Source: Lacihabitans soyangensis
GTDB taxonomy: Bacteria; Bacteroidota; Bacteroidia; Cytophagales; Spirosomataceae
Direction of reading: 5' to 3'
NCBI RefSeq assembly: GCF_024343775.1
Contig: NZ_RJUF01000017.1
Coordinates: 1-64,000, forward strand
Length of the DNA stretch: 64,000 bases
Every line of letters begins with the position of its first letter. The stretch's first letter is position 1. Shown in pieces: positions 1-64,000 of the stretch. Both the position numbers and the translations under genes were made by a program. The notes under the pieces were generated by a model. That model made no database searches and had not been told where the DNA came from. It worked only from the letters and a program-made list of their open reading frames with translations.

Positions 1-96
1 AGCCGAAGCCACTTCGGCTCCGCTCAGTGGTCGGGTTATAATCAGTTATCACAGAAATCAAATATTTTGGCTTAGAATCAACAATTAAAAACCAAT

Positions 97-130
97 AAAC
101 CAGCCTTATATAATTTAGGGCTGGTTTTTT
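97..130 (+). terminator. Rho-independent terminator of a gene left of the window
   Basis: A 9-bp perfect stem (97-105 pairing with 119-127) is followed by a run of six T. It reads as a + strand terminator. No gene ends between it and the window edge, so it probably closes a gene outside the window. Confidence 0.7.
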
Positions 131-139
131 ATTTGCATA

Positions 140-352
140 ACGTACGTTTTCATTTCGACTCCGCTCAATGAACGGAGTTAAAGTGATTTTTTACGTTAGA
201 ATTACGGTTGTAACCTAGGCTATATTAGCATGACGGGGCTCATTTAGTTAGCGGAGCGAGGTTCGTATTGGTGACTGAGCGGAGCCGAACGGTGACTGAG
301 TGGAACCGACCGGTGACTGAGCGGAGCCGACCTGTGACTGAGCGGAGCCGAA
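140..352. repeat. Degenerate tandem repeat, unit about 24 bp
   Basis: From about 269 to 352 the phrase gtgactgagcggagccga recurs four times with small changes. The reverse complement of its core occurs at 12-28, and a related phrase lies near 152-178. The same phrase family recurs near 3680, 3820 and 34340-34520. It is a dispersed intergenic word typical of Bacteroidota genomes, and no coding potential is seen in it. The copies touch the 3' end of the cyclophilin gene. Confidence 0.7.
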
Positions 353-353
353 G

Positions 354-797
354 TCACGCCACCTCTTCAATGATCGTAATCTTCTGAATTTTATCGCCTT
401 GACGGATCAAATCTACCACGTCAACACCTTCTACAACTTTACCAAAGCAGGTATGGTTTCTGTCTAAGTGTTGGGTATTGGCTCTGTTATGGCATATAAA
501 AAACTGTGAACCTCCAGTGTTTCTGCCTCTGTGAGCCATAGAAAGCACGCCTCTGTCGTGATACTGCAATTCACCCGTCAATTCGCAAGGAATGCTGTAG
601 CCTGGGCCGCCGCCACCAGTACCATCTGGATCACCACCTTGCACCATAAAGTTGGGTATCACTCTGTGGAATATCAATCCATCATAAAACCCTTTTTTAG
701 ATAAATCAATAAAATTCTGTACGGCTATGGGTGCATCGGTATCATAGAATTCGATCAACATTGTTCCCTTGTCGGTTATCATTTCTGCTTTACGCAT
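354..797 (-). CDS. Cyclophilin-type peptidyl-prolyl cis-trans isomerase
   Basis: The 147-residue product is a single-domain cyclophilin, which catalyses cis-trans isomerisation of peptidyl-prolyl bonds. The family core is easy to see: FHRVIPNFMVQGGDPDGTG near residues 43-61, which includes the catalytic Arg and the QGGD segment, and later GGSQFFICH near 96-104 and a CFGKVVEGVDVV segment near 117-128. No signal peptide is seen, so a cytoplasmic role is likely. The length is normal for small bacterial cyclophilins. A good promoter box lies 25 bp upstream and no neighbour shares its strand, so it is probably transcribed alone. Confidence 0.95.
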   Translation of the reverse strand: MRKAEMITDKGTMLIEFYDTDAPIAVQNFIDLSKKGFYDGLIFHRVIPNFMVQGGDPDGTGGGGPGYSIPCELTGELQYHDRGVLSMAHRGRNTGGSQFFICHNRANTQHLDRNHTCFGKVVEGVDVVDLIRQGDKIQKITIIEEVA

Positions 798-821
798 AGT
801 ATATTTTATTTAGTTTTGGTG

Positions 822-829
822 CAAAAGTA
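822..829 (-). promoter_or_regulatory. Bacteroidota -7 box of the cyclophilin gene
   Basis: The - strand reads TACTTTTG, an exact match to the Bacteroidota -7 consensus TAnnTTTG, 25 bp before the cyclophilin ATG. A clear -33 TTG at the usual distance was not found. Confidence 0.5.
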
Positions 830-1070
830 ATTCTTAAAATTAGATTCGCATATTTCTAATTGGCTTTTTCTATTAAGAATGATTTAGATACTTGAGGAAC
901 AGCTAATCTTAAAAAACACGATGAACCATTAATCAAATGGAATATACATTAGAATTAGAAAAGCACTCTGTATTTTCATTAGGACTCTGAAATTTGCCAA
1001 TTACGCTTAACCGAATAATAGATTTTTTGAGTGTATTCCATAGAAATACTCTTTTTGTTAATTTAATATT

Positions 1071-1078
1071 TAATTTTG
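1071..1078 (+). promoter_or_regulatory. Candidate -7 box for the nucleotide-sugar dehydrogenase gene
   Basis: TAATTTTG matches TAnnTTTG 26 bp before the ATG at 1105. The nearest TTG (1055-1057) is closer than the usual 19-22 bp spacing. The rest of the 798-1104 gap is AT-rich and shows no gene. Confidence 0.35.
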
Positions 1079-1104
1079 TCTTTTAAATAGCACCAAAAAA
1101 ATAA

Positions 1105-2379
1105 ATGAACCACTTAAATAACATCAATATCGTAATTTGCGGACTAGGATATGTAGGTCTTCCACTAGCAGTAGAATTCGGTAAAAAATATCCAACTATA
1201 GGCTTTGACATTAATTCTCAAAGGATTTCAGAATTAGAAGCTGGTCTTGATAAAACACTAGAAATTACAAGTAAAGAACTTTCTGAAGCCAAGTATTTAA
1301 ATTTTGAATCCGATTTAAGTGTTCTTGGGAACATCAAAATGAAAAATATTTTTATCGTCACTGTACCCACACCGATAGATATTTATAAAAAGCCAGACTT
1401 AACGCCATTAATATCCGTAAGTAAGACCATTGGGGAAGTTTTGAAAATAGGAGACATCGTAATCTACGAGAGTACAGTATATCCTGGTTGTACGGAAGAC
1501 GACTGCGTACCAGTTCTAGAAAAACACAGTGGACTAAAATTTAATCAAGACTTTTTCTGTGGATACTCACCAGAACGGATTAATCCGGGTGACAAAAAGA
1601 ACACACTGACTAAAATCTTGAAAATAACTTCGGGTTCAACCCCTGAAGTGGCTGATTTTGTGGATGATTTATATGGTTCAATTATAGAAGCAGGTACCTA
1701 CAAAGCTCCTTCTTTGAAAGTGGCCGAAGCAGCCAAACTGATAGAAAACTGCCAAAGAGATGTAAATATTTCTTTTGTCAACGAGTTGGCCTTGATTTTC
1801 GAAAAAATGAATCTCGATACTACAGAAGTTCTTAAGGCCGCTGGTACCAAATGGAATTTTCTCAAGTTCCAGCCTGGTTTGGTGGGAGGGCATTGTATTG
1901 GGGTAGATCCATATTATATGTTGTATAAATCCGAGCAGTTGGGCTATTATCCAGCTCTAATAGGCTCGGGAAGAAGAATCAACGACAATATGGGTGTGTT
2001 TGTGGCCAATAAAGTGGTGAAACTGATGATCAGTAAAGGTATCAACGTAAAGGATTCCAAAGCTTTGATTCTAGGTTTTACTTTCAAAGAAAACTGCCCT
2101 GATATCCGTAATACCAAGGTGATAGACATTTACAATGAATTGAAGGATTTCGGTATTCATACCGAAATCTATGACCCTTGGGCAGATGCCGAGGAGGTTA
2201 ATCATGAATATGGTATTGCACTAACAGCGTCTCTAAATCAAAAATATGATTTAATTATTCATGCCGTCAACCACGAAGTATTTGAAAAACTAAATATCTC
2301 GGATTTTGCCTCTGATACGCATGTGTTATTTGATGTGAAGAGTACACTGGATAAGTCTATTGTGGATGCTAGGCTGTAG
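1105..2379 (+). CDS. Nucleotide-sugar dehydrogenase, TviB/WbpO-like (UDP-HexNAc 6-dehydrogenase)
   Basis: The 424-residue protein has the three-part layout of the UDP-glucose/GDP-mannose dehydrogenase family. An N-terminal NAD-binding Rossmann fold starts with GLGYVGLPLAVEF near residue 13. The central part has STVYPGCTEDD and YSPERINPGDK. The catalytic Cys lies in GGHCIGVDPYYM near residue 260. A C-terminal UDP-binding domain follows. Overall wording resembles the TviB/WbpO branch, which oxidises UDP-N-acetyl-hexosamines to uronic acids for capsule or O-antigen, rather than UDP-glucose dehydrogenase. The exact substrate is inferred. It sits upstream of the capsule locus but is separated from it by 730 bp of repeats, so it is likely transcribed separately. 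Confidence 0.9.
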   Translation: MNHLNNINIVICGLGYVGLPLAVEFGKKYPTIGFDINSQRISELEAGLDKTLEITSKELSEAKYLNFESDLSVLGNIKMKNIFIVTVPTPIDIYKKPDLTPLISVSKTIGEVLKIGDIVIYESTVYPGCTEDDCVPVLEKHSGLKFNQDFFCGYSPERINPGDKKNTLTKILKITSGSTPEVADFVDDLYGSIIEAGTYKAPSLKVAEAAKLIENCQRDVNISFVNELALIFEKMNLDTTEVLKAAGTKWNFLKFQPGLVGGHCIGVDPYYMLYKSEQLGYYPALIGSGRRINDNMGVFVANKVVKLMISKGINVKDSKALILGFTFKENCPDIRNTKVIDIYNELKDFGIHTEIYDPWADAEEVNHEYGIALTASLNQKYDLIIHAVNHEVFEKLNISDFASDTHVLFDVKSTLDKSIVDARL

Positions 2380-2392
2380 TTTTTTTATTCTT

Positions 2393-2925
2393 AAACACAT
2401 AGGCATATAGATATCATAGGTTTTTCTTCTGTGTGCTATGTGACTATGTGTTTATAACTTTACCACAAAGTAACCAAAGTTTTTTTCTCGATGCTCTTTT
2501 AAGTTTTGCGGGTATTTAAATGATACAGAGATATCATAGGTTTTTTCTTATGTGTGCTATGTGACTATGTGTTTATAACTTCACCGCAAAGTACTCGGAG
2601 TATGTAATCAACCACATAGACATATAAATAGCATATCTTTTTCTTATGTGTGCTATGTGCCTATGTGTTTATAACTTCACCACAAAGTACACGGAGTATT
2701 TAATCAAACACATAGGCATATAGATATCATAGTTTTTTTTATGTGTACTATGTGATTATGTGTTTATAACTTCACCACAAAGTACCCAGAGTTTCTTTTC
2801 TCATTGCATCTTAAAGTTAAAGTGTATTAAATCAAACACATAGACATATATATATATCATAGATTTTTCTTATGTGTACTATGTGACTATGTGTTTATAA
2901 CTTCACCACAAAGTACCCGGAGTTT
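2393..2925. repeat. Five-copy array of hairpin-forming repeats
   Basis: Five related units start at about 2393, 2521, 2612, 2706 and 2834. Most open with aaacacatag and all close with ctatgtgttt, which are reverse complements, so each complete unit can fold into an imperfect hairpin of about 60 bp. After each comes ataacttcaccacaaagta or a close variant. Related hairpins occur at 33647-33746 and 40022-40196. Units and spacers both vary, and no cas genes are present, so this is not CRISPR. Short open frames through the array are not credible genes. Confidence 0.85.
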
Positions 2926-3053
2926 TGCACTGAGTTTGACTCCAATTACTTCGACGCTTTGTTGCCCTATGCCTCAATGCCTTTTGCCTAATTGCCTTGT
3001 AACTCTTACCTTCCTACAATACCGAATAATCAAAATTTCAGTTAACTGTTTCC

Positions 3054-3080
3054 TATCTTTGACAAATTTTCCTACTTTTG
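3054..3080 (+). promoter_or_regulatory. Candidate promoter of the upxY-like gene
   Basis: Two exact TAnnTTTG boxes occur, TATCTTTG at 3054-3061 and TACTTTTG at 3073-3080, 29-55 bp before the ATG at 3109. No convincing TTG -33 element was found for either. Confidence 0.4.
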
Positions 3081-3108
3081 CCTTTGAAAGTGCATGCTTT
3101 GAAAAAAA

Positions 3109-3654
3109 ATGGGTACCCATAACAGTCAAGAAGTGAGAATTAACGAACCCAGTGAAAATGTTGCCCTTAGCTGGTATGTTATTTACACCAAGCCTAGACA
3201 TGAAAAAAAAGTAGCAGATATGCTCCTTAATATAGGGGTTGAAGCCTATTGTCCCACAAAACTACAAACCAAGCAGTGGTCCGATCGTAAAAAGATTGTT
3301 GAAACACCACTGTTCAATTCCTACTTATTCGTAAAACTTACAGAAGCAACCCGTGCCTCGGTTTTTGCGGTGCAGGGTGTGGTACGTTATATCTATTGGT
3401 GCGGAAAACCGGCTATTGTTAGGGATCAAGAAATAGAAGAGATAAAAAGATGGCTCAATGATTTTGACCATCAAGATATAGAAGTCAATTATTTTAAAGC
3501 TGACCAAAAAGTACGTATTCTTTCGGGAAGCTTTATCAACCAAGAAGCAAGAATCGTCAAGCAACAAGGCAATCACCTGGTTTTAACCTTGGAAGGCTTG
3601 GGTCTGGTGTTGAGAACAAAGTTGAGCGAGACGCTTTTGGAAAAGGCTGGGTGA
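3109..3654 (+). CDS. UpxY-family transcription antiterminator (NusG-like)
   Basis: The 181-residue protein is a NusG paralogue. The NGN domain opens at about residue 25 with WYVIYTKPRHEKKVADML and runs to about residue 115. A KOW-like segment follows near 125-175, with KVRILSGSFINQEARIV. In Bacteroidota such UpxY proteins are the first gene of capsule operons and let RNA polymerase read through the long locus. That role is inferred from the family and from its place just ahead of the wza-like gene. The ATG at 3109 follows promoter-like boxes. The first 24 residues before the NGN domain are poorly conserved in appearance. A 493-bp repeat-rich gap separates it from the next gene. Confidence 0.85.
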   Translation: MGTHNSQEVRINEPSENVALSWYVIYTKPRHEKKVADMLLNIGVEAYCPTKLQTKQWSDRKKIVETPLFNSYLFVKLTEATRASVFAVQGVVRYIYWCGKPAIVRDQEIEEIKRWLNDFDHQDIEVNYFKADQKVRILSGSFINQEARIVKQQGNHLVLTLEGLGLVLRTKLSETLLEKAG

Positions 3655-4080
3655 GGTTGGTTAACTGGTCATTGGACACTGAGCGAAGTCGAAGTGGGTT
3701 ATTGGTGGATTGGTTACTGGTGAGTTCGGCCCTCGTTTCGGTGTGTGATGAGTGGCGAGTATTGAGTTATGAGTTCGGTCCAACGTTTCGGTGAGTTATA
3801 GGTCAAATTGGGTCACTGAGCGTAGTCGAAGTGTTGAGTTGTATTTAGCATTTGAAAACGTGTTCTCGACTAACGCTCGAACTGACAAGCATCTGTCACG
3901 TTGAGCCTGTCGAAACGAAGACTGAGCAAACAAAGGATTGTAATTGGGAAGAGAATAAATAAGGTTAAAAGTAACAATAACTAGTAACCAATAACAAAGA
4001 ACGTGTAGGTCACAAAAAATGTGACTGAGAGGGCGAAGCTGTGGAAAGTCCACATTTTAATGATTTAATAAGCATTTTAT
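3655..4080. repeat. Repeat-rich intergenic segment
   Basis: Dispersed words fill this gap: two copies of cactgagcg-agtcgaagtg (3679-3698 and 3814-3832), two copies of a gagttcgg...cgtttcggtg word (about 3722-3742 and 3771-3792), and a segment at 3841-3930 that is an inverted copy of the 120-bp tandem repeat at 34261-34500. No credible gene is seen. Confidence 0.6.
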
Positions 4081-4094
4081 TTTAAGCCTTTTAG

Positions 4095-4102
4095 TACTTT
4101 TG
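4095..4102 (+). promoter_or_regulatory. Candidate -7 box of the capsule operon
   Basis: TACTTTTG matches TAnnTTTG 45 bp before the ATG of the Wza-like gene. The 19-22 bp upstream region is T-rich but has no exact TTG. Confidence 0.4.
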
Positions 4103-4147
4103 TGGCAGTTTTGTAATAATTAAGAAATCCAATGGAGATTCAAATAT

Positions 4148-6466
4148 ATGATTCAAAAAATTAAAAAGTGTTTTTTCGTATTTTTACTGTTGCAAGCCTC
4201 ATTGACTTCCTATGCCCAATCAGTAGATGAACTCTCTGATGAAGATATTCAGAAATTCATGCAACAAGCCCAGGAAAGTGGAATGAACGAAGAGCAGTTG
4301 GCAGCAGCAGCTGCTGCCAAGGGTTTTACTGCCAGTGATATCGTAAAGTTTAAAGAGAGAATTGAAAAACTTAAGTCTAGCAAAAAGGCGGTTGGCATTA
4401 AATCATCACTCAATCAAAGAACTGTAGATTCTACAGACATACAAGCTTCTGAAAGAGACAATAAAAAGCAAGTCATTGACGAAAAGGCCGAAGACAGAAG
4501 AATGAAAATCTTTGGTTTGAACATTTTTAATAACCAAACCCTCAACTTCGAACCTAATCTTAATATCGCTACGCCCAAGAATTATGTATTGGGAACCAAC
4601 GATGAGTTGAGTATCGACATCACAGGTTATGCGTATGCACACTACGATGCCAAAGTAAACCCCGACGGCAACATCAAGATAGAAAATCTCAATCCTATTT
4701 TTGTAGCAGGCCAAACCCTAGAACAGGCCAAAGTGAAAATTGTGCAAAGACTTAAAACCCTATTTGGGGGTTTAGGAAATGGAGGTCTTAGTGCCGATGT
4801 TACGCTAAGTAAAATACGTAGTATCAAAGTAACCGTTATAGGGGAGGCGGTATTTCCTGGTACCTACACCGTGCCATCTTTAGCAACGGCTTTCAATGTT
4901 CTGTATGCCGCGGGTGGACCTACTGATATAGGCTCATTAAGAAACATCGAGATATTCAGAAAGGGCAAGAAAGTACGAATGCTTGATTTATATGATTTTC
5001 TGCTTAGAGGCGATTTGACAGACGACATTGGTTTAATAGACCAAGATGTTGTTTTGATCCCGTATGTAGACAAACGAGTGATAATTAACGGAGCTGTTAG
5101 AAATCCAAAGATTTACGAACTAAAGGCAGGAGATAATCTTGGGTCGCTCATCGGTTTCGCAGGAGGTTTTGGTGAAACAGCCTACTCAAAATCTATCAGA
5201 ATAAATAGAGTTACTGATACCGAAATGAAGATTTTGAAAGTCAGTAAAGAGGAAATTTCGAAGTTTGGTCTTTTAAAGGGTGATATAGTAATTGTAGATT
5301 CATTACTGAACAGATACGAAAATAGAGTAAGTATTAAAGGGGCAGTATTTAGACCAGGTGACTATGAATTAGAAACTGGCATGACATTAAAGAAACTGGT
5401 TGCTCAGGCGGAAGGCCTTAAACCAGAAGCCTTTAAAAGTAGAGCTTTGTTATTTAGAGAGAGACCTAATGCTGACCCTGAGATTCTGCCTTTAAATCTT
5501 TCTGAGCTTTTGAATGACACTGCTGAGGACATTGTTTTACAAAAGAATGATTCCTTAGTTATAAAGACAATTGCCGGTACACGTGAGCTTCGCACCATTC
5601 AATTAGATGGAGAGATAAACAAGCCTTCAGTAATTCCTTACGTCGAGAACATAACCGTATCTGATGCTATATTACTGGCAGGTGGACTAAAAGATGGTGC
5701 GAATGTCGCAAGGATTGAAGTTGCCAGAAGAGTTAAAGCTGATGGAGGCGACGGTGACCAGAATGTCCAAATTATTCAAATACAAGTTGATCCAAGTTTA
5801 GGGATTTTAGACAAGGATAAGAGAACTTTATTAAAGCCTTTCGATAGAGTTTATGTTAGAAAAATGTCTCGGTATGAAGTTCAGCGAACGGTTTCTATTA
5901 CGGGGGAAATTAACTATCCAGGCCCTTATACCCTTAACGACAAAAAAGAACGAATATCAGACCTTATAGAAAAAGCAGGAGGCACAAAAGGACAAGCTGA
6001 TTTGGGAAGTGCAAAATTTACAAGAAATGGTGTACAAATGGGTATTGACCTGAAGAAAGCTTTTTTTGATAAGAATAGTAATCAAAATTTACTACTTAAC
6101 CCCGGAGATGTTTTGGAAATCCCAAGAAGAAAAGAAACTGTAACTGTTTTAGGCCAGGTTTATAATCCTATTACCGTTCCTTTTGACCAAGGATTAAATT
6201 TGAAAGACTATATTAGTTTGGCTGGAGGAACCACAGACTCGGCATATGTTAAAAAGATATATGTGAAATACGGAAATGGAAAAATTAGCCGTACCAAATA
6301 CTTTGCAGGCATAAATTCCTTCCCAAAAATAGAAAATGGAGCGGAAATATATGTGCCACTCCATAAAAAACAAAGATGGACCTCAGCAGAAAGAATTGCA
6401 GTAAGTTCGGCTGTCGTTTCAATAGCCACGGTTCTATTAACTTTGGTATTGAGGGTTGTACCTTGA
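4148..6466 (+). CDS. Wza-like polysaccharide export protein with SLBB repeats
   Basis: The 772-residue protein has a signal peptide (about 1-23, ending SLTSYAQS), then a Gln/Ala-rich low-complexity stretch near 35-60. A poly-export domain follows near 135-225 ([18 protein letters not shown]). Next come several SLBB-type units, each with a V-x-G-x-V-x-x-P-G-x-Y pattern (for example [42 protein letters not shown]). A C-terminal hydrophobic segment lies near 745-768. It is longer than E. coli Wza (about 380 residues), as is usual for Bacteroidota. It probably forms the periplasmic/outer-membrane channel for the polysaccharide. It is the first structural gene after the UpxY gene, and the next gene starts 23 bp after its stop. 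Confidence 0.9.
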
Positions 6467-6489
6467 TTATTTACTCTAAATTATTTATT

Positions 6490-7599
6490 TTGACGAAGAA
6501 AAAAGCCTTAATAACTGGCGTAACAGGACAAGACGGAGCTTATCTATCAGAGCTTTTATTACAAAAAGGCTATGAAGTTCATGGCATAAAAAGAAGGTCT
6601 TCATTGCTGAATACAGATAGAATAGATCACTTGTATCAAGATGAACATCAGGGGAAGACGGACTTTCATCTTCATTACGGAGATTTGAGCGATTCTACTA
6701 ATATTATCCGGTTAGTACAAGAAATTGAACCGGATGAGATCTATAATTTAGGTGCTATGTCTCACGTTAAAGTTAGTTTCGATGAACCCGAGTATACAGC
6801 TCAAGTGGATGGACTCGGTACGTTGAGAATTCTGGAGGCCGTTAGAATTTTGGGATTAACTAACAAAACTAGAATTTATCAGGCATCCACATCGGAGTTA
6901 TATGGTTTGGTGCAAGAGGTGCCTCAATCTGAGACTACTCCTTTTTACCCACGTTCACCTTATGCTGTATCTAAGTTGTATGCCTATTGGATAATTGTAA
7001 ATTACAGAGAAGCTTATGGAATGTACGCTTGTAATGGTATTTTATTTAACCATGAATCTCCTCTTCGTGGGGAAACCTTTGTAACTAGAAAAATTACGCG
7101 TGCTGTTGCGGCTATCGTAAATGGAAAACAAGACTGTTTGTATTTGGGTAACTTGGACGCCATGAGAGACTGGGGACATGCCAAAGACTATGTTGAGGGA
7201 ATGTGGCTAATGTTGCAGCAGAATAAACCTGAGGATTTTGTTCTCGCCACAGGTATTACAACAACCATACGAGATTTCATAAAAATGTGTTTTCAGAATG
7301 TGGGGATTTCTTTGGATTTCAGAGGGACAGGAGTTCAGGAGGAGGCTTATGTTGTCGAATGTACCAATAGTCTTTATAATATTGAAATCGGCAAAAAAGT
7401 GGTGGCGGTTGATCCAAAATACTTTAGGCCTACTGAGGTAGAATTGCTTATTGGAGATTCATCGAAAGCTAAAGAAAGATTAGGTTGGCAACCAAAATAC
7501 TCACTAGATAGTTTGTGTGAAGAAATGGTAGAAAGTGATTTGAAGAAATTCATGGTAGTTAATTTAGAAAATCAGAAAATAAATGGAACCGGAAAGTGA
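6490..7599 (+). CDS. gmd: GDP-mannose 4,6-dehydratase
   Basis: From the TTG at 6490 the product has 369 residues, the normal length for this enzyme. It begins [20 protein letters not shown], the NADP-binding start of the family. Further marks are [42 protein letters not shown], the YAVSK catalytic Tyr-Lys pair near 156-160, and [18 protein letters not shown]. The enzyme turns GDP-D-mannose into GDP-4-keto-6-deoxy-mannose, the first step to GDP-L-fucose. An in-frame ATG at 6376 would add 38 unrelated residues and overlap the export gene, so the TTG is preferred. The usual partner fcl (GDP-L-fucose synthase) is not in the window. The alpha-1,2-fucosyltransferase-like gene downstream is a likely consumer. 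Confidence 0.95.
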
Positions 7600-8614
7600 T
7601 AATTTTACTATAGATTTTAAAGTACTTTGGCAAATATTAAAAAAAGAAAAGTGGTCCATTTTAGGAATTATTATTCTTTTTAATTTAGCAGGTACACTTT
7701 ATGCATACAGTCTTAAAGAAGAGTTTGTTTCTGAAGGTAAAATATTACCGGAGAGTCAAGGAAAAGCTAGTTCATTGGGGCAATATGCAGGTTTAGCAGC
7801 ATTGGCTGGCGTTGACATTGGTGGTGCTACTTCAGGATCTGATGCAGTAAGGCCGGAATTGTACCCAGACGTTTTAAAAAGTACGCCATTTTTCTTGGAA
7901 TTATTTAAAGTAAAGTTTAAAGACAAAAACAATAAGGTAAACAGTTTCCAACAATACTATACAAAAGAAGTTTTGGATGGGAAATTAAATCCCAAAGATC
8001 AGAAATTACAATTTCCCAAAAGTGACAATTATATAGTATTCAATAGACAAACTGAAAAAAATATTAAGGATTTAAAAACTCGCATTATAGGAAGTTACGA
8101 TAAAAAATCAGGAGTGATAAGTATTTCGGTAAAACTACCCGATCCTGTAATGGCTGCTAATGTAGCAAAGTACACGATGGACTATCTAACAAGCTATATT
8201 ATTAACTATAGAACCGAGAAACAAAAGCAAGATTTAAATTTTATAGCTAAAAGACTCGATGCGGCCAGAGGTAAATATTTTAATTCCCAAACTAAAAAAG
8301 CAACCTATTCAGATCAAGTTCCACTTTCATCATTGAGACTGCAATCGGCAGACCTTCAAAGAGAGAGAATTGAATCTGAATATAAAATATCTTCAACTTT
8401 TTATAATACTTTATTACAAAAATATGAAGAAGCCAAACTAAAAATGCAGCAAGAAACACCAGTAATTAAAATTCTTGAACCACCTGTGGTCCCAAATTTG
8501 AAAAGTGAGCCGAAGAAAAGTATAATCCTAATAATTTGTTTTATTGGCTCATTATTTTTATCTATTGTATTTGCGTTACTAATAAGTAAAAACTATAAAT
8601 TAATTTTATCTTAA
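7583..8614 (+). CDS. Wzz/chain-length-determinant-like protein
   Basis: The 343-residue product has two membrane segments, near residues 23-43 ([19 protein letters not shown]) and 312-336, with a long periplasmic, partly coiled-coil region between (roughly 180-290). This is the polysaccharide co-polymerase (Wzz) arrangement. The segment [16 protein letters not shown] before the second helix matches the Pro-rich motif of the family. No tyrosine-kinase domain is attached and no wzc-like kinase gene is in the window. It should set polymer length in the inner membrane with the Wzy-like protein. It overlaps the end of gmd by 17 bp, so the two are translationally linked. Confidence 0.85.
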
Positions 8615-8664
8615 CATATTGACTTAAATGGTAAAATGAGAAAGTTCAGAAATCCTTTGATTAG

Positions 8665-9459
8665 ATGATAGTTTATATTTTTAGATATTTTTTTGGGAAT
8701 AAAAATTTCTATTATTTCTATAAATTCCTTTATAAGTTAGCACTTAAGGGATTAAACGTTGGAATGAATAAAAATCCTAACTATTCGGGAGAAAAGTATG
8801 TTCTGGAGCAATTGAAAAACCAAGTTGAAAAAGACCCAGAGAATTTAGTAATATTCGATGTCGGAGCAAATAAAGGTGACTACTCAATATTAGTTAACGA
8901 CATTTTTAATTATACTTCTCAAATATACACATTCGAGCCTTCACCATCTGTATATCAAATTCTTAGTGAACGAACGTCGAATATTAAAAATATTAACTTG
9001 TTTAATATCGGATTTAGTGATAAACAAAGAACCGAAAAATTATACACATCTTTTAACTCTACAAGTCTTGCAAGTCTCTATAAGAGAAACTTAAATCATT
9101 ACAATATTGAATTGGATAACATAGAAGTTATTTATCTCGAAGAACTAGATTTGTTTTGTGAAAGAATGTTAATTGAAAAAATTAACTTTCTTAAATTAGA
9201 TGTAGAAGGTCATGAGCTACAAGTTCTTAAAGGATCGGAAAGAATGATTAATGAAAGTCGTATCGAAATTATTCAATTTGAATTTGGTGGGTGCAACATT
9301 GATTCTAGAACATATTTCCAAGATTTCTTTTACTTACTTAAAGACAAATATGATATTTATAGAATTTTAAGAAATGGTTTGGTAAAAGTTGAAAACTATG
9401 ATGAATCTTTGGAGATATTTATACATACAAATTACTTAGCAAAATTAAAATTGTATTAA
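8665..9459 (+). CDS. FkbM-family SAM-dependent methyltransferase
   Basis: The 264-residue product has the FkbM layout. The SAM-binding glycine loop is FDVGANKGDYSILV near 64-77, followed by the acidic YTFEPSPSVYQIL near 92-104. The later LKLDVEGHELQVLKGS motif near 176-191 is the clearest family marker. It probably O-methylates a sugar of the repeat unit; the target is unknown. It follows the chain-length gene by 50 bp within the same + strand run. The region from here to 20 kb is visibly more AT-rich than the housekeeping genes, as is common for transferred polysaccharide genes. Confidence 0.85.
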   Translation: MIVYIFRYFFGNKNFYYFYKFLYKLALKGLNVGMNKNPNYSGEKYVLEQLKNQVEKDPENLVIFDVGANKGDYSILVNDIFNYTSQIYTFEPSPSVYQILSERTSNIKNINLFNIGFSDKQRTEKLYTSFNSTSLASLYKRNLNHYNIELDNIEVIYLEELDLFCERMLIEKINFLKLDVEGHELQVLKGSERMINESRIEIIQFEFGGCNIDSRTYFQDFFYLLKDKYDIYRILRNGLVKVENYDESLEIFIHTNYLAKLKLY

Positions 9460-9460
9460 C

Positions 9461-10774
9461 ATTAAAAAGTTTATAGACTTAGCATCTGACTTCACTTTTA
9501 ATAAAAGGAAACTCATTTATGAATTTGGTATCGTAGCTTGGGGTTCAATTTTCTCAATAGCCTTTACATTCATTGGAATTAAAATTATATCCTCTAAATT
9601 AGGTGCTGAGTCATATGGAGAAATATCACTTTATTTAACAATTACCATGCTTGTTCACTTAGTTTTTAGTGGGCCATTCTCCGGGGCGATTGCAAGATTT
9701 TCTAGCATCGCAATTCATGATCGAAGATTTTTTAAATTTGAATCTGAACTAATTAAGTTTTTCATTGATACACTTAAAATAGCGTTATTCTTATTTATTG
9801 TAGCTGCAGTTTGTTTATTTAATAAGTCTATTCAGGACTATGCTCTTTTGGTTATTTATTCATTGTTATATTCCATTTCATACTTCGTATTCACCCAAGT
9901 TCTAGCCATACTAGGTGCCTTGAGAGAAAGATTTTGGGTAAGTTTTATAAATATTTTGGAAAAATTATTTCGCTTCGGACTGGCGTACATAACCATTATC
10001 TTCTATAATTCAAATGTTAAAATGGTGTTTTTGAGTTTCGGTGTAGGACTATTACTAATATCAATAACATCATGTTTAATATATTACAAATTGGTAAGAG
10101 AAAAAATCAAAAAAGATACTGGAACACCTGAAATATCTCTATACAAACATGAACTCATAAATTATAGTCTCCCTTTTGCCCTGTTTGGTATAATAATATG
10201 GCTTCAAAATAGTTCTGAAAAATGGTTTTTGGACTTGTTTGTTGGAACCAAGGAGGTTGGAATCTATAGTATCCTAAATCAAGTAGGTTTTCAAACTTTT
10301 GTCTTGCTATCTGGTGTAATTACTTCAATGTCAACACCAATTATTTTTGAAAAATCTTCTTCAATAAGTAAAAAAACTGCAATTAGGCTAAATACGCTAG
10401 TAACTTTTTTTTTTATTGTTATTGGTATAATTACGATTATTTTGTCCTGTTATTTTGGTGATGACTTGATAATAATTTTCTCAAGTTCTGAATTCATAAG
10501 TAAACCTTATTTATTACCAATAATAACAATTTCAGGAGTACTGTTTGCTATTGCACAAAATATAAGTATCAATTATATGATTCTTTTAAAATCTAAGCTT
10601 TTACAATATCCAAAAATCATTTCAGGAATAGTAGGTGTATTCATAAATTATATTTTAACAAAAAGCTATGGATTAGATGGTCTTACTTTTAGTATATTGA
10701 TTACAAATTTTTTGTACTTATTAATTCTAGTAATTGTACAATCATATTATTTGCAAGAAGAAATTGGAGATTAA
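9461..10774 (+). CDS. wzx: Wzx-type flippase (polysaccharide transporter), probable ATT start
   Basis: A hydrophobic protein with about 12 predicted membrane segments, of the oligosaccharide flippase (MATE-like) type. The first in-frame ATG is at 9647, but starting there would delete the first helices. The frame stays open upstream to a stop at 9446-9448, and reading from ATT at 9461 gives IKKFIDLASDFTFNKRKLIY and then a helix with GIVAWGSIFSIAFTFIG. That looks exactly like a normal Wzx N-terminus and gives 437 residues, the usual size. There is no ATG, GTG or TTG in this extension, so ATT is the probable initiator, 1 bp after the preceding stop. The coding call is firm and the start codon is inference. 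It should flip the lipid-linked repeat unit. Confidence 0.82.
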   Translation: MKKFIDLASDFTFNKRKLIYEFGIVAWGSIFSIAFTFIGIKIISSKLGAESYGEISLYLTITMLVHLVFSGPFSGAIARFSSIAIHDRRFFKFESELIKFFIDTLKIALFLFIVAAVCLFNKSIQDYALLVIYSLLYSISYFVFTQVLAILGALRERFWVSFINILEKLFRFGLAYITIIFYNSNVKMVFLSFGVGLLLISITSCLIYYKLVREKIKKDTGTPEISLYKHELINYSLPFALFGIIIWLQNSSEKWFLDLFVGTKEVGIYSILNQVGFQTFVLLSGVITSMSTPIIFEKSSSISKKTAIRLNTLVTFFFIVIGIITIILSCYFGDDLIIIFSSSEFISKPYLLPIITISGVLFAIAQNISINYMILLKSKLLQYPKIISGIVGVFINYILTKSYGLDGLTFSILITNFLYLLILVIVQSYYLQEEIGD

Positions 10775-12005
10775 TAGAAATGCTTTTTTAAAGGTAACAA
10801 TGTTTGTGTTATTTATTATGATAAATTTCACATACCGAAATATTATTATTGGAGATACAAATATTTATGATGCAGATTATTATGATCCAAACTCTTTGTC
10901 AACTGGCAAATCTATTGGTAATTATAAATTTGTTGATTTAGTATTAACAGACTCTATTCTTTATAACTCATTTTTTGATGAAAGGTTTACGACCCTTAGT
11001 GCATTTATCTTGCTTCAAGGAAATTTTGCAGTTTTGGGAATTTCTCTAGTAGCCTTCCTAATAAAAGGAATAATATCTCATTTTGTACTGAATATGGTGT
11101 TATGTTTCATAGGAGGTCTATATTTACTAAAAATGACAAATTTTTTTAATATCAGTGGATTTAAAACACTTGCGATAATATTTTTCTACCCTTATACTAT
11201 TTATTATTGTCAATCGATTAATAAAGAAATATTTCTGTTAACACTATTTATAGTTTTCATATATGCAGTAATTAGTAAAAAGTACTTTCTGATTTTTTTA
11301 ACTACAATTGGAGTTTTTATTATAAAGTTTTTCTTCGTATTTATATGTTTAATTACGATTCTATTTCATTTTATAAAAATAGAAAACAACATTAAATCAA
11401 AAGCAGTGGTAATAGTTACTTTTATCGTTTTTGGAACATTTACATATTTAACCCAATTTCTTAATACAGGTTCAATTGTACTTGAAAATGCTGAAAAATT
11501 AGGTCTAGCCAATAGATTGAATAACTTTCAGGATACGATACCTTTTATCTCCTACTTTACTTTTCCAATAAAGTTTTTAATGAATACATTCGAAGGATAT
11601 AATGCAACCGGTGTAAAAATATTTTATCCTTCAAACTACAGAATTTCAGTGGTTGGTTGGGTTTCAGTTTTGTCTTTTATTTATATTTTTCATTATTTTA
11701 TTCGATATTTTATTGTTTTTATGCAGAGTTTATTTACCTTTTGGCTAAAAAATGAAAACTCCAATACATTGTATTTCTTTACTTTCGTTTCTACGTTAGT
11801 GGTACTGACCAATAGTTTTATTCACAATAGATACTTTTTTTTTCTTATTCCATTTTATGTCGTAACTGTAGATTTATTCAAGAGAGAATCAGTGGAATTT
11901 AAAGCAAATAGATTTACTATTAAACTTATAAGTTTATGGGAGAATTCGCGATATTTTACATTCCTTTTGCTAGTTATTTCGGTCATATTAATAAATCTTT
12001 TTTAA
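10764..12005 (+). CDS. Multispanning membrane protein, probable Wzy polymerase
   Basis: The product is almost wholly hydrophobic with about 10 predicted membrane helices and no strong soluble domain. Its place between the flippase and the glycosyltransferases, and its size (about 400 residues), fit an O-antigen/capsule polymerase (Wzy or EpsG-like). Such proteins have little sequence conservation, so the function is inferred from topology and context. I chose the TTG at 10764, which gives the positively charged start MEINRNAFLK and an 11-bp overlap with the flippase. ATG at 10800 is the alternative, removing 12 residues. A large periplasmic-type loop with DADYYDPNSL follows the first helix. 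Confidence 0.7.
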   Translation: MEINRNAFLKVTMFVLFIMINFTYRNIIIGDTNIYDADYYDPNSLSTGKSIGNYKFVDLVLTDSILYNSFFDERFTTLSAFILLQGNFAVLGISLVAFLIKGIISHFVLNMVLCFIGGLYLLKMTNFFNISGFKTLAIIFFYPYTIYYCQSINKEIFLLTLFIVFIYAVISKKYFLIFLTTIGVFIIKFFFVFICLITILFHFIKIENNIKSKAVVIVTFIVFGTFTYLTQFLNTGSIVLENAEKLGLANRLNNFQDTIPFISYFTFPIKFLMNTFEGYNATGVKIFYPSNYRISVVGWVSVLSFIYIFHYFIRYFIVFMQSLFTFWLKNENSNTLYFFTFVSTLVVLTNSFIHNRYFFFLIPFYVVTVDLFKRESVEFKANRFTIKLISLWENSRYFTFLLLVISVILINLF

Positions 12006-12006
12006 G

Positions 12007-12900
12007 TTGTTAAGAACACAAAACAATAAAGTTATAATTCAACTAAAAGGTGGATTAGGAAACCAACTTTTTCAATATACCTTTGGGAAGTATCTTTCTT
12101 TAATACTCGAGAAAGAATTAGTAATTGATCATTCTTACTATGAACTATATCCAAATGTCCAAGGCGTAACACATAGAAATTTAGAAATTAACTATTTCAA
12201 GAATATTGCTGATAAAAAAGTAAATGTTTCTTTTCTGAAAAAACTGCCTTCCTCTCGAATTATCTATTATTTATTTCAATTTATTTTGAAGTTAAAATAC
12301 AGTCCTGTTTTAGTCAACGACGAAACGAAAATAGATGAACTTGAAACATCAAAAAATCTACTATGTGATGGTTATTTTCAAAACGTGAATTATGCAAACC
12401 AGATTTGTAAACAAATGCAAAATCTATTAACCATGGACGATAATGTCAATATGAATAATATTTTATCGGAAATTAAAAATAGTAATAGCGTTTCGTTGCA
12501 TGTTAGACGCACAGATTATTTAGAAACAGTTAACAAAAATCTTGGGTTGGCATTCAATTTCGATTATTACATACAAGCAGTAGGCCACATTAAAAAAAAT
12601 GTTCAAGATCCTTGCTTTTTTATTTTTAGCGATGATTTGGACTGGTGTAAAAAGAATCTTTCAATTCTTGAACCATACAAAGTAGTGTTTGTAGACTGCA
12701 ATTTAGGCAGCTCCTCATTTAAGGATATTATCTTCATGAGTAAATGCAAGCACAATATAATAGCAAATAGTTCCTTTAGTTGGTGGGGAGCTTGGCTAAA
12801 TTTAAATTTAGATAAAATTGTAATTATGCCCAAAATTTGGAAGATAAATGACGATGAATTTGTAAATGATTTAGTAGATAACAGTTGGATTGTAATATGA
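12007..12900 (+). CDS. Alpha-1,2-fucosyltransferase-like glycosyltransferase (GT11)
   Basis: The 297-residue product carries all main GT11 marks. These are IIQLKGGLGNQLFQYTFGKY near residues 10-29, the basic HVRRTDYL motif near 165-172 that binds GDP-fucose, FFIFSDDLDWCK near 202-213, and NIIANSSFSWWGAWLN near 249-264. The family transfers L-fucose from GDP-L-fucose, usually in alpha-1,2 linkage, at the cytoplasmic membrane face. This fits the gmd gene in the same locus. The start is TTG, 1 bp after the preceding stop codon. Its stop overlaps the next ATG (ATGA), so it is coupled to the following GT2 gene. Confidence 0.9.
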   Translation: MLRTQNNKVIIQLKGGLGNQLFQYTFGKYLSLILEKELVIDHSYYELYPNVQGVTHRNLEINYFKNIADKKVNVSFLKKLPSSRIIYYLFQFILKLKYSPVLVNDETKIDELETSKNLLCDGYFQNVNYANQICKQMQNLLTMDDNVNMNNILSEIKNSNSVSLHVRRTDYLETVNKNLGLAFNFDYYIQAVGHIKKNVQDPCFFIFSDDLDWCKKNLSILEPYKVVFVDCNLGSSSFKDIIFMSKCKHNIIANSSFSWWGAWLNLNLDKIVIMPKIWKINDDEFVNDLVDNSWIVI

Positions 12901-13925
12901 GTATACCTTTAATATCTGTGATTCTACCTGTATTTAATGCAGAAAAATATATTTTTAAGGCTGTTTCTAGTATTCTGAATCAAACTTTAAAAGATTTTGA
13001 ATTACTAATTTATGATGATGGGTCAAGTGACTCCTCAATAGATATATTAAGAGGGTTTAATGACTCAAGAGTTATTATATATTCTGATGGAGCAAATTTA
13101 GGATATATCAAAAGATTAAATTTTCTAATCCAACAATCCAAGGGGGAATACATTGCCAGAATGGATGCAGACGACATCTGTCATCCAGAGAGATTGCAAA
13201 GACAATTCGAATATTTACAAAAGCATTCAGAATGCGACGTTCTTGGCACTAGATCTAAAACGTTTTTTTATAACCCTTTTCTTGGATTTAGTCATAGTTT
13301 ACCATTAAATAAAAACCAAATAGAGGCTTATTGCCTATTCGATAGCCCTATGGTTCATCCTTCTGTCATTATTAGAAGATCTCTGATTAGTAAGGGGTTA
13401 TATAATTATAGGGAAGAATTTTATCCCGCCGAGGATTTCGATTTATGGGCAAGGTTAATTACGAAGCAGGTTGTATTGGTAAATTTAAATAAAAATTTAA
13501 TTTATTACAGACGACATAACACCCAAACCTCTGTCGTAAGACGTGATTTAGCCGATTCGAATTCCTTTAAAATTCGTAAATCATATTTAGAATATTTTCT
13601 TAAAAGAAAACTAACTGAAAATGAGAGTTCAGCATTAAAAAGTGTATTTTTACAACGAGAAAGTGCAAATCTCGAAACTTGGATTGTCTTTATAAAATTG
13701 TATACCGAATTATATGAGATGTTTTTTTTAGAAAAAGAAAGCAGAGAAGTGATTTCAACCAAAGTATACGAAATGATATTTTTTTCTAGAAACCCTTATA
13801 TAAAAGAAATTTTGAAAGTGTATAATACTTCGTCATTAGTTAAGCAACACACACAGCTAAGTATACATTTAGTGAACTATAAACTTGAATTATTTTTAAA
13901 AAAAATATTTAAATCTTTCATTTGA
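12897..13925 (+). CDS. Family 2 glycosyltransferase
   Basis: The ATG at 12897 overlaps the preceding stop as ATGA and gives 342 residues starting MSIPLISVILPVFNAEKYI. The GT-A fold marks are clear: VFNAEKYIFKAVSSILNQT, YDDGSSDSS near 42-50, and ARMDADDICHPERL near 88-101, which holds the DxD metal/nucleotide site. Later, FYPAEDFDLWARL near 180-192 is typical of this GT2 branch. The C-terminal 100 residues are less conserved. Donor and acceptor sugars are unknown. An upstream TTG at 12885 would add four residues, but the coupled ATG is preferred. Confidence 0.88.
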   Translation: MSIPLISVILPVFNAEKYIFKAVSSILNQTLKDFELLIYDDGSSDSSIDILRGFNDSRVIIYSDGANLGYIKRLNFLIQQSKGEYIARMDADDICHPERLQRQFEYLQKHSECDVLGTRSKTFFYNPFLGFSHSLPLNKNQIEAYCLFDSPMVHPSVIIRRSLISKGLYNYREEFYPAEDFDLWARLITKQVVLVNLNKNLIYYRRHNTQTSVVRRDLADSNSFKIRKSYLEYFLKRKLTENESSALKSVFLQRESANLETWIVFIKLYTELYEMFFLEKESREVISTKVYEMIFFSRNPYIKEILKVYNTSSLVKQHTQLSIHLVNYKLELFLKKIFKSFI

Positions 13926-13996
13926 GTAATACAAATTAAACCGCATTCCAACTTTTGTAAAATTTCGGAAGCAATTAATGTAACTTAGAGCTAAAA

Positions 13997-14752
13997 TTGA
14001 AGGATTTTGTATCAGTAATTATTTGTTGTTTTAATGAGGAATTGCATATTGGCGAGGCAATTAATTCCATATTAAATCAAACATATCAGAATTTTGAAAT
14101 TATCATAGTTGATGATAATAGTAATGACAAAACTATTGATATAATAAGTCAATTCTTGAAAGTGGACAATAGGATTAAACTTATAAGCCATGAAAAAAAC
14201 GAAGGTTCCGCAAGTTCAAGAAATATCGGAATAAAAAACTCAAAGTATGAATTAATTGCAATTTTGGATGCTGATGATATATGTTTACCTAATAGGTTAG
14301 AAATTCAAGTAAAATTCCTAAATCAAAATCCAGAAATAGGAATTGTCGGTTCCTCTGCTTTTTATAGGGGTAGCAACAAATTGGATAAAATTATAAATAT
14401 GAGCTCTGAAAATGACAGAATTCAATCAGAAAAATATTTAAAATGTCCATTTATAAATTCGACAACAGTTTTTAGAAAATGTTTTTTTCTAAATGTTGGA
14501 GGGTATAACCCTTATTACAAAAGAGCCCAAGATTATGATTTATGGTTAAGAATGTTAAAAATTACAAAGGGACATAATATAAACATACCATTAATAATTT
14601 ATAATACGTCGAAAAGTCATAAACTAGTTGATTTATTGTGGTATCCAGCTCATGCAAGTTATTCGTCAGTATTAAGGGATAGTGCTCAAAAGAAGAAACT
14701 TGTTGCAACATTTCGTCATATTGTAGCTAATTTATGGAACTTCCTGAAATGA
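13997..14752 (+). CDS. Family 2 glycosyltransferase
   Basis: The 251-residue product begins at a TTG with MKDFVSVIICCFNEELHIGE. The GT2 marks are SILNQTYQNFEIIIVDDNSND near 25-45, the DxD-type site in LIAILDADDICLPNRL near 85-100, and YYKRAQDYDLWLRML near 168-182. It is a compact single-domain enzyme. It follows the previous GT2 gene by 71 bp and likely adds another sugar of the repeat unit. The substrate cannot be read from sequence. The TTG start is supported because no ATG lies before the conserved first strand. Confidence 0.87.
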   Translation: MKDFVSVIICCFNEELHIGEAINSILNQTYQNFEIIIVDDNSNDKTIDIISQFLKVDNRIKLISHEKNEGSASSRNIGIKNSKYELIAILDADDICLPNRLEIQVKFLNQNPEIGIVGSSAFYRGSNKLDKIINMSSENDRIQSEKYLKCPFINSTTVFRKCFFLNVGGYNPYYKRAQDYDLWLRMLKITKGHNINIPLIIYNTSKSHKLVDLLWYPAHASYSSVLRDSAQKKKLVATFRHIVANLWNFLK

Positions 14753-14871
14753 ATAATTACTAAACTTTAAACCTTTTTTAATTTTGTACAATTACATTAT
14801 CCAAATTAGACCAAGAAAAGACGAATATTAACTAAAAAATAAGAGCGAAAAAGTCCCAAGCCCCTTTAACC

Positions 14872-15918
14872 ATGATTCTCATCGACACTGTATATATAAA
14901 CCAAAGTGGAGGTAAAGTATTAATCAATTATCTTATCAAAAGTTTACACAGTTTAGAATCAAAATTCGCAAACTTGTTTTTTCTTTTTGATGAAAGGTTT
15001 GAATCTGATCAGTTAAGTCTAATTCCAATTGAGAAATTTTTAAAAATTAAGAATTCTGAAAGAGAAAGGATTAAATTTTATAGAGCTTATAAAGAAAAGT
15101 TAGATAAAATCTTTTGTTTTGGTAATATTCCACCTCCAATACACATCAATGATATTGATACCTATATTTATTTTCATAATTCACTTTATCTTTTCAAGTC
15201 GAAGTCAAATCATGGTTTTAAATCCCAAATAATTATTGGTTTAAAAAAGAAATATATTCAATTTATAAACCACCCTAAATATATATGGATTGTTCAAACA
15301 GAATACATTAAACAAAACTTCATATCGAAAATGAATGCTAAAGCCCCAAATGTTTTAGTTCTACCTTTTTTTGAAGTTAACTCATCGGTTAATTCTGCTA
15401 CAAATAATAGGAATGAATTGAACAAATTTGTCTATGTAGCTGATGGTTCTCCTCAAAAGAATCATCTAATCCTTTTAAAAGCTTGGAAAATCTTGTTTTA
15501 CAAATTTAATAAGGCTTTAGAGCTGCATCTTACAATCCATGAAAAAAATTCAGAGATAATAGTTGAAATTGAGAAATTGAAAAATAAAGGTTTAAAAATC
15601 TTTAATCATGGCGAATGTAGTCTAACGGAAATCAATAATTTATACAATGAATGTGGTAATTTAGTATTTCCATCATTGAACGAAAGCTTTGGATTGCCTC
15701 TAATTGAGGCAGCCTATTCAAATTGTAATATAATTGCTTCAAACTTACCATTTGTTTTTGAAATTGTTGCTCCATCTGCAACATTCAATCCATATGATGA
15801 AAATGATATAGCACAATGTATTTATAATTTTTCTGTGAGTGAAACTAAGAAGACCGAAATAATAGTACAAAATAAAATTGGTGAGTTAATAAACCTAATT
15901 ACTACCAATGCTAATTGA
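14872..15918 (+). CDS. Family 4 (group 1) glycosyltransferase
   Basis: The 348-residue product looks like a GT-B enzyme of family 4. The C-terminal half has FVYVADGSPQKNHLILLKAW near 182-201, the usual start of the donor-binding domain, then HGECSLTEINNLYNECGNLV near 242-261 and the EX7E-type segment FPSLNESFGLPLIEAAYSN near 262-280. The N-terminal acceptor domain is less conserved, as is common. It is probably a cytoplasmic or membrane-associated sugar transferase. It begins 119 bp after the previous gene with ATG, and the gap is AT-rich with nothing recognised. Confidence 0.87.
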   Translation: MILIDTVYINQSGGKVLINYLIKSLHSLESKFANLFFLFDERFESDQLSLIPIEKFLKIKNSERERIKFYRAYKEKLDKIFCFGNIPPPIHINDIDTYIYFHNSLYLFKSKSNHGFKSQIIIGLKKKYIQFINHPKYIWIVQTEYIKQNFISKMNAKAPNVLVLPFFEVNSSVNSATNNRNELNKFVYVADGSPQKNHLILLKAWKILFYKFNKALELHLTIHEKNSEIIVEIEKLKNKGLKIFNHGECSLTEINNLYNECGNLVFPSLNESFGLPLIEAAYSNCNIIASNLPFVFEIVAPSATFNPYDENDIAQCIYNFSVSETKKTEIIVQNKIGELINLITTNAN

Positions 15919-15946
15919 CGATAAAAAAATAACTAATAATATTTAA

Positions 15947-16969
15947 ATGTTCAAAGATAAAACGTTAATTATAACTGGCGGAACTGGATCATTTGGTAAT
16001 GCTGTTTTAAAAAGATTTCTAAATACAGAAATTAAAGAAATTAGAATTTTCAGTCGTGATGAAAAAAAACAAGACGATATGAGAGTTAAGTATCAAAATC
16101 CAAAATTGAAATTCCATATCGGTGATGTAAGAGATTATGACAGTGTAAACGTCGCTTTAAGGGGAGTTGATTATGTTTTTCACGCAGCCGCGTTAAAGCA
16201 AGTACCTTCCTGCGAGTTTTTCCCGATAGAGGCAACCAAAACAAATGTTTTAGGCACTCAAAACGTATTAAATTCTGCTATTCAGAATAAAGTAAAGAAA
16301 ATGATTTGCTTGAGTACGGACAAAGCAGCTTATCCTATCAATGCCATGGGTATGTCAAAAGCCCTAATGGAGAAAGTTGTAATAGCTGCTTCAAGAAATA
16401 TTCCGAATGATGAAACTACCGTATGTTTAACCAGGTATGGTAATGTGATGGCTTCAAGAGGATCGGTAATTCCTTTATTTATTAATCAAATACTAGCAGA
16501 GCAAGAAATAACTATTACCGATCCACAGATGACTAGGTTTCTTATGTCGTTAGACGAAGCAGTCGATTTAGTTTTATTCGCATTCAATCATGGGAAACAA
16601 GGAGACCTCTTGGTTCAAAAATCACCAGCCTCTACAATTAATACTCTGGCTGAGGCTTTATTGAAAATCTTCGATTCTAAAAGTAAAGTAAAAATTATTG
16701 GCACAAGGCATGGTGAGAAAAAATATGAGACACTTTGTACAAGAGAGGAAATGTTGAAAGCCGAAGATTTAGGTAGCTATTTCAGAATACCATCGGATAA
16801 TCGTGATCTAAATTATGGGAAATATTTCAGCGATGGAAATTTATTGACCGCCTCTATTGATGACTACAATTCTAATAATACAAAGCAGCTTAGCTTAAAT
16901 GAGACTGTAGAAACGCTTTTAAATTTAAACTATATTAAAAATTTCATAAATAATACTAAGGATGATTAA
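15947..16969 (+). CDS. UDP-GlcNAc 4,6-dehydratase/5-epimerase (FnlA/CapE/WbvB type)
   Basis: The 340-residue product is an SDR of the polysaccharide CapD-like group. It has TGGTGSFGNAVLKRFL near 9-24 and FSRDEKKQDDMR near 36-47. It also has HAAALKQVPSCEFFPIEA near 84-101, and LSTDKAAYPINAMGMSKALM near 123-142. The catalytic Tyr of the YxxxK pair is replaced by Met (MSKALMEK area), as in CapE-type enzymes. It should make a UDP-4-keto-6-deoxy-L-hexosamine intermediate from UDP-GlcNAc. It overlaps the epimerase gene by 8 bp. Together with the next two genes it forms a three-enzyme module for UDP-L-FucNAc or UDP-L-QuiNAc. Confidence 0.88.
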   Translation: MFKDKTLIITGGTGSFGNAVLKRFLNTEIKEIRIFSRDEKKQDDMRVKYQNPKLKFHIGDVRDYDSVNVALRGVDYVFHAAALKQVPSCEFFPIEATKTNVLGTQNVLNSAIQNKVKKMICLSTDKAAYPINAMGMSKALMEKVVIAASRNIPNDETTVCLTRYGNVMASRGSVIPLFINQILAEQEITITDPQMTRFLMSLDEAVDLVLFAFNHGKQGDLLVQKSPASTINTLAEALLKIFDSKSKVKIIGTRHGEKKYETLCTREEMLKAEDLGSYFRIPSDNRDLNYGKYFSDGNLLTASIDDYNSNNTKQLSLNETVETLLNLNYIKNFINNTKDD

Positions 16970-18089
16970 GGTAATGACAATTGTTGGCACGAGGCCTGAA
17001 ATTATCAAATTAAGCCAAGTTATAAAACTAATAGACAAACACTGTGAACATATATTGGTCCATACTGGTCAAAATTATGATTTTGAGTTAAATGAGATAT
17101 TTTTTGAACAATTAGGAGTTCGAAAGCCTGATTTTTTCTTAAATGCCGCCAGACCATCTTCTTCTGAAACCATTGGAGAAGTAATTATCAAAACTGATAA
17201 ACTTTTAGCAGAGATATTACCTGATGCAGTATTGATTTATGGAGACACGAATAGCTGTTTGTCTGTAATACCTGCTAAAAAGAGAAAGATACCAATTTTT
17301 CACATGGAGGCTGGAAATAGATGTTTTGATCAAAGGGTGCCAGAGGAGGTAAACAGGAAAATTGTGGATCATTTGAGTGACATTAACATGCCCTTATCTG
17401 ATCATGCAAGACAATATCTTTTAAGGGAGGGATTAAAGCCAGAGACCGTTATTAAAACTGGTTCTCCGATGAAAGAGGTAATAAATGCTAACTTCGATGC
17501 TATTTTAAAGTCCAACATTTTAGAGCTTGAAAACCTGGAAAAAAATGGATACTTTTTGGTAAGTATTCACAGAGAAGAGAATGTTGATTCTGATGTTAAT
17601 TTTTCAGACTTGCTATCGACGATAAAAGGATTATCAAAATATTTCAACAAAAAAATAATAATCTCTACACATCCTAGAACAAGGAAAAAACTGGAAGAGA
17701 TAAATTATACTGATGCCAATGCATTAATCTCTTTCGCAAAACCATTTGGTTTTCATGAGTACCATAAGCTCCAAATGAATGCTTTTTGTGTGATTTCCGA
17801 TAGTGGGACTGTAACTGAGGAAAGTTCTATTCTAAAATTTCCTTCAATAACAATAAGGCAGGCACATGAAAGACCTGAAGGCATGGATGAAGGTACGTTA
17901 ATTATGTCAGGCTTGAAATATGATAGAGTTTTAGAGTCAATTAAGATTGTAACTAATCCAGTCAGAAAGGAAATAAAAATTGTAAGTGATTATGACGTTG
18001 ATAATGTGTCCGAAAAAGTATTAAGAATTATAGTTTCTTATACTGATTATGTTAACAGAACAGTTTGGAACAAAAATAGTGTTTTATGA
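16962..18089 (+). CDS. UDP-HexNAc 2-epimerase (FnlC/WbvD, WecB-like)
   Basis: The 375-residue product is a non-hydrolysing UDP-GlcNAc 2-epimerase homologue. It starts with MTIVGTRPEIIKLSQV and HTGQNYDFELNEIFF. Later come VLIYGDTNSCLS near 90-101, FHMEAGNRCFDQRVPEEVNR near 111-130, SIHREENVD, and SDSGTVTEESSILKFPSI near 280-297. In this context, after a CapE-type dehydratase and before an RmlD-like reductase, it should act on a UDP-L-hexosamine and invert C2, giving UDP-L-FucNAc or UDP-L-QuiNAc. A general WecB role (UDP-ManNAc) is the alternative. It shares ATGA with the next gene. Confidence 0.87.
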   Translation: MIKVMTIVGTRPEIIKLSQVIKLIDKHCEHILVHTGQNYDFELNEIFFEQLGVRKPDFFLNAARPSSSETIGEVIIKTDKLLAEILPDAVLIYGDTNSCLSVIPAKKRKIPIFHMEAGNRCFDQRVPEEVNRKIVDHLSDINMPLSDHARQYLLREGLKPETVIKTGSPMKEVINANFDAILKSNILELENLEKNGYFLVSIHREENVDSDVNFSDLLSTIKGLSKYFNKKIIISTHPRTRKKLEEINYTDANALISFAKPFGFHEYHKLQMNAFCVISDSGTVTEESSILKFPSITIRQAHERPEGMDEGTLIMSGLKYDRVLESIKIVTNPVRKEIKIVSDYDVDNVSEKVLRIIVSYTDYVNRTVWNKNSVL

Positions 18090-18940
18090 TTAGAGTAATT
18101 GTTCTTGGATCAAATGGTATGGCTGGGCATGTCCTTGTTAATTTTCTTAAAAGATTTCCAGAAAAGTATTTAGTTTTATCAGTAGCAAGGAGTAAAAGTA
18201 AGGTGGGGCCAGATATAATTTTGAATTTAGCAGATTTTGATGGGTTAAAAGCGTTGATTATTAAGTGGCAACCAGATGTTATTATTAATTCGGCCGGAAT
18301 CTTAAATTTATCTGCTGAAAATGCCCCAGCCGAAGCAATATTAATTAATTCATTTCTGCCACACTTTCTCGTTGAGGTAACAAAAGAAACTAAATGTAAA
18401 ATAATACATGTAAGTACGGATTGTGTTTTTTCAGGAAAGAAAGGGGGGTACTTGGAGAATAGTACAAAGGATGGAATTGGATATTACGCTCAAACTAAAG
18501 CACTTGGCGAAATAAATAATCAAAAGGATTTGACTATAAGAACTTCCATAATTGGTCCTGAAATTAAGTCTGATAGGATAGGTTTATTTGATTGGTTTAT
18601 GAATCAAAAAGGACAAATTTTTGGTTACACGAATGCTATATGGTCTGGTGTTACGACTATGCAATTGGCTCGAATTATTGATTATTCAATAGAGAAAAAT
18701 CTAAGCGGTCTTATTCATGCTGTAAATAATCAAAAAATATCCAAATATGATTTGTTATTGATTTTTAAAAGCTGTTTCCAGGTTGATGACATAACCATTA
18801 TGAAAAAAGATGACTATTATGTTGATAAAAGTTTGGTCAACTCAAGGGTTGATTTTCAGTATCCTATTCCTAGCTATCTCGATATGGTCATTGAATTAAA
18901 AGAGTGGGTTGAAAGTCAAAAAAGTCTATACAATTATTAA
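18086..18940 (+). CDS. RmlD-like SDR reductase (WbvR-like)
   Basis: The 284-residue product is an extended SDR of the dTDP-4-dehydrorhamnose reductase type. Marks are VLGSNGMAGHVLVNFLKRF near 5-23, INSAGILN near 70, VSTDCVFSGKKGGYLEN near 109-125 and the catalytic pair in YYAQTKALGE near 132-141. It likely reduces the 4-keto group made by the CapE-type enzyme. FnlB/CapF enzymes of L-FucNAc synthesis are longer (about 370 residues) because of a C-terminal cupin domain. That domain is missing here, which favours the WbvR/L-QuiNAc-type route. This choice is inference. Start and stop overlap both neighbours (ATGA before, TAATG after). Confidence 0.83.
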   Translation: MIRVIVLGSNGMAGHVLVNFLKRFPEKYLVLSVARSKSKVGPDIILNLADFDGLKALIIKWQPDVIINSAGILNLSAENAPAEAILINSFLPHFLVEVTKETKCKIIHVSTDCVFSGKKGGYLENSTKDGIGYYAQTKALGEINNQKDLTIRTSIIGPEIKSDRIGLFDWFMNQKGQIFGYTNAIWSGVTTMQLARIIDYSIEKNLSGLIHAVNNQKISKYDLLLIFKSCFQVDDITIMKKDDYYVDKSLVNSRVDFQYPIPSYLDMVIELKEWVESQKSLYNY

Positions 18941-20157
18941 TGAGACTATTAATTATATCCCAATATTTTTGGCCTGAAAGCTTTAGAATTAATCAAGTTG
19001 CTGAGTCTTTGAGTGCGAATGGTTGTGAAGTTTATGTTTTAACAGGGCAACCTAACTATCCTGATGGTAATATATTTAAAGGCTACAAGAGTATTTCAAT
19101 CAAAAGAGAAAAAATGGGAGAGGTAAATATTATTCGAATCCCTTTAATTCCAAGAAAAAGTGGCAGTTCATTATTTTTATTTCTCAACTATTTCTCATTT
19201 GTGATCTCAGGCTTGTTTGTTGCACCCTTTTTACTTAAAAAACTACGATTTGATTCGATATTTGTTTATGCAGTAAGTCCCTTGACAAAAGCAATACCCG
19301 CGATTTTTCTCAAGTGGTTATATAGGTTACCACTTGTGATTTGGGTAGGTGATTTATGGCCAGAAAGTTTAAGTAGTACGGGTCATATTAAAAATAAAAA
19401 CATTCTCAACTTGGTGAGTATTGGTGTTCGGTTTATATATTCGCAGACAGATAAAATATTAGTACAATCCAAAGGGTTTATTCAGGATGTTCAGAAATTG
19501 GCTCCAAATAAAGAAGTATTGTATCTACCGAATCCTGAAAATAGGATTAGCTTAGAAAAGAACCTAGAAAATAATGGTTACAAACTAAATGGAAAATTTA
19601 AGATCGTATTTGCCGGTAATTTAGGAAGCGTACAGGCCTTAGACTCCATTATGGATTGTGCGGAATTACTAAAAGGTAATAAAGAAATTCATTTCACTCT
19701 GGTGGGCAGCGGAAGTAGAGTGGAATGGTTGAAAAAAAATATAGTTGAAAGGTCTTTGAAAAATGTTACACTTGCAGGAAGGTTTGACCCTCAATTTATG
19801 CCAGCGATTTTATATCAAGCAGATGCTTTATTAGTAACACTTATAAAAGATGAGTTGATGGCCAAAACAGTACCAAGTAAGTTACAAACTTATATGTCTA
19901 TTGGGAAACCCATTATTGCTGGTTTAGAAGGGTCTGGGGCGAAGATTGTTAAGGAAGCTAATTGTGGGGTATTAGTGGATGTTAGTTCCCCTAAAAACAT
20001 TTCTGAGGAAATATTACATCTTTCTAAACTTGATGGAAATGAATTAGATATTTTGGGTCAGAATGGTTTAAGTTATTTTGAAGAGAACTTTGCGATAAAT
20101 AGAATAACTAATAAACTAAAAATCATTTTAGCAGGAATACAACTATTGAATAAATAG
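18940..20157 (+). CDS. WbuB-like family 4 glycosyltransferase
   Basis: The 405-residue product begins MRLLIISQYFWPESFRINQV, followed by LTGQPNYPDGNIFKGY. Both are typical of the WbuB branch, which transfers L-FucNAc/L-QuiNAc-type sugars. A hydrophobic stretch near 80-105 and WVGDLWPESLSSTG near 138-151 are also typical. The C-terminal GT-B domain has FAGNLGSVQALDSI near 223-236 and VPSKLQTYMSIGKPIIAG near 308-325. The adjacent three-gene L-HexNAc module fits this donor. Its ATG overlaps the preceding TAA by one base. It is the last clear gene before a degraded 680-bp stretch. Confidence 0.86.
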   Translation: MRLLIISQYFWPESFRINQVAESLSANGCEVYVLTGQPNYPDGNIFKGYKSISIKREKMGEVNIIRIPLIPRKSGSSLFLFLNYFSFVISGLFVAPFLLKKLRFDSIFVYAVSPLTKAIPAIFLKWLYRLPLVIWVGDLWPESLSSTGHIKNKNILNLVSIGVRFIYSQTDKILVQSKGFIQDVQKLAPNKEVLYLPNPENRISLEKNLENNGYKLNGKFKIVFAGNLGSVQALDSIMDCAELLKGNKEIHFTLVGSGSRVEWLKKNIVERSLKNVTLAGRFDPQFMPAILYQADALLVTLIKDELMAKTVPSKLQTYMSIGKPIIAGLEGSGAKIVKEANCGVLVDVSSPKNISEEILHLSKLDGNELDILGQNGLSYFEENFAINRITNKLKIILAGIQLLNK

Positions 20158-20843
20158 TTATTATTAATTTTATAAGACAAGTATTATTTATAAAAAAATA
20201 ATGAATGTAGGAAAAATCATGAAGCGAATTTTTCCACAGTTTATCTTAACTGAAATTAGAAAGCGTTAAGAACTTACTGAGGTGAAGGAATGGATAGGTA
20301 ATGGATGTATTGCTCTACACCTTTTCAGTAAAGCAAAAAAATATTTCGTGATTCCAGAGAAGTTTTTAGCTATAACATTCTAATAGAAAGAGCTAATAAT
20401 CTTGGTAATATGATTGAGGCACCAAAGGCCTTTTTTAAAAAACTATTATTAATTGAACTTGGAATGGAATTATTTTTTAACGCAAAAGATAGGTTTAAGA
20501 AAGATAAACTTGTTACCAGTTTAAATGGATTTAGTGTTGTTGCACTAAGGTCTTTTTTAGAAAATATTAGTGAGCCCGCACTTTTTTGGTTATTTGGTCA
20601 TTATTCTGCGGGCATAAAGACAGAATGGGATATGAATTTCCTAGTTTTCGAAGAGTTGCATTCTAAATTCGGTCTTTCAATCATTTATTTCTTGTTGACG
20701 ATGCCAAGTGTTTTGTTGGTCATGATGATTCACCAAATATAGACACTTTAGCAGATTTCATAAGAAGTATGAATTCGGCATATGAAATATGCGTAGTTTA
20801 GGATATTATTATCTAATCTAGTATTCTGGTTTTGTGAACCAAA
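20158..20843 (+). pseudogene. Degraded coding remnant, function not recognised
   Basis: This 686-bp stretch holds broken coding-like pieces on the + strand. The longest is an open frame at 20332-20742 (110 residues from ATG 20410) with FSYNILIERANNLGN and FFKKLLLIELGMELFFNAKD. It stops at 20740-20742, while another frame continues at about 20703-20801 with FVGHDDSPNIDTLADFIRS. A third short open piece lies at about 20271-20382. This pattern suggests a frameshifted or partly deleted surface-carbohydrate gene. I cannot name the family, and a short real gene at 20410-20742 cannot be excluded. Confidence 0.4.
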
Positions 20844-21620
20844 TTGAGTTTTAAAAGTTTATATATATACTTATTAAATACTTTTTTTAATCGAAAGGTG
20901 CTTTTACCAAATGTTGTTAATATGAAATTAAAAATAATAAATTCTTTTGCAAATTTATTAAGAAAATTAGCGGTATCCCTTAATCCGGAGTTTCAAACTA
21001 TTCAGTTTGCTCGGGTAGATCATTTTTATTCCAATAATGGGAATGAAAAATTGTATAATTTTCAATTGGATGAGAATAGTACTGTCATTGATTTGGGAGG
21101 ATATGTCGGAGGTTGGACGGCTCAAATAAGTTCAAAATATAATTGTAAAATCTTTATTTTTGAGCCTTGTTTGGAGTATTATCAAATCATTGAGAAAAGA
21201 TTCAAATCAAACAAAAAAGTTATTCCGCTCAATCTTGGATTGTCGGGTCAAAATGTAAAACTGAAAATTCATAAAAATGGTGTTTCGTCAAGTATTTTTC
21301 CATCAAAATCGAATTCTAGTGTTGGAGAAGTTGAAGAAATTGAGTTATTAAGTGCCAAAGATTTTTTATTCTCTAACTCTCTTCTTAAAGTTAACCTTAT
21401 AAAAATCAATATTGAGGGAGGAGAGTTTGATTTATTAGAATATTTAATTGACGAAAATCTTATTGAACGATTTGACAATATTTTAGTTCAATTTCATGAG
21501 AATTTTCACAATGATTCCAATATTAGAATGGCCAAAATTCACTCAAAATTGTCAAATACTCATTTTTTAACCTTTCAATTTCCTTTTGTTTGGGAAAACT
21601 GGAAGAGAAAAGTACAATAG
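20844..21620 (+). CDS. FkbM-family SAM-dependent methyltransferase
   Basis: The 258-residue product starts at TTG. The SAM loop is VIDLGGYVGGWTAQIS near 77-92, then IFIFEPCLEYYQIIEKR near 100-116, and IKINIEGGEFDLLEYL near 184-199, the FkbM signature. The C-terminus ends in FVWENWKRK, a common style in this family. It is the second FkbM enzyme in the locus and likely O-methylates the polysaccharide. A continued frame after 21620 could extend it by about 25 residues if one A were added in a short A run near 21597, but the present end looks natural. Confidence 0.82.
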   Translation: MSFKSLYIYLLNTFFNRKVLLPNVVNMKLKIINSFANLLRKLAVSLNPEFQTIQFARVDHFYSNNGNEKLYNFQLDENSTVIDLGGYVGGWTAQISSKYNCKIFIFEPCLEYYQIIEKRFKSNKKVIPLNLGLSGQNVKLKIHKNGVSSSIFPSKSNSSVGEVEEIELLSAKDFLFSNSLLKVNLIKINIEGGEFDLLEYLIDENLIERFDNILVQFHENFHNDSNIRMAKIHSKLSNTHFLTFQFPFVWENWKRKVQ

Positions 21621-21726
21621 TTTGGGCATCACCATTTAATAAAAAAGAGATTAAACACTTTTTTATGAAGTATTTTGAAAATAGATTTACTGAAAAATAA
21701 TTGTATAAAATTAAATTGAAATAAAA

Positions 21727-22806
21727 ATGAAAACATTTAGACATCTTTTGCTGATTTTGGCCGTATTTGGTTCTTCTCTACTATTTGCTCAAAATGATAA
21801 TGTCGGTATAGGAACTGCCAAGCCTGATCAATCTTCTATTCTTGATTTGAATTCTTCCAAAAAAGGATTACTTATTCCTCGGATGACCCTCTCTGATCGG
21901 AACAATATCTCTATGCCTGCCAAAGGTCTTTTAATTTATCAAACAGACCAAAATGCGGGATTTCAATATTTTGATGGACTCGAATGGAAACCGTTGAACC
22001 GTGATGAGGAAAAAAGTTTAGCTTCTAGTGCGGCAATGTCTGGCACTTTAAATTATATTCCCAAATTTACAGGGGCATCTACTATTGATAATAGTGGTAT
22101 TTTTGAAGACGGAGCTGGAAATGTTGGTATTGGAACTTCCACAATACCAGCATTTGCTAAACTTCAAGTTCAAGGAAATTTGATTACAAATGGTAGTATT
22201 TTTATGAATGGTACCAGTGCAGCTTTAACTATGAATGCATTGAGTGCGGGATCACAAGGTAGATTTGACTTTAACGATGGAGGGGTTCCTAAATTTCAAA
22301 TTTATCATACTTTTGGTCAGAATGGATTAGGTATTTGGGATATTGTAGGTGCAAAGGATTTATTATTGTTTGATGCTGGGGTTGCTAATTTTAATAATTC
22401 TATCAAGGTAAACACAAATACTGGTTTCTTGGCAATCGGTAATTTCTCACCAGGAACTCCTCTTCCTACGCCTGCAGGTTACAGGCTGATAGTACAAGAC
22501 GGAATACTTACTGAAAAAGTAAAGGTAGCTCTCAAATCTTCTGTGGCAGATTGGGCTGATTATGTATTTGAGCCTGAGTATAAGACCAATATGATGACTC
22601 TAGATGAGGTGGAGCAGTTTACACTCAAAAACAAGCATTTGCCTAATGTGCCTTCGGCAGATAATATGGTTTCTGAAGGCTTAGACATTGCTAAAACTTC
22701 GAAAATGTTCATGGAAAAAATTGAAGAGTTAACCTTATATTTAATCGAGCTAAATAAAGAGGTAAAAGCCCTCAAAGTTGAGAATCAATTATTAAGAAAT
22801 AAGTAA
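21727..22806 (+). CDS. Secreted surface protein with C-terminal coiled coil
   Basis: The 359-residue protein has a signal peptide (about 1-21, ending LLFAQN). Then comes the phrase NVGIGTAKPDQSSILDLNSS...KGLLIPRMT, which opens many Bacteroidota surface/tail-fibre-like proteins. A second NVGIGTSTIPAFAKL unit lies near 136-150. The C-terminus (about 320-359) is a predicted coiled coil with heptad-like Leu/Ile/Val spacing, resembling the stalk left where endosialidase-chaperone domains end. A role as a trimeric surface fibre is inference. It is inside the polysaccharide locus, starts 106 bp after the FkbM gene, and ends before a strong terminator. Confidence 0.75.
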   Translation: MKTFRHLLLILAVFGSSLLFAQNDNVGIGTAKPDQSSILDLNSSKKGLLIPRMTLSDRNNISMPAKGLLIYQTDQNAGFQYFDGLEWKPLNRDEEKSLASSAAMSGTLNYIPKFTGASTIDNSGIFEDGAGNVGIGTSTIPAFAKLQVQGNLITNGSIFMNGTSAALTMNALSAGSQGRFDFNDGGVPKFQIYHTFGQNGLGIWDIVGAKDLLLFDAGVANFNNSIKVNTNTGFLAIGNFSPGTPLPTPAGYRLIVQDGILTEKVKVALKSSVADWADYVFEPEYKTNMMTLDEVEQFTLKNKHLPNVPSADNMVSEGLDIAKTSKMFMEKIEELTLYLIELNKEVKALKVENQLLRNK

Positions 22807-22822
22807 AAAAATCCCGAAATTT

Positions 22823-22856
22823 GACCCAGCATTAGAATAATGCTGGGTCTTTTTTA
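22823..22856 (+). terminator. Strong Rho-independent terminator inside the capsule locus
   Basis: A perfect 12-bp stem (22823-22834 with 22838-22849), a 3-base loop and a T run directly follow the coiled-coil surface-protein gene. It should end transcription of the long operon unless the UpxY protein suppresses it. Confidence 0.85.
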
Positions 22857-22868
22857 TTTTTAAAATTC

Positions 22869-23792
22869 ATGATGAAGATATTAATTACTGGTGGTGCAGG
22901 AAACGTAGGTAGTAGTTTGGCGGCATATTTATTGAATATTGGTAAGTATGAGGTTTGTATTTTTGATAATTTATTAACTGGTGACCTTAGCAAATTACCG
23001 TCAGCTGACCTACCGAATTGGTGGTTTATACGTGGAGATGTAAATAACTATCAAGACATTTCAGCAGTTATGTTATCAAATAGATTTGAATATGTCTTTC
23101 ATTATGCTGCCGTGGTTGGTGTTAAGAGGACGCTGGATAATCCCAAAATGGTCTTAAACGATATTGATGGGATTAGGAATATTTTAGATCTATCAAAAAA
23201 CACAGGTGTAAAAAGAGTGTTTTATTCATCTTCATCAGAGGTTTATGGTGAGCCTGTAGAAATTCCTCAATTTGAGGATACTACGCCTTTAAACTCGAAA
23301 TTACCTTATGCTATAGTAAAGAATCTAGGCGAAGCTTATCTTAAATCATACAATAAAGAATTTGGATTAGAATTCACAATTTTTCGTTTTTTTAACACTT
23401 ATGGTCCAAATCAAAGTCTAGATTTTGTAATTGCAAAATTTTTAAACCTAGCGATGAATAATCTTGATATAACAATATATGGTGATGGGAAACAAACTAG
23501 AACCTTTTGTTATGTAGATGATAATTTAGAAGTAACTAAGCGTATATTAGAGGGTGGATATTTCAAAAATGAGATACTAAATATTGGAAATGATATAGAG
23601 TACACTGTTTTAGAACTTGCCCAAATAATAATAAATATTACTAATTCGAAATCTAAAATTATTAGTTTGGATCCATTAGTGGAGGGAGATATGACAAGAA
23701 GAAAACCAGATATCTCAAAAATGAGAAAAGTTTTAAATAGGGAGTTAATTTCTTTGGAAGAAGGGATAAAAAAAATGATTAAATATAAATGA
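22869..23792 (+). CDS. NAD-dependent nucleotide-sugar epimerase/dehydratase (SDR)
   Basis: The 307-residue product is an extended SDR: MMKILITGGAGNVGSSLAAY, FDNLLTGDLSKL near 35-46 and HYAAVVGVKRTL near 77-88. SSSSEVYGEPVEIPQFE near 119-135 and the YAIVK catalytic pair near 146-150 follow. RFFNTYGPNQ and GDGKQTRTFCYVDDN are also present. It could be a UDP-glucose 4-epimerase-like or UDP-glucuronate decarboxylase-like enzyme, and sequence alone does not decide. It starts just after a strong terminator and its stop overlaps the start of the next gene (ATGA). It may therefore form its own unit with the initiating transferase. Confidence 0.85.
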   Translation: MMKILITGGAGNVGSSLAAYLLNIGKYEVCIFDNLLTGDLSKLPSADLPNWWFIRGDVNNYQDISAVMLSNRFEYVFHYAAVVGVKRTLDNPKMVLNDIDGIRNILDLSKNTGVKRVFYSSSSEVYGEPVEIPQFEDTTPLNSKLPYAIVKNLGEAYLKSYNKEFGLEFTIFRFFNTYGPNQSLDFVIAKFLNLAMNNLDITIYGDGKQTRTFCYVDDNLEVTKRILEGGYFKNEILNIGNDIEYTVLELAQIIINITNSKSKIISLDPLVEGDMTRRKPDISKMRKVLNRELISLEEGIKKMIKYK

Positions 23793-24925
23793 TAGTTATT
23801 TTAGTTTTTATTATTTCAGTTTTAGTAACTATAATTATTAATAGATTGCTTTTAGCGTTTTCGAAAAATCTAGGTACAAGAGGAGAAGAAAGGATTCAAG
23901 TTAGATGGGCTTCAACGACTAAGCCTTCATTAGGAGGATTTGCATTCTACATAATATTTTTGGGGCTAATTAGTACTACTGGGTTGATGGAAAACGAATA
24001 CTTAATTTTGAGTAAAAAACAAATGATGGGCTGTTTTATAGCCATAAGTCTCGGTTTTGCAATTGGTTTTGCTGATGATACCTACAATACTAATCCTCGA
24101 TTAAAAGCAATTGGCCAATTAGCGTGTGCTTTTGTTTTATTTTTCTTCGACATCCAAGTTAATTTGTTTGAAGGTTATGCTTTATTGAATTTTTTGGTAA
24201 CTTCATTTTGGGTAATAGGGTTAATGAATTCAATTAATATGTTGGATAATATGGATGGTGTAACTGCAACAGTTTCCTTATTAATAATATGTATATTTAT
24301 CTTTTTTATGCTCATAAATACATTAATTGATATCCATGTTTTGATAATCTTAGTAGGTGTCTGTGGTTCATTACTTGGATTTTTATATCATAATTGGTAT
24401 CCTTCAAAAATGTATATGGGAGATGCTGGCAGTCAATTTTTAGGTATATTCTTGGCTATTTTTAGTATCGTATTCCTATGGAAAGAGCCAGGACTTAACG
24501 ATTACGGAGGTTTTTTTTCTAAAATTTCGATACCATTATTAGTTTTTATAATTCCATTAATCGATACTTTTACGGTAGTCTTTTATAGGCTAAAACGAAA
24601 AAGTAGTCCTTTCAAAGGTGGAGCTGATCATACAACACATCATTTAGTTTATTATGGATTTTCGGAACGTACGGTTGTTTTTATTTTTGTCGCAATATAC
24701 GTTATAGTATTATTCATTATTTTTTATATGTTCAATTTTGAATTCATGAAGAATAATCAAAATTTTGTCACATATTTATTTATGGCATTAATTTTTGGAA
24801 TTATTCAATACTTTTATTCTAAAGGGGCATTGAAAATTAATGTAAAGAAAGCTAAGAGAAATGTGCAATCAAGAAAAAGTATTTATGAAAAAATAGTTAG
24901 CAAAATTCATATGTCGAAAGTTTAA
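23789..24925 (+). CDS. Undecaprenyl-phosphate HexNAc-1-phosphate transferase (WecA/MraY family)
   Basis: The 378-residue integral membrane protein has about 10 helices and the family's cytoplasmic motifs. These are WASTTKPSLGGFAFYI near 39-54, GFADDTYNTNPRLKAIGQ near 97-114 with the metal-binding DD pair, NMLDNMDGVTA near 150-160, MYMGDAGSQFLG near 208-219, and the His-rich GGADHTTHHLVYYG near 276-289. It should transfer a HexNAc-1-phosphate to undecaprenyl phosphate and so start the repeat unit. A HexNAc starter fits the presence of UDP-GlcNAc-derived sugars here. Confidence 0.9.
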   Translation: MIVILVFIISVLVTIIINRLLLAFSKNLGTRGEERIQVRWASTTKPSLGGFAFYIIFLGLISTTGLMENEYLILSKKQMMGCFIAISLGFAIGFADDTYNTNPRLKAIGQLACAFVLFFFDIQVNLFEGYALLNFLVTSFWVIGLMNSINMLDNMDGVTATVSLLIICIFIFFMLINTLIDIHVLIILVGVCGSLLGFLYHNWYPSKMYMGDAGSQFLGIFLAIFSIVFLWKEPGLNDYGGFFSKISIPLLVFIIPLIDTFTVVFYRLKRKSSPFKGGADHTTHHLVYYGFSERTVVFIFVAIYVIVLFIIFYMFNFEFMKNNQNFVTYLFMALIFGIIQYFYSKGALKINVKKAKRNVQSRKSIYEKIVSKIHMSKV

Positions 24926-24928
24926 AAA

Positions 24929-26524
24929 ATGCCTTATTTAGACCCATATACTTTAGTATTGACAGAAAAAACGTCGAGTCATTTACTCAGGAGGGCTACT
25001 TTTGGTCCAACCAGACAAGATATTATAAATTTTACCGGTGCTACTGCTGCAGATGCTGTAAATCAACTAATCAGTAATTCAGACTTTATTGTACCAGAAC
25101 CAGTAGATTTGGATATAAATTCTTCAACTAAAGGCGAAACTTATTTATCAAGAGTACCCTATGAAATTAATAAGAATTTTTATTACACTCATTATGTACG
25201 TTTATGGTGGATAGGTATTATGGCAAGGCAAACACCAACTTCAATATTAGATAAATTGACGCTATTTTGGCAAAATCATTTCGTCACCAATGTAGAAATA
25301 GTAAATGAATACAAATTTGAATTTGGATATATTGATTTACTTAGAAAAAATGCTCTTGGCAACTTTAAATATCTTGTGAAAGAAATTACCAAGAATTCAG
25401 CTATGCTAGTTTTTTTGAATGGTAATCAAAATGTTAAGGGAGAACCGAATGAAAATTATGCTAGAGAATTACAAGAATTATTTGTTGTGGGGGAAAAGGA
25501 TTTTTACGGAAATCCTACCTACGAGGAGAATGATGTTAGGGAAGCAGCTAAAGTATTAACTGGTTGGAAAACCAATGCTTACGGAGCCTTACCTCATGGA
25601 ACTTATTTTAGCTCAAATAACCATGATGAGACAGATAAAATATTCTCATCACATTATGGAAACAATATTATTTTTGGAAGGGCTGGGTTGAATGCAGGAG
25701 AATTAGAACTAAATGATCTTGTTTCAATGCTACTTAATCATCAAGAATCTGCGAAATTTATCTGCAGAAAGTTGTATCGGTGGTTCGTAAATCCAAACGT
25801 AACTGAGAATATTGAATTAAATATTATAATTCCATTAGCAACTTTTTTTGCTAGTCCAGCAAATAATTTTGAAATTGAACCAGTTGTACGAAAGTTACTC
25901 ACCAGTCAACATTTTTATGAAGAATCGAATATTGGTTCTATGGTAAAATCACCCTTCGATTTAATAATAGGGTCTATGCGTTTCTTTAATTTCCCAGTTC
26001 CTCAAGTAAGTCCAGCTGAGGTAAGTAGTTATTTGAATTATGTTAATTTTTGTTTTTACCTAATGGAAAATATGCAAATGGAAATTTTAAAACAACCTTC
26101 AGTATTTGGATATGAACCATATTACCAACCAGGATATTCAAAAATATGGATTAACTCCTCAACTTTGGGAAGAAGAAATCAATTTGTTGATGCTATAATA
26201 TATGGTGGTAACCTAGTGAATGCAAATTATAATATTAAAATTGATTTATTCAAACTCGCTTCAACGGCTGACGTTCCAAATAACGCTAACTCCATTGTTG
26301 AGCAATTTGCAAAATTCATGTTTACCCATGAATTAAGTTCAGCCCAAAAAATGTTTCTAGTAAACAATATTATGATGCAAGGGCTTCCATTGACTACTTG
26401 GCAATTTGAGTATAATGCATTTATTGCGGATCCAAATAATATTGATAAGAGAAACGCAGTGGAATACCGATTACAAACATTAATGAGGTATATTTTAAAA
26501 CTCGCAGAATTCCAGATCTGTTAA
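24929..26524 (+). CDS. DUF1800 family protein
   Basis: The 531-residue protein has the DUF1800 opening HLLRRATFGPTRQDIINF near residue 18. LDKLTLFWQNHFVT near 102-115, GEPNENYARELQELFVVG near 172-189 and VREAAKVLTGWKT near 203-215 follow. The biochemical function is unknown. It is always found next to a DUF1501 partner, as here. No signal peptide is visible at the N-terminus, which is unusual for a protein with an exported partner. It begins 3 bp after the initiating transferase and is followed by the DUF1501 gene after 9 bp. Confidence 0.85.
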   Translation: MPYLDPYTLVLTEKTSSHLLRRATFGPTRQDIINFTGATAADAVNQLISNSDFIVPEPVDLDINSSTKGETYLSRVPYEINKNFYYTHYVRLWWIGIMARQTPTSILDKLTLFWQNHFVTNVEIVNEYKFEFGYIDLLRKNALGNFKYLVKEITKNSAMLVFLNGNQNVKGEPNENYARELQELFVVGEKDFYGNPTYEENDVREAAKVLTGWKTNAYGALPHGTYFSSNNHDETDKIFSSHYGNNIIFGRAGLNAGELELNDLVSMLLNHQESAKFICRKLYRWFVNPNVTENIELNIIIPLATFFASPANNFEIEPVVRKLLTSQHFYEESNIGSMVKSPFDLIIGSMRFFNFPVPQVSPAEVSSYLNYVNFCFYLMENMQMEILKQPSVFGYEPYYQPGYSKIWINSSTLGRRNQFVDAIIYGGNLVNANYNIKIDLFKLASTADVPNNANSIVEQFAKFMFTHELSSAQKMFLVNNIMMQGLPLTTWQFEYNAFIADPNNIDKRNAVEYRLQTLMRYILKLAEFQIC

Positions 26525-26533
26525 TGTGAAATA

Positions 26534-28033
26534 ATGAATAGACGGCAATTTTTTACTTCTTCTTCTAGCTGCTTATTGCCACTTTTCTTAGATAAGAAGA
26601 GTTTGAGAGTGTTTTCCAATAGTACACCATTGGTTAAGTCAATTCTAGAAACAGATGCATTGTCTACCGATAGAGTACTAGTTCTGATCTATTTAAACGG
26701 TGGAAATGATGGCTTGAATACTGTTATTCCTTTAGACCAAATGTCGGAATATCAGAGTTTGCGATCTAACATTGCTATTCCAGAAAATAGTGCTTTAGTT
26801 CTGCAAAATCATATCAATATGGGATTACATCCCTCAATGATTGGCTTTAAAAATTTATTTACCGAAGGAAAGCTTTCAATTATTAATTCAGTTTCTTACC
26901 CTAACCCAAACTTCTCTCATCATCGATCAACGGAAATTTGGATGACTGCAACTGACTCAAATGTCCAGGCCGCCACTGGTTGGGCAGGTAGATATTTAGA
27001 TAATCGGTTTCCAAATTATCCTGCTGCCTATCCATCTGTAGAAATGGATGACCCGATAGCTTTACAAATTGGTTATGTAACTTCAACAGCTTTATTGGGT
27101 CCGGCAGAATCAATGGCCATTGCACTTAATGATCCAGAAACATTTAAATTACTCATAGGTGAAGGAACTCCAAATATACCAACTGATTTACCTTGTTGCG
27201 AAGCAGGCGATCTTATTTCATATATTCGCAAGCAAAAGATTTTATCTATTGGTTATGCCGACAGAATTAAGCATGCCGCAGACTTGGGAGCCAATTATGC
27301 AACTTATCCCGTAAATAATGGTTTAGCTGATCAACTAAAAATAGTCTCTAGATTAATTCATGGTGGTTTAAAAACGAAAGTGTACTTGGTAACTCAAGAT
27401 GGTTACGATACTCATGCGAACCAAGTTTCAACTACACCTACTACAGGGCTACATGCAAACTTATTAAAAGATTTATCTGATGCTATTAGTGCCTTTCAAG
27501 CTGATTTGAAGTTACAGAACATTGAAGACAGGGTAGTTGGTATGACATTTTCGGAATTTGGAAGGCGTGCAAAATCTAATAACAGTAATGGAACTGATCA
27601 TGGAGTTGCGGCTCCTGTGTTTGTTTTTGGAACCAAGATTAAACAAAAAGTAATAGGAAATAATCCAGACCTAACTGACCTGGAGAATAATGATATTAAA
27701 ATGCAAATTGATTTCAGGAGGATATATAGAGATATTCTTCAGGATTGGTTTGGAGTTAGTTCACAACTTACTAATCAGTTTTTGTATAAGGATTTTAGTA
27801 CCATCTCTCTTTTTAATGAATATATAGAAAGCGTAAAGTCTGGTAATTGGTTAGATCCATCGACATGGTCAATTGGGAGAGTTCCAAAGTTAGACGAGAA
27901 TGTAAAAATAAACATAGGGCATAAGGTTATTGTAAAGTCTACAGATAGGGTGGAATGTAAATATCTAAACATTTTGGGAAATTTTGAAACAGAGAATGGA
28001 GCGTATTTTAAATCTGGAGGATTGATGAATTAA
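26534..28033 (+). CDS. DUF1501 family protein with extra C-terminal domain
   Basis: The 499-residue protein opens with a Tat-like N-terminus (MNRRQFFTSSSSCLLPLF). It has the DUF1501 body: VLIYLNGGNDGLNTVIPL near 49-66, FSHHRSTEIW near 126-135, VTQDGYDTHANQ near 288-299, and MTFSEFGRRAKSN...GTDHG near 336-358. DUF1501 is related to the alkaline phosphatase/sulfatase superfamily. The last 60-70 residues (SGNWLDPSTWSIGRVPKLDE...) form an added beta-type segment of the kind found in secreted Bacteroidota proteins with NW.DP.TW motifs. The role in the polysaccharide locus is unknown. Confidence 0.85.
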   Translation: MNRRQFFTSSSSCLLPLFLDKKSLRVFSNSTPLVKSILETDALSTDRVLVLIYLNGGNDGLNTVIPLDQMSEYQSLRSNIAIPENSALVLQNHINMGLHPSMIGFKNLFTEGKLSIINSVSYPNPNFSHHRSTEIWMTATDSNVQAATGWAGRYLDNRFPNYPAAYPSVEMDDPIALQIGYVTSTALLGPAESMAIALNDPETFKLLIGEGTPNIPTDLPCCEAGDLISYIRKQKILSIGYADRIKHAADLGANYATYPVNNGLADQLKIVSRLIHGGLKTKVYLVTQDGYDTHANQVSTTPTTGLHANLLKDLSDAISAFQADLKLQNIEDRVVGMTFSEFGRRAKSNNSNGTDHGVAAPVFVFGTKIKQKVIGNNPDLTDLENNDIKMQIDFRRIYRDILQDWFGVSSQLTNQFLYKDFSTISLFNEYIESVKSGNWLDPSTWSIGRVPKLDENVKINIGHKVIVKSTDRVECKYLNILGNFETENGAYFKSGGLMN

Positions 28034-28057
28034 GACAATGTTTGTCCCGAAAAACAA

Positions 28058-29575
28058 TTATAAAATATTATACCCGATTCCGATATTTGCACCTATCGTT
28101 TTATTTAGTAATTGGCCAGAATCAAAACTTAGAGCAAGATTCATTCTTAAATTTTTGTATGGGATAGAGATTTTCTGAAGCATACAAAATTGATGGCTAT
28201 TTAATTTTTCAGAATAGTTTCCCAAATTTTTTGAAAATAAAATTTGTGTTATAAATTTTACATTTTGTAAATTGCTATAAATTGTTGCGTTTAATGAGGT
28301 ACCTCTATTATTAAGTAAAGTTTTTCTGCTGTGTAAATCTGTTTTTATTTGGTTAAAAGGGATTATAAGTGGAGTACCAATTACCTGTCCTTTATAAATC
28401 CATCCATCCTTGTATAAACTATTGTAAAAGTAATTGTCTCTACCTCTTAGTTCAGGAATCCACTCAAACAACTCTCCACCCTGATTTTTTGTGTTTAAAT
28501 ATTCAAGGCATATTTTGCTCAGAAAACCATTTTGTTTTGATATTGAAATTCCATAAAGGCCGTCAGCTATATTGTTGAGATAAAATAATGAGCCGTCTTC
28601 ATAAAAACTCTGGCGGTAAATAAATATATTGAGTTTTGCTACTGCCAATTGCAAACCCATATCTATAGTTCCGAGATGATTACCAGCTCTATTTGTTGCT
28701 TCATTACCAGGAATGCCATTAGGATTATTAAAAGCATTTCCATTTTTGTTCAAACTAACACCCGAAGAGACTTTTAAAAATGTTTGAAAATCTCTCCCGA
28801 ACTTAGATATAGTCTGTTTTGTGATATCGTCGTAAAATGGCATTGTGGGTAAACCACCCCATTGCACTTGGTGATTAAAGCCTCCTATGAGGTGTACTTT
28901 CCAAGAAGGTTTACCGATACGGGCATAAAAACTTTTTTGGTGGAGCCATACGTTTTGTACGGAATCGCCTTTACCGAACCAACCGTGAGCAAAATTGCCT
29001 TTGATGGCTAAAAGGCCATTCTTTGTGATGGGTGTATAGTTGGGTATAGATATTTCAATTTTGGGCATAGGTAGAGCATTGCCAGACCAAATATAACTGC
29101 CCATAGTACCAAGGGTATCTACCAAGCCCTGTATTTCTCTTCTTCGCCCGCCATAGAGTTGAAATGCACCGTACCTCATTTTAAGATGTGCAACTGGCAA
29201 AAGCACCTGATTAACCCTTCCATAGTTGAGGTGGGTTTCTATGCCATATCCATAGTCAAAGCGTTTAAGTTTTTTATTTATGGTGTAGAGTGAGTCATAT
29301 TCCTGTTGAATATTAAGATTTAGAAAGCCAATTCCCGATTTAAGGGGAATTAAGCCATATTGGTTACTCCTAAGTAGAAAGGGCGTGGTAATATCTGAAG
29401 AAACTAATCCTCCAATAGATCCTTGTATATTGGTTTTTTGTAGAAATTTCTGCGAATAGGTAGTGCCACAAGCCAGAAATAAGAGATAAGCAGTAATGTA
29501 TATTTTGGATTTCAAATCGATTTCTTGAGAGGTTTTAAGTTTACAAATGCCAGCAGAATTCATTTGGGCATTCAA
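28058..29575 (-). CDS. Wzi-family outer-membrane capsule assembly protein
   Basis: The 505-residue protein belongs to the capsule-assembly Wzi group of beta-barrels. LRSNQYGLIPLKSGIGFL, GGRRREIQGLVDTLG, YIWSGNALPMPKIEIS, FAHGWFG and NHQVQWGG are its landmarks. All of them recur in the paralogue at 31846-33285. The ATG at 29575 overlaps the stop of the upstream gene by 4 bp, which suggests coupling. However, the apparent signal peptide (KSKIYITAYLLFLACGTTYS) starts at a TTG at 29515, which may be the true start. Wzi proteins bind capsule at the cell surface. The gene is convergent with the DUF1501 gene, 24 bp apart. Confidence 0.85.
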   Translation of the reverse strand: MNAQMNSAGICKLKTSQEIDLKSKIYITAYLLFLACGTTYSQKFLQKTNIQGSIGGLVSSDITTPFLLRSNQYGLIPLKSGIGFLNLNIQQEYDSLYTINKKLKRFDYGYGIETHLNYGRVNQVLLPVAHLKMRYGAFQLYGGRRREIQGLVDTLGTMGSYIWSGNALPMPKIEISIPNYTPITKNGLLAIKGNFAHGWFGKGDSVQNVWLHQKSFYARIGKPSWKVHLIGGFNHQVQWGGLPTMPFYDDITKQTISKFGRDFQTFLKVSSGVSLNKNGNAFNNPNGIPGNEATNRAGNHLGTIDMGLQLAVAKLNIFIYRQSFYEDGSLFYLNNIADGLYGISISKQNGFLSKICLEYLNTKNQGGELFEWIPELRGRDNYFYNSLYKDGWIYKGQVIGTPLIIPFNQIKTDLHSRKTLLNNRGTSLNATIYSNLQNVKFITQILFSKNLGNYSEKLNSHQFCMLQKISIPYKNLRMNLALSFDSGQLLNKTIGANIGIGYNIL

Positions 29576-31629
29576 AGAATTTCAAATTTACCAATTTTAC
29601 GAATTGTTTCACCCTTATTTAAGCCAATTTTTAAATCATAAAGATAAGAGCCAAATGGTAAAGGAGTTCCATGGCGTTTCCCATCCCAACTTTCGGTTTT
29701 ATCTGTTATTTCGACAATTCTATTTCCCCATCGGTCATATATTGTCAAATTATAATTATTTACTCTTCCAAATCTACCTTTGATTTCAAAGAGATTGTTG
29801 ATATTATCTTCATTGGGGGTAAATGCGTCAGGAATAAAGAATAAAGCCTCAATGGGAATAGATATTTGGTTGGAAATACTACTAATGTTTCCATTTCCAA
29901 GAGCTCTAATTTTAAATTTGGCCTCAATTTCACTGTTGCTGATATCTACAGAGGAGCTATTTATATTTTGGCCCAGTACCTTCTCAACAAATTCGGCCGA
30001 TGTATTTTCATCAATACTTATTAGTTCAAAACTTTGAATAGTTGAATTCCCAAAAGGAGAGTTTGTAGTCCAATTAAGCTCAGCATTTTCGGAGGCTTGT
30101 AAGTGTAAGGTACACATAGTTTCGGAGAGTTTAGAAGTACTCCCACATTTATCTTTGTAACCAATTTGGAAACAATGGCTATTTAAGTATGTATTTTCTT
30201 CGATTTTGAACCTTTTATTTTGAGAATCTGGAATACTATCAACTTTTTGTAAATGGCCTGATTTATCATTTTTATAAAGATAATAAAGATCTTTTTCTAT
30301 TAACCAACCGGAATTATCACCAAATAATAACTCAATTGTATTATTTGATACAACACTAAGTCTTGCGTTGGTTATTGGTGGGGGGGGTATGGAACTTCGA
30401 TCGGTACATTTAACATTCGATAAAGAGGTTGAAAAGAAAGGGAAATTATAGGTTCCAGATTCCCAATTTCCTACAATTCGGGTTTCAAGTTGATAGCAAA
30501 CTTGGTCTAAGCAATTTTGTTTGTCTACTATATTTTTCCCATAAACATCTTTTTTGGTAGTCGAACCATTGGAAAAATTCTTTACTATCAATTTATTAGA
30601 AATACTTATTACCTTGGTATTATTTACCAAAGTAACATCGTTTGTGTTCGTATATTCCCTAAAGACAATCTTATTTTCATTTGGATTTAAGTAAATTAGA
30701 CTGTCTATTTTTACCGAGCATACCTCGCCGCTAATTTCATTACAAGTTGCATATGCTGCATTCGGATTTCTTAGAACCACAAAACAGTTTGATTCATTTT
30801 CCTTAAGTTCGACATTTAAAATACCAGGTTCATGACTTCCTATTAAATTTGGTATGGAATATTGACCAAATTTATCAATTCTATAAATAGAGTGCTTATC
30901 ATATGCACCTTCAAATTCTAGTCTACCTCTCATTCCGTTGTCTTCAACCTCTAACTTTACAATTTTAGGTATGTTTCCACCATGGTTCATTTCTAAAATT
31001 ATCGAATCTGGTTTATAGCAATTTGTACTATTTGTTGTATTTCCCCAGATTAGAATTGATCTATTGTTTCTGTTCGTATTGAAGGTTTTGTTAATTGTGT
31101 AAGGTAATTTGTTAAAAACTGTGGGAGGTGTGCCATCGTCCCATCCAATAGTATAGGAGTCAAAATTGTTGGCTTGGTTTATAGGAACAATTAGATTTAG
31201 AAAGTTGGAATTACAGCTATTATAGCTAAAAACTGGTTTGCTGTTAGGCCTTACACTGATAGTTTTGCAGGCAAACATATCCTTACCATTTTTTTTGCCA
31301 TATTGGAGAATTCTGTAAACTTCGATATTGGTATTGGCAAATAGGGCATTCACAGAGTCTTTATTGCCCACTTTATCGAGGGCACTAAATGCTTTTCCAT
31401 TGTAATAAAAATCGTATCTGATATCTGTGCCGCCTGAGAGATCTTTGAGCTTTACGGTAAGAGGGGAGCAGCCAGCGGATACATCTCCATCAATCTTAAA
31501 GCCACCATCTACGGCTCCTGCAGGCCAATTGTTTTTATCACATAGTCCTTGGCTATACACAAAATGGCACGCAAGTATAAGGACGATTATACCCCAATTG
31601 CGAAAAGTAAGTTTGCTTTGCCTGCTCAA
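29572..31629 (-). CDS. T9SS type-B (CHU_C) secreted surface protein
   Basis: The 685-residue protein has a signal peptide (about 1-27, ending CHFVYSQ), a Cys-containing beta-rich middle, and a C-terminal gliding-associated/CHU_C domain of about 85 residues. That domain has FIPDAFTPNEDNINNLFEIK near 598-617, then IYDRWGNRIVE and ESWDGKRHGTPLPFGSYLY. It is therefore a type IX secretion cargo that ends up on the surface. The middle part has immunoglobulin-like stretches but no enzyme motif I recognise. The start is TTG. Its stop overlaps the Wzi gene start, linking it to capsule-surface proteins. Confidence 0.85.
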   Translation of the reverse strand: MSRQSKLTFRNWGIIVLILACHFVYSQGLCDKNNWPAGAVDGGFKIDGDVSAGCSPLTVKLKDLSGGTDIRYDFYYNGKAFSALDKVGNKDSVNALFANTNIEVYRILQYGKKNGKDMFACKTISVRPNSKPVFSYNSCNSNFLNLIVPINQANNFDSYTIGWDDGTPPTVFNKLPYTINKTFNTNRNNRSILIWGNTTNSTNCYKPDSIILEMNHGGNIPKIVKLEVEDNGMRGRLEFEGAYDKHSIYRIDKFGQYSIPNLIGSHEPGILNVELKENESNCFVVLRNPNAAYATCNEISGEVCSVKIDSLIYLNPNENKIVFREYTNTNDVTLVNNTKVISISNKLIVKNFSNGSTTKKDVYGKNIVDKQNCLDQVCYQLETRIVGNWESGTYNFPFFSTSLSNVKCTDRSSIPPPPITNARLSVVSNNTIELLFGDNSGWLIEKDLYYLYKNDKSGHLQKVDSIPDSQNKRFKIEENTYLNSHCFQIGYKDKCGSTSKLSETMCTLHLQASENAELNWTTNSPFGNSTIQSFELISIDENTSAEFVEKVLGQNINSSSVDISNSEIEAKFKIRALGNGNISSISNQISIPIEALFFIPDAFTPNEDNINNLFEIKGRFGRVNNYNLTIYDRWGNRIVEITDKTESWDGKRHGTPLPFGSYLYDLKIGLNKGETIRKIGKFEIL

Positions 31630-31845
31630 TTAGCCAGAGTTTAAAAAAGAAACGTGAATTTAATGAATTTGGGTGAAAATGGTATCAAAATTTATTTAGC
31701 GGACTATTTAAAGGCAAAGCAAAACAATTACTCCTTATGAATAATCATATAATGAAGCATTCCTGAACAAGATTTTAGCATACAAAGGAATTATTATTTC
31801 TTAGCCTCCTAGCGACTTTGCAGTTAAATCTTAATCATATTAAAT

Positions 31846-33285
31846 TCAAAAGAAGGAATTTCTTCTAATAGAAATATGGATTCCAGTATTGTTTCCGAAT
31901 AAATTCCCGAAATCTTGAGCGAGTTGTACTTCAAGGTTTAAGTTAAGCGGTATATTTTTTTGAATAGCCAGAAGTAAAGAAGTAGAATTTTTTTCAATCG
32001 GATTTCCGTAAATGCCATAGTTGATTTGATGGTTGCCCTTTAAATTTACCAAAAAGCCCTTGTAGTTTCCAGTTGCCGCAAGATGGAATGCTTTTGTTCT
32101 GTTTCCAGTTATTAATCTATTTTCAGGATTGATAGTTATGAACGGCGTTCCAAGAATACGCTCCCTATAAGACCAAGATTGGTATTGACCATGAGAGAAG
32201 TAGTTATCATATTCTCCAGAATTGCTTAATTGGTATTTACCAAAACGATATAAACCTTGGCTTTTGGTGTAAATAAATTCTCCATTTAAATGTGATAGGA
32301 TTCCAGTTCGCCTTTTGTTTTTCCATGAAATACCATAGATGCCATCCTCTACATTATTAAAATTTACCAACGAACGTGCAAAATCAAATGGTTTTTGGTG
32401 GTAGAACTGCCAGTTCTGATGGATAGTGGCTGATAAGTCTATACTACCTAACTGATTGCCAATGGCCAAGCCGCCATCGTAACCTGGTACTTTGGTAGGG
32501 TCAATATTAGCGAATTTCTGTAAAAAAGGCAATATAATGAATTGATAACTGTACAAAGGTTTAGGGGCCAAGTAGCCATTAATGGTTGGTGGAAATTCAC
32601 CGCCAACATTTTTTAATGTTTCGGAATATCCGCCCCATTGAACTTGATGGTTGACGCCGCCCATCAATTGTACTTTTTTGTTTTTATCGTTGATTTTTAG
32701 ATATAGCCACTTTTGGTGCAAGTAATAATTTTCAATAATTCCTTGTGTACCAAACCATCCATGTGAAAGTCCGCCTTTGAATGATACTCTGTTGTGTTTG
32801 CCTAATGCAACCCAATGTGGTGTAGATACTTGCAGTTTGGGTACAGGCAATGCATTTCCTGACCAAACATAAGCCCCAGAGGTTAGTGTAGAGTCCGTAA
32901 GTCCCTGAATTTCTTTTCTCCTTCCAGCATAAAACTCCATCTTGCTGTATCTCATTTTGATAAAGGCCTCAGGTAGTAGTGTTTGATTGGTGTTTCCGAG
33001 GTTGGTATGAAAGTTAGCTCCATAACCTAAACCGAATTTTTTCAGTTTTCTATCAAGGGTTAACAAGCTATCATAGTCTTTGCTAATTCCGCCGGATAAG
33101 TAAAAAATGCCTGATTGACGAGGTATTAATCCAAATTGGTTGGCTTGTAAGAAAAATGGCGTATTTGTCTTTGAAGAAGCTATTACACCTGTTTTTATGT
33201 CATATTTTAAGCCATGAAATATCTCTTGAGCTTTCACGACTTGATTAAATGTGAAAAACAAATATACAATTATTAGGTATTTCAT
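31846..33285 (-). CDS. Wzi-family outer-membrane capsule assembly protein (paralogue)
   Basis: The 479-residue protein has a clean signal peptide (about 1-19, ending NQVVKAQ) and the same landmarks as the 28058-29575 gene: LQANQFGLIPRQSGIFYL, AGRRKEIQGLTDSTL, YVWSGNALPVPKLQVS, LSHGWFG, YLHQKWLYLKI and NHQVQWGG. It is a predicted outer-membrane beta-barrel that ties capsule to the surface. It lies 216 bp upstream of the T9SS type-B gene on the same strand. It probably arose by duplication with that gene's neighbour, since both paralogues match over most of their length. Confidence 0.86.
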   Translation of the reverse strand: MKYLIIVYLFFTFNQVVKAQEIFHGLKYDIKTGVIASSKTNTPFFLQANQFGLIPRQSGIFYLSGGISKDYDSLLTLDRKLKKFGLGYGANFHTNLGNTNQTLLPEAFIKMRYSKMEFYAGRRKEIQGLTDSTLTSGAYVWSGNALPVPKLQVSTPHWVALGKHNRVSFKGGLSHGWFGTQGIIENYYLHQKWLYLKINDKNKKVQLMGGVNHQVQWGGYSETLKNVGGEFPPTINGYLAPKPLYSYQFIILPFLQKFANIDPTKVPGYDGGLAIGNQLGSIDLSATIHQNWQFYHQKPFDFARSLVNFNNVEDGIYGISWKNKRRTGILSHLNGEFIYTKSQGLYRFGKYQLSNSGEYDNYFSHGQYQSWSYRERILGTPFITINPENRLITGNRTKAFHLAATGNYKGFLVNLKGNHQINYGIYGNPIEKNSTSLLLAIQKNIPLNLNLEVQLAQDFGNLFGNNTGIHISIRRNSFF

Positions 33286-33430
33286 AGAGGTGGTAGGGTC
33301 AGATATATTATCATTTCAAGGTTTTAACTCCCAAATAATACAAAGAAATCATTTTCTCAGTTAATTGTAGTGAACTTTTGAAAATTTTATTATTCGGTAA
33401 TTGAAGCTAGAAGTTGTAATATGGCTAGTC

Positions 33431-33583
33431 ATAAGGCACAAAGGCAACGAGGCATTGAGGCATGAAGGCAATGATGCACAAGGCAATAAGGCACGAAGGC
33501 AATGAGGCATTGAGGCACGAAGGCATTGAGGCACAAAGGTAACAAGGCATTAAGGCAATAAGGCAATAAGGGACAAGGCAATT
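33431..33583. repeat. Minisatellite-like tandem repeat
   Basis: A run of about 150 bp built on the word aggcaatgaggca / aggcacgaaggcaa, in units of roughly 8-9 bp grouped into about 18-bp units. A short relative in the opposite orientation lies at about 2963-3000 (cctatgcctcaatgcctttt). No coding sense is seen. Confidence 0.8.
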
Positions 33584-33646
33584 GGTCAATTAAACTTGCT
33601 CTGTGTGGCTCTGTGCAAAACCCTGAGCACTCTGTGGTATTAGAAT

Positions 33647-33746
33647 AAACACATAGTCACATAGGACACATAGAAAAGAATCTCTGGTCTCTAAGTGTTT
33701 TAAAAATTCAAAAACAACCTATGATCTCTATGTGTCTATGTGTTTT
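33647..33746. repeat. Hairpin-forming repeat, relative of the 2393-2925 array
   Basis: It begins with aaacacatag and ends with ctatgtgtttt, with inner ctatgtgtct and taggacacatag words. It has the same terminal inverted repeats as the units at 2393-2896 and 40022-40196. It sits directly after the stop of the small lipoprotein gene. Confidence 0.75.
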
Positions 33747-33756
33747 AAAAAAAAAC

Positions 33757-34158
33757 TCACATACTATCCGCCCCACCTTTCTGGAAGATAACTTCTTTTA
33801 CTAGCCCAATAGAGTTAAAATGCAAAATCATAGCTTCGGAAGTCGTAGTGTTACGGATGTTTTGGCACTGGGGGCCACGCTCGAAGAAATAGACCACGTA
33901 TTTTTCGGATTTTTTGTCTAAAAGCTGATAGTCGTATCTTCCAATGGTTTTTACGATTTCGTTTTCTGAAATACTAAGGATCTGATCTTTGTTGTCTTTT
34001 AGTATTTGGAGTTGCTTTATTCTTTTTCCTTCGCATCCTCCACGGTCGCCTTTGAAGGCCTCTGAATCAAAGCCTTTGATTTCTAGTGGTTTTGAGTAGG
34101 AGCAAGCTTGTAGAAGCATGAGTGCTGAAATGAAGGCGAAATATTTTAAAATATGCAT
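33757..34158 (-). CDS. Small predicted lipoprotein, function unknown
   Basis: From the ATG at 34158 the product has 133 residues and begins MHILKYFAFISALMLLQACS, a clear lipoprotein signal with the lipobox Cys at residue 19. An earlier ATG at 34185 would place nine extra residues before the signal. The mature part is polar with two more Cys, in GGCEGKRIKQL and RGPQCQNIRNT, that could form a disulfide. No family was recognised. Outer-membrane anchoring is inferred from the lipobox. It is surrounded by repeats on both sides and appears to be a single-gene unit. Confidence 0.7.
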   Translation of the reverse strand: MHILKYFAFISALMLLQACSYSKPLEIKGFDSEAFKGDRGGCEGKRIKQLQILKDNKDQILSISENEIVKTIGRYDYQLLDKKSEKYVVYFFERGPQCQNIRNTTTSEAMILHFNSIGLVKEVIFQKGGADSM

Positions 34159-34260
34159 TTTGAGTATTTTTTTTCTAAATGGCAAACTGCCTTCTGCAAT
34201 AGTAATTATATATAAATTATCATTAAATATGATTCATAGTCGGTTTGGTAACGTTTTCTT

Positions 34261-34518
34261 GTCAGTTCGAGCGTTAGCGGGCGGCGTTCTATACGAGAAC
34301 ACGTTTTCTAATGCTAAATTTAACTAGTTGTACTGCCTTCTCAGCATTCATCTCGACTACCGCTCGATGTGACAATCAATGTCAGTTCGAGCGTTAGCGG
34401 GCGGCGTTCCGTACGAGAACACGTTTTCAGCTGTTAAAATTAACTTATTGTACTACCTTCTCAGTTTGCATTTCGACAAGCTCAATGTGACACATTTCCA
34501 CTACCGCTCGATGTGACA
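34261..34518. repeat. 120-bp tandem duplication of a dispersed element
   Basis: Two copies start at 34261 and 34381 with gtcagttcgagcgttagcgg, and both contain gagaacacgttttc and ctaccgctcgatgtgacaat. An inverted partial copy with aaaacgtgttctcg lies at 3841-3900, so the element is dispersed. No open frame of note. Confidence 0.8.
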
Positions 34519-34593
34519 ATTGTATTAAATAGTGACTAATTTACAAATCACCAATCCACCAGTAACCAATCCACAAATAACCAATAACGAACC

Positions 34594-34938
34594 TCACTTA
34601 TCCTTCTGAAACATTCCCACCGCACCGTTAGCTATCGAAATTATGAAACTTAATATCAACGGCGGAATGAATCCTTCTACTTTGAAACCATCCACCAGGT
34701 AGTCGCACAAGTAAACAATACACACGCTAATAACCAATGAGAACAAACCTAGGGTAAGAAACGTAATCGGTAAAGAAATCAAGCTGAGTATGGGTCTCAC
34801 AAAAGTGTTCAGGATACTCATTACCAACGCTACAATGATAGCTGTGGTGTAGCCATCAACGTTGATACCTTTCAAGTAATTCGGCACAATCATGATGATG
34901 AGGCCACAAAGCAGTAGTCTTACAATGTAATTCGTCAT
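34594..34938 (-). CDS. Phage-holin-like (YvlD/Phage_holin_4_2) small membrane protein
   Basis: The 114-residue protein has four predicted membrane helices and the phrase NTFVRPILSLISLPITFLTLG near 45-64, which is the signature of this widespread family. Despite the family name it is a chromosomal housekeeping-type protein with no phage neighbours here. Its molecular role is not known. The ATG overlaps the hisIE stop by 4 bp, so the two are likely cotranscribed. Confidence 0.85.
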   Translation of the reverse strand: MTNYIVRLLLCGLIIMIVPNYLKGINVDGYTTAIIVALVMSILNTFVRPILSLISLPITFLTLGLFSLVISVCIVYLCDYLVDGFKVEGFIPPLILSFIISIANGAVGMFQKDK

Positions 34939-35534
34939 TTCGATTGATGTCTTTTAATTAATACTTCTAAAACTTCATCCAAGCTTATTTCTTTGGCCTC
35001 CAGTAAAATCAAATAGTGAAACAATAAATCTGCAGCTTCTCCAAGAAACAAATCTTTGTTATCGTCTTTGGCTTCTATGACCAACTCCACTGCCTCTTCG
35101 CCCACTTTTTGAGCAATTTTATTGATGCCTTTTTTAAACAATGAAGTGGTATAGGAAGCATCTGTTGGATTGTTTTTTCTATCCTTTATTATTTCTGTTA
35201 ACTGCTGAATAAACATCACTTTGCCTGAGTTTGTTTCTTGCCAACAAGTATCATCCCCAGTGTGGCAAGTTGGGCCATCGGGCAACGCTTTTATTAGTAT
35301 GGCGTCATTGTCGCAGTCTATTCTATGCTCTATATAATTGAGATAATTCTCGGAAGTTTCGCCTTTGGTCCAGAGCCTTTCTTTGGAGCGGCTGTAGAAG
35401 GTTACTTTTTTTTCATTTATGGTTTTCTCTAGGGCTTCTTGGTTCATGTATCCTTGCATGAGTACTTTTCCAGTGTAAAAGTCTTGAATAATGGCTGGAA
35501 GTAAGCCGTTAGAAAAATCTGCTTGTCTATTCAT
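34935..35534 (-). CDS. hisIE: Bifunctional phosphoribosyl-AMP cyclohydrolase/phosphoribosyl-ATP pyrophosphatase
   Basis: The 199-residue product joins two histidine-pathway enzymes. The HisI domain (about 1-108) has GKVLMQGYMNQEALEKT and WTKGETSENYLN. It also has DCDNDAILIKALPDGPTCHTG, with the Asp and Cys metal ligands. The HisE domain (about 115-199) has KKGINKIAQKVGEEAVELVI and EAADLLFHYLILL. These carry out steps two and three of histidine synthesis in the cytoplasm. No other his genes are in the window. A good -7 box lies about 20 bp upstream, and a holin-like gene is coupled downstream. Confidence 0.96.
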   Translation of the reverse strand: MNRQADFSNGLLPAIIQDFYTGKVLMQGYMNQEALEKTINEKKVTFYSRSKERLWTKGETSENYLNYIEHRIDCDNDAILIKALPDGPTCHTGDDTCWQETNSGKVMFIQQLTEIIKDRKNNPTDASYTTSLFKKGINKIAQKVGEEAVELVIEAKDDNKDLFLGEAADLLFHYLILLEAKEISLDEVLEVLIKRHQSK

Positions 35535-35550
35535 AAAAATTATAATTGTG

Positions 35551-35558
35551 CAAAAATA
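35551..35558 (-). promoter_or_regulatory. Candidate -7 box of hisIE
   Basis: The - strand reads TATTTTTG, matching TAnnTTTG, 17 bp before the hisIE ATG. No clear TTG -33 was found. Confidence 0.4.
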
Positions 35559-35619
35559 CTAAGTACTAATTAATTGTGGGTGGTATTCTAAAATTATTAT
35601 ATTTTTTTTCAAATAAGGC

Positions 35620-35650
35620 TTGACAAATATAAAAAAGCCTTCTATCTTTG
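35620..35650 (+). promoter_or_regulatory. Bacteroidota promoter of the tRNA pair
   Basis: TTG at 35620-35622, a 20-bp spacer and TATCTTTG at 35643-35650 match the TTG-N19-22-TAnnTTTG consensus. It lies 33 bp before tRNA-Gly. This is the clearest promoter in the window. Confidence 0.75.
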
Positions 35651-35682
35651 CACCCACATTGAACGAGAAAGGTTCTTTAAAA

Positions 35683-35755
35683 GCGAAAGTAGCTCAGTTG
35701 GTAGAGCGTAACCTTGCCAAGGTTAAGGTCGCGGGTTCGAGACCCGTCTTTCGCT
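35683..35755 (+). tRNA. tRNA-Gly (GCC)
   Basis: A 73-nt cloverleaf: acceptor gcgaaag/ctttcgc, D arm gctc/gagc, anticodon arm taacc-ttgccaa-ggtta, T arm gcggg-ttcgaga-cccgt, discriminator T. The anticodon is GCC. No CCA is encoded. Confidence 0.96.
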
Positions 35756-35765
35756 CGAGAGATAA

Positions 35766-35799
35766 AAAGTTCCTATGCAAATGGGAGCTTTTTTTATTT
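35766..35799 (+). terminator. Weak hairpin with T run between the two tRNAs
   Basis: The word aagttcctat pairs with atgggagctt (two G-T pairs), followed by seven T. It may act as a partial terminator or processing site between tRNA-Gly and tRNA-Leu. Confidence 0.45.
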
Positions 35800-35816
35800 C
35801 TCAGGGCATATCACCC

Positions 35817-35902
35817 GCCGGGGTGGTGGAACTGGTAGACACGCAGGACTTAAAATCCTGTGAGCCTTATCGCTCGTACGGGTTCGATTCCCGTCCCCGG
35901 TA
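35817..35902 (+). tRNA. tRNA-Leu (TAA)
   Basis: An 86-nt class II tRNA. The acceptor is gccgggg/ccccggt with one G-T pair, the anticodon loop is cttaaaa (anticodon TAA), and the variable arm is long (gagccttatcgctc). The T arm is acggg-ttcgatt-cccgt and the discriminator is A. No CCA is encoded. Confidence 0.96.
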
Positions 35903-36068
35903 CTCGGAAGGTCTTAGATTAATTTCTAAGGCCTTTTTTGTTATTAATTGGCATTATAGATTGTGCGGTGGCGACCGGGCTGGCGTACCAGCGGCAGTCG
36001 TCGCTGTCCCGTCCCCGGTACTCCCGGGAAGTCTTTAAGCTTAGGTTTTAAGGCCTTTTTTGTTTTTT
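35889..36068 (+). repeat. Duplicated tRNA-Leu 3' end plus terminator around a GC-rich hairpin
   Basis: The 17-bp word tcccgtccccggtactc at the end of tRNA-Leu (35889-35905) is repeated exactly at 36007-36023, 118 bp later. Each copy is followed by a similar terminator (35908-35939; about 36028-36068). Between them, 35971-36004 folds into a GC-rich hairpin with the perfect inner stem gctgg/ccagc and outer gcgac/gtcgc. This is out of keeping with the AT-rich surroundings. It may be an integration scar or a decayed partial tRNA copy. Confidence 0.65.
35908..35939 (+). terminator. Terminator of the tRNA unit
   Basis: An 11-bp stem (aaggtcttaga with tctaaggcctt, one G-T pair) followed by a run of T directly after tRNA-Leu. 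Confidence 0.75.
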
Positions 36069-36310
36069 TCGCACGGAAATTACAGAATTTCACAGAAATA
36101 ACGGTATTGAAACTTTGATTCCATTGCCCCAATCAAAAATCGTTAATCTAAAATCGTCAATTTGTTTTATCGCACGGAATTCTCAGAATTTCACTGAAAA
36201 GTAACCGAGATTTAAACTTTGCTTCCTTTATACAATCAAAAATCGTTAATCAAAAATCGTCAATCGTTAATCATCAATCGTTAATCAAAACTCGTCAATC
36301 AATAATCGTA
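36069..36310. repeat. Dispersed word repeats
   Basis: Two copies of a tcgcacggaa...cagaatttcac phrase (about 36069 and 36169), followed by many copies of caatcaaaaatcgttaatc and its variants up to 36310. No gene is seen. Confidence 0.6.
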
Positions 36311-36313
36311 AGC

Positions 36314-36352
36314 AAAAAAACCTTTGAGGGTACAATTTTCAAAGGTTTTTTT
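36314..36352 (-). terminator. Bidirectional terminator downstream of the RlpA-like gene
   Basis: A perfect 14-bp stem (36314-36327 with 36339-36352) and an 11-base loop, with A and T runs on both sides, so it can work in either direction. It lies 26 bp beyond the stop of the RlpA-like gene. Confidence 0.85.
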
Positions 36353-36377
36353 GATAAGACTTGGCCAGATGATGATT

Positions 36378-36884
36378 CTAGATTTTCATCACAAGGTTTT
36401 TTCTTGCAGAATTCAAGAATAACATTTCATGAAAACTCCTGGAAGTAGTAGGTTCTGGCCATTTACTTTTTGTTGCCATTGATCCTGTGTTGACATCAAA
36501 ACCTTTTCTTTTTTTCAGAATTCTTGCTTTGATATCGGATACTCCATGGTGGATTAGTCCCAATTTGCGAGCGGCTTCACGTGACAAATCGATTACTCGT
36601 TCTCCGACAAAGGGCCCGCGGTCATTTACTTTTACTATTACTTTTCTTCCGTTTCTAGGATTTTCTATTTCTATTAATGTACCAAAAGGCAATGTGCGAT
36701 GTGCACAAGTATAATAGCGATTGCTGAAAACGTCTCCGTTTGCAGTTGTTTTGCCATTAAATTCTTTGCCATAAAACGATGCTAAGCCTTCAAACGATTT
36801 TTTATATTCTAATCCTTGTGAAAATGAAGGCACAAAACCTAAAGCAGAAAAAAGTATTATAAAAAGTGTTTTTGTAAAATTCAT
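36378..36884 (-). CDS. RlpA-like septal/cell-wall protein (double-psi beta-barrel)
   Basis: The 168-residue product starts at ATG 36884 with a signal peptide (MNFTKTLFIILFSALGFVPS). The RlpA double-psi domain follows: GLASFYGKEFNGKTTANGDV near 33-52, AHRTLPFGTLIEIENPRNGR near 63-82 and VKVNDRGPFVGERVIDLSRE near 85-104. This domain occurs in lytic transglycosylases that cut denuded peptidoglycan. The Asp in NDRGPF is the expected catalytic region. The C-terminal tail of about 40 residues is basic and has no SPOR domain, so it is shorter than E. coli RlpA. A GTG two codons upstream is possible. It is exported and appears monocistronic. Confidence 0.88.
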   Translation of the reverse strand: MNFTKTLFIILFSALGFVPSFSQGLEYKKSFEGLASFYGKEFNGKTTANGDVFSNRYYTCAHRTLPFGTLIEIENPRNGRKVIVKVNDRGPFVGERVIDLSREAARKLGLIHHGVSDIKARILKKRKGFDVNTGSMATKSKWPEPTTSRSFHEMLFLNSARKNLVMKI

Positions 36885-36890
36885 ACGCAC

Positions 36891-37220
36891 TTAATTTTTA
36901 TGCAAAGCAAACGGATTATGTTTTTCAGAAGTGTTAATGATAATAGAAAAAACGATTGTTTCTTGAAATAGTACAACGTTTACTTCTAAAAGCATAATTA
37001 TTTAAAATAGAATTGTGCTGATTTTGAGGTAGTTGACTATTTTTTTCTTCTAAATTTTCGAAAGGTTTATATCGGAGATGTCGCTCTATATGTTATTGTT
37101 ACACTTTAAAAATAGGCTTAAAATTTGATGATTTTTTACTCATTTATTTGGTTAAAATTTGATAGGTCATTAATCTTACTTTGAGAAAAGTGGTGTAAGT
37201 TTTTTCTGAAATTACAGATT
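36891..37220. other. AT-rich intergenic gap
   Basis: A 330-bp gap between the RlpA-like start and the AraC-type stop, both on the - strand. I see no gene, clear terminator or full promoter match in it. Confidence 0.5.
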
Positions 37221-38099
37221 TTAATTTGTGGAAACTGAATTGTTCTGGTTTTTTCTAAAAGCTTTGGGGTTTTGTTTTGTAAGCTTCAAAAACTGCCTAT
37301 TGAAATTCGATAAATTATTGAATCCCGACTCATAACAAATTTCTAAAACATTCATTTCAGTTTCTCTCAAAAGTTTACACGCGTGATTGATTCTGACTTG
37401 CATAAGGTACTCAACAAATGTCTTTTGCGTGCGGGCTTTAAAATATCTGCAAAAGGCCGCTTTGGTTAAATTTACTTTTTGGGCCAAGTCCTCCACCGAC
37501 ACCGGTTCTTTGAAGTTTTTCAAAATTTGGTCAAAAATAATGCTCATTCTTTCTGAGTCTTTTCTGCCTATTCCTTCCATTCCTATTTCTGAAAGAGTTT
37601 GTTGCTCTTTACTTTCAGCCATCAATTGCAATATTTCAAAAAGGCTCAGGAACTTTTCTAAACTAGTTTTATGGATATTTTCTTTAATTACTCGGTATAT
37701 CTGTTCTTTCGTATTGCCATAAAACTCCAGCCCAAATTTTGCTTTTTCTAACAACAACTTCACAGGGGTCATTTCTACCAAATCAAAGAAAGATTCACCA
37801 AAACTATCTAATCGAAATTGTATAACTATAGAAGCGGGACGCTGAATTGCCTCATTAGTATAAAACATTTCATCTGCACGTAACCAGTGAGGTAGTTTGC
37901 TGCCTATCAATATTAAATCACCCTCTTTGTATTCAGAGGTATGGTTTCCAATTACTTTTTTCCCAAAACCACCATCACATAGGACGATTTCGAATTCTTC
38001 ATGATAATGCCAAGGCGTTTCGAAAAATGGAGATTCGTATCGCTCATATATAAAAGAAAGATTTTTGCTGAGCGGCAGTCTCTGAAGTATGGGTTCCAT
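37221..38099 (-). CDS. AraC-family transcriptional regulator
   Basis: The 292-residue protein has an N-terminal cupin-like sensor (about 20-110, with PFFETPWHYHEEFEIVLC and GDLILIGSKLPHWL). A C-terminal double helix-turn-helix DNA-binding domain follows (about 190-285, with VEDLAQKVNLTKAAFCRYFK and ILEICYESGFNNLSNFNRQF-like wording). It is divergently placed to the SDR gene, with a 115-bp shared promoter region. It is therefore the likely local regulator of the catabolic genes to its right. The inducer is unknown; a sugar is the usual ligand type for this layout. Confidence 0.9.
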   Translation of the reverse strand: MEPILQRLPLSKNLSFIYERYESPFFETPWHYHEEFEIVLCDGGFGKKVIGNHTSEYKEGDLILIGSKLPHWLRADEMFYTNEAIQRPASIVIQFRLDSFGESFFDLVEMTPVKLLLEKAKFGLEFYGNTKEQIYRVIKENIHKTSLEKFLSLFEILQLMAESKEQQTLSEIGMEGIGRKDSERMSIIFDQILKNFKEPVSVEDLAQKVNLTKAAFCRYFKARTQKTFVEYLMQVRINHACKLLRETEMNVLEICYESGFNNLSNFNRQFLKLTKQNPKAFRKNQNNSVSTN

Positions 38100-38214
38100 T
38101 AAACATCAATATAGTATTGGTTGAACAATAAATATAGGTGGAAATTTAAATTTTAGCTATATATTTTTGTATATTATTGATATATTTTCAATAAATGGTG
38201 TAAATTTTTACTTT

Positions 38215-38994
38215 ATGCTCGAAGACAAAAATATTGTTATCATTGGAGGAACTACAGGTTTGGGGTTTTCGGCTGCAAAGGCATTTGTAAAAAACGGTGC
38301 AAATGTGGTTGTTGTTGGCAGAAATCCTGAAAGTTGTATATCTGCGGAGTTGGCTTTGGGAGAAAATGCCAAAGCACTAAAAGGAGATGCCACCAATCCT
38401 GCCACAGCCATAAATGCCATAGAAATGTGCATTTCTGAATTCGGTGATTTTGATGGTTTGTATCATGTTGCTGGTGGAAGTGGTCGCAAATATGGCGATG
38501 GCCCTTTGCATGAGTTGACCTTAGAAGGCTGGCAAAAAACCTTTGATTTGAATCTCACGAGTTTGATGCTTTCCAATCAAGCTGCTGTGAGGAAATTTCT
38601 TGAACTCGGAAAATCTGGTAGCATTTTGAATATGAGTTCGGTTTTGAGCTTTTCGCCTTCGCCGCAGTATTTTGTTACACATGCCTATGCCGCAGCAAAA
38701 TCAGCCGTGACAGGATTTACAAAAGCCTTGGCTGCTTATTATGCCAAAGACAATATCAGAATAAATATTTTGGCTCCAGCTTTGGTCGAAACACCCATGT
38801 CGGCAAGAGCTAGTACCGATGAAAAAATCATGAATTTTGTAAAAACCAAACAGCCATTAGATGGTGGAAGAAACGGGAAGCCCGAGGATTTAGACGGTGC
38901 GGCGGTATATTTTATGTCGGATTCTTCGAAGTTTACTACTGGACAAACACTCTATGTAGATGGGGGATGGGAGGTTTCGGAAGGTCAGTATTGA
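38215..38994 (+). CDS. Short-chain dehydrogenase/reductase
   Basis: From ATG 38215 the product has 259 residues. It has the classical SDR marks NIVIIGGTTGLGFSAAKAF near 6-24, YHVAGGSGR near 82, NMSSVLSF near 138-145, the catalytic YAAAKSAVTGF near 158-168 and a C-terminal GQTLYVDGGWEVS. It should be an NAD(P)-dependent alcohol/sugar dehydrogenase. An in-frame TTG at 38167 would add 16 hydrophobic residues with no family match, so ATG is preferred. It is the first gene to the right of the AraC regulator. The gap after it is 139 bp and contains direct repeats of gctaatagc. Confidence 0.9.
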   Translation: MLEDKNIVIIGGTTGLGFSAAKAFVKNGANVVVVGRNPESCISAELALGENAKALKGDATNPATAINAIEMCISEFGDFDGLYHVAGGSGRKYGDGPLHELTLEGWQKTFDLNLTSLMLSNQAAVRKFLELGKSGSILNMSSVLSFSPSPQYFVTHAYAAAKSAVTGFTKALAAYYAKDNIRINILAPALVETPMSARASTDEKIMNFVKTKQPLDGGRNGKPEDLDGAAVYFMSDSSKFTTGQTLYVDGGWEVSEGQY

Positions 38995-39133
38995 AATTAG
39001 TTATTGGATAATTGGTTACTGGTTTATTAGTTAATTATTAATATGTTATTGTCGAGTTTTTATAGTGGCAGGTATTTTAAATTTTGTCAAAAAAGAGGCT
39101 AATAGCTATTTGCTAATAGCCAAAAGCTAAAAA

Positions 39134-40039
39134 ATGAAAGTAGCAATAGGAATAGACTTAGGGGGAACAAACGTGAAGGGTATTTTACTCAACGAAAAGG
39201 GTGAAGTACTTTATAAACACTATATTCCTACCAGTGATGAGGGGGATGAAAAGTGGAAAGAGAACGTTTTAGAAATGGTAAACCATTTGAAAGAGAAAAG
39301 CCATAATCAAGTGGAAATCATTGGTTTGTCGGCTCCTGGCTTAGCAAATTCCGACAATTCTTGCATCGCTCATTTGCCAAATCGTCTTTTTGGATTAGAG
39401 AATTTTGTGTGGGCAGATTATTTTGAAATTCAAACTTTTGTTTTAAACGACGCTCATGCCGCATTGATGGCCGAAGCTAAGTTTGGAGCTGTGAAAGGTT
39501 ATAAAAATGCGATTTTGCTCACTTTAGGAACAGGCGTGGGTGGTGGAATTTTGATAAATGGAGAATTGTACCAAGGCCTAAGTCATATGGCGGGACATTT
39601 GGGGCATATTTCAATCAATACCTCCGACGATGAGCGAAGTATTTTGGGAATTCCAGGCAGTTTAGAATATGCCTTGGGAAATTATTCTATCGAAAAACGC
39701 TCTATGGGGAAATTTAAATCTACCCATGAATTGTTAAAAGCCTATAACGAAAAAGACAGTTTTGCTACATGGCTTTGGCTGGATTCACTCCGTAAATTGT
39801 CCATTACCATAGCATCTTTAATTAATATTTTTTCACCTGAAATCATCGTTTTGAGTGGAGGAATAACCCTGGCCGGCAATTTACTTTTTGAGCCCTTACA
39901 AACTTTTATTGACCTCTATGAATTTAGACCAAAAGGTAAAACAACAAAAATAGATAAGGCCCATTTTGATGATCTCTCGGGAGCCATTGGAGCGGCGGCT
40001 TTTGCATTGGGGAAAATTAATAAACACATAGGCACATAG
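39134..40039 (+). CDS. ROK-family protein (sugar kinase-like)
   Basis: The 301-residue protein begins VAIGIDLGGTNVKGILLNEK, the phosphate-binding motif of ASKHA kinases. It then has LSAPGLAN near 65, LNDAHAALMAEAKFG near 100-114 and LTLGTGVGGGILINGELYQG near 124-143. The Cys-rich zinc motif usual in ROK proteins (CxCGxxGCxE) is absent. The matching region reads GHISINTSDDERSILGIPGS without any Cys, so it belongs to a zinc-less branch. A glucokinase or N-acetyl-hexosamine kinase activity is plausible but not proven. It sits between the SDR and SIS genes, with hairpin repeats just after its stop. Confidence 0.88.
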   Translation: MKVAIGIDLGGTNVKGILLNEKGEVLYKHYIPTSDEGDEKWKENVLEMVNHLKEKSHNQVEIIGLSAPGLANSDNSCIAHLPNRLFGLENFVWADYFEIQTFVLNDAHAALMAEAKFGAVKGYKNAILLTLGTGVGGGILINGELYQGLSHMAGHLGHISINTSDDERSILGIPGSLEYALGNYSIEKRSMGKFKSTHELLKAYNEKDSFATWLWLDSLRKLSITIASLINIFSPEIIVLSGGITLAGNLLFEPLQTFIDLYEFRPKGKTTKIDKAHFDDLSGAIGAAAFALGKINKHIGT

Positions 40040-40196
40040 AGCACATTAGAAAATTACAAAAAAGCTATGATGTCTATGTGTTTAAAGAAAAAATACGAAC
40101 CAATGAAAAAAAACTATGCCAGCTATGTGCCTATGTGTTTTAAAAAAATACGAGTCAATAGAAAAAACTATGCTAACTATGTACCTATGTGTTTTT
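40022..40196. repeat. Hairpin-forming repeats, relatives of the 2393-2925 array
   Basis: The segment opens with aaacacatag overlapping the end of the ROK gene and has three ctatgtgttt ends, at about 40075, 40130 and 40186. It lies between the ROK and SIS genes, where it could act as a processing or attenuation signal. Confidence 0.75.
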
Positions 40197-40210
40197 TAAA
40201 AAAATAAAAT

Positions 40211-41017
40211 ATGACCTATATAAAACAATATTTAGAAAAATGCCAGCAAATGATTGAAACGGTAGCTGCTCAAGAAAAACAGATTATTGAAGTGGCTAGA
40301 ATCTTTGCTGATTCTATTTTGGCAGGAAGAATGGTGCATGTATTTGGAAGCGGACACAGCCGCATAATTGTGGAAGAAATGTGGCCAAGATATGGCTCAT
40401 TCCCTGGGTTTAATCCTATTGTGGAGCTCTCGCTCACATTTCATAATTTGGTTGTGGGTGCGAATGGACAAAGACAAGCTATGTTTTTAGAAAATGTTTC
40501 AGGTTTGGCAGAACAAATTATCAGAAATTTTGATGTAAGTGAACAAGACTCAGCTTTGATTATTTCTTCTTCTGGCTGCAATGTGGTGCCTATAGAAATG
40601 GCTGAGATTTTTAAATCTAAAGGTTTGAAAGTAGTGGGATTGAATACCAAACTGCATTCTGAAGCCAGTACATCAAAACGAAAAGATGGTAAAAAATTAA
40701 AGGATTTTTGTGATGTGGTTTTAGATTCGGGAGCACCATTGGGCGATGCCATGATAAAAATTGAGAACCTAGAAACACCGGTGGCACCTGGTTCTACGGT
40801 GGGTTCTTGTATGCTCATCAATTCTATCAAAGCTGAAATAGCTAATCTTTTAACTAAGGCTGGCCGTCCCCCAAAAGTATTGACCGCCGGAGCTGTTGTT
40901 GGAGCAGAAAAAGCAGCTGAACTATTCCAAAGTGCTTATGATGAACATGCCCACCGCTTATCGAAAATGTATAAATCTGTGGGTATAGAAAGTTACGTAT
41001 CAAAAGAGGATGTTTAG
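40211..41017 (+). CDS. SIS-domain sugar-phosphate binding/isomerase protein (UPF0309-like)
   Basis: The 268-residue protein has one SIS domain: VHVFGSGHSRIIVEEMWPRYG near 44-64, then DSALIISSSGCNVVPIEMAE near 116-135 and GLKVVGLNTK near 141-150. C-terminal GAPLGDAMIKIENLETPVAP is typical of the UPF0309 group. SIS domains bind phosphosugars, and the family is related to N-acetylmuramate-6-phosphate etherase and GlmS-type isomerases. The next gene starts 20 bp downstream on the same strand. With the ROK kinase before it, a role in aminosugar phosphate metabolism is an inference. Confidence 0.85.
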   Translation: MTYIKQYLEKCQQMIETVAAQEKQIIEVARIFADSILAGRMVHVFGSGHSRIIVEEMWPRYGSFPGFNPIVELSLTFHNLVVGANGQRQAMFLENVSGLAEQIIRNFDVSEQDSALIISSSGCNVVPIEMAEIFKSKGLKVVGLNTKLHSEASTSKRKDGKKLKDFCDVVLDSGAPLGDAMIKIENLETPVAPGSTVGSCMLINSIKAEIANLLTKAGRPPKVLTAGAVVGAEKAAELFQSAYDEHAHRLSKMYKSVGIESYVSKEDV

Positions 41018-41037
41018 CTTTTAAAACTATTTAGACT

Positions 41038-41889
41038 ATGAAAAGAAGAGAATTTGTATCGAAAATGTCAGCTTTAGGCTTGGCCATGCCTTTGCATTCC
41101 TCTTTCATGGATTTGTTTAAACTTAAAAAATTGGGTGCTTGTGATTGGTCTTTAGGTAAAAGCTCCGACCCAATGGCTTTTGAGGTGGCCCAAGCTATTG
41201 GCCTTGCTGGAGTTCAAGTTAATATGGGTAATGTATCCAACAACCTTCATTTAAGACAAAAAGCGGTTCAAGAAATTTTTCTAAAAAAATCAAAAGAAAC
41301 CAAGGTGAAAATCACCAGCTTGGCCATTGGAGAGCTTAATAATATTCCTTATAAATCAGATGATAGAACCACCGCTTGGGTAGCAGACAGCATTGGAGTT
41401 GCTAAAAACCTCGGGGTTGAGGTAGTATTATTGGCATTTTTCTCTAAAAACGATTTAAGAAATGACCCCATAGGTATTCAAAATGTAATTTCCAAGCTCA
41501 AAGAAATTGCCCCAGATGCCGAAAAAAATGGCATTACGCTTGGAATAGAATCCTATTTAACCGCAGAGGAGCATCTAGATATCATGGAAAAAGTGGCTTC
41601 AAAGGCCATAAAGGTGTATTATGATTTTAGAAATGCCAAAGACGCTGGGAATGATATTTTTCATGAAATTAAGCTTTTGGGCAATGACAACATTTGTGAG
41701 ATTCACCTCAAAGAAAATGGGAAGTTTTTGGGTACTGGAGATATTGATTGGCAAAAAGTAAGCGATGCTTTGGAAGATATAGGGTATTCGAAACGCAAAT
41801 GGCAGCAGCTGGAATGGTCGCTGCCCGATAAATATGATTATGTATTGGGTCATCAAAAAAATCTTGCTTTCATTAAAACCTTAAATTAG
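41038..41889 (+). CDS. Sugar phosphate isomerase/epimerase-like TIM barrel, exported
   Basis: The 283-residue protein begins with a Tat-like signal (MKRREFVSKMSALGLAMPL), then an AP-endonuclease-2/xylose-isomerase-like TIM barrel. Residue marks are ACDWSLGKSS near 34-43, TLGIESYLTAEEHLDIM near 165-181, YYDFRNAKDAGND near 193-205 and ICEIHLKENGKFLGTGDID near 217-235. Such proteins isomerise or epimerise keto sugars with a divalent metal. A second protein of the same superfamily is encoded at 46767-47681. It precedes the PVC-type dehydrogenase gene by 6 bp, a pairing common in Bacteroidota gene sets for uncommon glycosides. Confidence 0.85.
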   Translation: MKRREFVSKMSALGLAMPLHSSFMDLFKLKKLGACDWSLGKSSDPMAFEVAQAIGLAGVQVNMGNVSNNLHLRQKAVQEIFLKKSKETKVKITSLAIGELNNIPYKSDDRTTAWVADSIGVAKNLGVEVVLLAFFSKNDLRNDPIGIQNVISKLKEIAPDAEKNGITLGIESYLTAEEHLDIMEKVASKAIKVYYDFRNAKDAGNDIFHEIKLLGNDNICEIHLKENGKFLGTGDIDWQKVSDALEDIGYSKRKWQQLEWSLPDKYDYVLGHQKNLAFIKTLN

Positions 41890-41895
41890 ATTTTC

Positions 41896-44754
41896 ATGAT
41901 AAAAAAAGCTTTTGGAGTTGCCTTATTTCTTGTTAGTGGTTTGTTTTTTGCCTTTACTGTCAATCCAAACTTGGCTTTGGAAGAAGAACCATTGAAGTTT
42001 TATCTGCCTGACGACTTGAAAATTGAACTCTGGGCAGAGTCTTCCATGCTTTATAACCCTACCAATATGGATACAGATATCAAAGGTAGAATTTGGGTGA
42101 CCGAAGGGGTGAATTATAGAAACTTTAATAATGATTCTTCTGCTTTCTATCATCATGAAAAAGGTGATAGAATAGTAATACTGACCGATACCGACCAAGA
42201 TGGCAAAGCCGATAAATCACAAGTTTTTGTGCAAGACAAAGATTTGGTGGCTCCTCTAGGAATTGCGGTTTTTGGTAAAGATATCATCGTTTCTTGTGCT
42301 CCCTATTTGATAAAATATACAGACGAGAATGGCGATGACATACCTGACTCAAAAGAAATTATCTTGAAAGGCTTCGGAGGATTTAACCACGACCATTCGC
42401 TACATTCGGTGGTGGCTGGTCCTGATGGAAAGTGGCATTTTAGTGTGGGAAATGCCGGGCCGCATGTGGTTACGGATAAAAGCGGCTTTACGCTTCGTTC
42501 AGGAAGCATTTATACTGGAGGCTCTCCTTATAACGAAAAAAACCAAGGAAATATGGTCAGTGATGATGGCAAAACTTGGGTGGGAGGATTGCAAATGCGT
42601 ATCAATCCTGACATGAGAGGACTGAAAGTACGGGCACATAATTTTAGGAATTCTTATGAGACCTATATAGATGGCCATGGCGAAATGTGGCAAAATGACA
42701 ACGATGACCAAGTGGTAACCTGCCGAGTTTCGTGGCTAGCCGAAGGCGGAGATGCGGGTTTTTTTAGTAAAGATGGCAGAAGGTATTGGAACGCCGACCA
42801 AAGGCCTGGCCAAAATATGTTTACGGCTCATTGGCACCAAGAAGATCCTGCGGTTATGCCCGCTGGCGATAATTCAGGGGCTGGTTCGCCTACTGGAATG
42901 CTACGAATTGAAGGCAATAGTTTAGGCCAAAAATACCAAGGAATGGTGCTAAGTGCCGATGCAGGCCGGAATGTGCTTTTTGGATATATGCCAAAAATTA
43001 AGAACTCTTTTTATGATTTAAAAAACAAGAAACAGGTTTTTGTTTCATCCAGTTTCACAGATGACCCTGCCTACCAATGGAATAATTCCAATTTTCAAAA
43101 TGACCTTTCCAAATGGTTTAGGCCTTCTGACTTAATGATAGGCACCGATGGAGCACTTTATATCGCCGATTGGTACGATGCTGTGGTGGGTGGCCATAGA
43201 ATTCAAGATCAAAAAGCATACGGTAGGATCTATAGAATTAGTCCAAAAAATAGCAAACTGAATACTCCGATTTTAGACTTGAGTACAGCCAAAGGCCAAA
43301 TTGAGTGTTTTAAAAATCCTGCGATACATGTTAAATATCAAGCCTATTTAAAATTAAAACAAAACCCAGAGGCAAATCTTGAAGCGGTTTTGAAATTATT
43401 ACAAGATACCAATCCATTCATAAAATCTCGTGCTATTTGGCTTTTAGCCACAATGGGTGCCAAAGGGGAATCAAAAACCATTGAGTTACTAAAAACTGGG
43501 AATGAACAAGAAAAGGTGGTGGCTCTGCGTGCTTTGCGTCAAAACATGAATGAGGAGAAATTATTTAAATTTTTACAAAATTTGACTAAAGATCCTTCGG
43601 CATTTGTTCGAAGAGAAGCTATTTTGGCCTTACAACCTTTTTCTTATGAAAAATCTAAATCTACTTTTAAGCAATTTGCAGATACTAGTCCTATAAATGA
43701 TTCATTTTATACCAATGCTTTGGCCTTTGTTTTCGCAGGAAAAGAGAATGATTTTTTTAAGGAAAATAGCCTTTGGTTCAACAAGCATTTTGATTTGGCA
43801 TTTGCCATGTATCCATCATCAGCATTAAATTACTTTGAAAAGATAGCCCTAATAAGCAATGAGTTATTCGAAAAAAGAAAAAGGGCAATCACAGCCATTG
43901 GTTTTATAAAATCAAAGGAAGCTGTAGGTTCCATGTTGAAATTGGCAGAATCTAAAGACAAGAGACTTGCAGATATGGCAAAATATTGGCTTTCGTTCAG
44001 AAGCACCAATGATTGGTTCGATTTGCACAACTGGAATAGTATTTCGGACGAAATTCAATTGCAAAAAGTACTCAGCAGACTTTTGGGGCGAAAAGAAATA
44101 GTATTGAATGGAAATATTGCATTTGGTGACAGAAGGAATGCAGCCATAGAAATGCTTAAATCTACCCAAGGTAGTCAAATGTTGCTGGAAATGATTCAAA
44201 ACCAAACACTTAGTGAGGATTTAATGGAATATGTAGGACCTTTGTTAAGCAACCACTCGGAATCTACCATAAAATATCAAGCAAAAAACCTGATAAATAC
44301 TTTTGAAAACTCCTACAATTCAGAACTCGTAACAAAAACCAAAGGGAATATCGAAAACGGTAAAAAGGTTTTTGAATCCAATTGTTCTTCTTGTCATAAA
44401 ATAGGGAATTCAGGTAAAGAAATTGGCCCTGAATTGACTAAGATAGGTTCGAAATTAGAAAAAAAAGGACTTTATGAGGCCTTGGTGTATCCTTCAGCAT
44501 CTTTGGTTTTTGGATATGAAACCTATTCCATCGACACTAAAAATGGCAATACTTATTTTGGATTCTTAATAGCTGAAAATGACAAACTTTTGACCGTAAA
44601 AGACCTTTCGGGAAAGATAATTACCATTCAGCAAAAAGAAATTAAAAGCAAAGCCAAACAAAAGAAAAGTGTGATGCCAACGGCCTATTCGTTGGCTATA
44701 AATGAAACAGAATTGACAGATTTAATTGAATATCTAACAAAACAGAACCAATAA
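41896..44754 (+). CDS. PVC-type membrane-bound dehydrogenase with HEAT region and C-terminal haem domain
   Basis: The 952-residue protein has a signal peptide (about 1-25), then a beta-propeller dehydrogenase-like domain to about residue 450 (LWAESSMLYNPTNMDTDIKG, GGFNHDHSLHSVVAGPDGKW, ADWYDAVVGGHRIQ). A HEAT-like helical repeat region follows near 460-800. The c-type cytochrome domain at about 815-952 has CSSCHKIG with haem Cys830, Cys833 and His834. The family (TIGR02604/TIGR02603-like) oxidises unknown, probably sugar, substrates in the periplasm and passes electrons to haem. Stop and next start overlap by one base (TAATG). Confidence 0.88.
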   Translation: MIKKAFGVALFLVSGLFFAFTVNPNLALEEEPLKFYLPDDLKIELWAESSMLYNPTNMDTDIKGRIWVTEGVNYRNFNNDSSAFYHHEKGDRIVILTDTDQDGKADKSQVFVQDKDLVAPLGIAVFGKDIIVSCAPYLIKYTDENGDDIPDSKEIILKGFGGFNHDHSLHSVVAGPDGKWHFSVGNAGPHVVTDKSGFTLRSGSIYTGGSPYNEKNQGNMVSDDGKTWVGGLQMRINPDMRGLKVRAHNFRNSYETYIDGHGEMWQNDNDDQVVTCRVSWLAEGGDAGFFSKDGRRYWNADQRPGQNMFTAHWHQEDPAVMPAGDNSGAGSPTGMLRIEGNSLGQKYQGMVLSADAGRNVLFGYMPKIKNSFYDLKNKKQVFVSSSFTDDPAYQWNNSNFQNDLSKWFRPSDLMIGTDGALYIADWYDAVVGGHRIQDQKAYGRIYRISPKNSKLNTPILDLSTAKGQIECFKNPAIHVKYQAYLKLKQNPEANLEAVLKLLQDTNPFIKSRAIWLLATMGAKGESKTIELLKTGNEQEKVVALRALRQNMNEEKLFKFLQNLTKDPSAFVRREAILALQPFSYEKSKSTFKQFADTSPINDSFYTNALAFVFAGKENDFFKENSLWFNKHFDLAFAMYPSSALNYFEKIALISNELFEKRKRAITAIGFIKSKEAVGSMLKLAESKDKRLADMAKYWLSFRSTNDWFDLHNWNSISDEIQLQKVLSRLLGRKEIVLNGNIAFGDRRNAAIEMLKSTQGSQMLLEMIQNQTLSEDLMEYVGPLLSNHSESTIKYQAKNLINTFENSYNSELVTKTKGNIENGKKVFESNCSSCHKIGNSGKEIGPELTKIGSKLEKKGLYEALVYPSASLVFGYETYSIDTKNGNTYFGFLIAENDKLLTVKDLSGKIITIQQKEIKSKAKQKKSVMPTAYSLAINETELTDLIEYLTKQNQ

Positions 44755-45773
44755 TGCAACCAATACCCATAAAAACAACCATAGTAGGCTCATGGCCATT
44801 TCCAAGTTGGCTAGAATTTGCCTCTCAAAATCTTGATAAATTTGGCCCAGCTGATGTCAACGAAATGATTGAAGATGCAGTGGTAAATGCCATTCACGAT
44901 CAAGTCGCCGGAGGATTGGATGTTATTACCGACGGTGAACAAACGCGGCTAGACTTTAACCTTTCGTTTTATGGTTTCATAAAAGGAATTCAAGCCAATC
45001 ACGAAGAAACTCGTAAATATGGCCCACCTGCACACGACCAAAGAGGAAAACATACGATTGTCGAAAAGCTAAGTGCTCCAAAAGGGCTAGGTGTGCTTGA
45101 AGAATACAATCGACTGAAAAGACTAGCTCCCGAAGGCAAAATATTAAAGGCTTCAATTCCTGGTCCATACACTTTATCAGGTAGAATGTTGCCGGGAGAA
45201 ATTTACAAAGACCGTTGGGAAATTACTGAGGCGTTGATGCCTTTGGTGGCCTTGGAATTAGAAAAATTGGTAGAAGCAGGAGCTCAAGAAATTTGTATTG
45301 ACGAGCCATCAATGTCTTGCTATGCTTACAAAGAAGACACAAAACGATTTGTGGATATTTTTAATCGGACAGTTAAAGGCATAGTTGGTAAAACCAGAAT
45401 CGGCACGCATTTGTGTTTTGGGAATTTCAAAGGTCGTTCGATAGGGAAGAAAACCATTGCACCCATGTTGCCAGATTTCTTGGATATGACTTTTGACGAG
45501 TTACATACCGAAATGTGCGTTTTGAATTTTGCTGAGGTACATCTTTTAGAACGGTTTGCCGAAAAAATGGATGTGGCTGTGGGTGTAATTGATGTAAAAA
45601 GTTATTACATCGAAACGGTAGAAGATGTTAAAGAGCGAATCCAGAAGTGCCTGAAATATGTGCCTGCAGAAAAATTAGCAGTAGCTCCAGATTGCGGACT
45701 GTCACAAACTGCCCGATGGGCATCAAAGTTAAAAATTGAAAGCATGTGTAAAGCTGCGGCAGAATTGCGTTGA
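44754..45773 (+). CDS. MetE C-terminal-like protein (cobalamin-independent methionine synthase family)
   Basis: The 339-residue product covers only the catalytic half of MetE. It has TTIVGSWPFPSWLE near 8-21, GLDVITDGEQTRLDF near 54-68 and SIPGPYTLSGRML near 138-150. The zinc ligands are in IDEPSMSCYAY, GTHLCFGN near 220-227 and APDCGLS near 309-315. The full-length plant/E. coli enzyme has an extra N-terminal domain that is absent here. Short MetE-like proteins may transfer methyl groups from other donors or act in catabolism. Its setting among sugar genes argues against general methionine synthesis, but the reaction is unknown. Confidence 0.85.
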   Translation: MQPIPIKTTIVGSWPFPSWLEFASQNLDKFGPADVNEMIEDAVVNAIHDQVAGGLDVITDGEQTRLDFNLSFYGFIKGIQANHEETRKYGPPAHDQRGKHTIVEKLSAPKGLGVLEEYNRLKRLAPEGKILKASIPGPYTLSGRMLPGEIYKDRWEITEALMPLVALELEKLVEAGAQEICIDEPSMSCYAYKEDTKRFVDIFNRTVKGIVGKTRIGTHLCFGNFKGRSIGKKTIAPMLPDFLDMTFDELHTEMCVLNFAEVHLLERFAEKMDVAVGVIDVKSYYIETVEDVKERIQKCLKYVPAEKLAVAPDCGLSQTARWASKLKIESMCKAAAELR

Positions 45774-45779
45774 AAAATT

Positions 45780-46625
45780 ATGATAAAACCGAAACAGAAA
45801 AACGAGCAAGTCATTAAGGATATAAATTCCTTTTCTTCCGAAACTACCTTCAAAGTTTGGTGGCTTGGACAGAGCGGTTTTTTGCTTAAATTTAGAGGTG
45901 AAACTATTCTTTTTGACCCTTATTTGTCGGATTCACTTTCTGTAAAATACCAAAATACAGATAAACCGCACACAAGAATGAGCGAATTGGTGGTGAATCC
46001 TTTGCTTTTAGAAAATATAAATGTGCTTACTTCTAGTCATAACCACACAGATCATTTAGATGCTGAAACTTTGAATTCGATTTTTGAAAATAATGAAAAC
46101 GTAAAATTCATTATTCCAGAAGCAAATAGGGATTTTGTAACAGATAGATTGACATGTAAGCTTGATTTTCCGATTGGATTAGATGAAAATAAGCGTATTA
46201 AAATAGGGCATTTCGAAATAATTGGACTACCTGCGGCACATAATTCTGTAGAAAGAAACGAAAAAGGTCAGTGCAAATTTATGAGCTACATTGTTAAATT
46301 TGGAGATTTTGTGGTTTACCATTCCGGTGATACGCTATGGTATGATGGTTTGGAGAAAATCCTCAAAAGTTACCATTTGGATTTGGCGTTTTTACCCATA
46401 AATGGAAACAAGCCCGAAAGAAAAGTAGCAGGAAATTTAAGTTTTCAAGAAGCAGCTGATTTAAGTAAAGTGGCTGATATCAAATGTGTTATACCTCATC
46501 ATTATCACTTGTTTGAGTTTAATACAGAAGACCCTGAAAACTTTAAAATTGCCTGTGAAAAAATTGGAACTCCTTATAAAATTCTAGAACTTGGAGAAGG
46601 ATTTGAATTTATAAAGACTTCTTAG
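45780..46625 (+). CDS. MBL-fold metal-dependent hydrolase (UlaG-like)
   Basis: The 281-residue protein has the metallo-beta-lactamase fold. It has WWLGQSGFLLKFRGETILFDP near 23-43 and the metal site TSSHNHTDHLDAETL near 84-98. GLPAAHNSVERNEKGQC near 145-161, VVYHSGDTLWYDGLEKIL near 176-193 and a late IPHHYHLFEFN near 235-245 follow. The pattern resembles UlaG/YcbL-like lactonases and other MBL hydrolases with a second metal-binding His pair. It starts 6 bp after the MetE-like gene. The substrate is not evident; a sugar lactone or phosphodiester is possible. Confidence 0.85.
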   Translation: MIKPKQKNEQVIKDINSFSSETTFKVWWLGQSGFLLKFRGETILFDPYLSDSLSVKYQNTDKPHTRMSELVVNPLLLENINVLTSSHNHTDHLDAETLNSIFENNENVKFIIPEANRDFVTDRLTCKLDFPIGLDENKRIKIGHFEIIGLPAAHNSVERNEKGQCKFMSYIVKFGDFVVYHSGDTLWYDGLEKILKSYHLDLAFLPINGNKPERKVAGNLSFQEAADLSKVADIKCVIPHHYHLFEFNTEDPENFKIACEKIGTPYKILELGEGFEFIKTS

Positions 46626-46766
46626 GAAATAGTTTATTTTAAAATTTCAATCGAAAAGACATAATCATAAGGATAATATGAAAACGTGTAAAGTCTCAAT
46701 TAATAAGTATTTAAAAACCAGTGTTTATCTGTTCAATCTGTGTCATCAGTGCTCAAATAATAGACC
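46626..46766. repeat. Short intergenic segment with dispersed words
   Basis: It contains ccagtgtttatctgttcaat followed by ctgtgtcatcagtgctc, words that look like those of common Bacteroidota intergenic repeats. No other copy is present in this window, so the repeat status is tentative. Confidence 0.3.
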
Positions 46767-47681
46767 ATGAAACGAAGAAATTTCATAGCAACAGTGCCAG
46801 TTTTGGGAATGATTCAAAAATTTGAACCAACAAAAGAAACTTTCCCAATTAGTAGCAATTCCTACAATTGGGGTACTTTTTATGGAAGAGAAAACAAGAA
46901 TTGGGGTGAAAATTTGGATGCTGATATGGCAGCGTATGTGAAGACTGGACTTCAAGCCTATGAGCCCAGTTTGGGAAGTGCCGAAGAAGCCACTATACTG
47001 ATTGCCGTTTTGAAAAAATACCATATTAAAATGCCCTCAGTGTATATTGGGAGTGTTTTGCATGAAGAAGAACAAGTAGAAAAGTCAATTAAAACTATTC
47101 TTGAGATTGCGGAAGTTGTGAAAAACTATGGCACCAAAATCATAGTAACCAACCCAAATCCCATAGCTTGGGGAAGCGATAAACTCAAAACTGATGAACA
47201 ATTGATTTTGCAAGCCAAAGCATTAGAGAAAATTGGGAAATCATTAAAAATGAATGGCTTGAAGCTTGCCTACCATACCCACGACGTGGAATTGAAGGCT
47301 GGAGCAAGAGAATTTCATCACATGCTACAAAACACTTCACCTGAGAATCTATATTTCTGTATGGATGTACATTGGGTATATAGAGGTTCTCAAAACTCAC
47401 AATTGGCGGTTTTTGATGTGCTAAAAATGTATGGAGACCGCATTATTGAGCTTCACATTCGACAATCAAAAAATGGTATTTGGCAGGAAGTTTTCACTTC
47501 TGAAGGCGATATCGATTTTAAAAAATTTGCTTTAGAATTATTAAAGAAAAATCTGAAGCCGCATTTAGTTATAGAGCAATGTTTGGAAAAAAATTCACCA
47601 AATACCATGAATGCTGTTGAAGCCCATACTATTGATTTGAAAGAAATTAGAGATACATTTAAACCTGTTTTAAAGCCTTAA
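46767..47681 (+). CDS. Sugar phosphate isomerase/epimerase-like TIM barrel
   Basis: The 304-residue protein opens with MKRRNFIATVPVLGMIQKF, a Tat-like but rather short export signal. A TIM barrel follows with LKLAYHTHDVELKAGAREFH near 167-186, LYFCMDVHWVYRGSQNS near 195-211, IIELHIRQSKNGIWQE near 227-242 and a late HLVIEQCLEKNSP near 269-281. These hold the His, Asp and Glu metal ligands of the xylose-isomerase-like superfamily. It is followed after 3 bp by a Gfo/Idh/MocA oxidoreductase, a standard pair for 3-keto-sugar or inositol-type metabolism. The substrate is unknown. Confidence 0.85.
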   Translation: MKRRNFIATVPVLGMIQKFEPTKETFPISSNSYNWGTFYGRENKNWGENLDADMAAYVKTGLQAYEPSLGSAEEATILIAVLKKYHIKMPSVYIGSVLHEEEQVEKSIKTILEIAEVVKNYGTKIIVTNPNPIAWGSDKLKTDEQLILQAKALEKIGKSLKMNGLKLAYHTHDVELKAGAREFHHMLQNTSPENLYFCMDVHWVYRGSQNSQLAVFDVLKMYGDRIIELHIRQSKNGIWQEVFTSEGDIDFKKFALELLKKNLKPHLVIEQCLEKNSPNTMNAVEAHTIDLKEIRDTFKPVLKP

Positions 47682-47684
47682 ATT

Positions 47685-48881
47685 ATGATAAAATTATGTA
47701 TTTTGGGAGGCGGCTTCATTGGCCGTTTCTATGCCGAATCACTTATTGGTCGCCGCGGAAAAGACGAAGTCAAAGTGATTTATGCACGAAGAGAAGAAAC
47801 TGCTGTTCGTTTTGCCAAAGACTATAATGTCCCCCATTTTTTTACAGACATGGAGGCGGCCATTGCCCATCCAGAGACTGAAATGGTGATTATAGCCCTT
47901 CCAAATTATGTGCATGAAGAGGCAGTGCATCTTTGCGTAAAGCACAAAAAAGCGGTATTGTGTACCAAGCCTTTGGGTAGAACACCAGAAGAGGCACTTC
48001 GTATGACCAAAGCTTGTGAGGATGCTGGAATTTTTGCTGGATATTTAGAAGATCTTTGTTACACCCCAAAATTCTCAAAATCACTGGCAAGTGTAAAGTC
48101 CGGAGCCATTGGAAGGGTTTTGTGGGCAAAATCTCGAGAAACACACCCTGGGCCGCATTCTGATTGGTTTTGGGATATGGAAAAAGCAGGTGGAGGTGCC
48201 ATCGTGGATATGGGCTGTCATTGTATCGAAATCTCACGTAATTTTATAGGAAAAGACATTTTGCCTGTAGAAGTAATGTGTTGGGCAGATACCCAAGTAA
48301 AACCCATTGATGCCGAAGATCACGCCATTGGTCTAGTAAAATATGAAAACGGAGCCATTGGCCAATTTGAAGTTTCCTGGACTTTTCGTGGAGGTATGGA
48401 CTTACGAGATGAAGTGATGGGCACCGAGGGAACAATTTGGGTGAATTCTTGGCTAAGGACTGGTTTTGAGATGTTTACAAGTGGAAATACGGATGGGTAT
48501 TTGGTAGAAAAAGCAGAAAGTTCTTCTGGATGGCAGTTCCCGGTTGGCGATGAAGCTCACGAGTTGGGCTATACAAGTATGTTTATTGATATGTTTGAGG
48601 CATATGAAAAAGGTATTCAACCGCAAGAGACATTTTATGATGGTTATGTGGTAAATGCCATTATTGATGCAGCTTATAAATCAGCAAAAACCAAAATTTG
48701 GGAGCAAGTAAAATTACCCGAATGGAGAGGACAAACTGGACTTACGAAGCCATCTGTGTTTACCGAATATGATGCTGACCATTGGCTTATAAAAGAAGAA
48801 CTTTTGCCAAACGGAGACAAAAAAGTGATTTTGAAAAATAAGCTGAGTAATGAGATTTTAGAAAAAGTAAAAATGTCTTAA
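47685..48881 (+). CDS. Gfo/Idh/MocA-family oxidoreductase
   Basis: The 398-residue protein has the N-terminal NAD(P)-binding fold (LCILGGGFIGRFYAESL near 3-19), VIIALPNYVHEEAV near 68-81 and AVLCTKPLGRTPEEALRM near 89-106. The last replaces the usual EKP with TKP. The C-terminal substrate domain has AGGGAIVDMGCHCIEISRNF near 162-181. No export signal is seen, unlike the Tat-type homologue at 49438. It likely oxidises or reduces a sugar or cyclitol in the cytoplasm. It shares the strand and close spacing of the TIM-barrel gene before it. Confidence 0.88.
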   Translation: MIKLCILGGGFIGRFYAESLIGRRGKDEVKVIYARREETAVRFAKDYNVPHFFTDMEAAIAHPETEMVIIALPNYVHEEAVHLCVKHKKAVLCTKPLGRTPEEALRMTKACEDAGIFAGYLEDLCYTPKFSKSLASVKSGAIGRVLWAKSRETHPGPHSDWFWDMEKAGGGAIVDMGCHCIEISRNFIGKDILPVEVMCWADTQVKPIDAEDHAIGLVKYENGAIGQFEVSWTFRGGMDLRDEVMGTEGTIWVNSWLRTGFEMFTSGNTDGYLVEKAESSSGWQFPVGDEAHELGYTSMFIDMFEAYEKGIQPQETFYDGYVVNAIIDAAYKSAKTKIWEQVKLPEWRGQTGLTKPSVFTEYDADHWLIKEELLPNGDKKVILKNKLSNEILEKVKMS

Positions 48882-48958
48882 CTCGGATTTATTTGATTTC
48901 TGTGATTAATAGGATTTTCTCTTTCATGGAATAATGGATAAAATTTATATTTCTTTTT

Positions 48959-49372
48959 ATGATAAATGATAATTTTAAATATTCAGAACTTACATCTAAA
49001 ATCATAGGCTCAGCTTTTAAAGTGCATAGTTTTTTGGGAAATGGTTTTCAGGAAGTAATATACCAAAGGGCTTTAGAAATTGAAATGCAAATGGATGGGA
49101 TTCTATTTCATCGTGAATTTGAGATGCCGATAATTTATAAAGAACATCACATTGGGACCAGAAGGGTTGATTTTTTGGTGGACGAAAGAATATCGGTCGA
49201 ATTAAAGGCTGTTATAAAATTGGAAGATGTACATTTTGCACAAGCTATTAATTACCTAGAAGCCTATAATTTAGAGGTCGGTCTGTTAATTAATTTTGGA
49301 GAAAGAAGTTTAAATGTAAAAAGATTAAAAAATCATAAATATAAACCTAGTCTTGAAATTAAACCTTATTGA
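48959..49372 (+). CDS. GxxExxY family protein
   Basis: The 137-residue product carries the family-naming motif as LGNGFQEVIYQRALEIEM near 24-41. It also has FEMPIIYKEHHIGTRRVDFLV near 53-73 and ISVELKAVIKLEDVHFAQAI near 77-96. The Asp in VDFLV and Glu-x-Lys in ELK form a PD-(D/E)XK-like nuclease pattern. The family function is not known. The gene interrupts the catabolic run between two Gfo/Idh/MocA genes. Flanking words in inverse order (tgatttctgtgattaat before it; catataaatcacagt after it) suggest it travels as a small unit. Confidence 0.85.
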   Translation: MINDNFKYSELTSKIIGSAFKVHSFLGNGFQEVIYQRALEIEMQMDGILFHREFEMPIIYKEHHIGTRRVDFLVDERISVELKAVIKLEDVHFAQAINYLEAYNLEVGLLINFGERSLNVKRLKNHKYKPSLEIKPY

Positions 49373-49437
49373 AAATTATTCTTAAAAGTTTTAAAATCAT
49401 AAAAATCAACCTAATCATATAAATCACAGTCAAGACG

Positions 49438-50829
49438 ATGAACAACCGCAGGAATTTCTTAAAAAAACTAGGTGGTACGGCTGCCGGAATAGCCATTGGT
49501 GGAAATGTTGAAGCTTCTTCAGGGACTTTTATTGAGAAAATAGTACTTAATTCTCAAATAAAAGTAAGTGCCAACGACAAAATAAGAATTGGTCTCATTG
49601 GCAGCGGAATCATCGGTCATTACGATACCGACACAGCTTTAAAAGTAGCTGGTGTTGAGTTGGTTGCTGTTTGTGACCTATACGATGGACGACTTGAAAG
49701 GGCCAAAGAAAAATGGGGAAAACAGATTTTTACAACAAGAGATTACCGTGAACTTTTGGCCAAAAAAGACATAGATGCAGTATTGATATGTACTCCTGAT
49801 CATTGGCATCAAAAGATTTCGATAGATGCCATGAATGCTGGTAAGCATGTATATTGTGAAAAACCCATGGTTCAGAAGATTTCTGAAGGCATGGCATTGG
49901 TCAATACCCAAAAAGCCACCGGAAAAGTCTTTCAGGTAGGTAGTCAAAGGGCAAGTAGTGTGGCTATTTTCGAAGCAAAAAAAATTTTGGACAGTGGAGC
50001 AATTGGTGAGTTAACTTACGTTGACGCTTTTTGCGATCGTTCTGATGCCCGTGGGGCTTGGAACTATTCTATTCCTTTGGATGCATCACCGGCCACTATT
50101 GACTTTGATAAATTTTTAGGTCATGCCCCAAAAGTTCCTTTTAGTGCCGAGCGATTTTTCCGTTGGAGAAACTTCAAAGATTATGGAACAGGTGCCGCAG
50201 GTGATTTAATAGTGCATTTGTTAACTGGCATTCATACCATAACAGAATCAAAAGGACCAAACAGAATATTTTCATTAGCAGAACTGAACTTCTGGAAAGA
50301 TGGTCGCGACGCTTATGATTTGATAAATGCCGTAATGGATTATCCCAAAGCCCAAACGCATCCTGCCTTTCAGGTAATTACCAGAGTAAATCTAGCGGAT
50401 GGCTCAGGAAAAGGTGGGTTTGGTATAAAATTGATAGGTACCGTAGGGGTAATTGATATCGGTTGGAATGAGTTTACAGTAAAAACCCTAACGCGTCATT
50501 CGGCTCCGGGATATGATGGATACGACTCTTTTGATAGTTTTTCGGCGAAGCAAAAAGAGGAATTTAAAAAATGGTATGAGGCCAAATATGGCGATGCTGA
50601 AGTAGGCTATACCATGAACAAGGAAACCAGTTTTGCTCCAGCCGAAGGTTACGACGATAGGCTTGACCATATGATTGTTTTCTTCAATGCCATCAGAACA
50701 GGCTCCAAAATTATTGAAGACGCAAGTTTTGGCTTAAGAGCGGCTGCTCCATCTATTGCGTGTAATTTGAGCACCGAAAGAAAAGCACCTGTGCTGTGGG
50801 ATCCAGAAAAGATGGTTTTGAAGGGATAA
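49438..50829 (+). CDS. Gfo/Idh/MocA-family oxidoreductase with Tat-like signal
   Basis: The 463-residue protein starts with MNNRRNFLKKLGGTAAGIAI, a twin-arginine-like export signal. The dinucleotide-binding fold follows (IRIGLIGSGIIGHYDTDTAL near 49-68), then VLICTPDHWHQKISIDAMNA near 118-137, HVYCEKPMVQ near 140-149 and VGSQRASS near 165-172. The C-terminal domain has FKDYGTGAAGDLIVHLLTGI near 244-263. This exported subfamily is common in Bacteroidota sets for glycoside oxidation. The last 27 codons (50749-50829) have a diverged direct copy at 62713-62793, on the other side of the lasso locus. Confidence 0.9.
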   Translation: MNNRRNFLKKLGGTAAGIAIGGNVEASSGTFIEKIVLNSQIKVSANDKIRIGLIGSGIIGHYDTDTALKVAGVELVAVCDLYDGRLERAKEKWGKQIFTTRDYRELLAKKDIDAVLICTPDHWHQKISIDAMNAGKHVYCEKPMVQKISEGMALVNTQKATGKVFQVGSQRASSVAIFEAKKILDSGAIGELTYVDAFCDRSDARGAWNYSIPLDASPATIDFDKFLGHAPKVPFSAERFFRWRNFKDYGTGAAGDLIVHLLTGIHTITESKGPNRIFSLAELNFWKDGRDAYDLINAVMDYPKAQTHPAFQVITRVNLADGSGKGGFGIKLIGTVGVIDIGWNEFTVKTLTRHSAPGYDGYDSFDSFSAKQKEEFKKWYEAKYGDAEVGYTMNKETSFAPAEGYDDRLDHMIVFFNAIRTGSKIIEDASFGLRAAAPSIACNLSTERKAPVLWDPEKMVLKG

Positions 50830-50917
50830 TACTTGATTGCTCCATCTTAAAAATTAAAAATAATAACTTTCAAATATGTAAAAGTGTAGCAGGATATTCC
50901 TCAAAATAATTATAAAA

Positions 50918-52153
50918 CTATCTTTTTAAGATACGTTGAAAGTGTCTTTTTCCATTTTTTTCTATTATTTCTACCAATAGTAATTGTGGTTCGATTGAAG
51001 TGATATTGAATTGTTTTTCAAAATTGAAGATATTTAGAAGATTTAACCCTGCTTGATTAAATACCTTTATCTGTTGAATATCTTTATATTTTAAACCTTT
51101 AATTTCAAAGTAATCAGAAGTAGGATTTGGAAATACGATTAGTTCTTGATTTTCAATATCAGGTATGATACTTACAATTTTAGAAAGTGAGGAACTTCCG
51201 TCCATATCTACTTCCTTGAGCCTATAATAGCCAGTTTTACTCAAGGGATTGCTGTCAATAAACTCATACTTCGTATTAGAATTTTCACTTTTTTTACTTT
51301 CAACTCTACCGATGGTCTCAAAACCAAGTGCGTCAGCACTTCTTTGTACTTCAAAATGTGAAAAATTGATTTCGGAGGTGGTTTCCCAACTAAGTTTTAC
51401 TTTAGCGGTATGTGTTAGCTCTGCATTAAAACCCGCCAGTTTAATGGGTAAGGTGGCAGGATTTGGCGGTGTGCAGGAGCTGTATTTGCTGTAGACGGTA
51501 GCAGCCCCTGGTCCATTCCAATAGGCATATGCTCCATCGCCACTTGTGGTAGTATTCCAGCCACCGGTATCTCCGTTTGTTTCATCGGCATAGTAGCTGT
51601 AAACTGTTGGACTGCCTGAATTAAAGGTAGTTACAATATACCTTTCTTTTGGGGTGGCGGCGGTGTTCGCAAATTGACCAGATGAAGCCCAATTTGAACT
51701 ACTCGAAAATATTATATAAATAGTTGTACTTAGTCCAGAATTGCACCACCCCGAATAATTTATCACGTTATTGGCATCATCGTTCATTAAAATAAAATTG
51801 GAATTAGCCGGTATGGTACTACCCAAAGGAGCATAAGCGAAGCTAATAGCACATCCAGAGTTCGGCAAAAGTGCATTGAGGTCGCTTACAAAACTTCCTG
51901 AGACAGGTGCTCCTATATTATTGGTTAAATTTCCAGAAGTCCCTGGGGCTGTGCTTGTTCCATATCTTATATCAATATTAGATGGAGAAACAGTAAGGTC
52001 GGTTCCACCATTTTTGAAAAACAAAAATTCATTGGCACCCTCGGTACCACACGAATTAATTAAAGCCCCATTCAGGTTTTGGGCAGAAATTTGTTCAAAA
52101 ACACAAAAGAATAATATTATCCATGAGTATTTTGTTATGTATTTATACCTCAT
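50918..52153 (-). CDS. T9SS type-A secreted protein
   Basis: The 411-residue protein has a signal peptide (about 1-25, ending FEQISAQ) and an N-terminal beta-rich domain of unknown fold. A linker phrase LPIKLAGFNAELTHTAKVKL follows, then a fibronectin-like segment with SWETTSEINFSHFEVQRSAD near 253-272 and a C-terminal T9SS type-A sorting domain (LIVFPNPTSDYFEIKGL near 338-354). The second half matches the 60489-61442 protein in wording, so the two share a module. It should be a surface or secreted protein. It is the last gene of the - strand unit that starts with the HPr-kinase-like gene. Confidence 0.85.
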   Translation of the reverse strand: MRYKYITKYSWIILFFCVFEQISAQNLNGALINSCGTEGANEFLFFKNGGTDLTVSPSNIDIRYGTSTAPGTSGNLTNNIGAPVSGSFVSDLNALLPNSGCAISFAYAPLGSTIPANSNFILMNDDANNVINYSGWCNSGLSTTIYIIFSSSSNWASSGQFANTAATPKERYIVTTFNSGSPTVYSYYADETNGDTGGWNTTTSGDGAYAYWNGPGAATVYSKYSSCTPPNPATLPIKLAGFNAELTHTAKVKLSWETTSEINFSHFEVQRSADALGFETIGRVESKKSENSNTKYEFIDSNPLSKTGYYRLKEVDMDGSSSLSKIVSIIPDIENQELIVFPNPTSDYFEIKGLKYKDIQQIKVFNQAGLNLLNIFNFEKQFNITSIEPQLLLVEIIEKNGKRHFQRILKR

Positions 52154-52256
52154 AGTGCCATAATTTTAGTTTCTAGGAATATTCTTTCCGAATAGTTACC
52201 AAATTTATACTTATTTCTTAATCAATGCCATTATTGCTACATAATATTCTTTATAT

Positions 52257-53420
52257 TTAGGTTAATGTACGTTTTTGTAAAATTGTTTTTCGCCAAATGA
52301 ATGTAATTACTTTAGAAATGAAGTTTAGTAAGCCAAATCCTTTTGGAAAGGTAATTAATCTTGGGTTTTCGATAAAGTTGGGTGTGGAGAGGTACTGATA
52401 AACATTGGATACGAATATGTATATGGAGATTTTTTCGTCCAAAAGGCTAAAATAGATTTTTGTAAACCTTAACCTATGATCTAACCTTTGCCATACCTTG
52501 CCTGTCTCCCAATAATTACCAATATCTGATATGACTTTATGTTTTTGAGAATGGCCTATTTCTACATCTAAAAATTTTTGATCAAGGATTTCAAGGCCAA
52601 TTTTTAGGAATTTCTTCATACCAAGTTCTGAGGCAATGACCTCCAAGTCGTTGATACTCATACCCGAAGTCTTGATAAATGCAATTAAATCGCAAAAATG
52701 CTTTAATCTTGTCCAACATTCTCGCCCACCATGATGTATTAGAAGCATGGTAAATAATGTGTTCTGGCTTTGATTTATATTACCATTCTCATTAAAAAAT
52801 GCCTCATAATTCACTTTAAAGTCATGAATTTCTTCTTTAATATGCCAGTGAAAATCGATATGAATATTGATGCCAACCGCAGAAATCTTATCCAGCCCAA
52901 CCTCTATAATACCCGGCGTTTCAAATAAACTTTGAATAATAGAATCATTATCAAGTTTTCTGAAATTATTTACATCAAGCACATAACCATCAGCCAATAA
53001 AAGGTAAAGTGCCTTTTTAGCATCTTCTGGATGAACCAGTAAATCGAGATCATGAGTTTCTCTTAGGGCTTGATTTCTGTAAATCTCCTTGATGAACAAA
53101 ACTCCTTTGTAGGGGATAACTCTGAGTTGGTTCTGTTGGAATAGATTTAACAAACGGCTTAATTCTTTCGAAGTGGCTAGGTTGAAAACCGATTGATGAA
53201 ACGTTCTTAATTTAAGTTTTTCATAGAATTCATTCCTGCAATCAACCTCTTGAAGTGCTTTAAATACTACTGGTCTTATGGCATGAAATGTAACAAGTTT
53301 CTCTAATCTTCCCCAGTCTATCTCTCTTTGAAGCAAAATCGCTAATTTGTTTGTTGGTTTATCCAACATACAAACTTTAATAGCTTCTAACAATATTTCT
53401 ACTTCATTACTCTGTTTCAT
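52257..53420 (-). CDS. Nucleotidyltransferase-family protein (NTP_transf_5-like) of the lasso locus
   Basis: The 387-residue protein has a central nucleotidyltransferase core: VIPYKGVLFIKEIYRNQALR near 96-115, then THDLDLLVHPEDAKKAL near 118-134 with the two-Asp metal site. VNIHIDFHWHIKEEIHDF-like wording follows near 185-202. Large helical regions flank it. This family is repeatedly found in lasso-peptide clusters next to HPr-kinase-like genes, and in exopolysaccharide clusters, but its reaction is not settled. Its ATG overlaps the stop of the HPr-kinase-like gene by 4 bp. Link to lasso tailoring is by context. Confidence 0.82.
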   Translation of the reverse strand: MKQSNEVEILLEAIKVCMLDKPTNKLAILLQREIDWGRLEKLVTFHAIRPVVFKALQEVDCRNEFYEKLKLRTFHQSVFNLATSKELSRLLNLFQQNQLRVIPYKGVLFIKEIYRNQALRETHDLDLLVHPEDAKKALYLLLADGYVLDVNNFRKLDNDSIIQSLFETPGIIEVGLDKISAVGINIHIDFHWHIKEEIHDFKVNYEAFFNENGNINQSQNTLFTMLLIHHGGRECWTRLKHFCDLIAFIKTSGMSINDLEVIASELGMKKFLKIGLEILDQKFLDVEIGHSQKHKVISDIGNYWETGKVWQRLDHRLRFTKIYFSLLDEKISIYIFVSNVYQYLSTPNFIENPRLITFPKGFGLLNFISKVITFIWRKTILQKRTLT

Positions 53421-54364
53421 TCAAAATTACGTACGAAGGTCAGTAGTTTCTCAAAATTCTTTGGTCTATTCATTCTTCTCACTGATACTTGGCGACCAAT
53501 TTTTAATGCATTATCAAAATGCCTTTTTAAACTTTCATTTTGTAAAATTTGATGAGGTAGTGGATAATATTTTAAGAGTTCAATTGGAATGTGCACCAAA
53601 GGTATTTCTGATTTTTTTTTGGAATATGGCTTTTGAAGAATAATAATTTCGCTTAATTCAACTGCTATTTGCGGAAACAACTCTGGATTTTGACGAAACA
53701 GAAATTTGGTATTTCCCTCAAATGAAGGCTCGAGCGAAAGCATTTCAATTTCTAAATTTACAACACTTTTTTGCCAAATTTTAACTTCTGGGTAAGCCGG
53801 CATCACAGAAGGTATACCATTTTCATCAATCCGAATTGCGGTGAGGTCATCACTCAAGACAGTGTAACCAGCTTTTGCAAATGCCGCCACAGTTGTTGAT
53901 TTACCAGCACCTGGAGGACCTATGAAAATGGTTGCTTTATTGCCGATTTTTACGGCACTTCCATGAAGAAGAAAGAAACCTTGCTGTTGAAGAATCAGGC
54001 CTAGTGCTTCGCTTACTGCAAATAACCTGAAAAAATCATCGTTATTTTGAAGTTTAACATATTCAATATATTTGCCATTATGGGCTAAAAATGTACAAAC
54101 TTCTGGCCAGTTTATGAAGTATTCTTTTTCAGTTAGCCCTACTCTGGCTTGAATACCAGCTCGAAAAATCTTGGTTTTTTTATAGTTTTCAATAGAGAAT
54201 TCTCCTTTTCGAAAATAGATATCTGGATTTTCTCCCTTAACTTCTGGAAGCTTTAGATCAAAATCGGATTCAATAATCAAATTATAGGCCTTAAACAACA
54301 TTGAGTAGCGTTTTAAAATGTGCTTTGCCTGTAAATATCTCATTTTTAATCCATAAATTGGCAT
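53417..54364 (-). CDS. HPr-kinase-like protein (possible lasso-peptide kinase)
   Basis: The 315-residue protein has the HPr kinase/phosphorylase fold core. FFLLHGSAVKIGNKATIFIG near 130-149 runs into the P-loop GPPGAGKSTTVAAF near 149-162, and GYTVLSDDLTAIRI near 166-179 supplies the acidic pair. It lacks the N-terminal domain of true HprK, and no HPr gene is near. Related kinases in paeninodin-type lasso clusters phosphorylate the C-terminal Ser of the precursor. The precursor here has no C-terminal Ser, so the target is open. It is divergent from the C25 peptidase gene with only 29 bp between starts, and coupled to the nucleotidyltransferase gene. Confidence 0.82.
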   Translation of the reverse strand: MPIYGLKMRYLQAKHILKRYSMLFKAYNLIIESDFDLKLPEVKGENPDIYFRKGEFSIENYKKTKIFRAGIQARVGLTEKEYFINWPEVCTFLAHNGKYIEYVKLQNNDDFFRLFAVSEALGLILQQQGFFLLHGSAVKIGNKATIFIGPPGAGKSTTVAAFAKAGYTVLSDDLTAIRIDENGIPSVMPAYPEVKIWQKSVVNLEIEMLSLEPSFEGNTKFLFRQNPELFPQIAVELSEIIILQKPYSKKKSEIPLVHIPIELLKYYPLPHQILQNESLKRHFDNALKIGRQVSVRRMNRPKNFEKLLTFVRNFE

Positions 54365-54393
54365 AGTTATTAGTAAATAGTAATTAAAAATCT

Positions 54394-57300
54394 ATGTGTA
54401 GGAATTCGGTCTATTGTTTTTTATTTTTTATCCTTTTGACAGTCAAGGGCCAAGGACAGTTCGGTAATGAGTGGATTAATGAAAACAATGTTATTTTTAA
54501 AATAACAATTAAAGAAAAGGGCATTTATAGATTGGGTTACGATGAATTGAAAATTGCGGGCTTTCCTGTCGAAACCTCTAAACCGAAGTCCTTCCAACTC
54601 TTACATCATGGCAGGCAAGTGCCTTTATATATTTATGGTGAGGAAGATAACCATTTTGATATTGAAGATTATATAGAATTCTATGCCGAGGGAAACAATG
54701 GTGAACAGGACTCACTTCTCTACAGACCTTACGGCTCTCGCATGAATATATACCATAGTTTGTTTTCGGATGAGACAGCCTATTTTCTAACCTATGGAGA
54801 TACGCCCTCGCGAACGGAGATTATTCCGTCAATAACGTTTAATTCCGAATTAATCGAAAAATTTCATCTTGAGCAACAAATTAGGGTTTTTGCAGACCAG
54901 TATTCATTCAACAATAGTATAGGATTCCCACCTTTTGTAATGCAAAGTTATTTTGAAGAAGGTGAAGGATGGACCGGAAAAATAGTGGTGGCAGATACTG
55001 CTGCAAAGTTTCCGATAAAAATGTTGAATTATTTGCCCCAATCAGATTTACCGCCCATTTTGGAGTGTCTTGTAAACGGTAGGACCGAAGTTACCCATGA
55101 TATCAATATTAGTGTTGAGAATGTAGATGGTTCTAATAGAAGTATTGGAAAAATTGACTACTTCGGTTTTGCCCCTTTAAAACTTCAAACGCACATAAGG
55201 CCAGAGGAGATTTCTTCGGCCGGACAGGTTTTGCTACGAACCAAGTCTTCCAAAAAAGAAAGAACAGAATGGCATTCCATGACCTATCATAAACTTACTT
55301 ATCCGCAGGCGTTCGATATGAGTGGATTACAATCAAAGTATTTTTATTTGAATCCTTCCACGCAAACAAATCGTTATTTGCTTATTAATAATGCCTCGCA
55401 AAACTCTACGGCTTACACTATAAAAAATAGATATTCTTTTCAGAAAATACCCAATCAGTTAATTAATAACAAATTAGGTTTGGCTATTGCCACAGTCCCA
55501 TCAGTACAGACTACTATTTTTGTAAGTTCGGATATCAAAAAACCTTTAGCTATTGAGAAAGTCAATTTGAATTTAGAATATAAGGTGGATGCCAATTATC
55601 TTATCATTACACATCCAAATTTAAGACTCTCCGCCAACGAATATGCCAAATATCGAGACTCTGAAGAAGGAGGAAAATTCAAAACTAATGTAATAGAAAT
55701 ACAGGACTTATACTTAAATTTTGCATTTGGTGAACGTACACCACTCGCCATCAGAAGATTTATCGATTTCAAATTGTCTAATGGTAATAAAATTGACAAT
55801 CTTCTGCTCATTGGTCGTGGAAAGAGTTTTCCTGACCAACTCAAAACAGATGTAACGTCCGATATGGTGCCGACGTTTGGGTATCCCGGTTCTGATATTC
55901 TGCTCACTGCTGGATTGCAGGGTTTTGATATTGATGTTCAGGCTGTACCAACTGGTCGGTTAAGTGTAATTTCTAACCGCGAGGTATTGAATTATCTTCA
56001 AAAACTGAAAGAATACGAGGCCAATACAGAAGATGTTTTGTGGAAAAAAAATCTTTTGCACTTAAGTGGCGGTGGTTCCAAAACCGAAATTTCTTATTTT
56101 AGAGGTATTCTAGAAAGTATTGAACCCAAGGTGGAGGATAGTTATCTGGCAGGAAAAGTAGAGGCTCTTTCTAAGGTTACTGACGCCACTGTTGAAAATA
56201 TTGATATTTCCTCTGAGGTAAATAATGGACTAGGAATGATTACATTTTTTGGACATTCCTCTTCCACTGCCACAGATCTAAACATAGGCAACGCCTCTAG
56301 CCCCTCCTCTAAGCTTCAAAATAAAGGTAAATATCCGCTCATGTATTTTAATGGCTGCGGGGTAGGTAATGTTTTCAATAGGTATGACTTGCTTACCTCA
56401 GATTGGCTTATTACACCTAACGTTGGGGCAGTCGCTGTTTTTGCCAATTCCTTTTGGAGTTATGATACCCCTACCAACCGTTATATACATAATCTCTATG
56501 AAAAACTTTTTCAGGATAAAGAAACAATTGGCCTTTCGATAGGTGAAATCCAGCAGGCTGTAAATCGCAAAATCAAAACAGAAGGGGCTGACCAGTTGAT
56601 GTTGTCAAATATTCATCAATTGGTACTGCAAGGAGATCCTGCTCTCAGAATATTTTCATTAAAGAAGCCGGATTTGAAAATGGAAAGAATCTTTATTAGG
56701 TCTGCCAAAGAAGGCCTTCCCATATCTGCTAATGATTCAGTTTCTGTTGGTATAGTAGTTTCAAATTTGGGTAGATACGAGAAGAATACCAACTTCAAAG
56801 TGTCTTTGTCGGCAATTGAAGGACAAAAAGCTCTTCAGAAAATTGCAATTATTCCTGCAGTAGCACACAGAGATACCATAATTCTAAATTTGAAAAAGGA
56901 TCTGAACATATCGGAAATTACGGCAACATTGGATTTCGATAATAAAGTGGAAGAGTTTAACGAGAAAAACAATTTTGGCATATTAAAAATTAACTGGTCA
57001 GAGGCAAGCCCATATGCTAGTTTTCCTCCCGATATAGTAGTTGATAAATTGGGGCCACTATTAGATGTGTATTTTGATGATGTAAAATTGAGAAATGAGG
57101 ATTTTGTGGATTCAAAGGCTTTAATTAAAATAATACTTTCGGACGAAAATCCACTTTTTTCTAAGGATACTTCTGGGATTTCATTGTATTTACAAGCTTG
57201 TGAAAGCTGTAGATTAATAAAAGTGCCAGCTGCTAGTATTACACAGATTCAGGTTACACCAAATACTGTTGAGGCACAGTTTGTTCTTCCAAATTTACCA

Positions 57301-57678
57301 AAGGGACGGTATAGTTTGTTCGCTGTTGGAAAAGATAGTCATCAGAATACGTCCGGAAATGGATATAGTATTACTTTTCAAATTTCAGAAGGCTTCCAGC
57401 CTACAAAGCTAAGAATCTATCCAAATCCAGCTGAAACATTTGCAAATTTAGAATTTCAGGTAATCGGTTCATCTAAGCCAATAGAAGGGGTTGTTTATCT
57501 TTACGATAGTTTTGGACGACTTAATGAAAAGGTAATTTTTTCTCCAAAAATTGGTAAGAATGATTTGTTTATTAATCAAAATGGAAAACTACCAGCAGGT
57601 ATTTATGTTTTCAAAGCTCTTATTAATTGGTCTGATGGCAATGTGGAAACATTAGAAGGTAAAATAATAATAAAGTAA
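54394..57678 (+). CDS. C25-family (gingipain/PorU-like) cysteine peptidase, T9SS cargo
   Basis: The 1094-residue protein has a signal peptide (about 1-21) and an N-terminal PorU-like region with GIYRLGYDELKIAGFPV near 42-58. The C25 catalytic domain is at about 415-760, with catalytic His621 in FFGHSSS and Cys655 in YFNGCGVGN. A C-terminal T9SS sorting domain follows, beginning LRIYPNPAETF near residue 1007. PorU is the sortase of T9SS but normally lacks its own sorting signal, so this is more likely a secreted C25 peptidase. It is the only + strand gene in the lasso island. Whether it acts on the peptide, the cargo proteins or neither is unknown. Confidence 0.88.
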   Translation: MCRNSVYCFLFFILLTVKGQGQFGNEWINENNVIFKITIKEKGIYRLGYDELKIAGFPVETSKPKSFQLLHHGRQVPLYIYGEEDNHFDIEDYIEFYAEGNNGEQDSLLYRPYGSRMNIYHSLFSDETAYFLTYGDTPSRTEIIPSITFNSELIEKFHLEQQIRVFADQYSFNNSIGFPPFVMQSYFEEGEGWTGKIVVADTAAKFPIKMLNYLPQSDLPPILECLVNGRTEVTHDINISVENVDGSNRSIGKIDYFGFAPLKLQTHIRPEEISSAGQVLLRTKSSKKERTEWHSMTYHKLTYPQAFDMSGLQSKYFYLNPSTQTNRYLLINNASQNSTAYTIKNRYSFQKIPNQLINNKLGLAIATVPSVQTTIFVSSDIKKPLAIEKVNLNLEYKVDANYLIITHPNLRLSANEYAKYRDSEEGGKFKTNVIEIQDLYLNFAFGERTPLAIRRFIDFKLSNGNKIDNLLLIGRGKSFPDQLKTDVTSDMVPTFGYPGSDILLTAGLQGFDIDVQAVPTGRLSVISNREVLNYLQKLKEYEANTEDVLWKKNLLHLSGGGSKTEISYFRGILESIEPKVEDSYLAGKVEALSKVTDATVENIDISSEVNNGLGMITFFGHSSSTATDLNIGNASSPSSKLQNKGKYPLMYFNGCGVGNVFNRYDLLTSDWLITPNVGAVAVFANSFWSYDTPTNRYIHNLYEKLFQDKETIGLSIGEIQQAVNRKIKTEGADQLMLSNIHQLVLQGDPALRIFSLKKPDLKMERIFIRSAKEGLPISANDSVSVGIVVSNLGRYEKNTNFKVSLSAIEGQKALQKIAIIPAVAHRDTIILNLKKDLNISEITATLDFDNKVEEFNEKNNFGILKINWSEASPYASFPPDIVVDKLGPLLDVYFDDVKLRNEDFVDSKALIKIILSDENPLFSKDTSGISLYLQACESCRLIKVPAASITQIQVTPNTVEAQFVLPNLPKGRYSLFAVGKDSHQNTSGNGYSITFQISEGFQPTKLRIYPNPAETFANLEFQVIGSSKPIEGVVYLYDSFGRLNEKVIFSPKIGKNDLFINQNGKLPAGIYVFKALINWSDGNVETLEGKIIIK

Positions 57679-57680
57679 GG

Positions 57681-58373
57681 TTATTTAGAAATCCCCTTTT
57701 CTAATAGTTTGATTTTTCGAACCACCCCAAAATCTATCTGGTTCTTTCCAATGCATGTTGGACTGGACTGACAGTATGCTAATACCATTTTTTCGCTGTA
57801 GATCATCCCGTAGGTAGGAGCATATACTTCGAAATGAACGTTCTTTGTTATCAACGAAGAATCATTTTTCAAATATACCGACACAGTGTTGTTGAAATAA
57901 TTACCGTTTACTGCAAAACTTTCCCCTATATTTTGATATATATTTTTTTCTACATTTAAGTTGTTGTACTCATTTCTGTTCCAATATTGCCCACTTTGGA
58001 TAGGGAAAACTAGTTTCACTTGGGTAATATTGTTCTCCGTTCTGATAGCCCTATTTGCAAACAATTGGCTACTCCATACGGAGTCTATTTTCCAAGGGTG
58101 GGCTAAATCTTGTTTTTTGAATCGTTGAATTTTATAAACTTTATCTTTGGTAGGATTTTCATATACTTCATTGACTTCCTCTTTTATATAATATTTCGCC
58201 TGAATTTCAATATTAGGAATGTTATAACGAGTCTCTGAAACTTCATAAACTTGATATTGTCCAAGCTCCAAGGGAAAATAGGTATAGTCGGACATTTGTC
58301 CATTTTCTTGCTTTTCGCAGCTAAATAACAAAACAGACAGGACAAGAATGTTAATAATATTAAGTCGATTCAT
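57681..58373 (-). CDS. Predicted lipoprotein coupled to the lasso cyclase gene
   Basis: The 230-residue protein has a lipoprotein signal (MNRLNIINILVLSVLLFSCE) with the lipobox Cys near residue 19. A beta-rich body follows, with YTYFPLELGQYQVYEV near 30-45, then alternating beta-type strands. No enzyme motif is seen. Its start overlaps the end of the cyclase gene by 14 bp, so it is translated with the lasso genes. An outer-membrane role such as export, reception or immunity for the peptide is possible but is inference. It is convergent with the C25 gene, whose stop is 2 bp away, so no terminator fits between them. Confidence 0.72.
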   Translation of the reverse strand: MNRLNIINILVLSVLLFSCEKQENGQMSDYTYFPLELGQYQVYEVSETRYNIPNIEIQAKYYIKEEVNEVYENPTKDKVYKIQRFKKQDLAHPWKIDSVWSSQLFANRAIRTENNITQVKLVFPIQSGQYWNRNEYNNLNVEKNIYQNIGESFAVNGNYFNNTVSVYLKNDSSLITKNVHFEVYAPTYGMIYSEKMVLAYCQSSPTCIGKNQIDFGVVRKIKLLEKGISK

Positions 58374-60306
58374 TACTAATTATTTTGAGATGTTTTGCCT
58401 GTAATTTATCAAAAAAATCAAGCCAAAGGGCGAGATGTATAGTCCGGTTGGCTAGCCAGATATACTTAGTCTTTTTGTTGATTGTTACTTTATGGTCGAA
58501 AATTTTTAATAGTAGTTGATCGAAAACTAACTTGTCAACAATGTCCCAAACCCTATGACTATCACTATTTTCGGTACCGAAATCATGCCAAAGCTGTTCG
58601 AAATATTTCATGAAATAATGCGAGAAATCAGCTTTGGATGTTCTTAGCCTAACCGTTTCTGGTAAAATATCTTTCATAGCATAACGTAGAGTTCCTCTAC
58701 AATTACCCTCTGCAAATCTTGTTTCAGAATTAACCGCAACCGCTATTTCTACTAATCTTTTGTCAAGAAAAGGATGAATAGCTTGCACTCCAAGACTTTT
58801 CATTACTGTATTTTGTTGTTCTATAACCGACATGTTTAGGTTAGTAAAACTATATCCGAAATGTTCTTTTCTGAAAGAATCCAAGTCTTTCTTAGTTCCT
58901 TTAAATTCAAATAAAGGGGTCTTATGCTGTTGATTTACAAGATTTAGTAGGCTGTATTTTTTGTTTTTTTTAGAAAGTTTGTTTCTAATGAAAGTGAATC
59001 CTGTCTGAAAAGGAATAAAAAAAACAAATTTGTATTCTAATAGAAAGCGATTCCAAATACTGAAAGCCCTCTTCAAATTGCCTTTTTTAACAAAATCAAT
59101 TATTTTTCTTTCAATAAAAAACTTTGTGTACAACTTGCTCTTTTGTCGATTTGATTTTCTGTTCCAATCTTCAAAAAATGGATTCAAGTCTCTTTTGGAA
59201 ACATATTGTTCAATGCTAGACTTTAGTAGGCTCCAATTTCCATCGTTTACAAGTTCATCCAAATATTCTGTTCCATAGGCCACAACTGCATCGCCACCAT
59301 CACCAGTTAGGATTTTTTTACTGCCAAGTTCTTTTGCTTTCTCGGCTAAAGAGAAAAATGAGTATCCGGGTATAAATAGAGAATCGGGCAGCCCACAAAT
59401 TTCTATGTTTCTTTTAGCCAATTCTAAAGGATTCTCAGAGGCATGAATTTCGTGATGTTCAAGTTCCCACCTTTCTACTACTTCATTAGCAAAGTGTCGT
59501 TCATCGCTTGGCCTGTCGCCAGTGCAGAAATAAAGAGAATTAACATCACAACCTAGAAGTTTTGAAATACTCGAAATGCTAGATGAGTCTAATCCTCCGC
59601 TAAGATTGGAACAAATTTTTTCGTTTGGTAGCGTATTCTTTTTAATCGAATCCTTTAAAGTTTCCTTAAAGAGTCCTATTAGTTCAGAAGGGGTACGGTT
59701 TACATAATCAGGAATTTTAGTGTTCCAACAGCACTCTTGAATGATTTTAAAATCTTTTAAATTGCAAACAACTTTATGAGCTGGAAGTACCTTTGAAACA
59801 TTTAGAAAAAGAGTTTCTGAGCAATATGGTCTACTGAGGGCATTAAAATCTAAATAATTCTTTAAAGCAGTGTAATTGACAGAAGATGAGGAGTAATTTA
59901 CAATATCGAGTAAGTCGGTGGCAACTGTAAAACTTTTATCACCGGCCTGATAAAATAAGTTTTGTAAACCGAAGTGATCCCTAAATCCAACAATATTATT
60001 TGATAAAAGATCTATTATTGCCAACGCAATTTTTCCATCTAAAGTATTGAATAAATCGTTACCAAGAGTGGTATAAGCATTCAAAACAGCCTCCGCAAGG
60101 TTGGTGGATGTAGTGTTGTGTGGGCTTATATAATCTTGCTCATTATGAAGCTTGCCTTCAACTACACATATAAGCCCTTGGTGGTTATTGAAAAAACTAA
60201 TCTGTTTACAGTTGGTATATATATGCCAAAGTTCATTAGAAAATAAAGTCCAATGTTCAAATGGCATTGGCAAGTCTTTACAATTAAAGCGGATTAGAAA
60301 TGCCAA
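58360..60306 (-). CDS. Lasso peptide cyclase (asparagine synthetase-like, C protein)
   Basis: The 648-residue protein is an asparagine-synthetase homologue. The synthetase half has the pyrophosphate loop SNLSGGLDSSSIS near 234-246, YFCTGDRPSDERHFANEVVE near 260-279, KKILTGDGGDAVVAYG near 334-349, and PFLDKRLVEIAVAV near 533-546. The N-terminal glutaminase-like half lacks the nucleophile Cys2 expected in AsnB (the start is MAFLIRF). That fits lasso cyclases, which activate the acidic side chain with ATP and close the isopeptide ring on the core N-terminus. The TTG start at 60306 lies 10 bp after the precursor stop. A later ATG at residue 14 is possible. Confidence 0.88.
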   Translation of the reverse strand: MAFLIRFNCKDLPMPFEHWTLFSNELWHIYTNCKQISFFNNHQGLICVVEGKLHNEQDYISPHNTTSTNLAEAVLNAYTTLGNDLFNTLDGKIALAIIDLLSNNIVGFRDHFGLQNLFYQAGDKSFTVATDLLDIVNYSSSSVNYTALKNYLDFNALSRPYCSETLFLNVSKVLPAHKVVCNLKDFKIIQECCWNTKIPDYVNRTPSELIGLFKETLKDSIKKNTLPNEKICSNLSGGLDSSSISSISKLLGCDVNSLYFCTGDRPSDERHFANEVVERWELEHHEIHASENPLELAKRNIEICGLPDSLFIPGYSFFSLAEKAKELGSKKILTGDGGDAVVAYGTEYLDELVNDGNWSLLKSSIEQYVSKRDLNPFFEDWNRKSNRQKSKLYTKFFIERKIIDFVKKGNLKRAFSIWNRFLLEYKFVFFIPFQTGFTFIRNKLSKKNKKYSLLNLVNQQHKTPLFEFKGTKKDLDSFRKEHFGYSFTNLNMSVIEQQNTVMKSLGVQAIHPFLDKRLVEIAVAVNSETRFAEGNCRGTLRYAMKDILPETVRLRTSKADFSHYFMKYFEQLWHDFGTENSDSHRVWDIVDKLVFDQLLLKIFDHKVTINKKTKYIWLANRTIHLALWLDFFDKLQAKHLKIISNEST

Positions 60307-60316
60307 AATGCTTTAA

Positions 60317-60460
60317 TTAAGGATTATATGTATTAGTGAAATCTGGCGTAGAACCTCCTTTTAGCGTAAGCTTGGAAACCGACCCATGTTTGATCAACTG
60401 AGGGGCCGTGTATTTTTTCTTTGCTTTTTTATCGTTAGTATTCGAATTTTTCATTTTCAT
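60317..60460 (-). CDS. Lasso peptide precursor (47 residues)
   Basis: A small gene in the 182-bp gap between the T9SS gene and the cyclase, on the cyclase strand. The leader has the canonical RRE-binding pattern YxxPxLxxxGxxxxxT as Tyr17, Pro20, Leu22, Gly26, Thr32 (YTAPQLIKHGSVSKLT). The first 16 residues are Lys-rich. After Thr32 come LKGGSTPDFTNTYNP and the stop. The only acidic residue there is Asp40, the expected ring acceptor. By the Thr(-2) rule the core is KGGSTPDFTNTYNP, with a 7-residue ring Lys1-Asp7. Starts at Gly35 or Leu33 would give rings of 6 or 8. Start is ATG 60460, with an in-frame ATG at 60454 as the alternative. Confidence 0.88.
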   Translation of the reverse strand: MKMKNSNTNDKKAKKKYTAPQLIKHGSVSKLTLKGGSTPDFTNTYNP

Positions 60461-60488
60461 AAAAGTGTAAAAGTATTCCTTATTAAGT

Positions 60489-61442
60489 TTAGTTGATAGC
60501 CACTCGGTATTTTTTTATACCTGAAGCAGTAGTGATTTTCAAGAAGTAAATACCGCTCTCTGGTTTATTTGGGAAGTCTAAGGTATAAGTAGTATCTTCT
60601 TTTCTTAGTATACCATCTATTTTTTTACCGCTTGCATTATAGACATCGCTAGATATTATAGTTTCGTTGTTTTTCATCTTAAAACTTCCAGTTGATGGAT
60701 TCGGATAGATTATGATTTCCGAAGCCCCTCCATCTGAGTTGATATCAATAATTTTTGAAAACGATACCGTACCATCTTTGTCAACTTGCCTTAACCTGTA
60801 GTAGTTAATTCCTGGAAAAGGGTTGTTATCAATAAATCTGTAGTTAATTTTCTCTGTGGATTCCCCATCTGCTTTAATTGTTTCTAAATCACCGAATTCC
60901 AAAGCATTTCCACTTCTTTGAACAACAAAATGGCTAAAACCAATTTCAGACTCTGTTTGCCAGTTTAAAGCAATTTTGTTTGATTGAGATATACCATTGA
61001 AGTAGCTTATCTTGACTGGGTTAGGATTGGTCTGGGTTACTGTAATTGCATTACATAGCGAGCTAAAATTATTATTGGCTGTTGTGCCTTCTAACGAAAG
61101 GCTCGGTGCAGTATTACACGGGATTGTTACGTTCGTAAATGTATGATTTATTACAACGCCATTACCTAGGTTATTAAGATTGCCAGTATTTGTGCAATTA
61201 ATGGTAGTTAAAGAACTAGTTTTACAAACAGGGTTAATAATTGGCGTTGCATTCAAAACAGAAAATCTGGCCGCTTTTGCAGAGTTGGATGTAGTAGTTA
61301 CGGACATTGAGATGTTGTAAGTGCAGTTTCCACCAAATGATGAAACAAAAGTTATGTTAGCTGTACCATTTCCAACACAAGCCTGACCGTTCACAAAATA
61401 AGCTTGTATGAATAATCCAAATGTTAGTAAAATATTTTTCAT
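60489..61442 (-). CDS. T9SS type-A secreted protein inside the lasso operon
   Basis: The 317-residue protein has a signal peptide (about 1-19, ending YFVNGQ). A Cys/Asn/Thr-rich beta domain follows (about 20-140, with six or more Cys), then NWQTESEIGFSHFVVQRSGN near 168-187 and a T9SS type-A sorting domain beginning near residue 240 with IIIYPNPSTGSFKM. The second half parallels the 50918-52153 protein. It lies between the B2 gene and the precursor, 28 bp before the precursor start on the same strand, so both are probably on one transcript. A role in displaying or binding the peptide is inference. Confidence 0.85.
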   Translation of the reverse strand: MKNILLTFGLFIQAYFVNGQACVGNGTANITFVSSFGGNCTYNISMSVTTTSNSAKAARFSVLNATPIINPVCKTSSLTTINCTNTGNLNNLGNGVVINHTFTNVTIPCNTAPSLSLEGTTANNNFSSLCNAITVTQTNPNPVKISYFNGISQSNKIALNWQTESEIGFSHFVVQRSGNALEFGDLETIKADGESTEKINYRFIDNNPFPGINYYRLRQVDKDGTVSFSKIIDINSDGGASEIIIYPNPSTGSFKMKNNETIISSDVYNASGKKIDGILRKEDTTYTLDFPNKPESGIYFLKITTASGIKKYRVAIN

Positions 61443-61699
61443 GATTCTAGATTAATTAAAATTCCAATTTTATTATATTTAATTTTTGAGGTGGGTAATA
61501 TTGAGACATTGTTCATTTCTAGCAAATCATTGTCTTCAAAATCACTGTTTATTCATTTCTTTAAGACCAAGTCAGGTTTGTTGAGTAACATTATTTTTGT
61601 GTCAATCGTTTCTGTAAGACATTGACTGAATAACCTTTGTGCGACGAAATTAAAAATGTTAAAATACATTTTGAGTTCATATGCTTGTGTTGTTAATTT
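61443..61699. other. Gap between the B2 gene and the T9SS gene
   Basis: A 257-bp AT-rich stretch. Both strands were searched for a second lasso precursor. Only very short frames without the YxxPxLxxxG motif were found. No exact TAnnTTTG box was found on the - strand. Confidence 0.5.
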
Positions 61700-62128
61700 T
61701 CAGTACGTCCATAATGGAATCCATGAATTTCTTGTGTTCTGTTCCATAATTGTTTCACCCTTTTTCTCAAGCCAAGCATGTGCCTCAAATCCATTTATTT
61801 TAGACACCCCTATTTTAAGTTGAATGTCATTTCTATTTTGAAATAACATCTTAGCTGTTAAGGTTTTTATTAGGCAAGTGCTTTGGAAAGGTGTAAATTT
61901 CGCTGTTCGTGTTACAATATACATGATCATTTCGTCATCAATTTTTCTGAGGTAATAGGTTGGTACAAAATCACTCATTCTTTTGTATATACGAACAAAT
62001 GTCTCAAATGGATTTGTCCTTAGGAAAAACCAATTAAAAAAAAGTAGAATCCAACTGACGCAATGGGCCAACTTAAGGGTTGTGCTGAGTTCGCAAAATA
62101 ACCTAAGCAATTTCCAATAGTTTTTCAT
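61700..62128 (-). CDS. Lasso leader peptidase (transglutaminase-like, B2)
   Basis: The 142-residue protein has the B2 (Transglut_core3) pattern. Catalytic Cys85 lies in FTPFQSTCLIKTLTAKMLF, IQLKIGVSKI lies near 102-111, and His117 is in FEAHAWLEKKGE. The 32-residue Cys-His spacing matches McjB-type enzymes. Glu129 lies where the family's third, acidic, catalytic residue is expected. The enzyme cuts the leader from the core. Membrane-like hydrophobic residues near 24-36 are common in this family. Its ATG overlaps the B1 gene by 26 bp, so B1 and B2 are translationally linked. Confidence 0.88.
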   Translation of the reverse strand: MKNYWKLLRLFCELSTTLKLAHCVSWILLFFNWFFLRTNPFETFVRIYKRMSDFVPTYYLRKIDDEMIMYIVTRTAKFTPFQSTCLIKTLTAKMLFQNRNDIQLKIGVSKINGFEAHAWLEKKGETIMEQNTRNSWIPLWTY

Positions 62129-62381
62129 GCAGAAGTTCGTTGATTATTTTCTCGAGGTCATTGGTTGCCACACTAACGTCAACATCATAATCATCCAGGA
62201 TTAAGGCCTTGAGCTCTTCGAAAGTGACAGATTCAGTTTTTAATCTCTCCCAAATGGTGGTACCTACCTCGTTGAGCTCATAGTATGTGCCTTTTCTGTG
62301 ATTAAGCAAAATCGTAGATCCACATAAGTTTGAGGACACCTGGCATTGGCTTGCTCGGTATTTGGCTAAGGAATTAACCAT
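62103..62381 (-). CDS. Lasso RRE protein (PqqD-like, B1)
   Basis: The 92-residue protein is a PqqD-family RiPP recognition element. STILLNHRKGTYYELNEVGT near 22-41 gives the beta-hairpin, and TIWERLKTESVTFEELKALI near 41-60 starts the helical part. ILDDYDVDVSVATNDLEKII near 60-79 continues it and LHEKLLEIA closes it. It binds the precursor leader through the Tyr-Pro-Leu-Gly motif and delivers it to B2 and the cyclase. It is the first gene of the B1-B2 unit. A candidate promoter lies about 130 bp upstream. Confidence 0.88.
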   Translation of the reverse strand: MVNSLAKYRASQCQVSSNLCGSTILLNHRKGTYYELNEVGTTIWERLKTESVTFEELKALILDDYDVDVSVATNDLEKIINELLHEKLLEIA

Positions 62382-62520
62382 TTTCTATTTTTACTTTTTT
62401 TTAGTATAATACCTCCAGAAAATTATTCTTTGGAGATTAAAAATTCGAACTTTATTTTACATCCGGAAAGCAGAGTTGAATTAAATATTGTGTTTGATAG
62501 CAAGCATATCTAATTTGACA

Positions 62521-62553
62521 CAAATTTAATAAATAGTACCTATTTTGTGACAA
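62521..62553 (-). promoter_or_regulatory. Candidate promoter of the lasso B1-B2 genes
   Basis: On the - strand, TTG at 62553-62551, a 22-bp spacer and TAAATTTG at 62528-62521 match the Bacteroidota consensus. It would give a leader of roughly 130 nt before the B1 start. Confidence 0.45.
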
Positions 62554-62712
62554 ATGTTGCATTTTTTTTAATGAAAATTATTTAAGGGTTAGGATGTTAA
62601 ATTATATAGTTTCACAATCCCAAAATAATCCTACCTTTTTACACTTTTTTTTAGGTTTTTATCGGAATTATGAAATTTTCTTCGTTATTCCGCACCCGAA
62701 AAATCACCCATT

Positions 62713-62793
62713 CCGTCAATTGCTTGTAATTTGAGTAATGAAAGAAAAGCACCCATAATATGGGATCCAGAGAAGATGGTTTTGAAGGGTTAA
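62713..62793 (+). pseudogene. Orphan 3' fragment of a Gfo/Idh/MocA oxidoreductase gene
   Basis: Twenty-six codons plus stop read PSIACNLSNERKAPIIWDPE and then KMVLKG. The intact gene at 49438-50829 ends PSIACNLSTERKAPVLWDPE then KMVLKG, so 23 of 26 residues agree. At DNA level 68 of 81 bases agree, and most differences are silent. The fragment therefore derives from a diverged homologous gene rather than a recent copy. No matching sequence continues upstream. Together with the intact end it brackets the lasso island in direct orientation. Confidence 0.85.
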
Positions 62794-62839
62794 ATAACCC
62801 GAACTTAAGTTATACTTGAGACCCAAATTTTATTAAATA

Positions 62840-63808
62840 TCATTTCGGACAATATGTTTTTTTGTCGAGATAATAGCGTAGATGGATTGAAGTTGTAAGA
62901 AATCCATCATTTCCTTTTTCTCCTCTTCTTGGCGTTTCATTCGGATAACCAATAACCGGGAAAAACTTTTCTCCTGTCCCTGTAAAACCAGGGAAGCCCT
63001 GCCTTGAAGCCACCAAATTGAATAAAGTGTTTCTGTCTTTGCCATTTATTGCTGAATATCTCTCTTGGCTTCGGTTAGCAAACGGATCGGTAGAGTTAGG
63101 ATATGGTTCGGAAATAATATCGTCGAGCTGGTCGGTAAATGTAACTCGGTAGCAAATTTCTGCTGAAATGTCAATCTTTGAATTTATTTTTTTTCTAACA
63201 CCAAAACCTAATGGAATACTCAAATTTAAAGATTTGATAGCATTGGTAGTATTTAAAGGCTTCCATGCGGCAAGTTTATTGTTAGTTGCATCATATGTAC
63301 CACGTGCTTGAGGTGCATGATGGTAAATACCTATACCAGCTATAATGTAAGGCATTAGAGTAGTTCTATTTTCGTTTCTCCCACTGTAGAATCCATTTTT
63401 TAAGTTAATTAAGGAGACAAATGAAAGTTCCTTTAGGTCGTTTCTGAAATGAGAATTTCTTAGAAATTGATTGTCGAATTTGTTAGAGAGTCCTACCACT
63501 TTATTTTGGGTGCTGAGGTAATCATCCGCCATGATTCTGGCATAAGTAGCTGATACCCTCAATGAGTAAGAAGGATTTAAATGCCTCGTGAATGATATAT
63601 TGGCATTCCATCTTGTGGTTGATGTATATGCAAAACGATTGTTGAACGTATGGATATCTCCAAAATATTGACTACTGCCTATCCCAAGTCCAATCTCGTT
63701 TGTTTTTAAATACCTCTCATAAGGTGGTGGTTTAATTTTTTGAGCATAATTGTCGAAAAAAGTAAAAAAAACTAAGTAAAAAATGACGCTTTTTTTTGGA
63801 AACAGCAT
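62840..63808 (-). CDS. Outer-membrane beta-barrel protein (DUF6089-like)
   Basis: The 322-residue protein has a signal peptide (about 1-22, ending FFDNYAQ), then alternating amphipathic strands with many aromatic residues. NEIGLGIGSSQYFGDIHTFN near 37-56 and SLRVSATYARIMADDYLS near 82-99 resemble the DUF6089/outer-membrane porin-like group of Bacteroidota, where a GxxYxGD phrase is typical. A long charged loop with EKFFPVIGYPNETPRRGEKG lies near 282-301 before the last strand, which ends HLRYYLDKKTYC. The function is unknown. It lies just outside the repeat-bounded lasso island. Confidence 0.75.
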   Translation of the reverse strand: MLFPKKSVIFYLVFFTFFDNYAQKIKPPPYERYLKTNEIGLGIGSSQYFGDIHTFNNRFAYTSTTRWNANISFTRHLNPSYSLRVSATYARIMADDYLSTQNKVVGLSNKFDNQFLRNSHFRNDLKELSFVSLINLKNGFYSGRNENRTTLMPYIIAGIGIYHHAPQARGTYDATNNKLAAWKPLNTTNAIKSLNLSIPLGFGVRKKINSKIDISAEICYRVTFTDQLDDIISEPYPNSTDPFANRSQERYSAINGKDRNTLFNLVASRQGFPGFTGTGEKFFPVIGYPNETPRRGEKGNDGFLTTSIHLRYYLDKKTYCPK

Positions 63809-64000
63809 AAATGTGGAACTAGGGTTTTAGAAATTAATTAAATGATATAACGCTGCGGTTAAATTTTTGGTATTACCTTCTCTCCACAGAATTGGAGAGT
63901 GTCCATCACTTGATAAAGCTAAATTTTGCTTTATTTATGTACTAAATTGCGAATAACTAATTTTGGTTCACTAAGCAGTAGAAATATTATTGTTTATCCA

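Follow-up and report, generated by a model that had tools for sequence, protein, structure and literature searches.

The question raised by this locus is whether its lasso-peptide genes make a free natural product or serve the surface proteins encoded beside them. The locus lies in a 64,000-nucleotide stretch of the Lacihabitans soyangensis genome (the window). Lasso peptides have mostly been studied as free antimicrobials and enzyme inhibitors. The reading favoured here, at a probability of about 0.75, is that the lasso-peptide system is functionally coupled to cargo of the type IX secretion system (T9SS); neither the peptide itself nor any cleavage or conjugate has been observed.

Identification of the locus

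First-pass annotation of the window had proposed a lasso-peptide locus with B1, B2, an asparagine-synthetase-like cyclase, a precursor, and kinase and nucleotidyltransferase open reading frames, all of which are present (Table 1). A lack of HMM matches, or a precursor frame not kept in relatives, had been named as refuting the proposal; neither outcome arose. B1 matched PF05402 with 58.2 bits (cut-off 23.4) and NF033536 with an E value of 2.3e-14, but below the 80-bit cut-off of the latter. B2 matched NF033537 (54.2 bits, cut-off 33) and retains the catalytic Cys and His in the alignment; its third catalytic position is Gln, a site at which Asp or Glu stands in 27 of the 30 B2 rows aligned. 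PF00733 matched the cyclase with 116.5 bits against a cut-off of 21; the cyclase's score with NF033535, 196 bits (E 1e-57), falls below the 525-bit cut-off of that model. The SGGxDSS motif of the cyclase is invariant across 12 aligned rows. RRE/B1, B2 and lasso-cyclase matches were all obtained, those of B1 and C over their Pfam but under their NCBIfam cut-offs.

All nine genes recur in identical order in Lacihabitans sp. CCS-44 (genome G003, locus L033), where an ortholog of B1 is present, the precursor frame is kept and the cargo ortholog is 63% identical. An orthologous nine-gene block in a second species makes the locus more than chance. With models, synteny and precursor rules all bearing out the original call, there is hardly any doubt that this is a genuine lasso-peptide biosynthetic locus; no product has been seen, and the threaded lariat is inferred.

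Table 1. Features of the lasso-peptide locus, in window coordinates.
Feature	Position	Strand	Remarks
NTP_transf_5 nucleotidyltransferase	52257..53420	-	387 aa; overlaps kinase gene by 4 nt
HPrK-like kinase	53417..54364	-	315 aa
PorU2, C25 sortase-like protease	54394..57678	+	1094 aa; convergent with lipoprotein gene, 2 nt apart
Lipoprotein	57681..58373	-	230 aa; start overlaps end of C by 14 nt
C, lasso cyclase (asparagine-synthetase family)	58360..60306	-	648 aa; TTG start; 10 nt after A
A, lasso precursor	60317..60460	-	47 codons; leader motif YxxPxLxxxGxxxxxT
Predicted core KGGSTPDFTNTYNP (Lys34-Pro47)	60320..60361	-	core start inferred by the T(-2) and Y(-17) rules
T9SS cargo, secreted protein with C-terminal sorting domain	60489..61442	-	317 aa; 28 nt upstream of precursor
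C-terminal sorting domain of cargo	60495..60710	-	residues 245-316; TIGR04183 match range
B2, leader peptidase (transglutaminase-like)	61700..62128	-	142 aa
B1, PqqD-like leader-binding protein (RRE)	62103..62381	-	92 aa

Precursor and predicted ring

The precursor matched the lasso leader model NF033521 with 25.7 bits (cut-off 19) and contains the leader motif that had been attributed to it, here YTAPQLIKHGSVSKLT. Lasso precursors are expected to combine a YxxPxL leader and a Thr at -2 with an Asp or Glu at position 7-9 of the core; this one does so, its acidic residue being Asp7 provided that the core starts with Lys34. That start follows from both register rules, T(-2) and Y(-17), and a seven-residue Lys1-Asp7 ring is predicted from it. 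In a search leaving the distance free, the Y-to-T distance was 15 in 66/66 precursors. The gene is conserved in L033, with KGGSTPDFANGYTP as the core compared to KGGSTPDFTNTYNP here, and in the 25-row alignment A1; the core lysine is invariant across 25 aligned cores.

Gly35 was rejected as residue 1 because the ring would hold only six residues. Leu33 would give a ring of eight and an [M+H]+ of 1593.754; it violates both T(-2) and Y(-17) and remains possible. Since the final core residue is Pro, phosphorylation of a C-terminal Ser, the paeninodin-type kinase substrate, was discounted; just 4/66 precursors have a terminal Ser. Ser4 of the core is a possible kinase site.

Genes encoded with the lasso set

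The HPrK-like protein contains a P-loop (GPPGAGKS) and an Asp-Asp, and scored 38.2 bits with TIGR04352, under the cut-off of 200. The nucleotidyltransferase matched PF14907 (117.3 bits, cut-off 31.2) and carries an HDLDLLV motif. Both had been taken as extras, yet their genes recur adjoining B1/B2 in the family. The first-pass annotation was also incomplete in that the T9SS cargo, the lipoprotein and PorU2, all within its range, were not listed. These three are the unusual part of the locus and set it apart.

A type A C-terminal sorting domain was identified in the cargo by TIGR04183 (39.3 bits) and PF18962 (36.2 bits), both above cut-off. The lipobox-like Cys19 of the lipoprotein is invariant in 35 aligned rows. 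Its AlphaFold2 model (pLDDT 92.5) was most similar in fold to 3fzx (YmcC-like, Z 13.8), with rows of the lipid carriers LolA and LolB at Z 6-8; since Foldseek gave TM values under 0.5, the fold counts merely as a hint. PorU2 matched NF052324 with 868.9 bits (cut-off 450), and its His621 and Cys655 are conserved in 54/54 sequences; a joining activity is inferred. At the level of sequence, then, the predicted locus encodes all that maturation requires (A, B1, B2 and C), a kinase of HPrK-like type and a nucleotidyltransferase, along with cargo, lipoprotein and PorU2.

Pairing of precursors and cargo across the family

A contig search with the window cyclase alone did not find relatives; with alignment A4, organisms were named for the best 80 of 425 relatives. 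L. soyangensis itself has a second precursor and a second gene set on other contigs, and precursors of the Lys1 type are scattered, with up to six per genome among the genomes examined. In the order, 27 of 291 genomes matched, every one in the window's own family, and in the phylum 6/395, namely three in that family and three weak partial matches.

Across this family, as the gene sequences show, Lys1-Asp7 precursors are paired gene by gene with T9SS cargos. A same-strand T9SS-domain gene was located within 250 nt of 52/59 Lys1-Asp7 precursors (median gap 30 nt), but of 0/7 Gly1-Asp8 precursors and 0/15 other lasso precursors of the same family; for two of these 15 (L202 and L203) a sorting-domain gene lies at 254 nt, barely past the limit. 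The domain was present in 30/1026 background genes and in 10/250 background genes at kinase-chosen loci. Pfam's own model, PF18962, matched 47/62 neighbour proteins versus 3/95 control proteins; in one of the model checks the sorting domain was not among the 25 families listed. At named loci the cargo was directly adjacent to merely 22/52 precursors, and in Dyadobacter a sorting-domain gene of some 605 aa lies farther away at many of the loci.

The 66 precursors were chosen from 82 matches by the core pattern T-(0 to 2)-K-x-G-(S/G)-x-x-D, by which their Lys, Gly and Asp were fixed beforehand. Precursor matches longer than 250 aa were excluded, and one duplicate was removed from the non-Lys1 set. 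The Pfam test set excluded neighbours labelled C, B1, B2, LIPO, HPRK or NTP and one repeated neighbour (63 reduced to 62), while the 95 control proteins were sampled from 255 eligible genes. Because an iterated T9SS-cargo profile drew in PorU2 and other sorting-domain proteins, its T9 labels were left uncounted and it was replaced by new profiles; Pfam and NCBIfam served as independent checks of the cargo labels. Counted among the 52 pairings are genes that matched the PorU2 profile despite being short (L169, 516 aa; L194, 555 aa). Fisher values for the pairing ignore kinship and overstate the evidence, since the counted genes are related.

In genome G006, six closely similar cores were found beside six unrelated cargos, with 0/15 cargo pairs similar after removal of the last 170 residues. 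Similar cargo pairs numbered 0/6 in G001 and 0/3 in G030, with cores alike within each genome. Contrary genomes were G053, in which leaders are more alike than cores, and G020 and G047, with similar cargo pairs in 3/15 and 1/3 cases.

These counts bear on the possibility that the product is a lasso peptide of the usual free kind, with an antimicrobial or metal-handling function, and that its genes settled by chance among the common T9SS genes. Sorting-domain genes do make up about 3% of background genes, and the PorU2 and lipoprotein families occur without lasso genes too, but 52/59 against 30/1026 and 0/15 is hard to reconcile with chance, as are similar cores beside unrelated cargos when bacteriocin cores usually diversify. 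We consider this explanation unlikely.

Distribution of PorU2 and the lipoprotein

Among the best 50 PorU2 matches, a cyclase lay within 10 kb of 29/43 PorU2-size genes (open frame under 1500 aa) and of 0/7 longer PorU-like genes; the remaining 14/43 PorU2-size genes had none within that distance. The lipoprotein was present at one of six cyclase-free PorU2 loci inspected (L112-L117). The 59 named Bacteroidota cyclase loci included PorU2 in 44 cases, the lipoprotein in 43 and both in 42. Neither is lasso-specific, given the cyclase-free PorU2 genes and the occurrence of the lipoprotein family in 92/119 genomes versus the cyclase in 40/198. PorU2 and the lipoprotein accompany a non-Lys1 core at L084, L091 and L102, and four loci of the Runella group (L083, L087, L090 and L099) have a Lys1 precursor and cargo without PorU2 within about 10 kb. 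Where no precursor accompanies the short cyclase, lipoprotein and PorU2, a non-lasso reading of this trio was considered but dropped, because scattered precursors and separate B1, B2 and kinase genes occur in the same genomes.

Proposed role

Lasso genes lie repeatedly beside T9SS cargo genes, often near a sortase-like enzyme, which suggests a job on surface proteins and not a simple antibiotic. That lasso system and cargo are coupled by a function they share at the cell surface, and that PorU2 takes part in it, is an even bet. Covalent joining of the lasso peptide to the cargo by PorU2 is inferred and remains a tentative proposal. Equally provisional is the idea of a covalent tag or anchor, in which each cargo brings its own little-changed precursor and PorU2 swaps the sorting domain for the lasso via Lys1.

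In the cytoplasm, the leader would be held by B1 and cleaved by B2 after Leu33, whereupon C would close Lys1 onto Asp7 to give a 14-residue lasso with an expected [M+H]+ of 1480.670. The conserved Ser4 would be phosphorylated by the kinase, and the nucleotidyltransferase may add to the phosphate; BsfK phosphorylates a ring serine, Ser3 (PMC10368454). The peptide would reach the envelope by an unknown route and there act on the surface protein encoded with it. The likeliest course is that PorU2 would remove the cargo's sorting domain and attach the C-terminus so exposed to the invariant Lys1, through its free side-chain amine. The model for this step is the way PorU links cargo to A-LPS at the amine of its linking sugar, a sortase chemistry on an amine described in PMC7468200 and PMC8545088. 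The lipoprotein would be a docking or anchoring partner and, if the lasso is a tag, one maturation set would supply it for all cargo-linked precursors.

The lasso peptide might instead be an inhibitor or timing device of PorU2, a C25 enzyme of the gingipain family, its rigid Lys1 ring blocking the active site until the cargo is in place. Gingipains cleave after Lys or Arg, the lysine is invariant in 25 aligned cores, and PorU2 accompanies A and C in many clusters. Why scattered cargo genes should each have a precursor is left unexplained, however, and PorU cutting is described as sequence-independent (PMC4804311); this role is judged quite unlikely. A secreted pheromone signal, sensed by the lipoprotein or cargo and controlling surface-protein expression, is improbable: the likeness of cores within a genome fits a signal, and the non-Lys1 precursors L198, L204 and L205 adjoin LuxR-like genes by eye, but no recurring regulator was noticed beside Lys1 precursors (also by eye, not systematically), and it would be strange for one signal gene to exist in many copies, every copy linked to another cargo.

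Comparison with known systems

The lasso clusters bsf (Bradymonas sediminis) and psm (Bacillus pseudomycoides) share C, separate B1 and B2, a kinase (K) and a nucleotidyltransferase (N) with this locus, while pade (Paenibacillus dendritiformis) shares C, separate B1 and B2 and the kinase alone; the bsf leader is also YxxPxL (PMC10368454, PMC9266682). The present locus differs from all three in that no exporter (D) was found among ten locus proteins scanned against models, and in its added T9SS cargo, lipoprotein and PorU2. The bsf ring is Gly1-Asp8, as against the Lys1-Asp7 predicted here, and phosphorylation in pade and psm is at a C-terminal Ser, which the Lacihabitans core lacks. Xanthomonins and huascopeptin also have a seven-residue macrolactam ring, judging from titles cited in PMC13352647; that of huascopeptin is by title Gly1-Asp7, whereas residue 1 is predicted to be Lys here.

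PorU, the T9SS sortase, and PorU2 are both C25 proteins with His and Cys kept and with sorting-domain cargo (PMC8545088 and PMC7468200). PorU2 has about 1090 aa versus 1617-1675 aa for PorU-like open frames among the best 50 matches, its gene sits with lasso genes, unlike that of PorU, and the molecule it partners is unknown. In cyanobacteria, 21 lasso loci (L264-L267 and L271-L287) contain C, in most cases B1, B2 and the kinase, and in several the nucleotidyltransferase, but PorU2, lipoprotein and T9SS cargo were matched in 0/21. MNIO-modified DybA, of the RiPP-lipoprotein hybrids of Bacteroidota, likewise uses the envelope's general protein-maturation machinery; it has no lasso ring and is lipidated via its own signal peptide (PMC12636315).

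Significance

A literature search found no paper linking lasso peptides to T9SS, and PorU2, a "putative sortase" by its NCBIfam name, was not found in the literature searched. That one lasso type goes together with T9SS proteins and a sortase-like protease throughout the family suggests that it helps to build the cell surface. The pairing also offers the PorU2 family a concrete, testable partner, and does so in environmental bacteria. If the lasso does prove to be a tag, it would be a building block of protein display in these Cytophagales and not a free natural product.

Organization of the lasso locus

The first-pass annotation had called a lasso-peptide locus at 52257-62381. All of the open reading frames that it named exist in the window, and the identities of B1, B2, the cyclase (C), the lasso leader and the nucleotidyltransferase are backed by Pfam and NCBIfam. 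Its HPrK-like kinase received only weak support: the P-loop and Asp-Asp are retained, while the TIGR04352 score is below the curated cut-off of that model, as are those of NF033536 (B1) and NF033535 (cyclase). The cyclase retains SGGxDSS, which is invariant across the 12 rows of the alignment. Window B2 retains Cys and His, with Gln at the third catalytic position, which is acidic (Asp or Glu) in 27 of the 30 aligned rows; another B2 copy is present on contig C53 of the same genome, together with an additional kinase. No exporter was found among the ten window proteins scanned against family models.

Features of the lasso locus and other genes of the window
Feature	Position	Strand	Remark
Two adjacent genes	24929-28033		531 and 499 aa; after an apparent long exopolysaccharide gene cluster (1-25 kb)
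Secreted protein	50918-52153	-	411 aa; weak T9SS sorting domain; linker resembling that of the lasso cargo
Nucleotidyltransferase	52257-53420	-
HPrK-like kinase	53417-54364	-
PorU2, C25 sortase-like protease	54394-57678	+	NF052324, 868.9 bits
Lipoprotein	57681-58373	-	overlaps 3' end of C by 14 nt
C, cyclase	58360-60306	-
A, precursor	60317-60460	-	47 codons
T9SS cargo	60489-61442	-	type A sorting domain; 28 nt upstream of A
B2	61700-62128	-
B1	62103-62381	-

Conservation in a relative was confirmed: Lacihabitans sp. CCS-44 (G003) shares nine genes in identical order, namely B1, B2, type IX secretion system (T9SS) cargo, A, C, lipoprotein, convergent PorU2, kinase and nucleotidyltransferase. 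By eye, the flank beside B1 is unlike between the two (ATP-synthase genes in G003), and at least three genes are common on the other side. The gene for the 411 aa secreted protein, which adjoins the outer side of the nucleotidyltransferase gene, has no counterpart at the corresponding place in G003 (L033). The pair at 24929-28033 presumably resembles a DUF1800/DUF1501 pair.

Core peptide

The YxxPxL motif occupies -17 to -12 in the precursors of PMC10368454, and Thr at -2 is noted there for previously reported precursors. Both rules place residue 1 at Lys34. The predicted core is KGGSTPDFTNTYNP in the window, KGGSTPDFANGYTP in G003 and, under the same register, KTGSTTDFGEQGFV in a second precursor in the genome of the window, on contig C36. 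This contig also carries B1, two secreted-protein genes (one with a sorting domain) and a partial PorU2; contig C186 of that genome has a nucleotidyltransferase, a short cyclase, a lipoprotein and a partial PorU2 at the contig end.

A profile from 25 precursors found precursors in 26 of 119 genomes (1 to 9 matches each). Sixty-six were chosen through the core pattern K-x-G-(S/G)-x-x-D; the leader Tyr-to-Thr spacing, left unconstrained in the search, was 15 residues in all 66. Under this register, Lys1, Ser4 and Asp7 occur in 59, and Gly1 with Asp8 in seven, all of genus g32 (Dyadobacter where matched). The predicted seven-residue ring is like those of xanthomonins and huascopeptin (cited by title in PMC13352647); the unusual feature is Lys at residue 1, which is itself predicted.

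Genes accompanying precursor and cyclase

Across 61 loci, counting that of the window, cargo, lipoprotein and PorU2 recur around A and C. The genes for B1, B2, kinase and nucleotidyltransferase either accompany this block or lie elsewhere. Among 20 kinase-selected loci, B1, B2 and kinase occurred together in 15, and with the nucleotidyltransferase in 12. PorU2 was present in 44 of 59 named Bacteroidota cyclase loci, the lipoprotein in 43 and both in 42, unlike 21 cyanobacterial cyclase loci, which had no PorU2, lipoprotein or sorting-domain match. Within the best 50 PorU2 matches, a cyclase match lay within 10 kb for 29/43 with an open frame below 1500 aa and for 0/7 longer PorU-like ones. The protease His and Cys were retained in 54/54. 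In many Dyadobacter clusters (L092-L105 and named loci) PorU2-like genes come as a tandem pair, accompanied by a gene for a sorting-domain protein of roughly 605 aa and by a Gly1-Asp8 precursor whose second core residue is Lys.

Among solved structures, the confident AlphaFold2 model of the lipoprotein (pLDDT 92.5) best matched 3fzx, a YmcC-like exported protein (Z 13.8; 172 aligned at rmsd 4.6), with 4fvs next at Z 12.9 and lipid-carrier half-barrels after it at Z 6-9. The modelled fold would suit an envelope binding role and proves none.

A same-strand sorting-domain gene was located within 250 nt of 52 of the 66 precursors (median gap 30 nt; 37 upstream, 15 downstream). All 52 belong to the 59 Lys1-Asp7 precursors, versus 0/7 for Gly1-Asp8; the unpaired seven are at L034, L038, L168, L171 (contig end), L182, L184 and L192. 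Other lasso precursors from the same profile gave 0/15, two having a sorting-domain gene at 254 nt, and background genes of the loci 30/1026. PF18962 was found in 47/62 precursor-neighbour proteins versus 3/95 controls. These counts are not independent, as the genes share descent. The family considered (f1) spans Leadbetterellaceae (Lacihabitans) and Spirosomataceae (Dyadobacter) in NCBI taxonomy.

Precursors of a different type (L198 4975, L204 4975, L205 4963; core near LAGGSxSADVPGGAT) sit, by eye, between a LuxR-like gene and a secreted repeat protein resembling a curli subunit, which may be another case of lasso-like precursors encoded beside surface proteins. Three tandem precursor-like frames with long Gly-rich tails (G004, L136 10037-10860) adjoin an HPrK-like gene and differ from the Lys1 type.

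Proposed function

Sorting-domain removal is a PorU activity (PMC4804311, PMC8545088), and P. gingivalis and T. forsythia form an amide bond between cargo C-terminus and an amino-acyl linking sugar (PMC7468200). The lasso N-terminus would be consumed in the ring and Lys1 would supply a free amine. That Lys1 is invariant, that each cargo has its own precursor and that the cluster contains PorU2 would be most simply explained by PorU2 joining lasso to cargo, every step being inferred. Against it count PorU2-like and lipoprotein relatives without nearby lasso genes, some PorU2 clusters with non-Lys1 cores, some Lys1-cargo pairs distant from PorU2, and direct adjacency of cargo for only 22 of 52 precursors in named loci. 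Action of the peptide as an inhibitor or as a signal is not excluded. Ser4 in the ring is a possible target of the kinase, by likeness to BsfK, which phosphorylates ring Ser3 (PMC10368454).

A literature search mostly without subscription papers, which leaves absence unproven, found neither lasso peptides together with type IX secretion nor the name PorU2; the one lasso-peptide paper in it that names Spirosoma treats other peptides.

Core identity exceeded leader identity in G001, G006, G020, G030, G032, G042 and G047, and did not in G053. The six cores of genome G006 differ at few positions, and 0/15 of its cargo pairs are alike outside the last 170 residues (E 1e-3); corresponding values were 0/6 (G001), 0/3 (G030), 0/1 (G042), 1/3 (G047, 13 residues) and 3/15 (G020). 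Similar cores with varied cargo are the pattern expected if the peptide serves whatever surface protein shares its locus.
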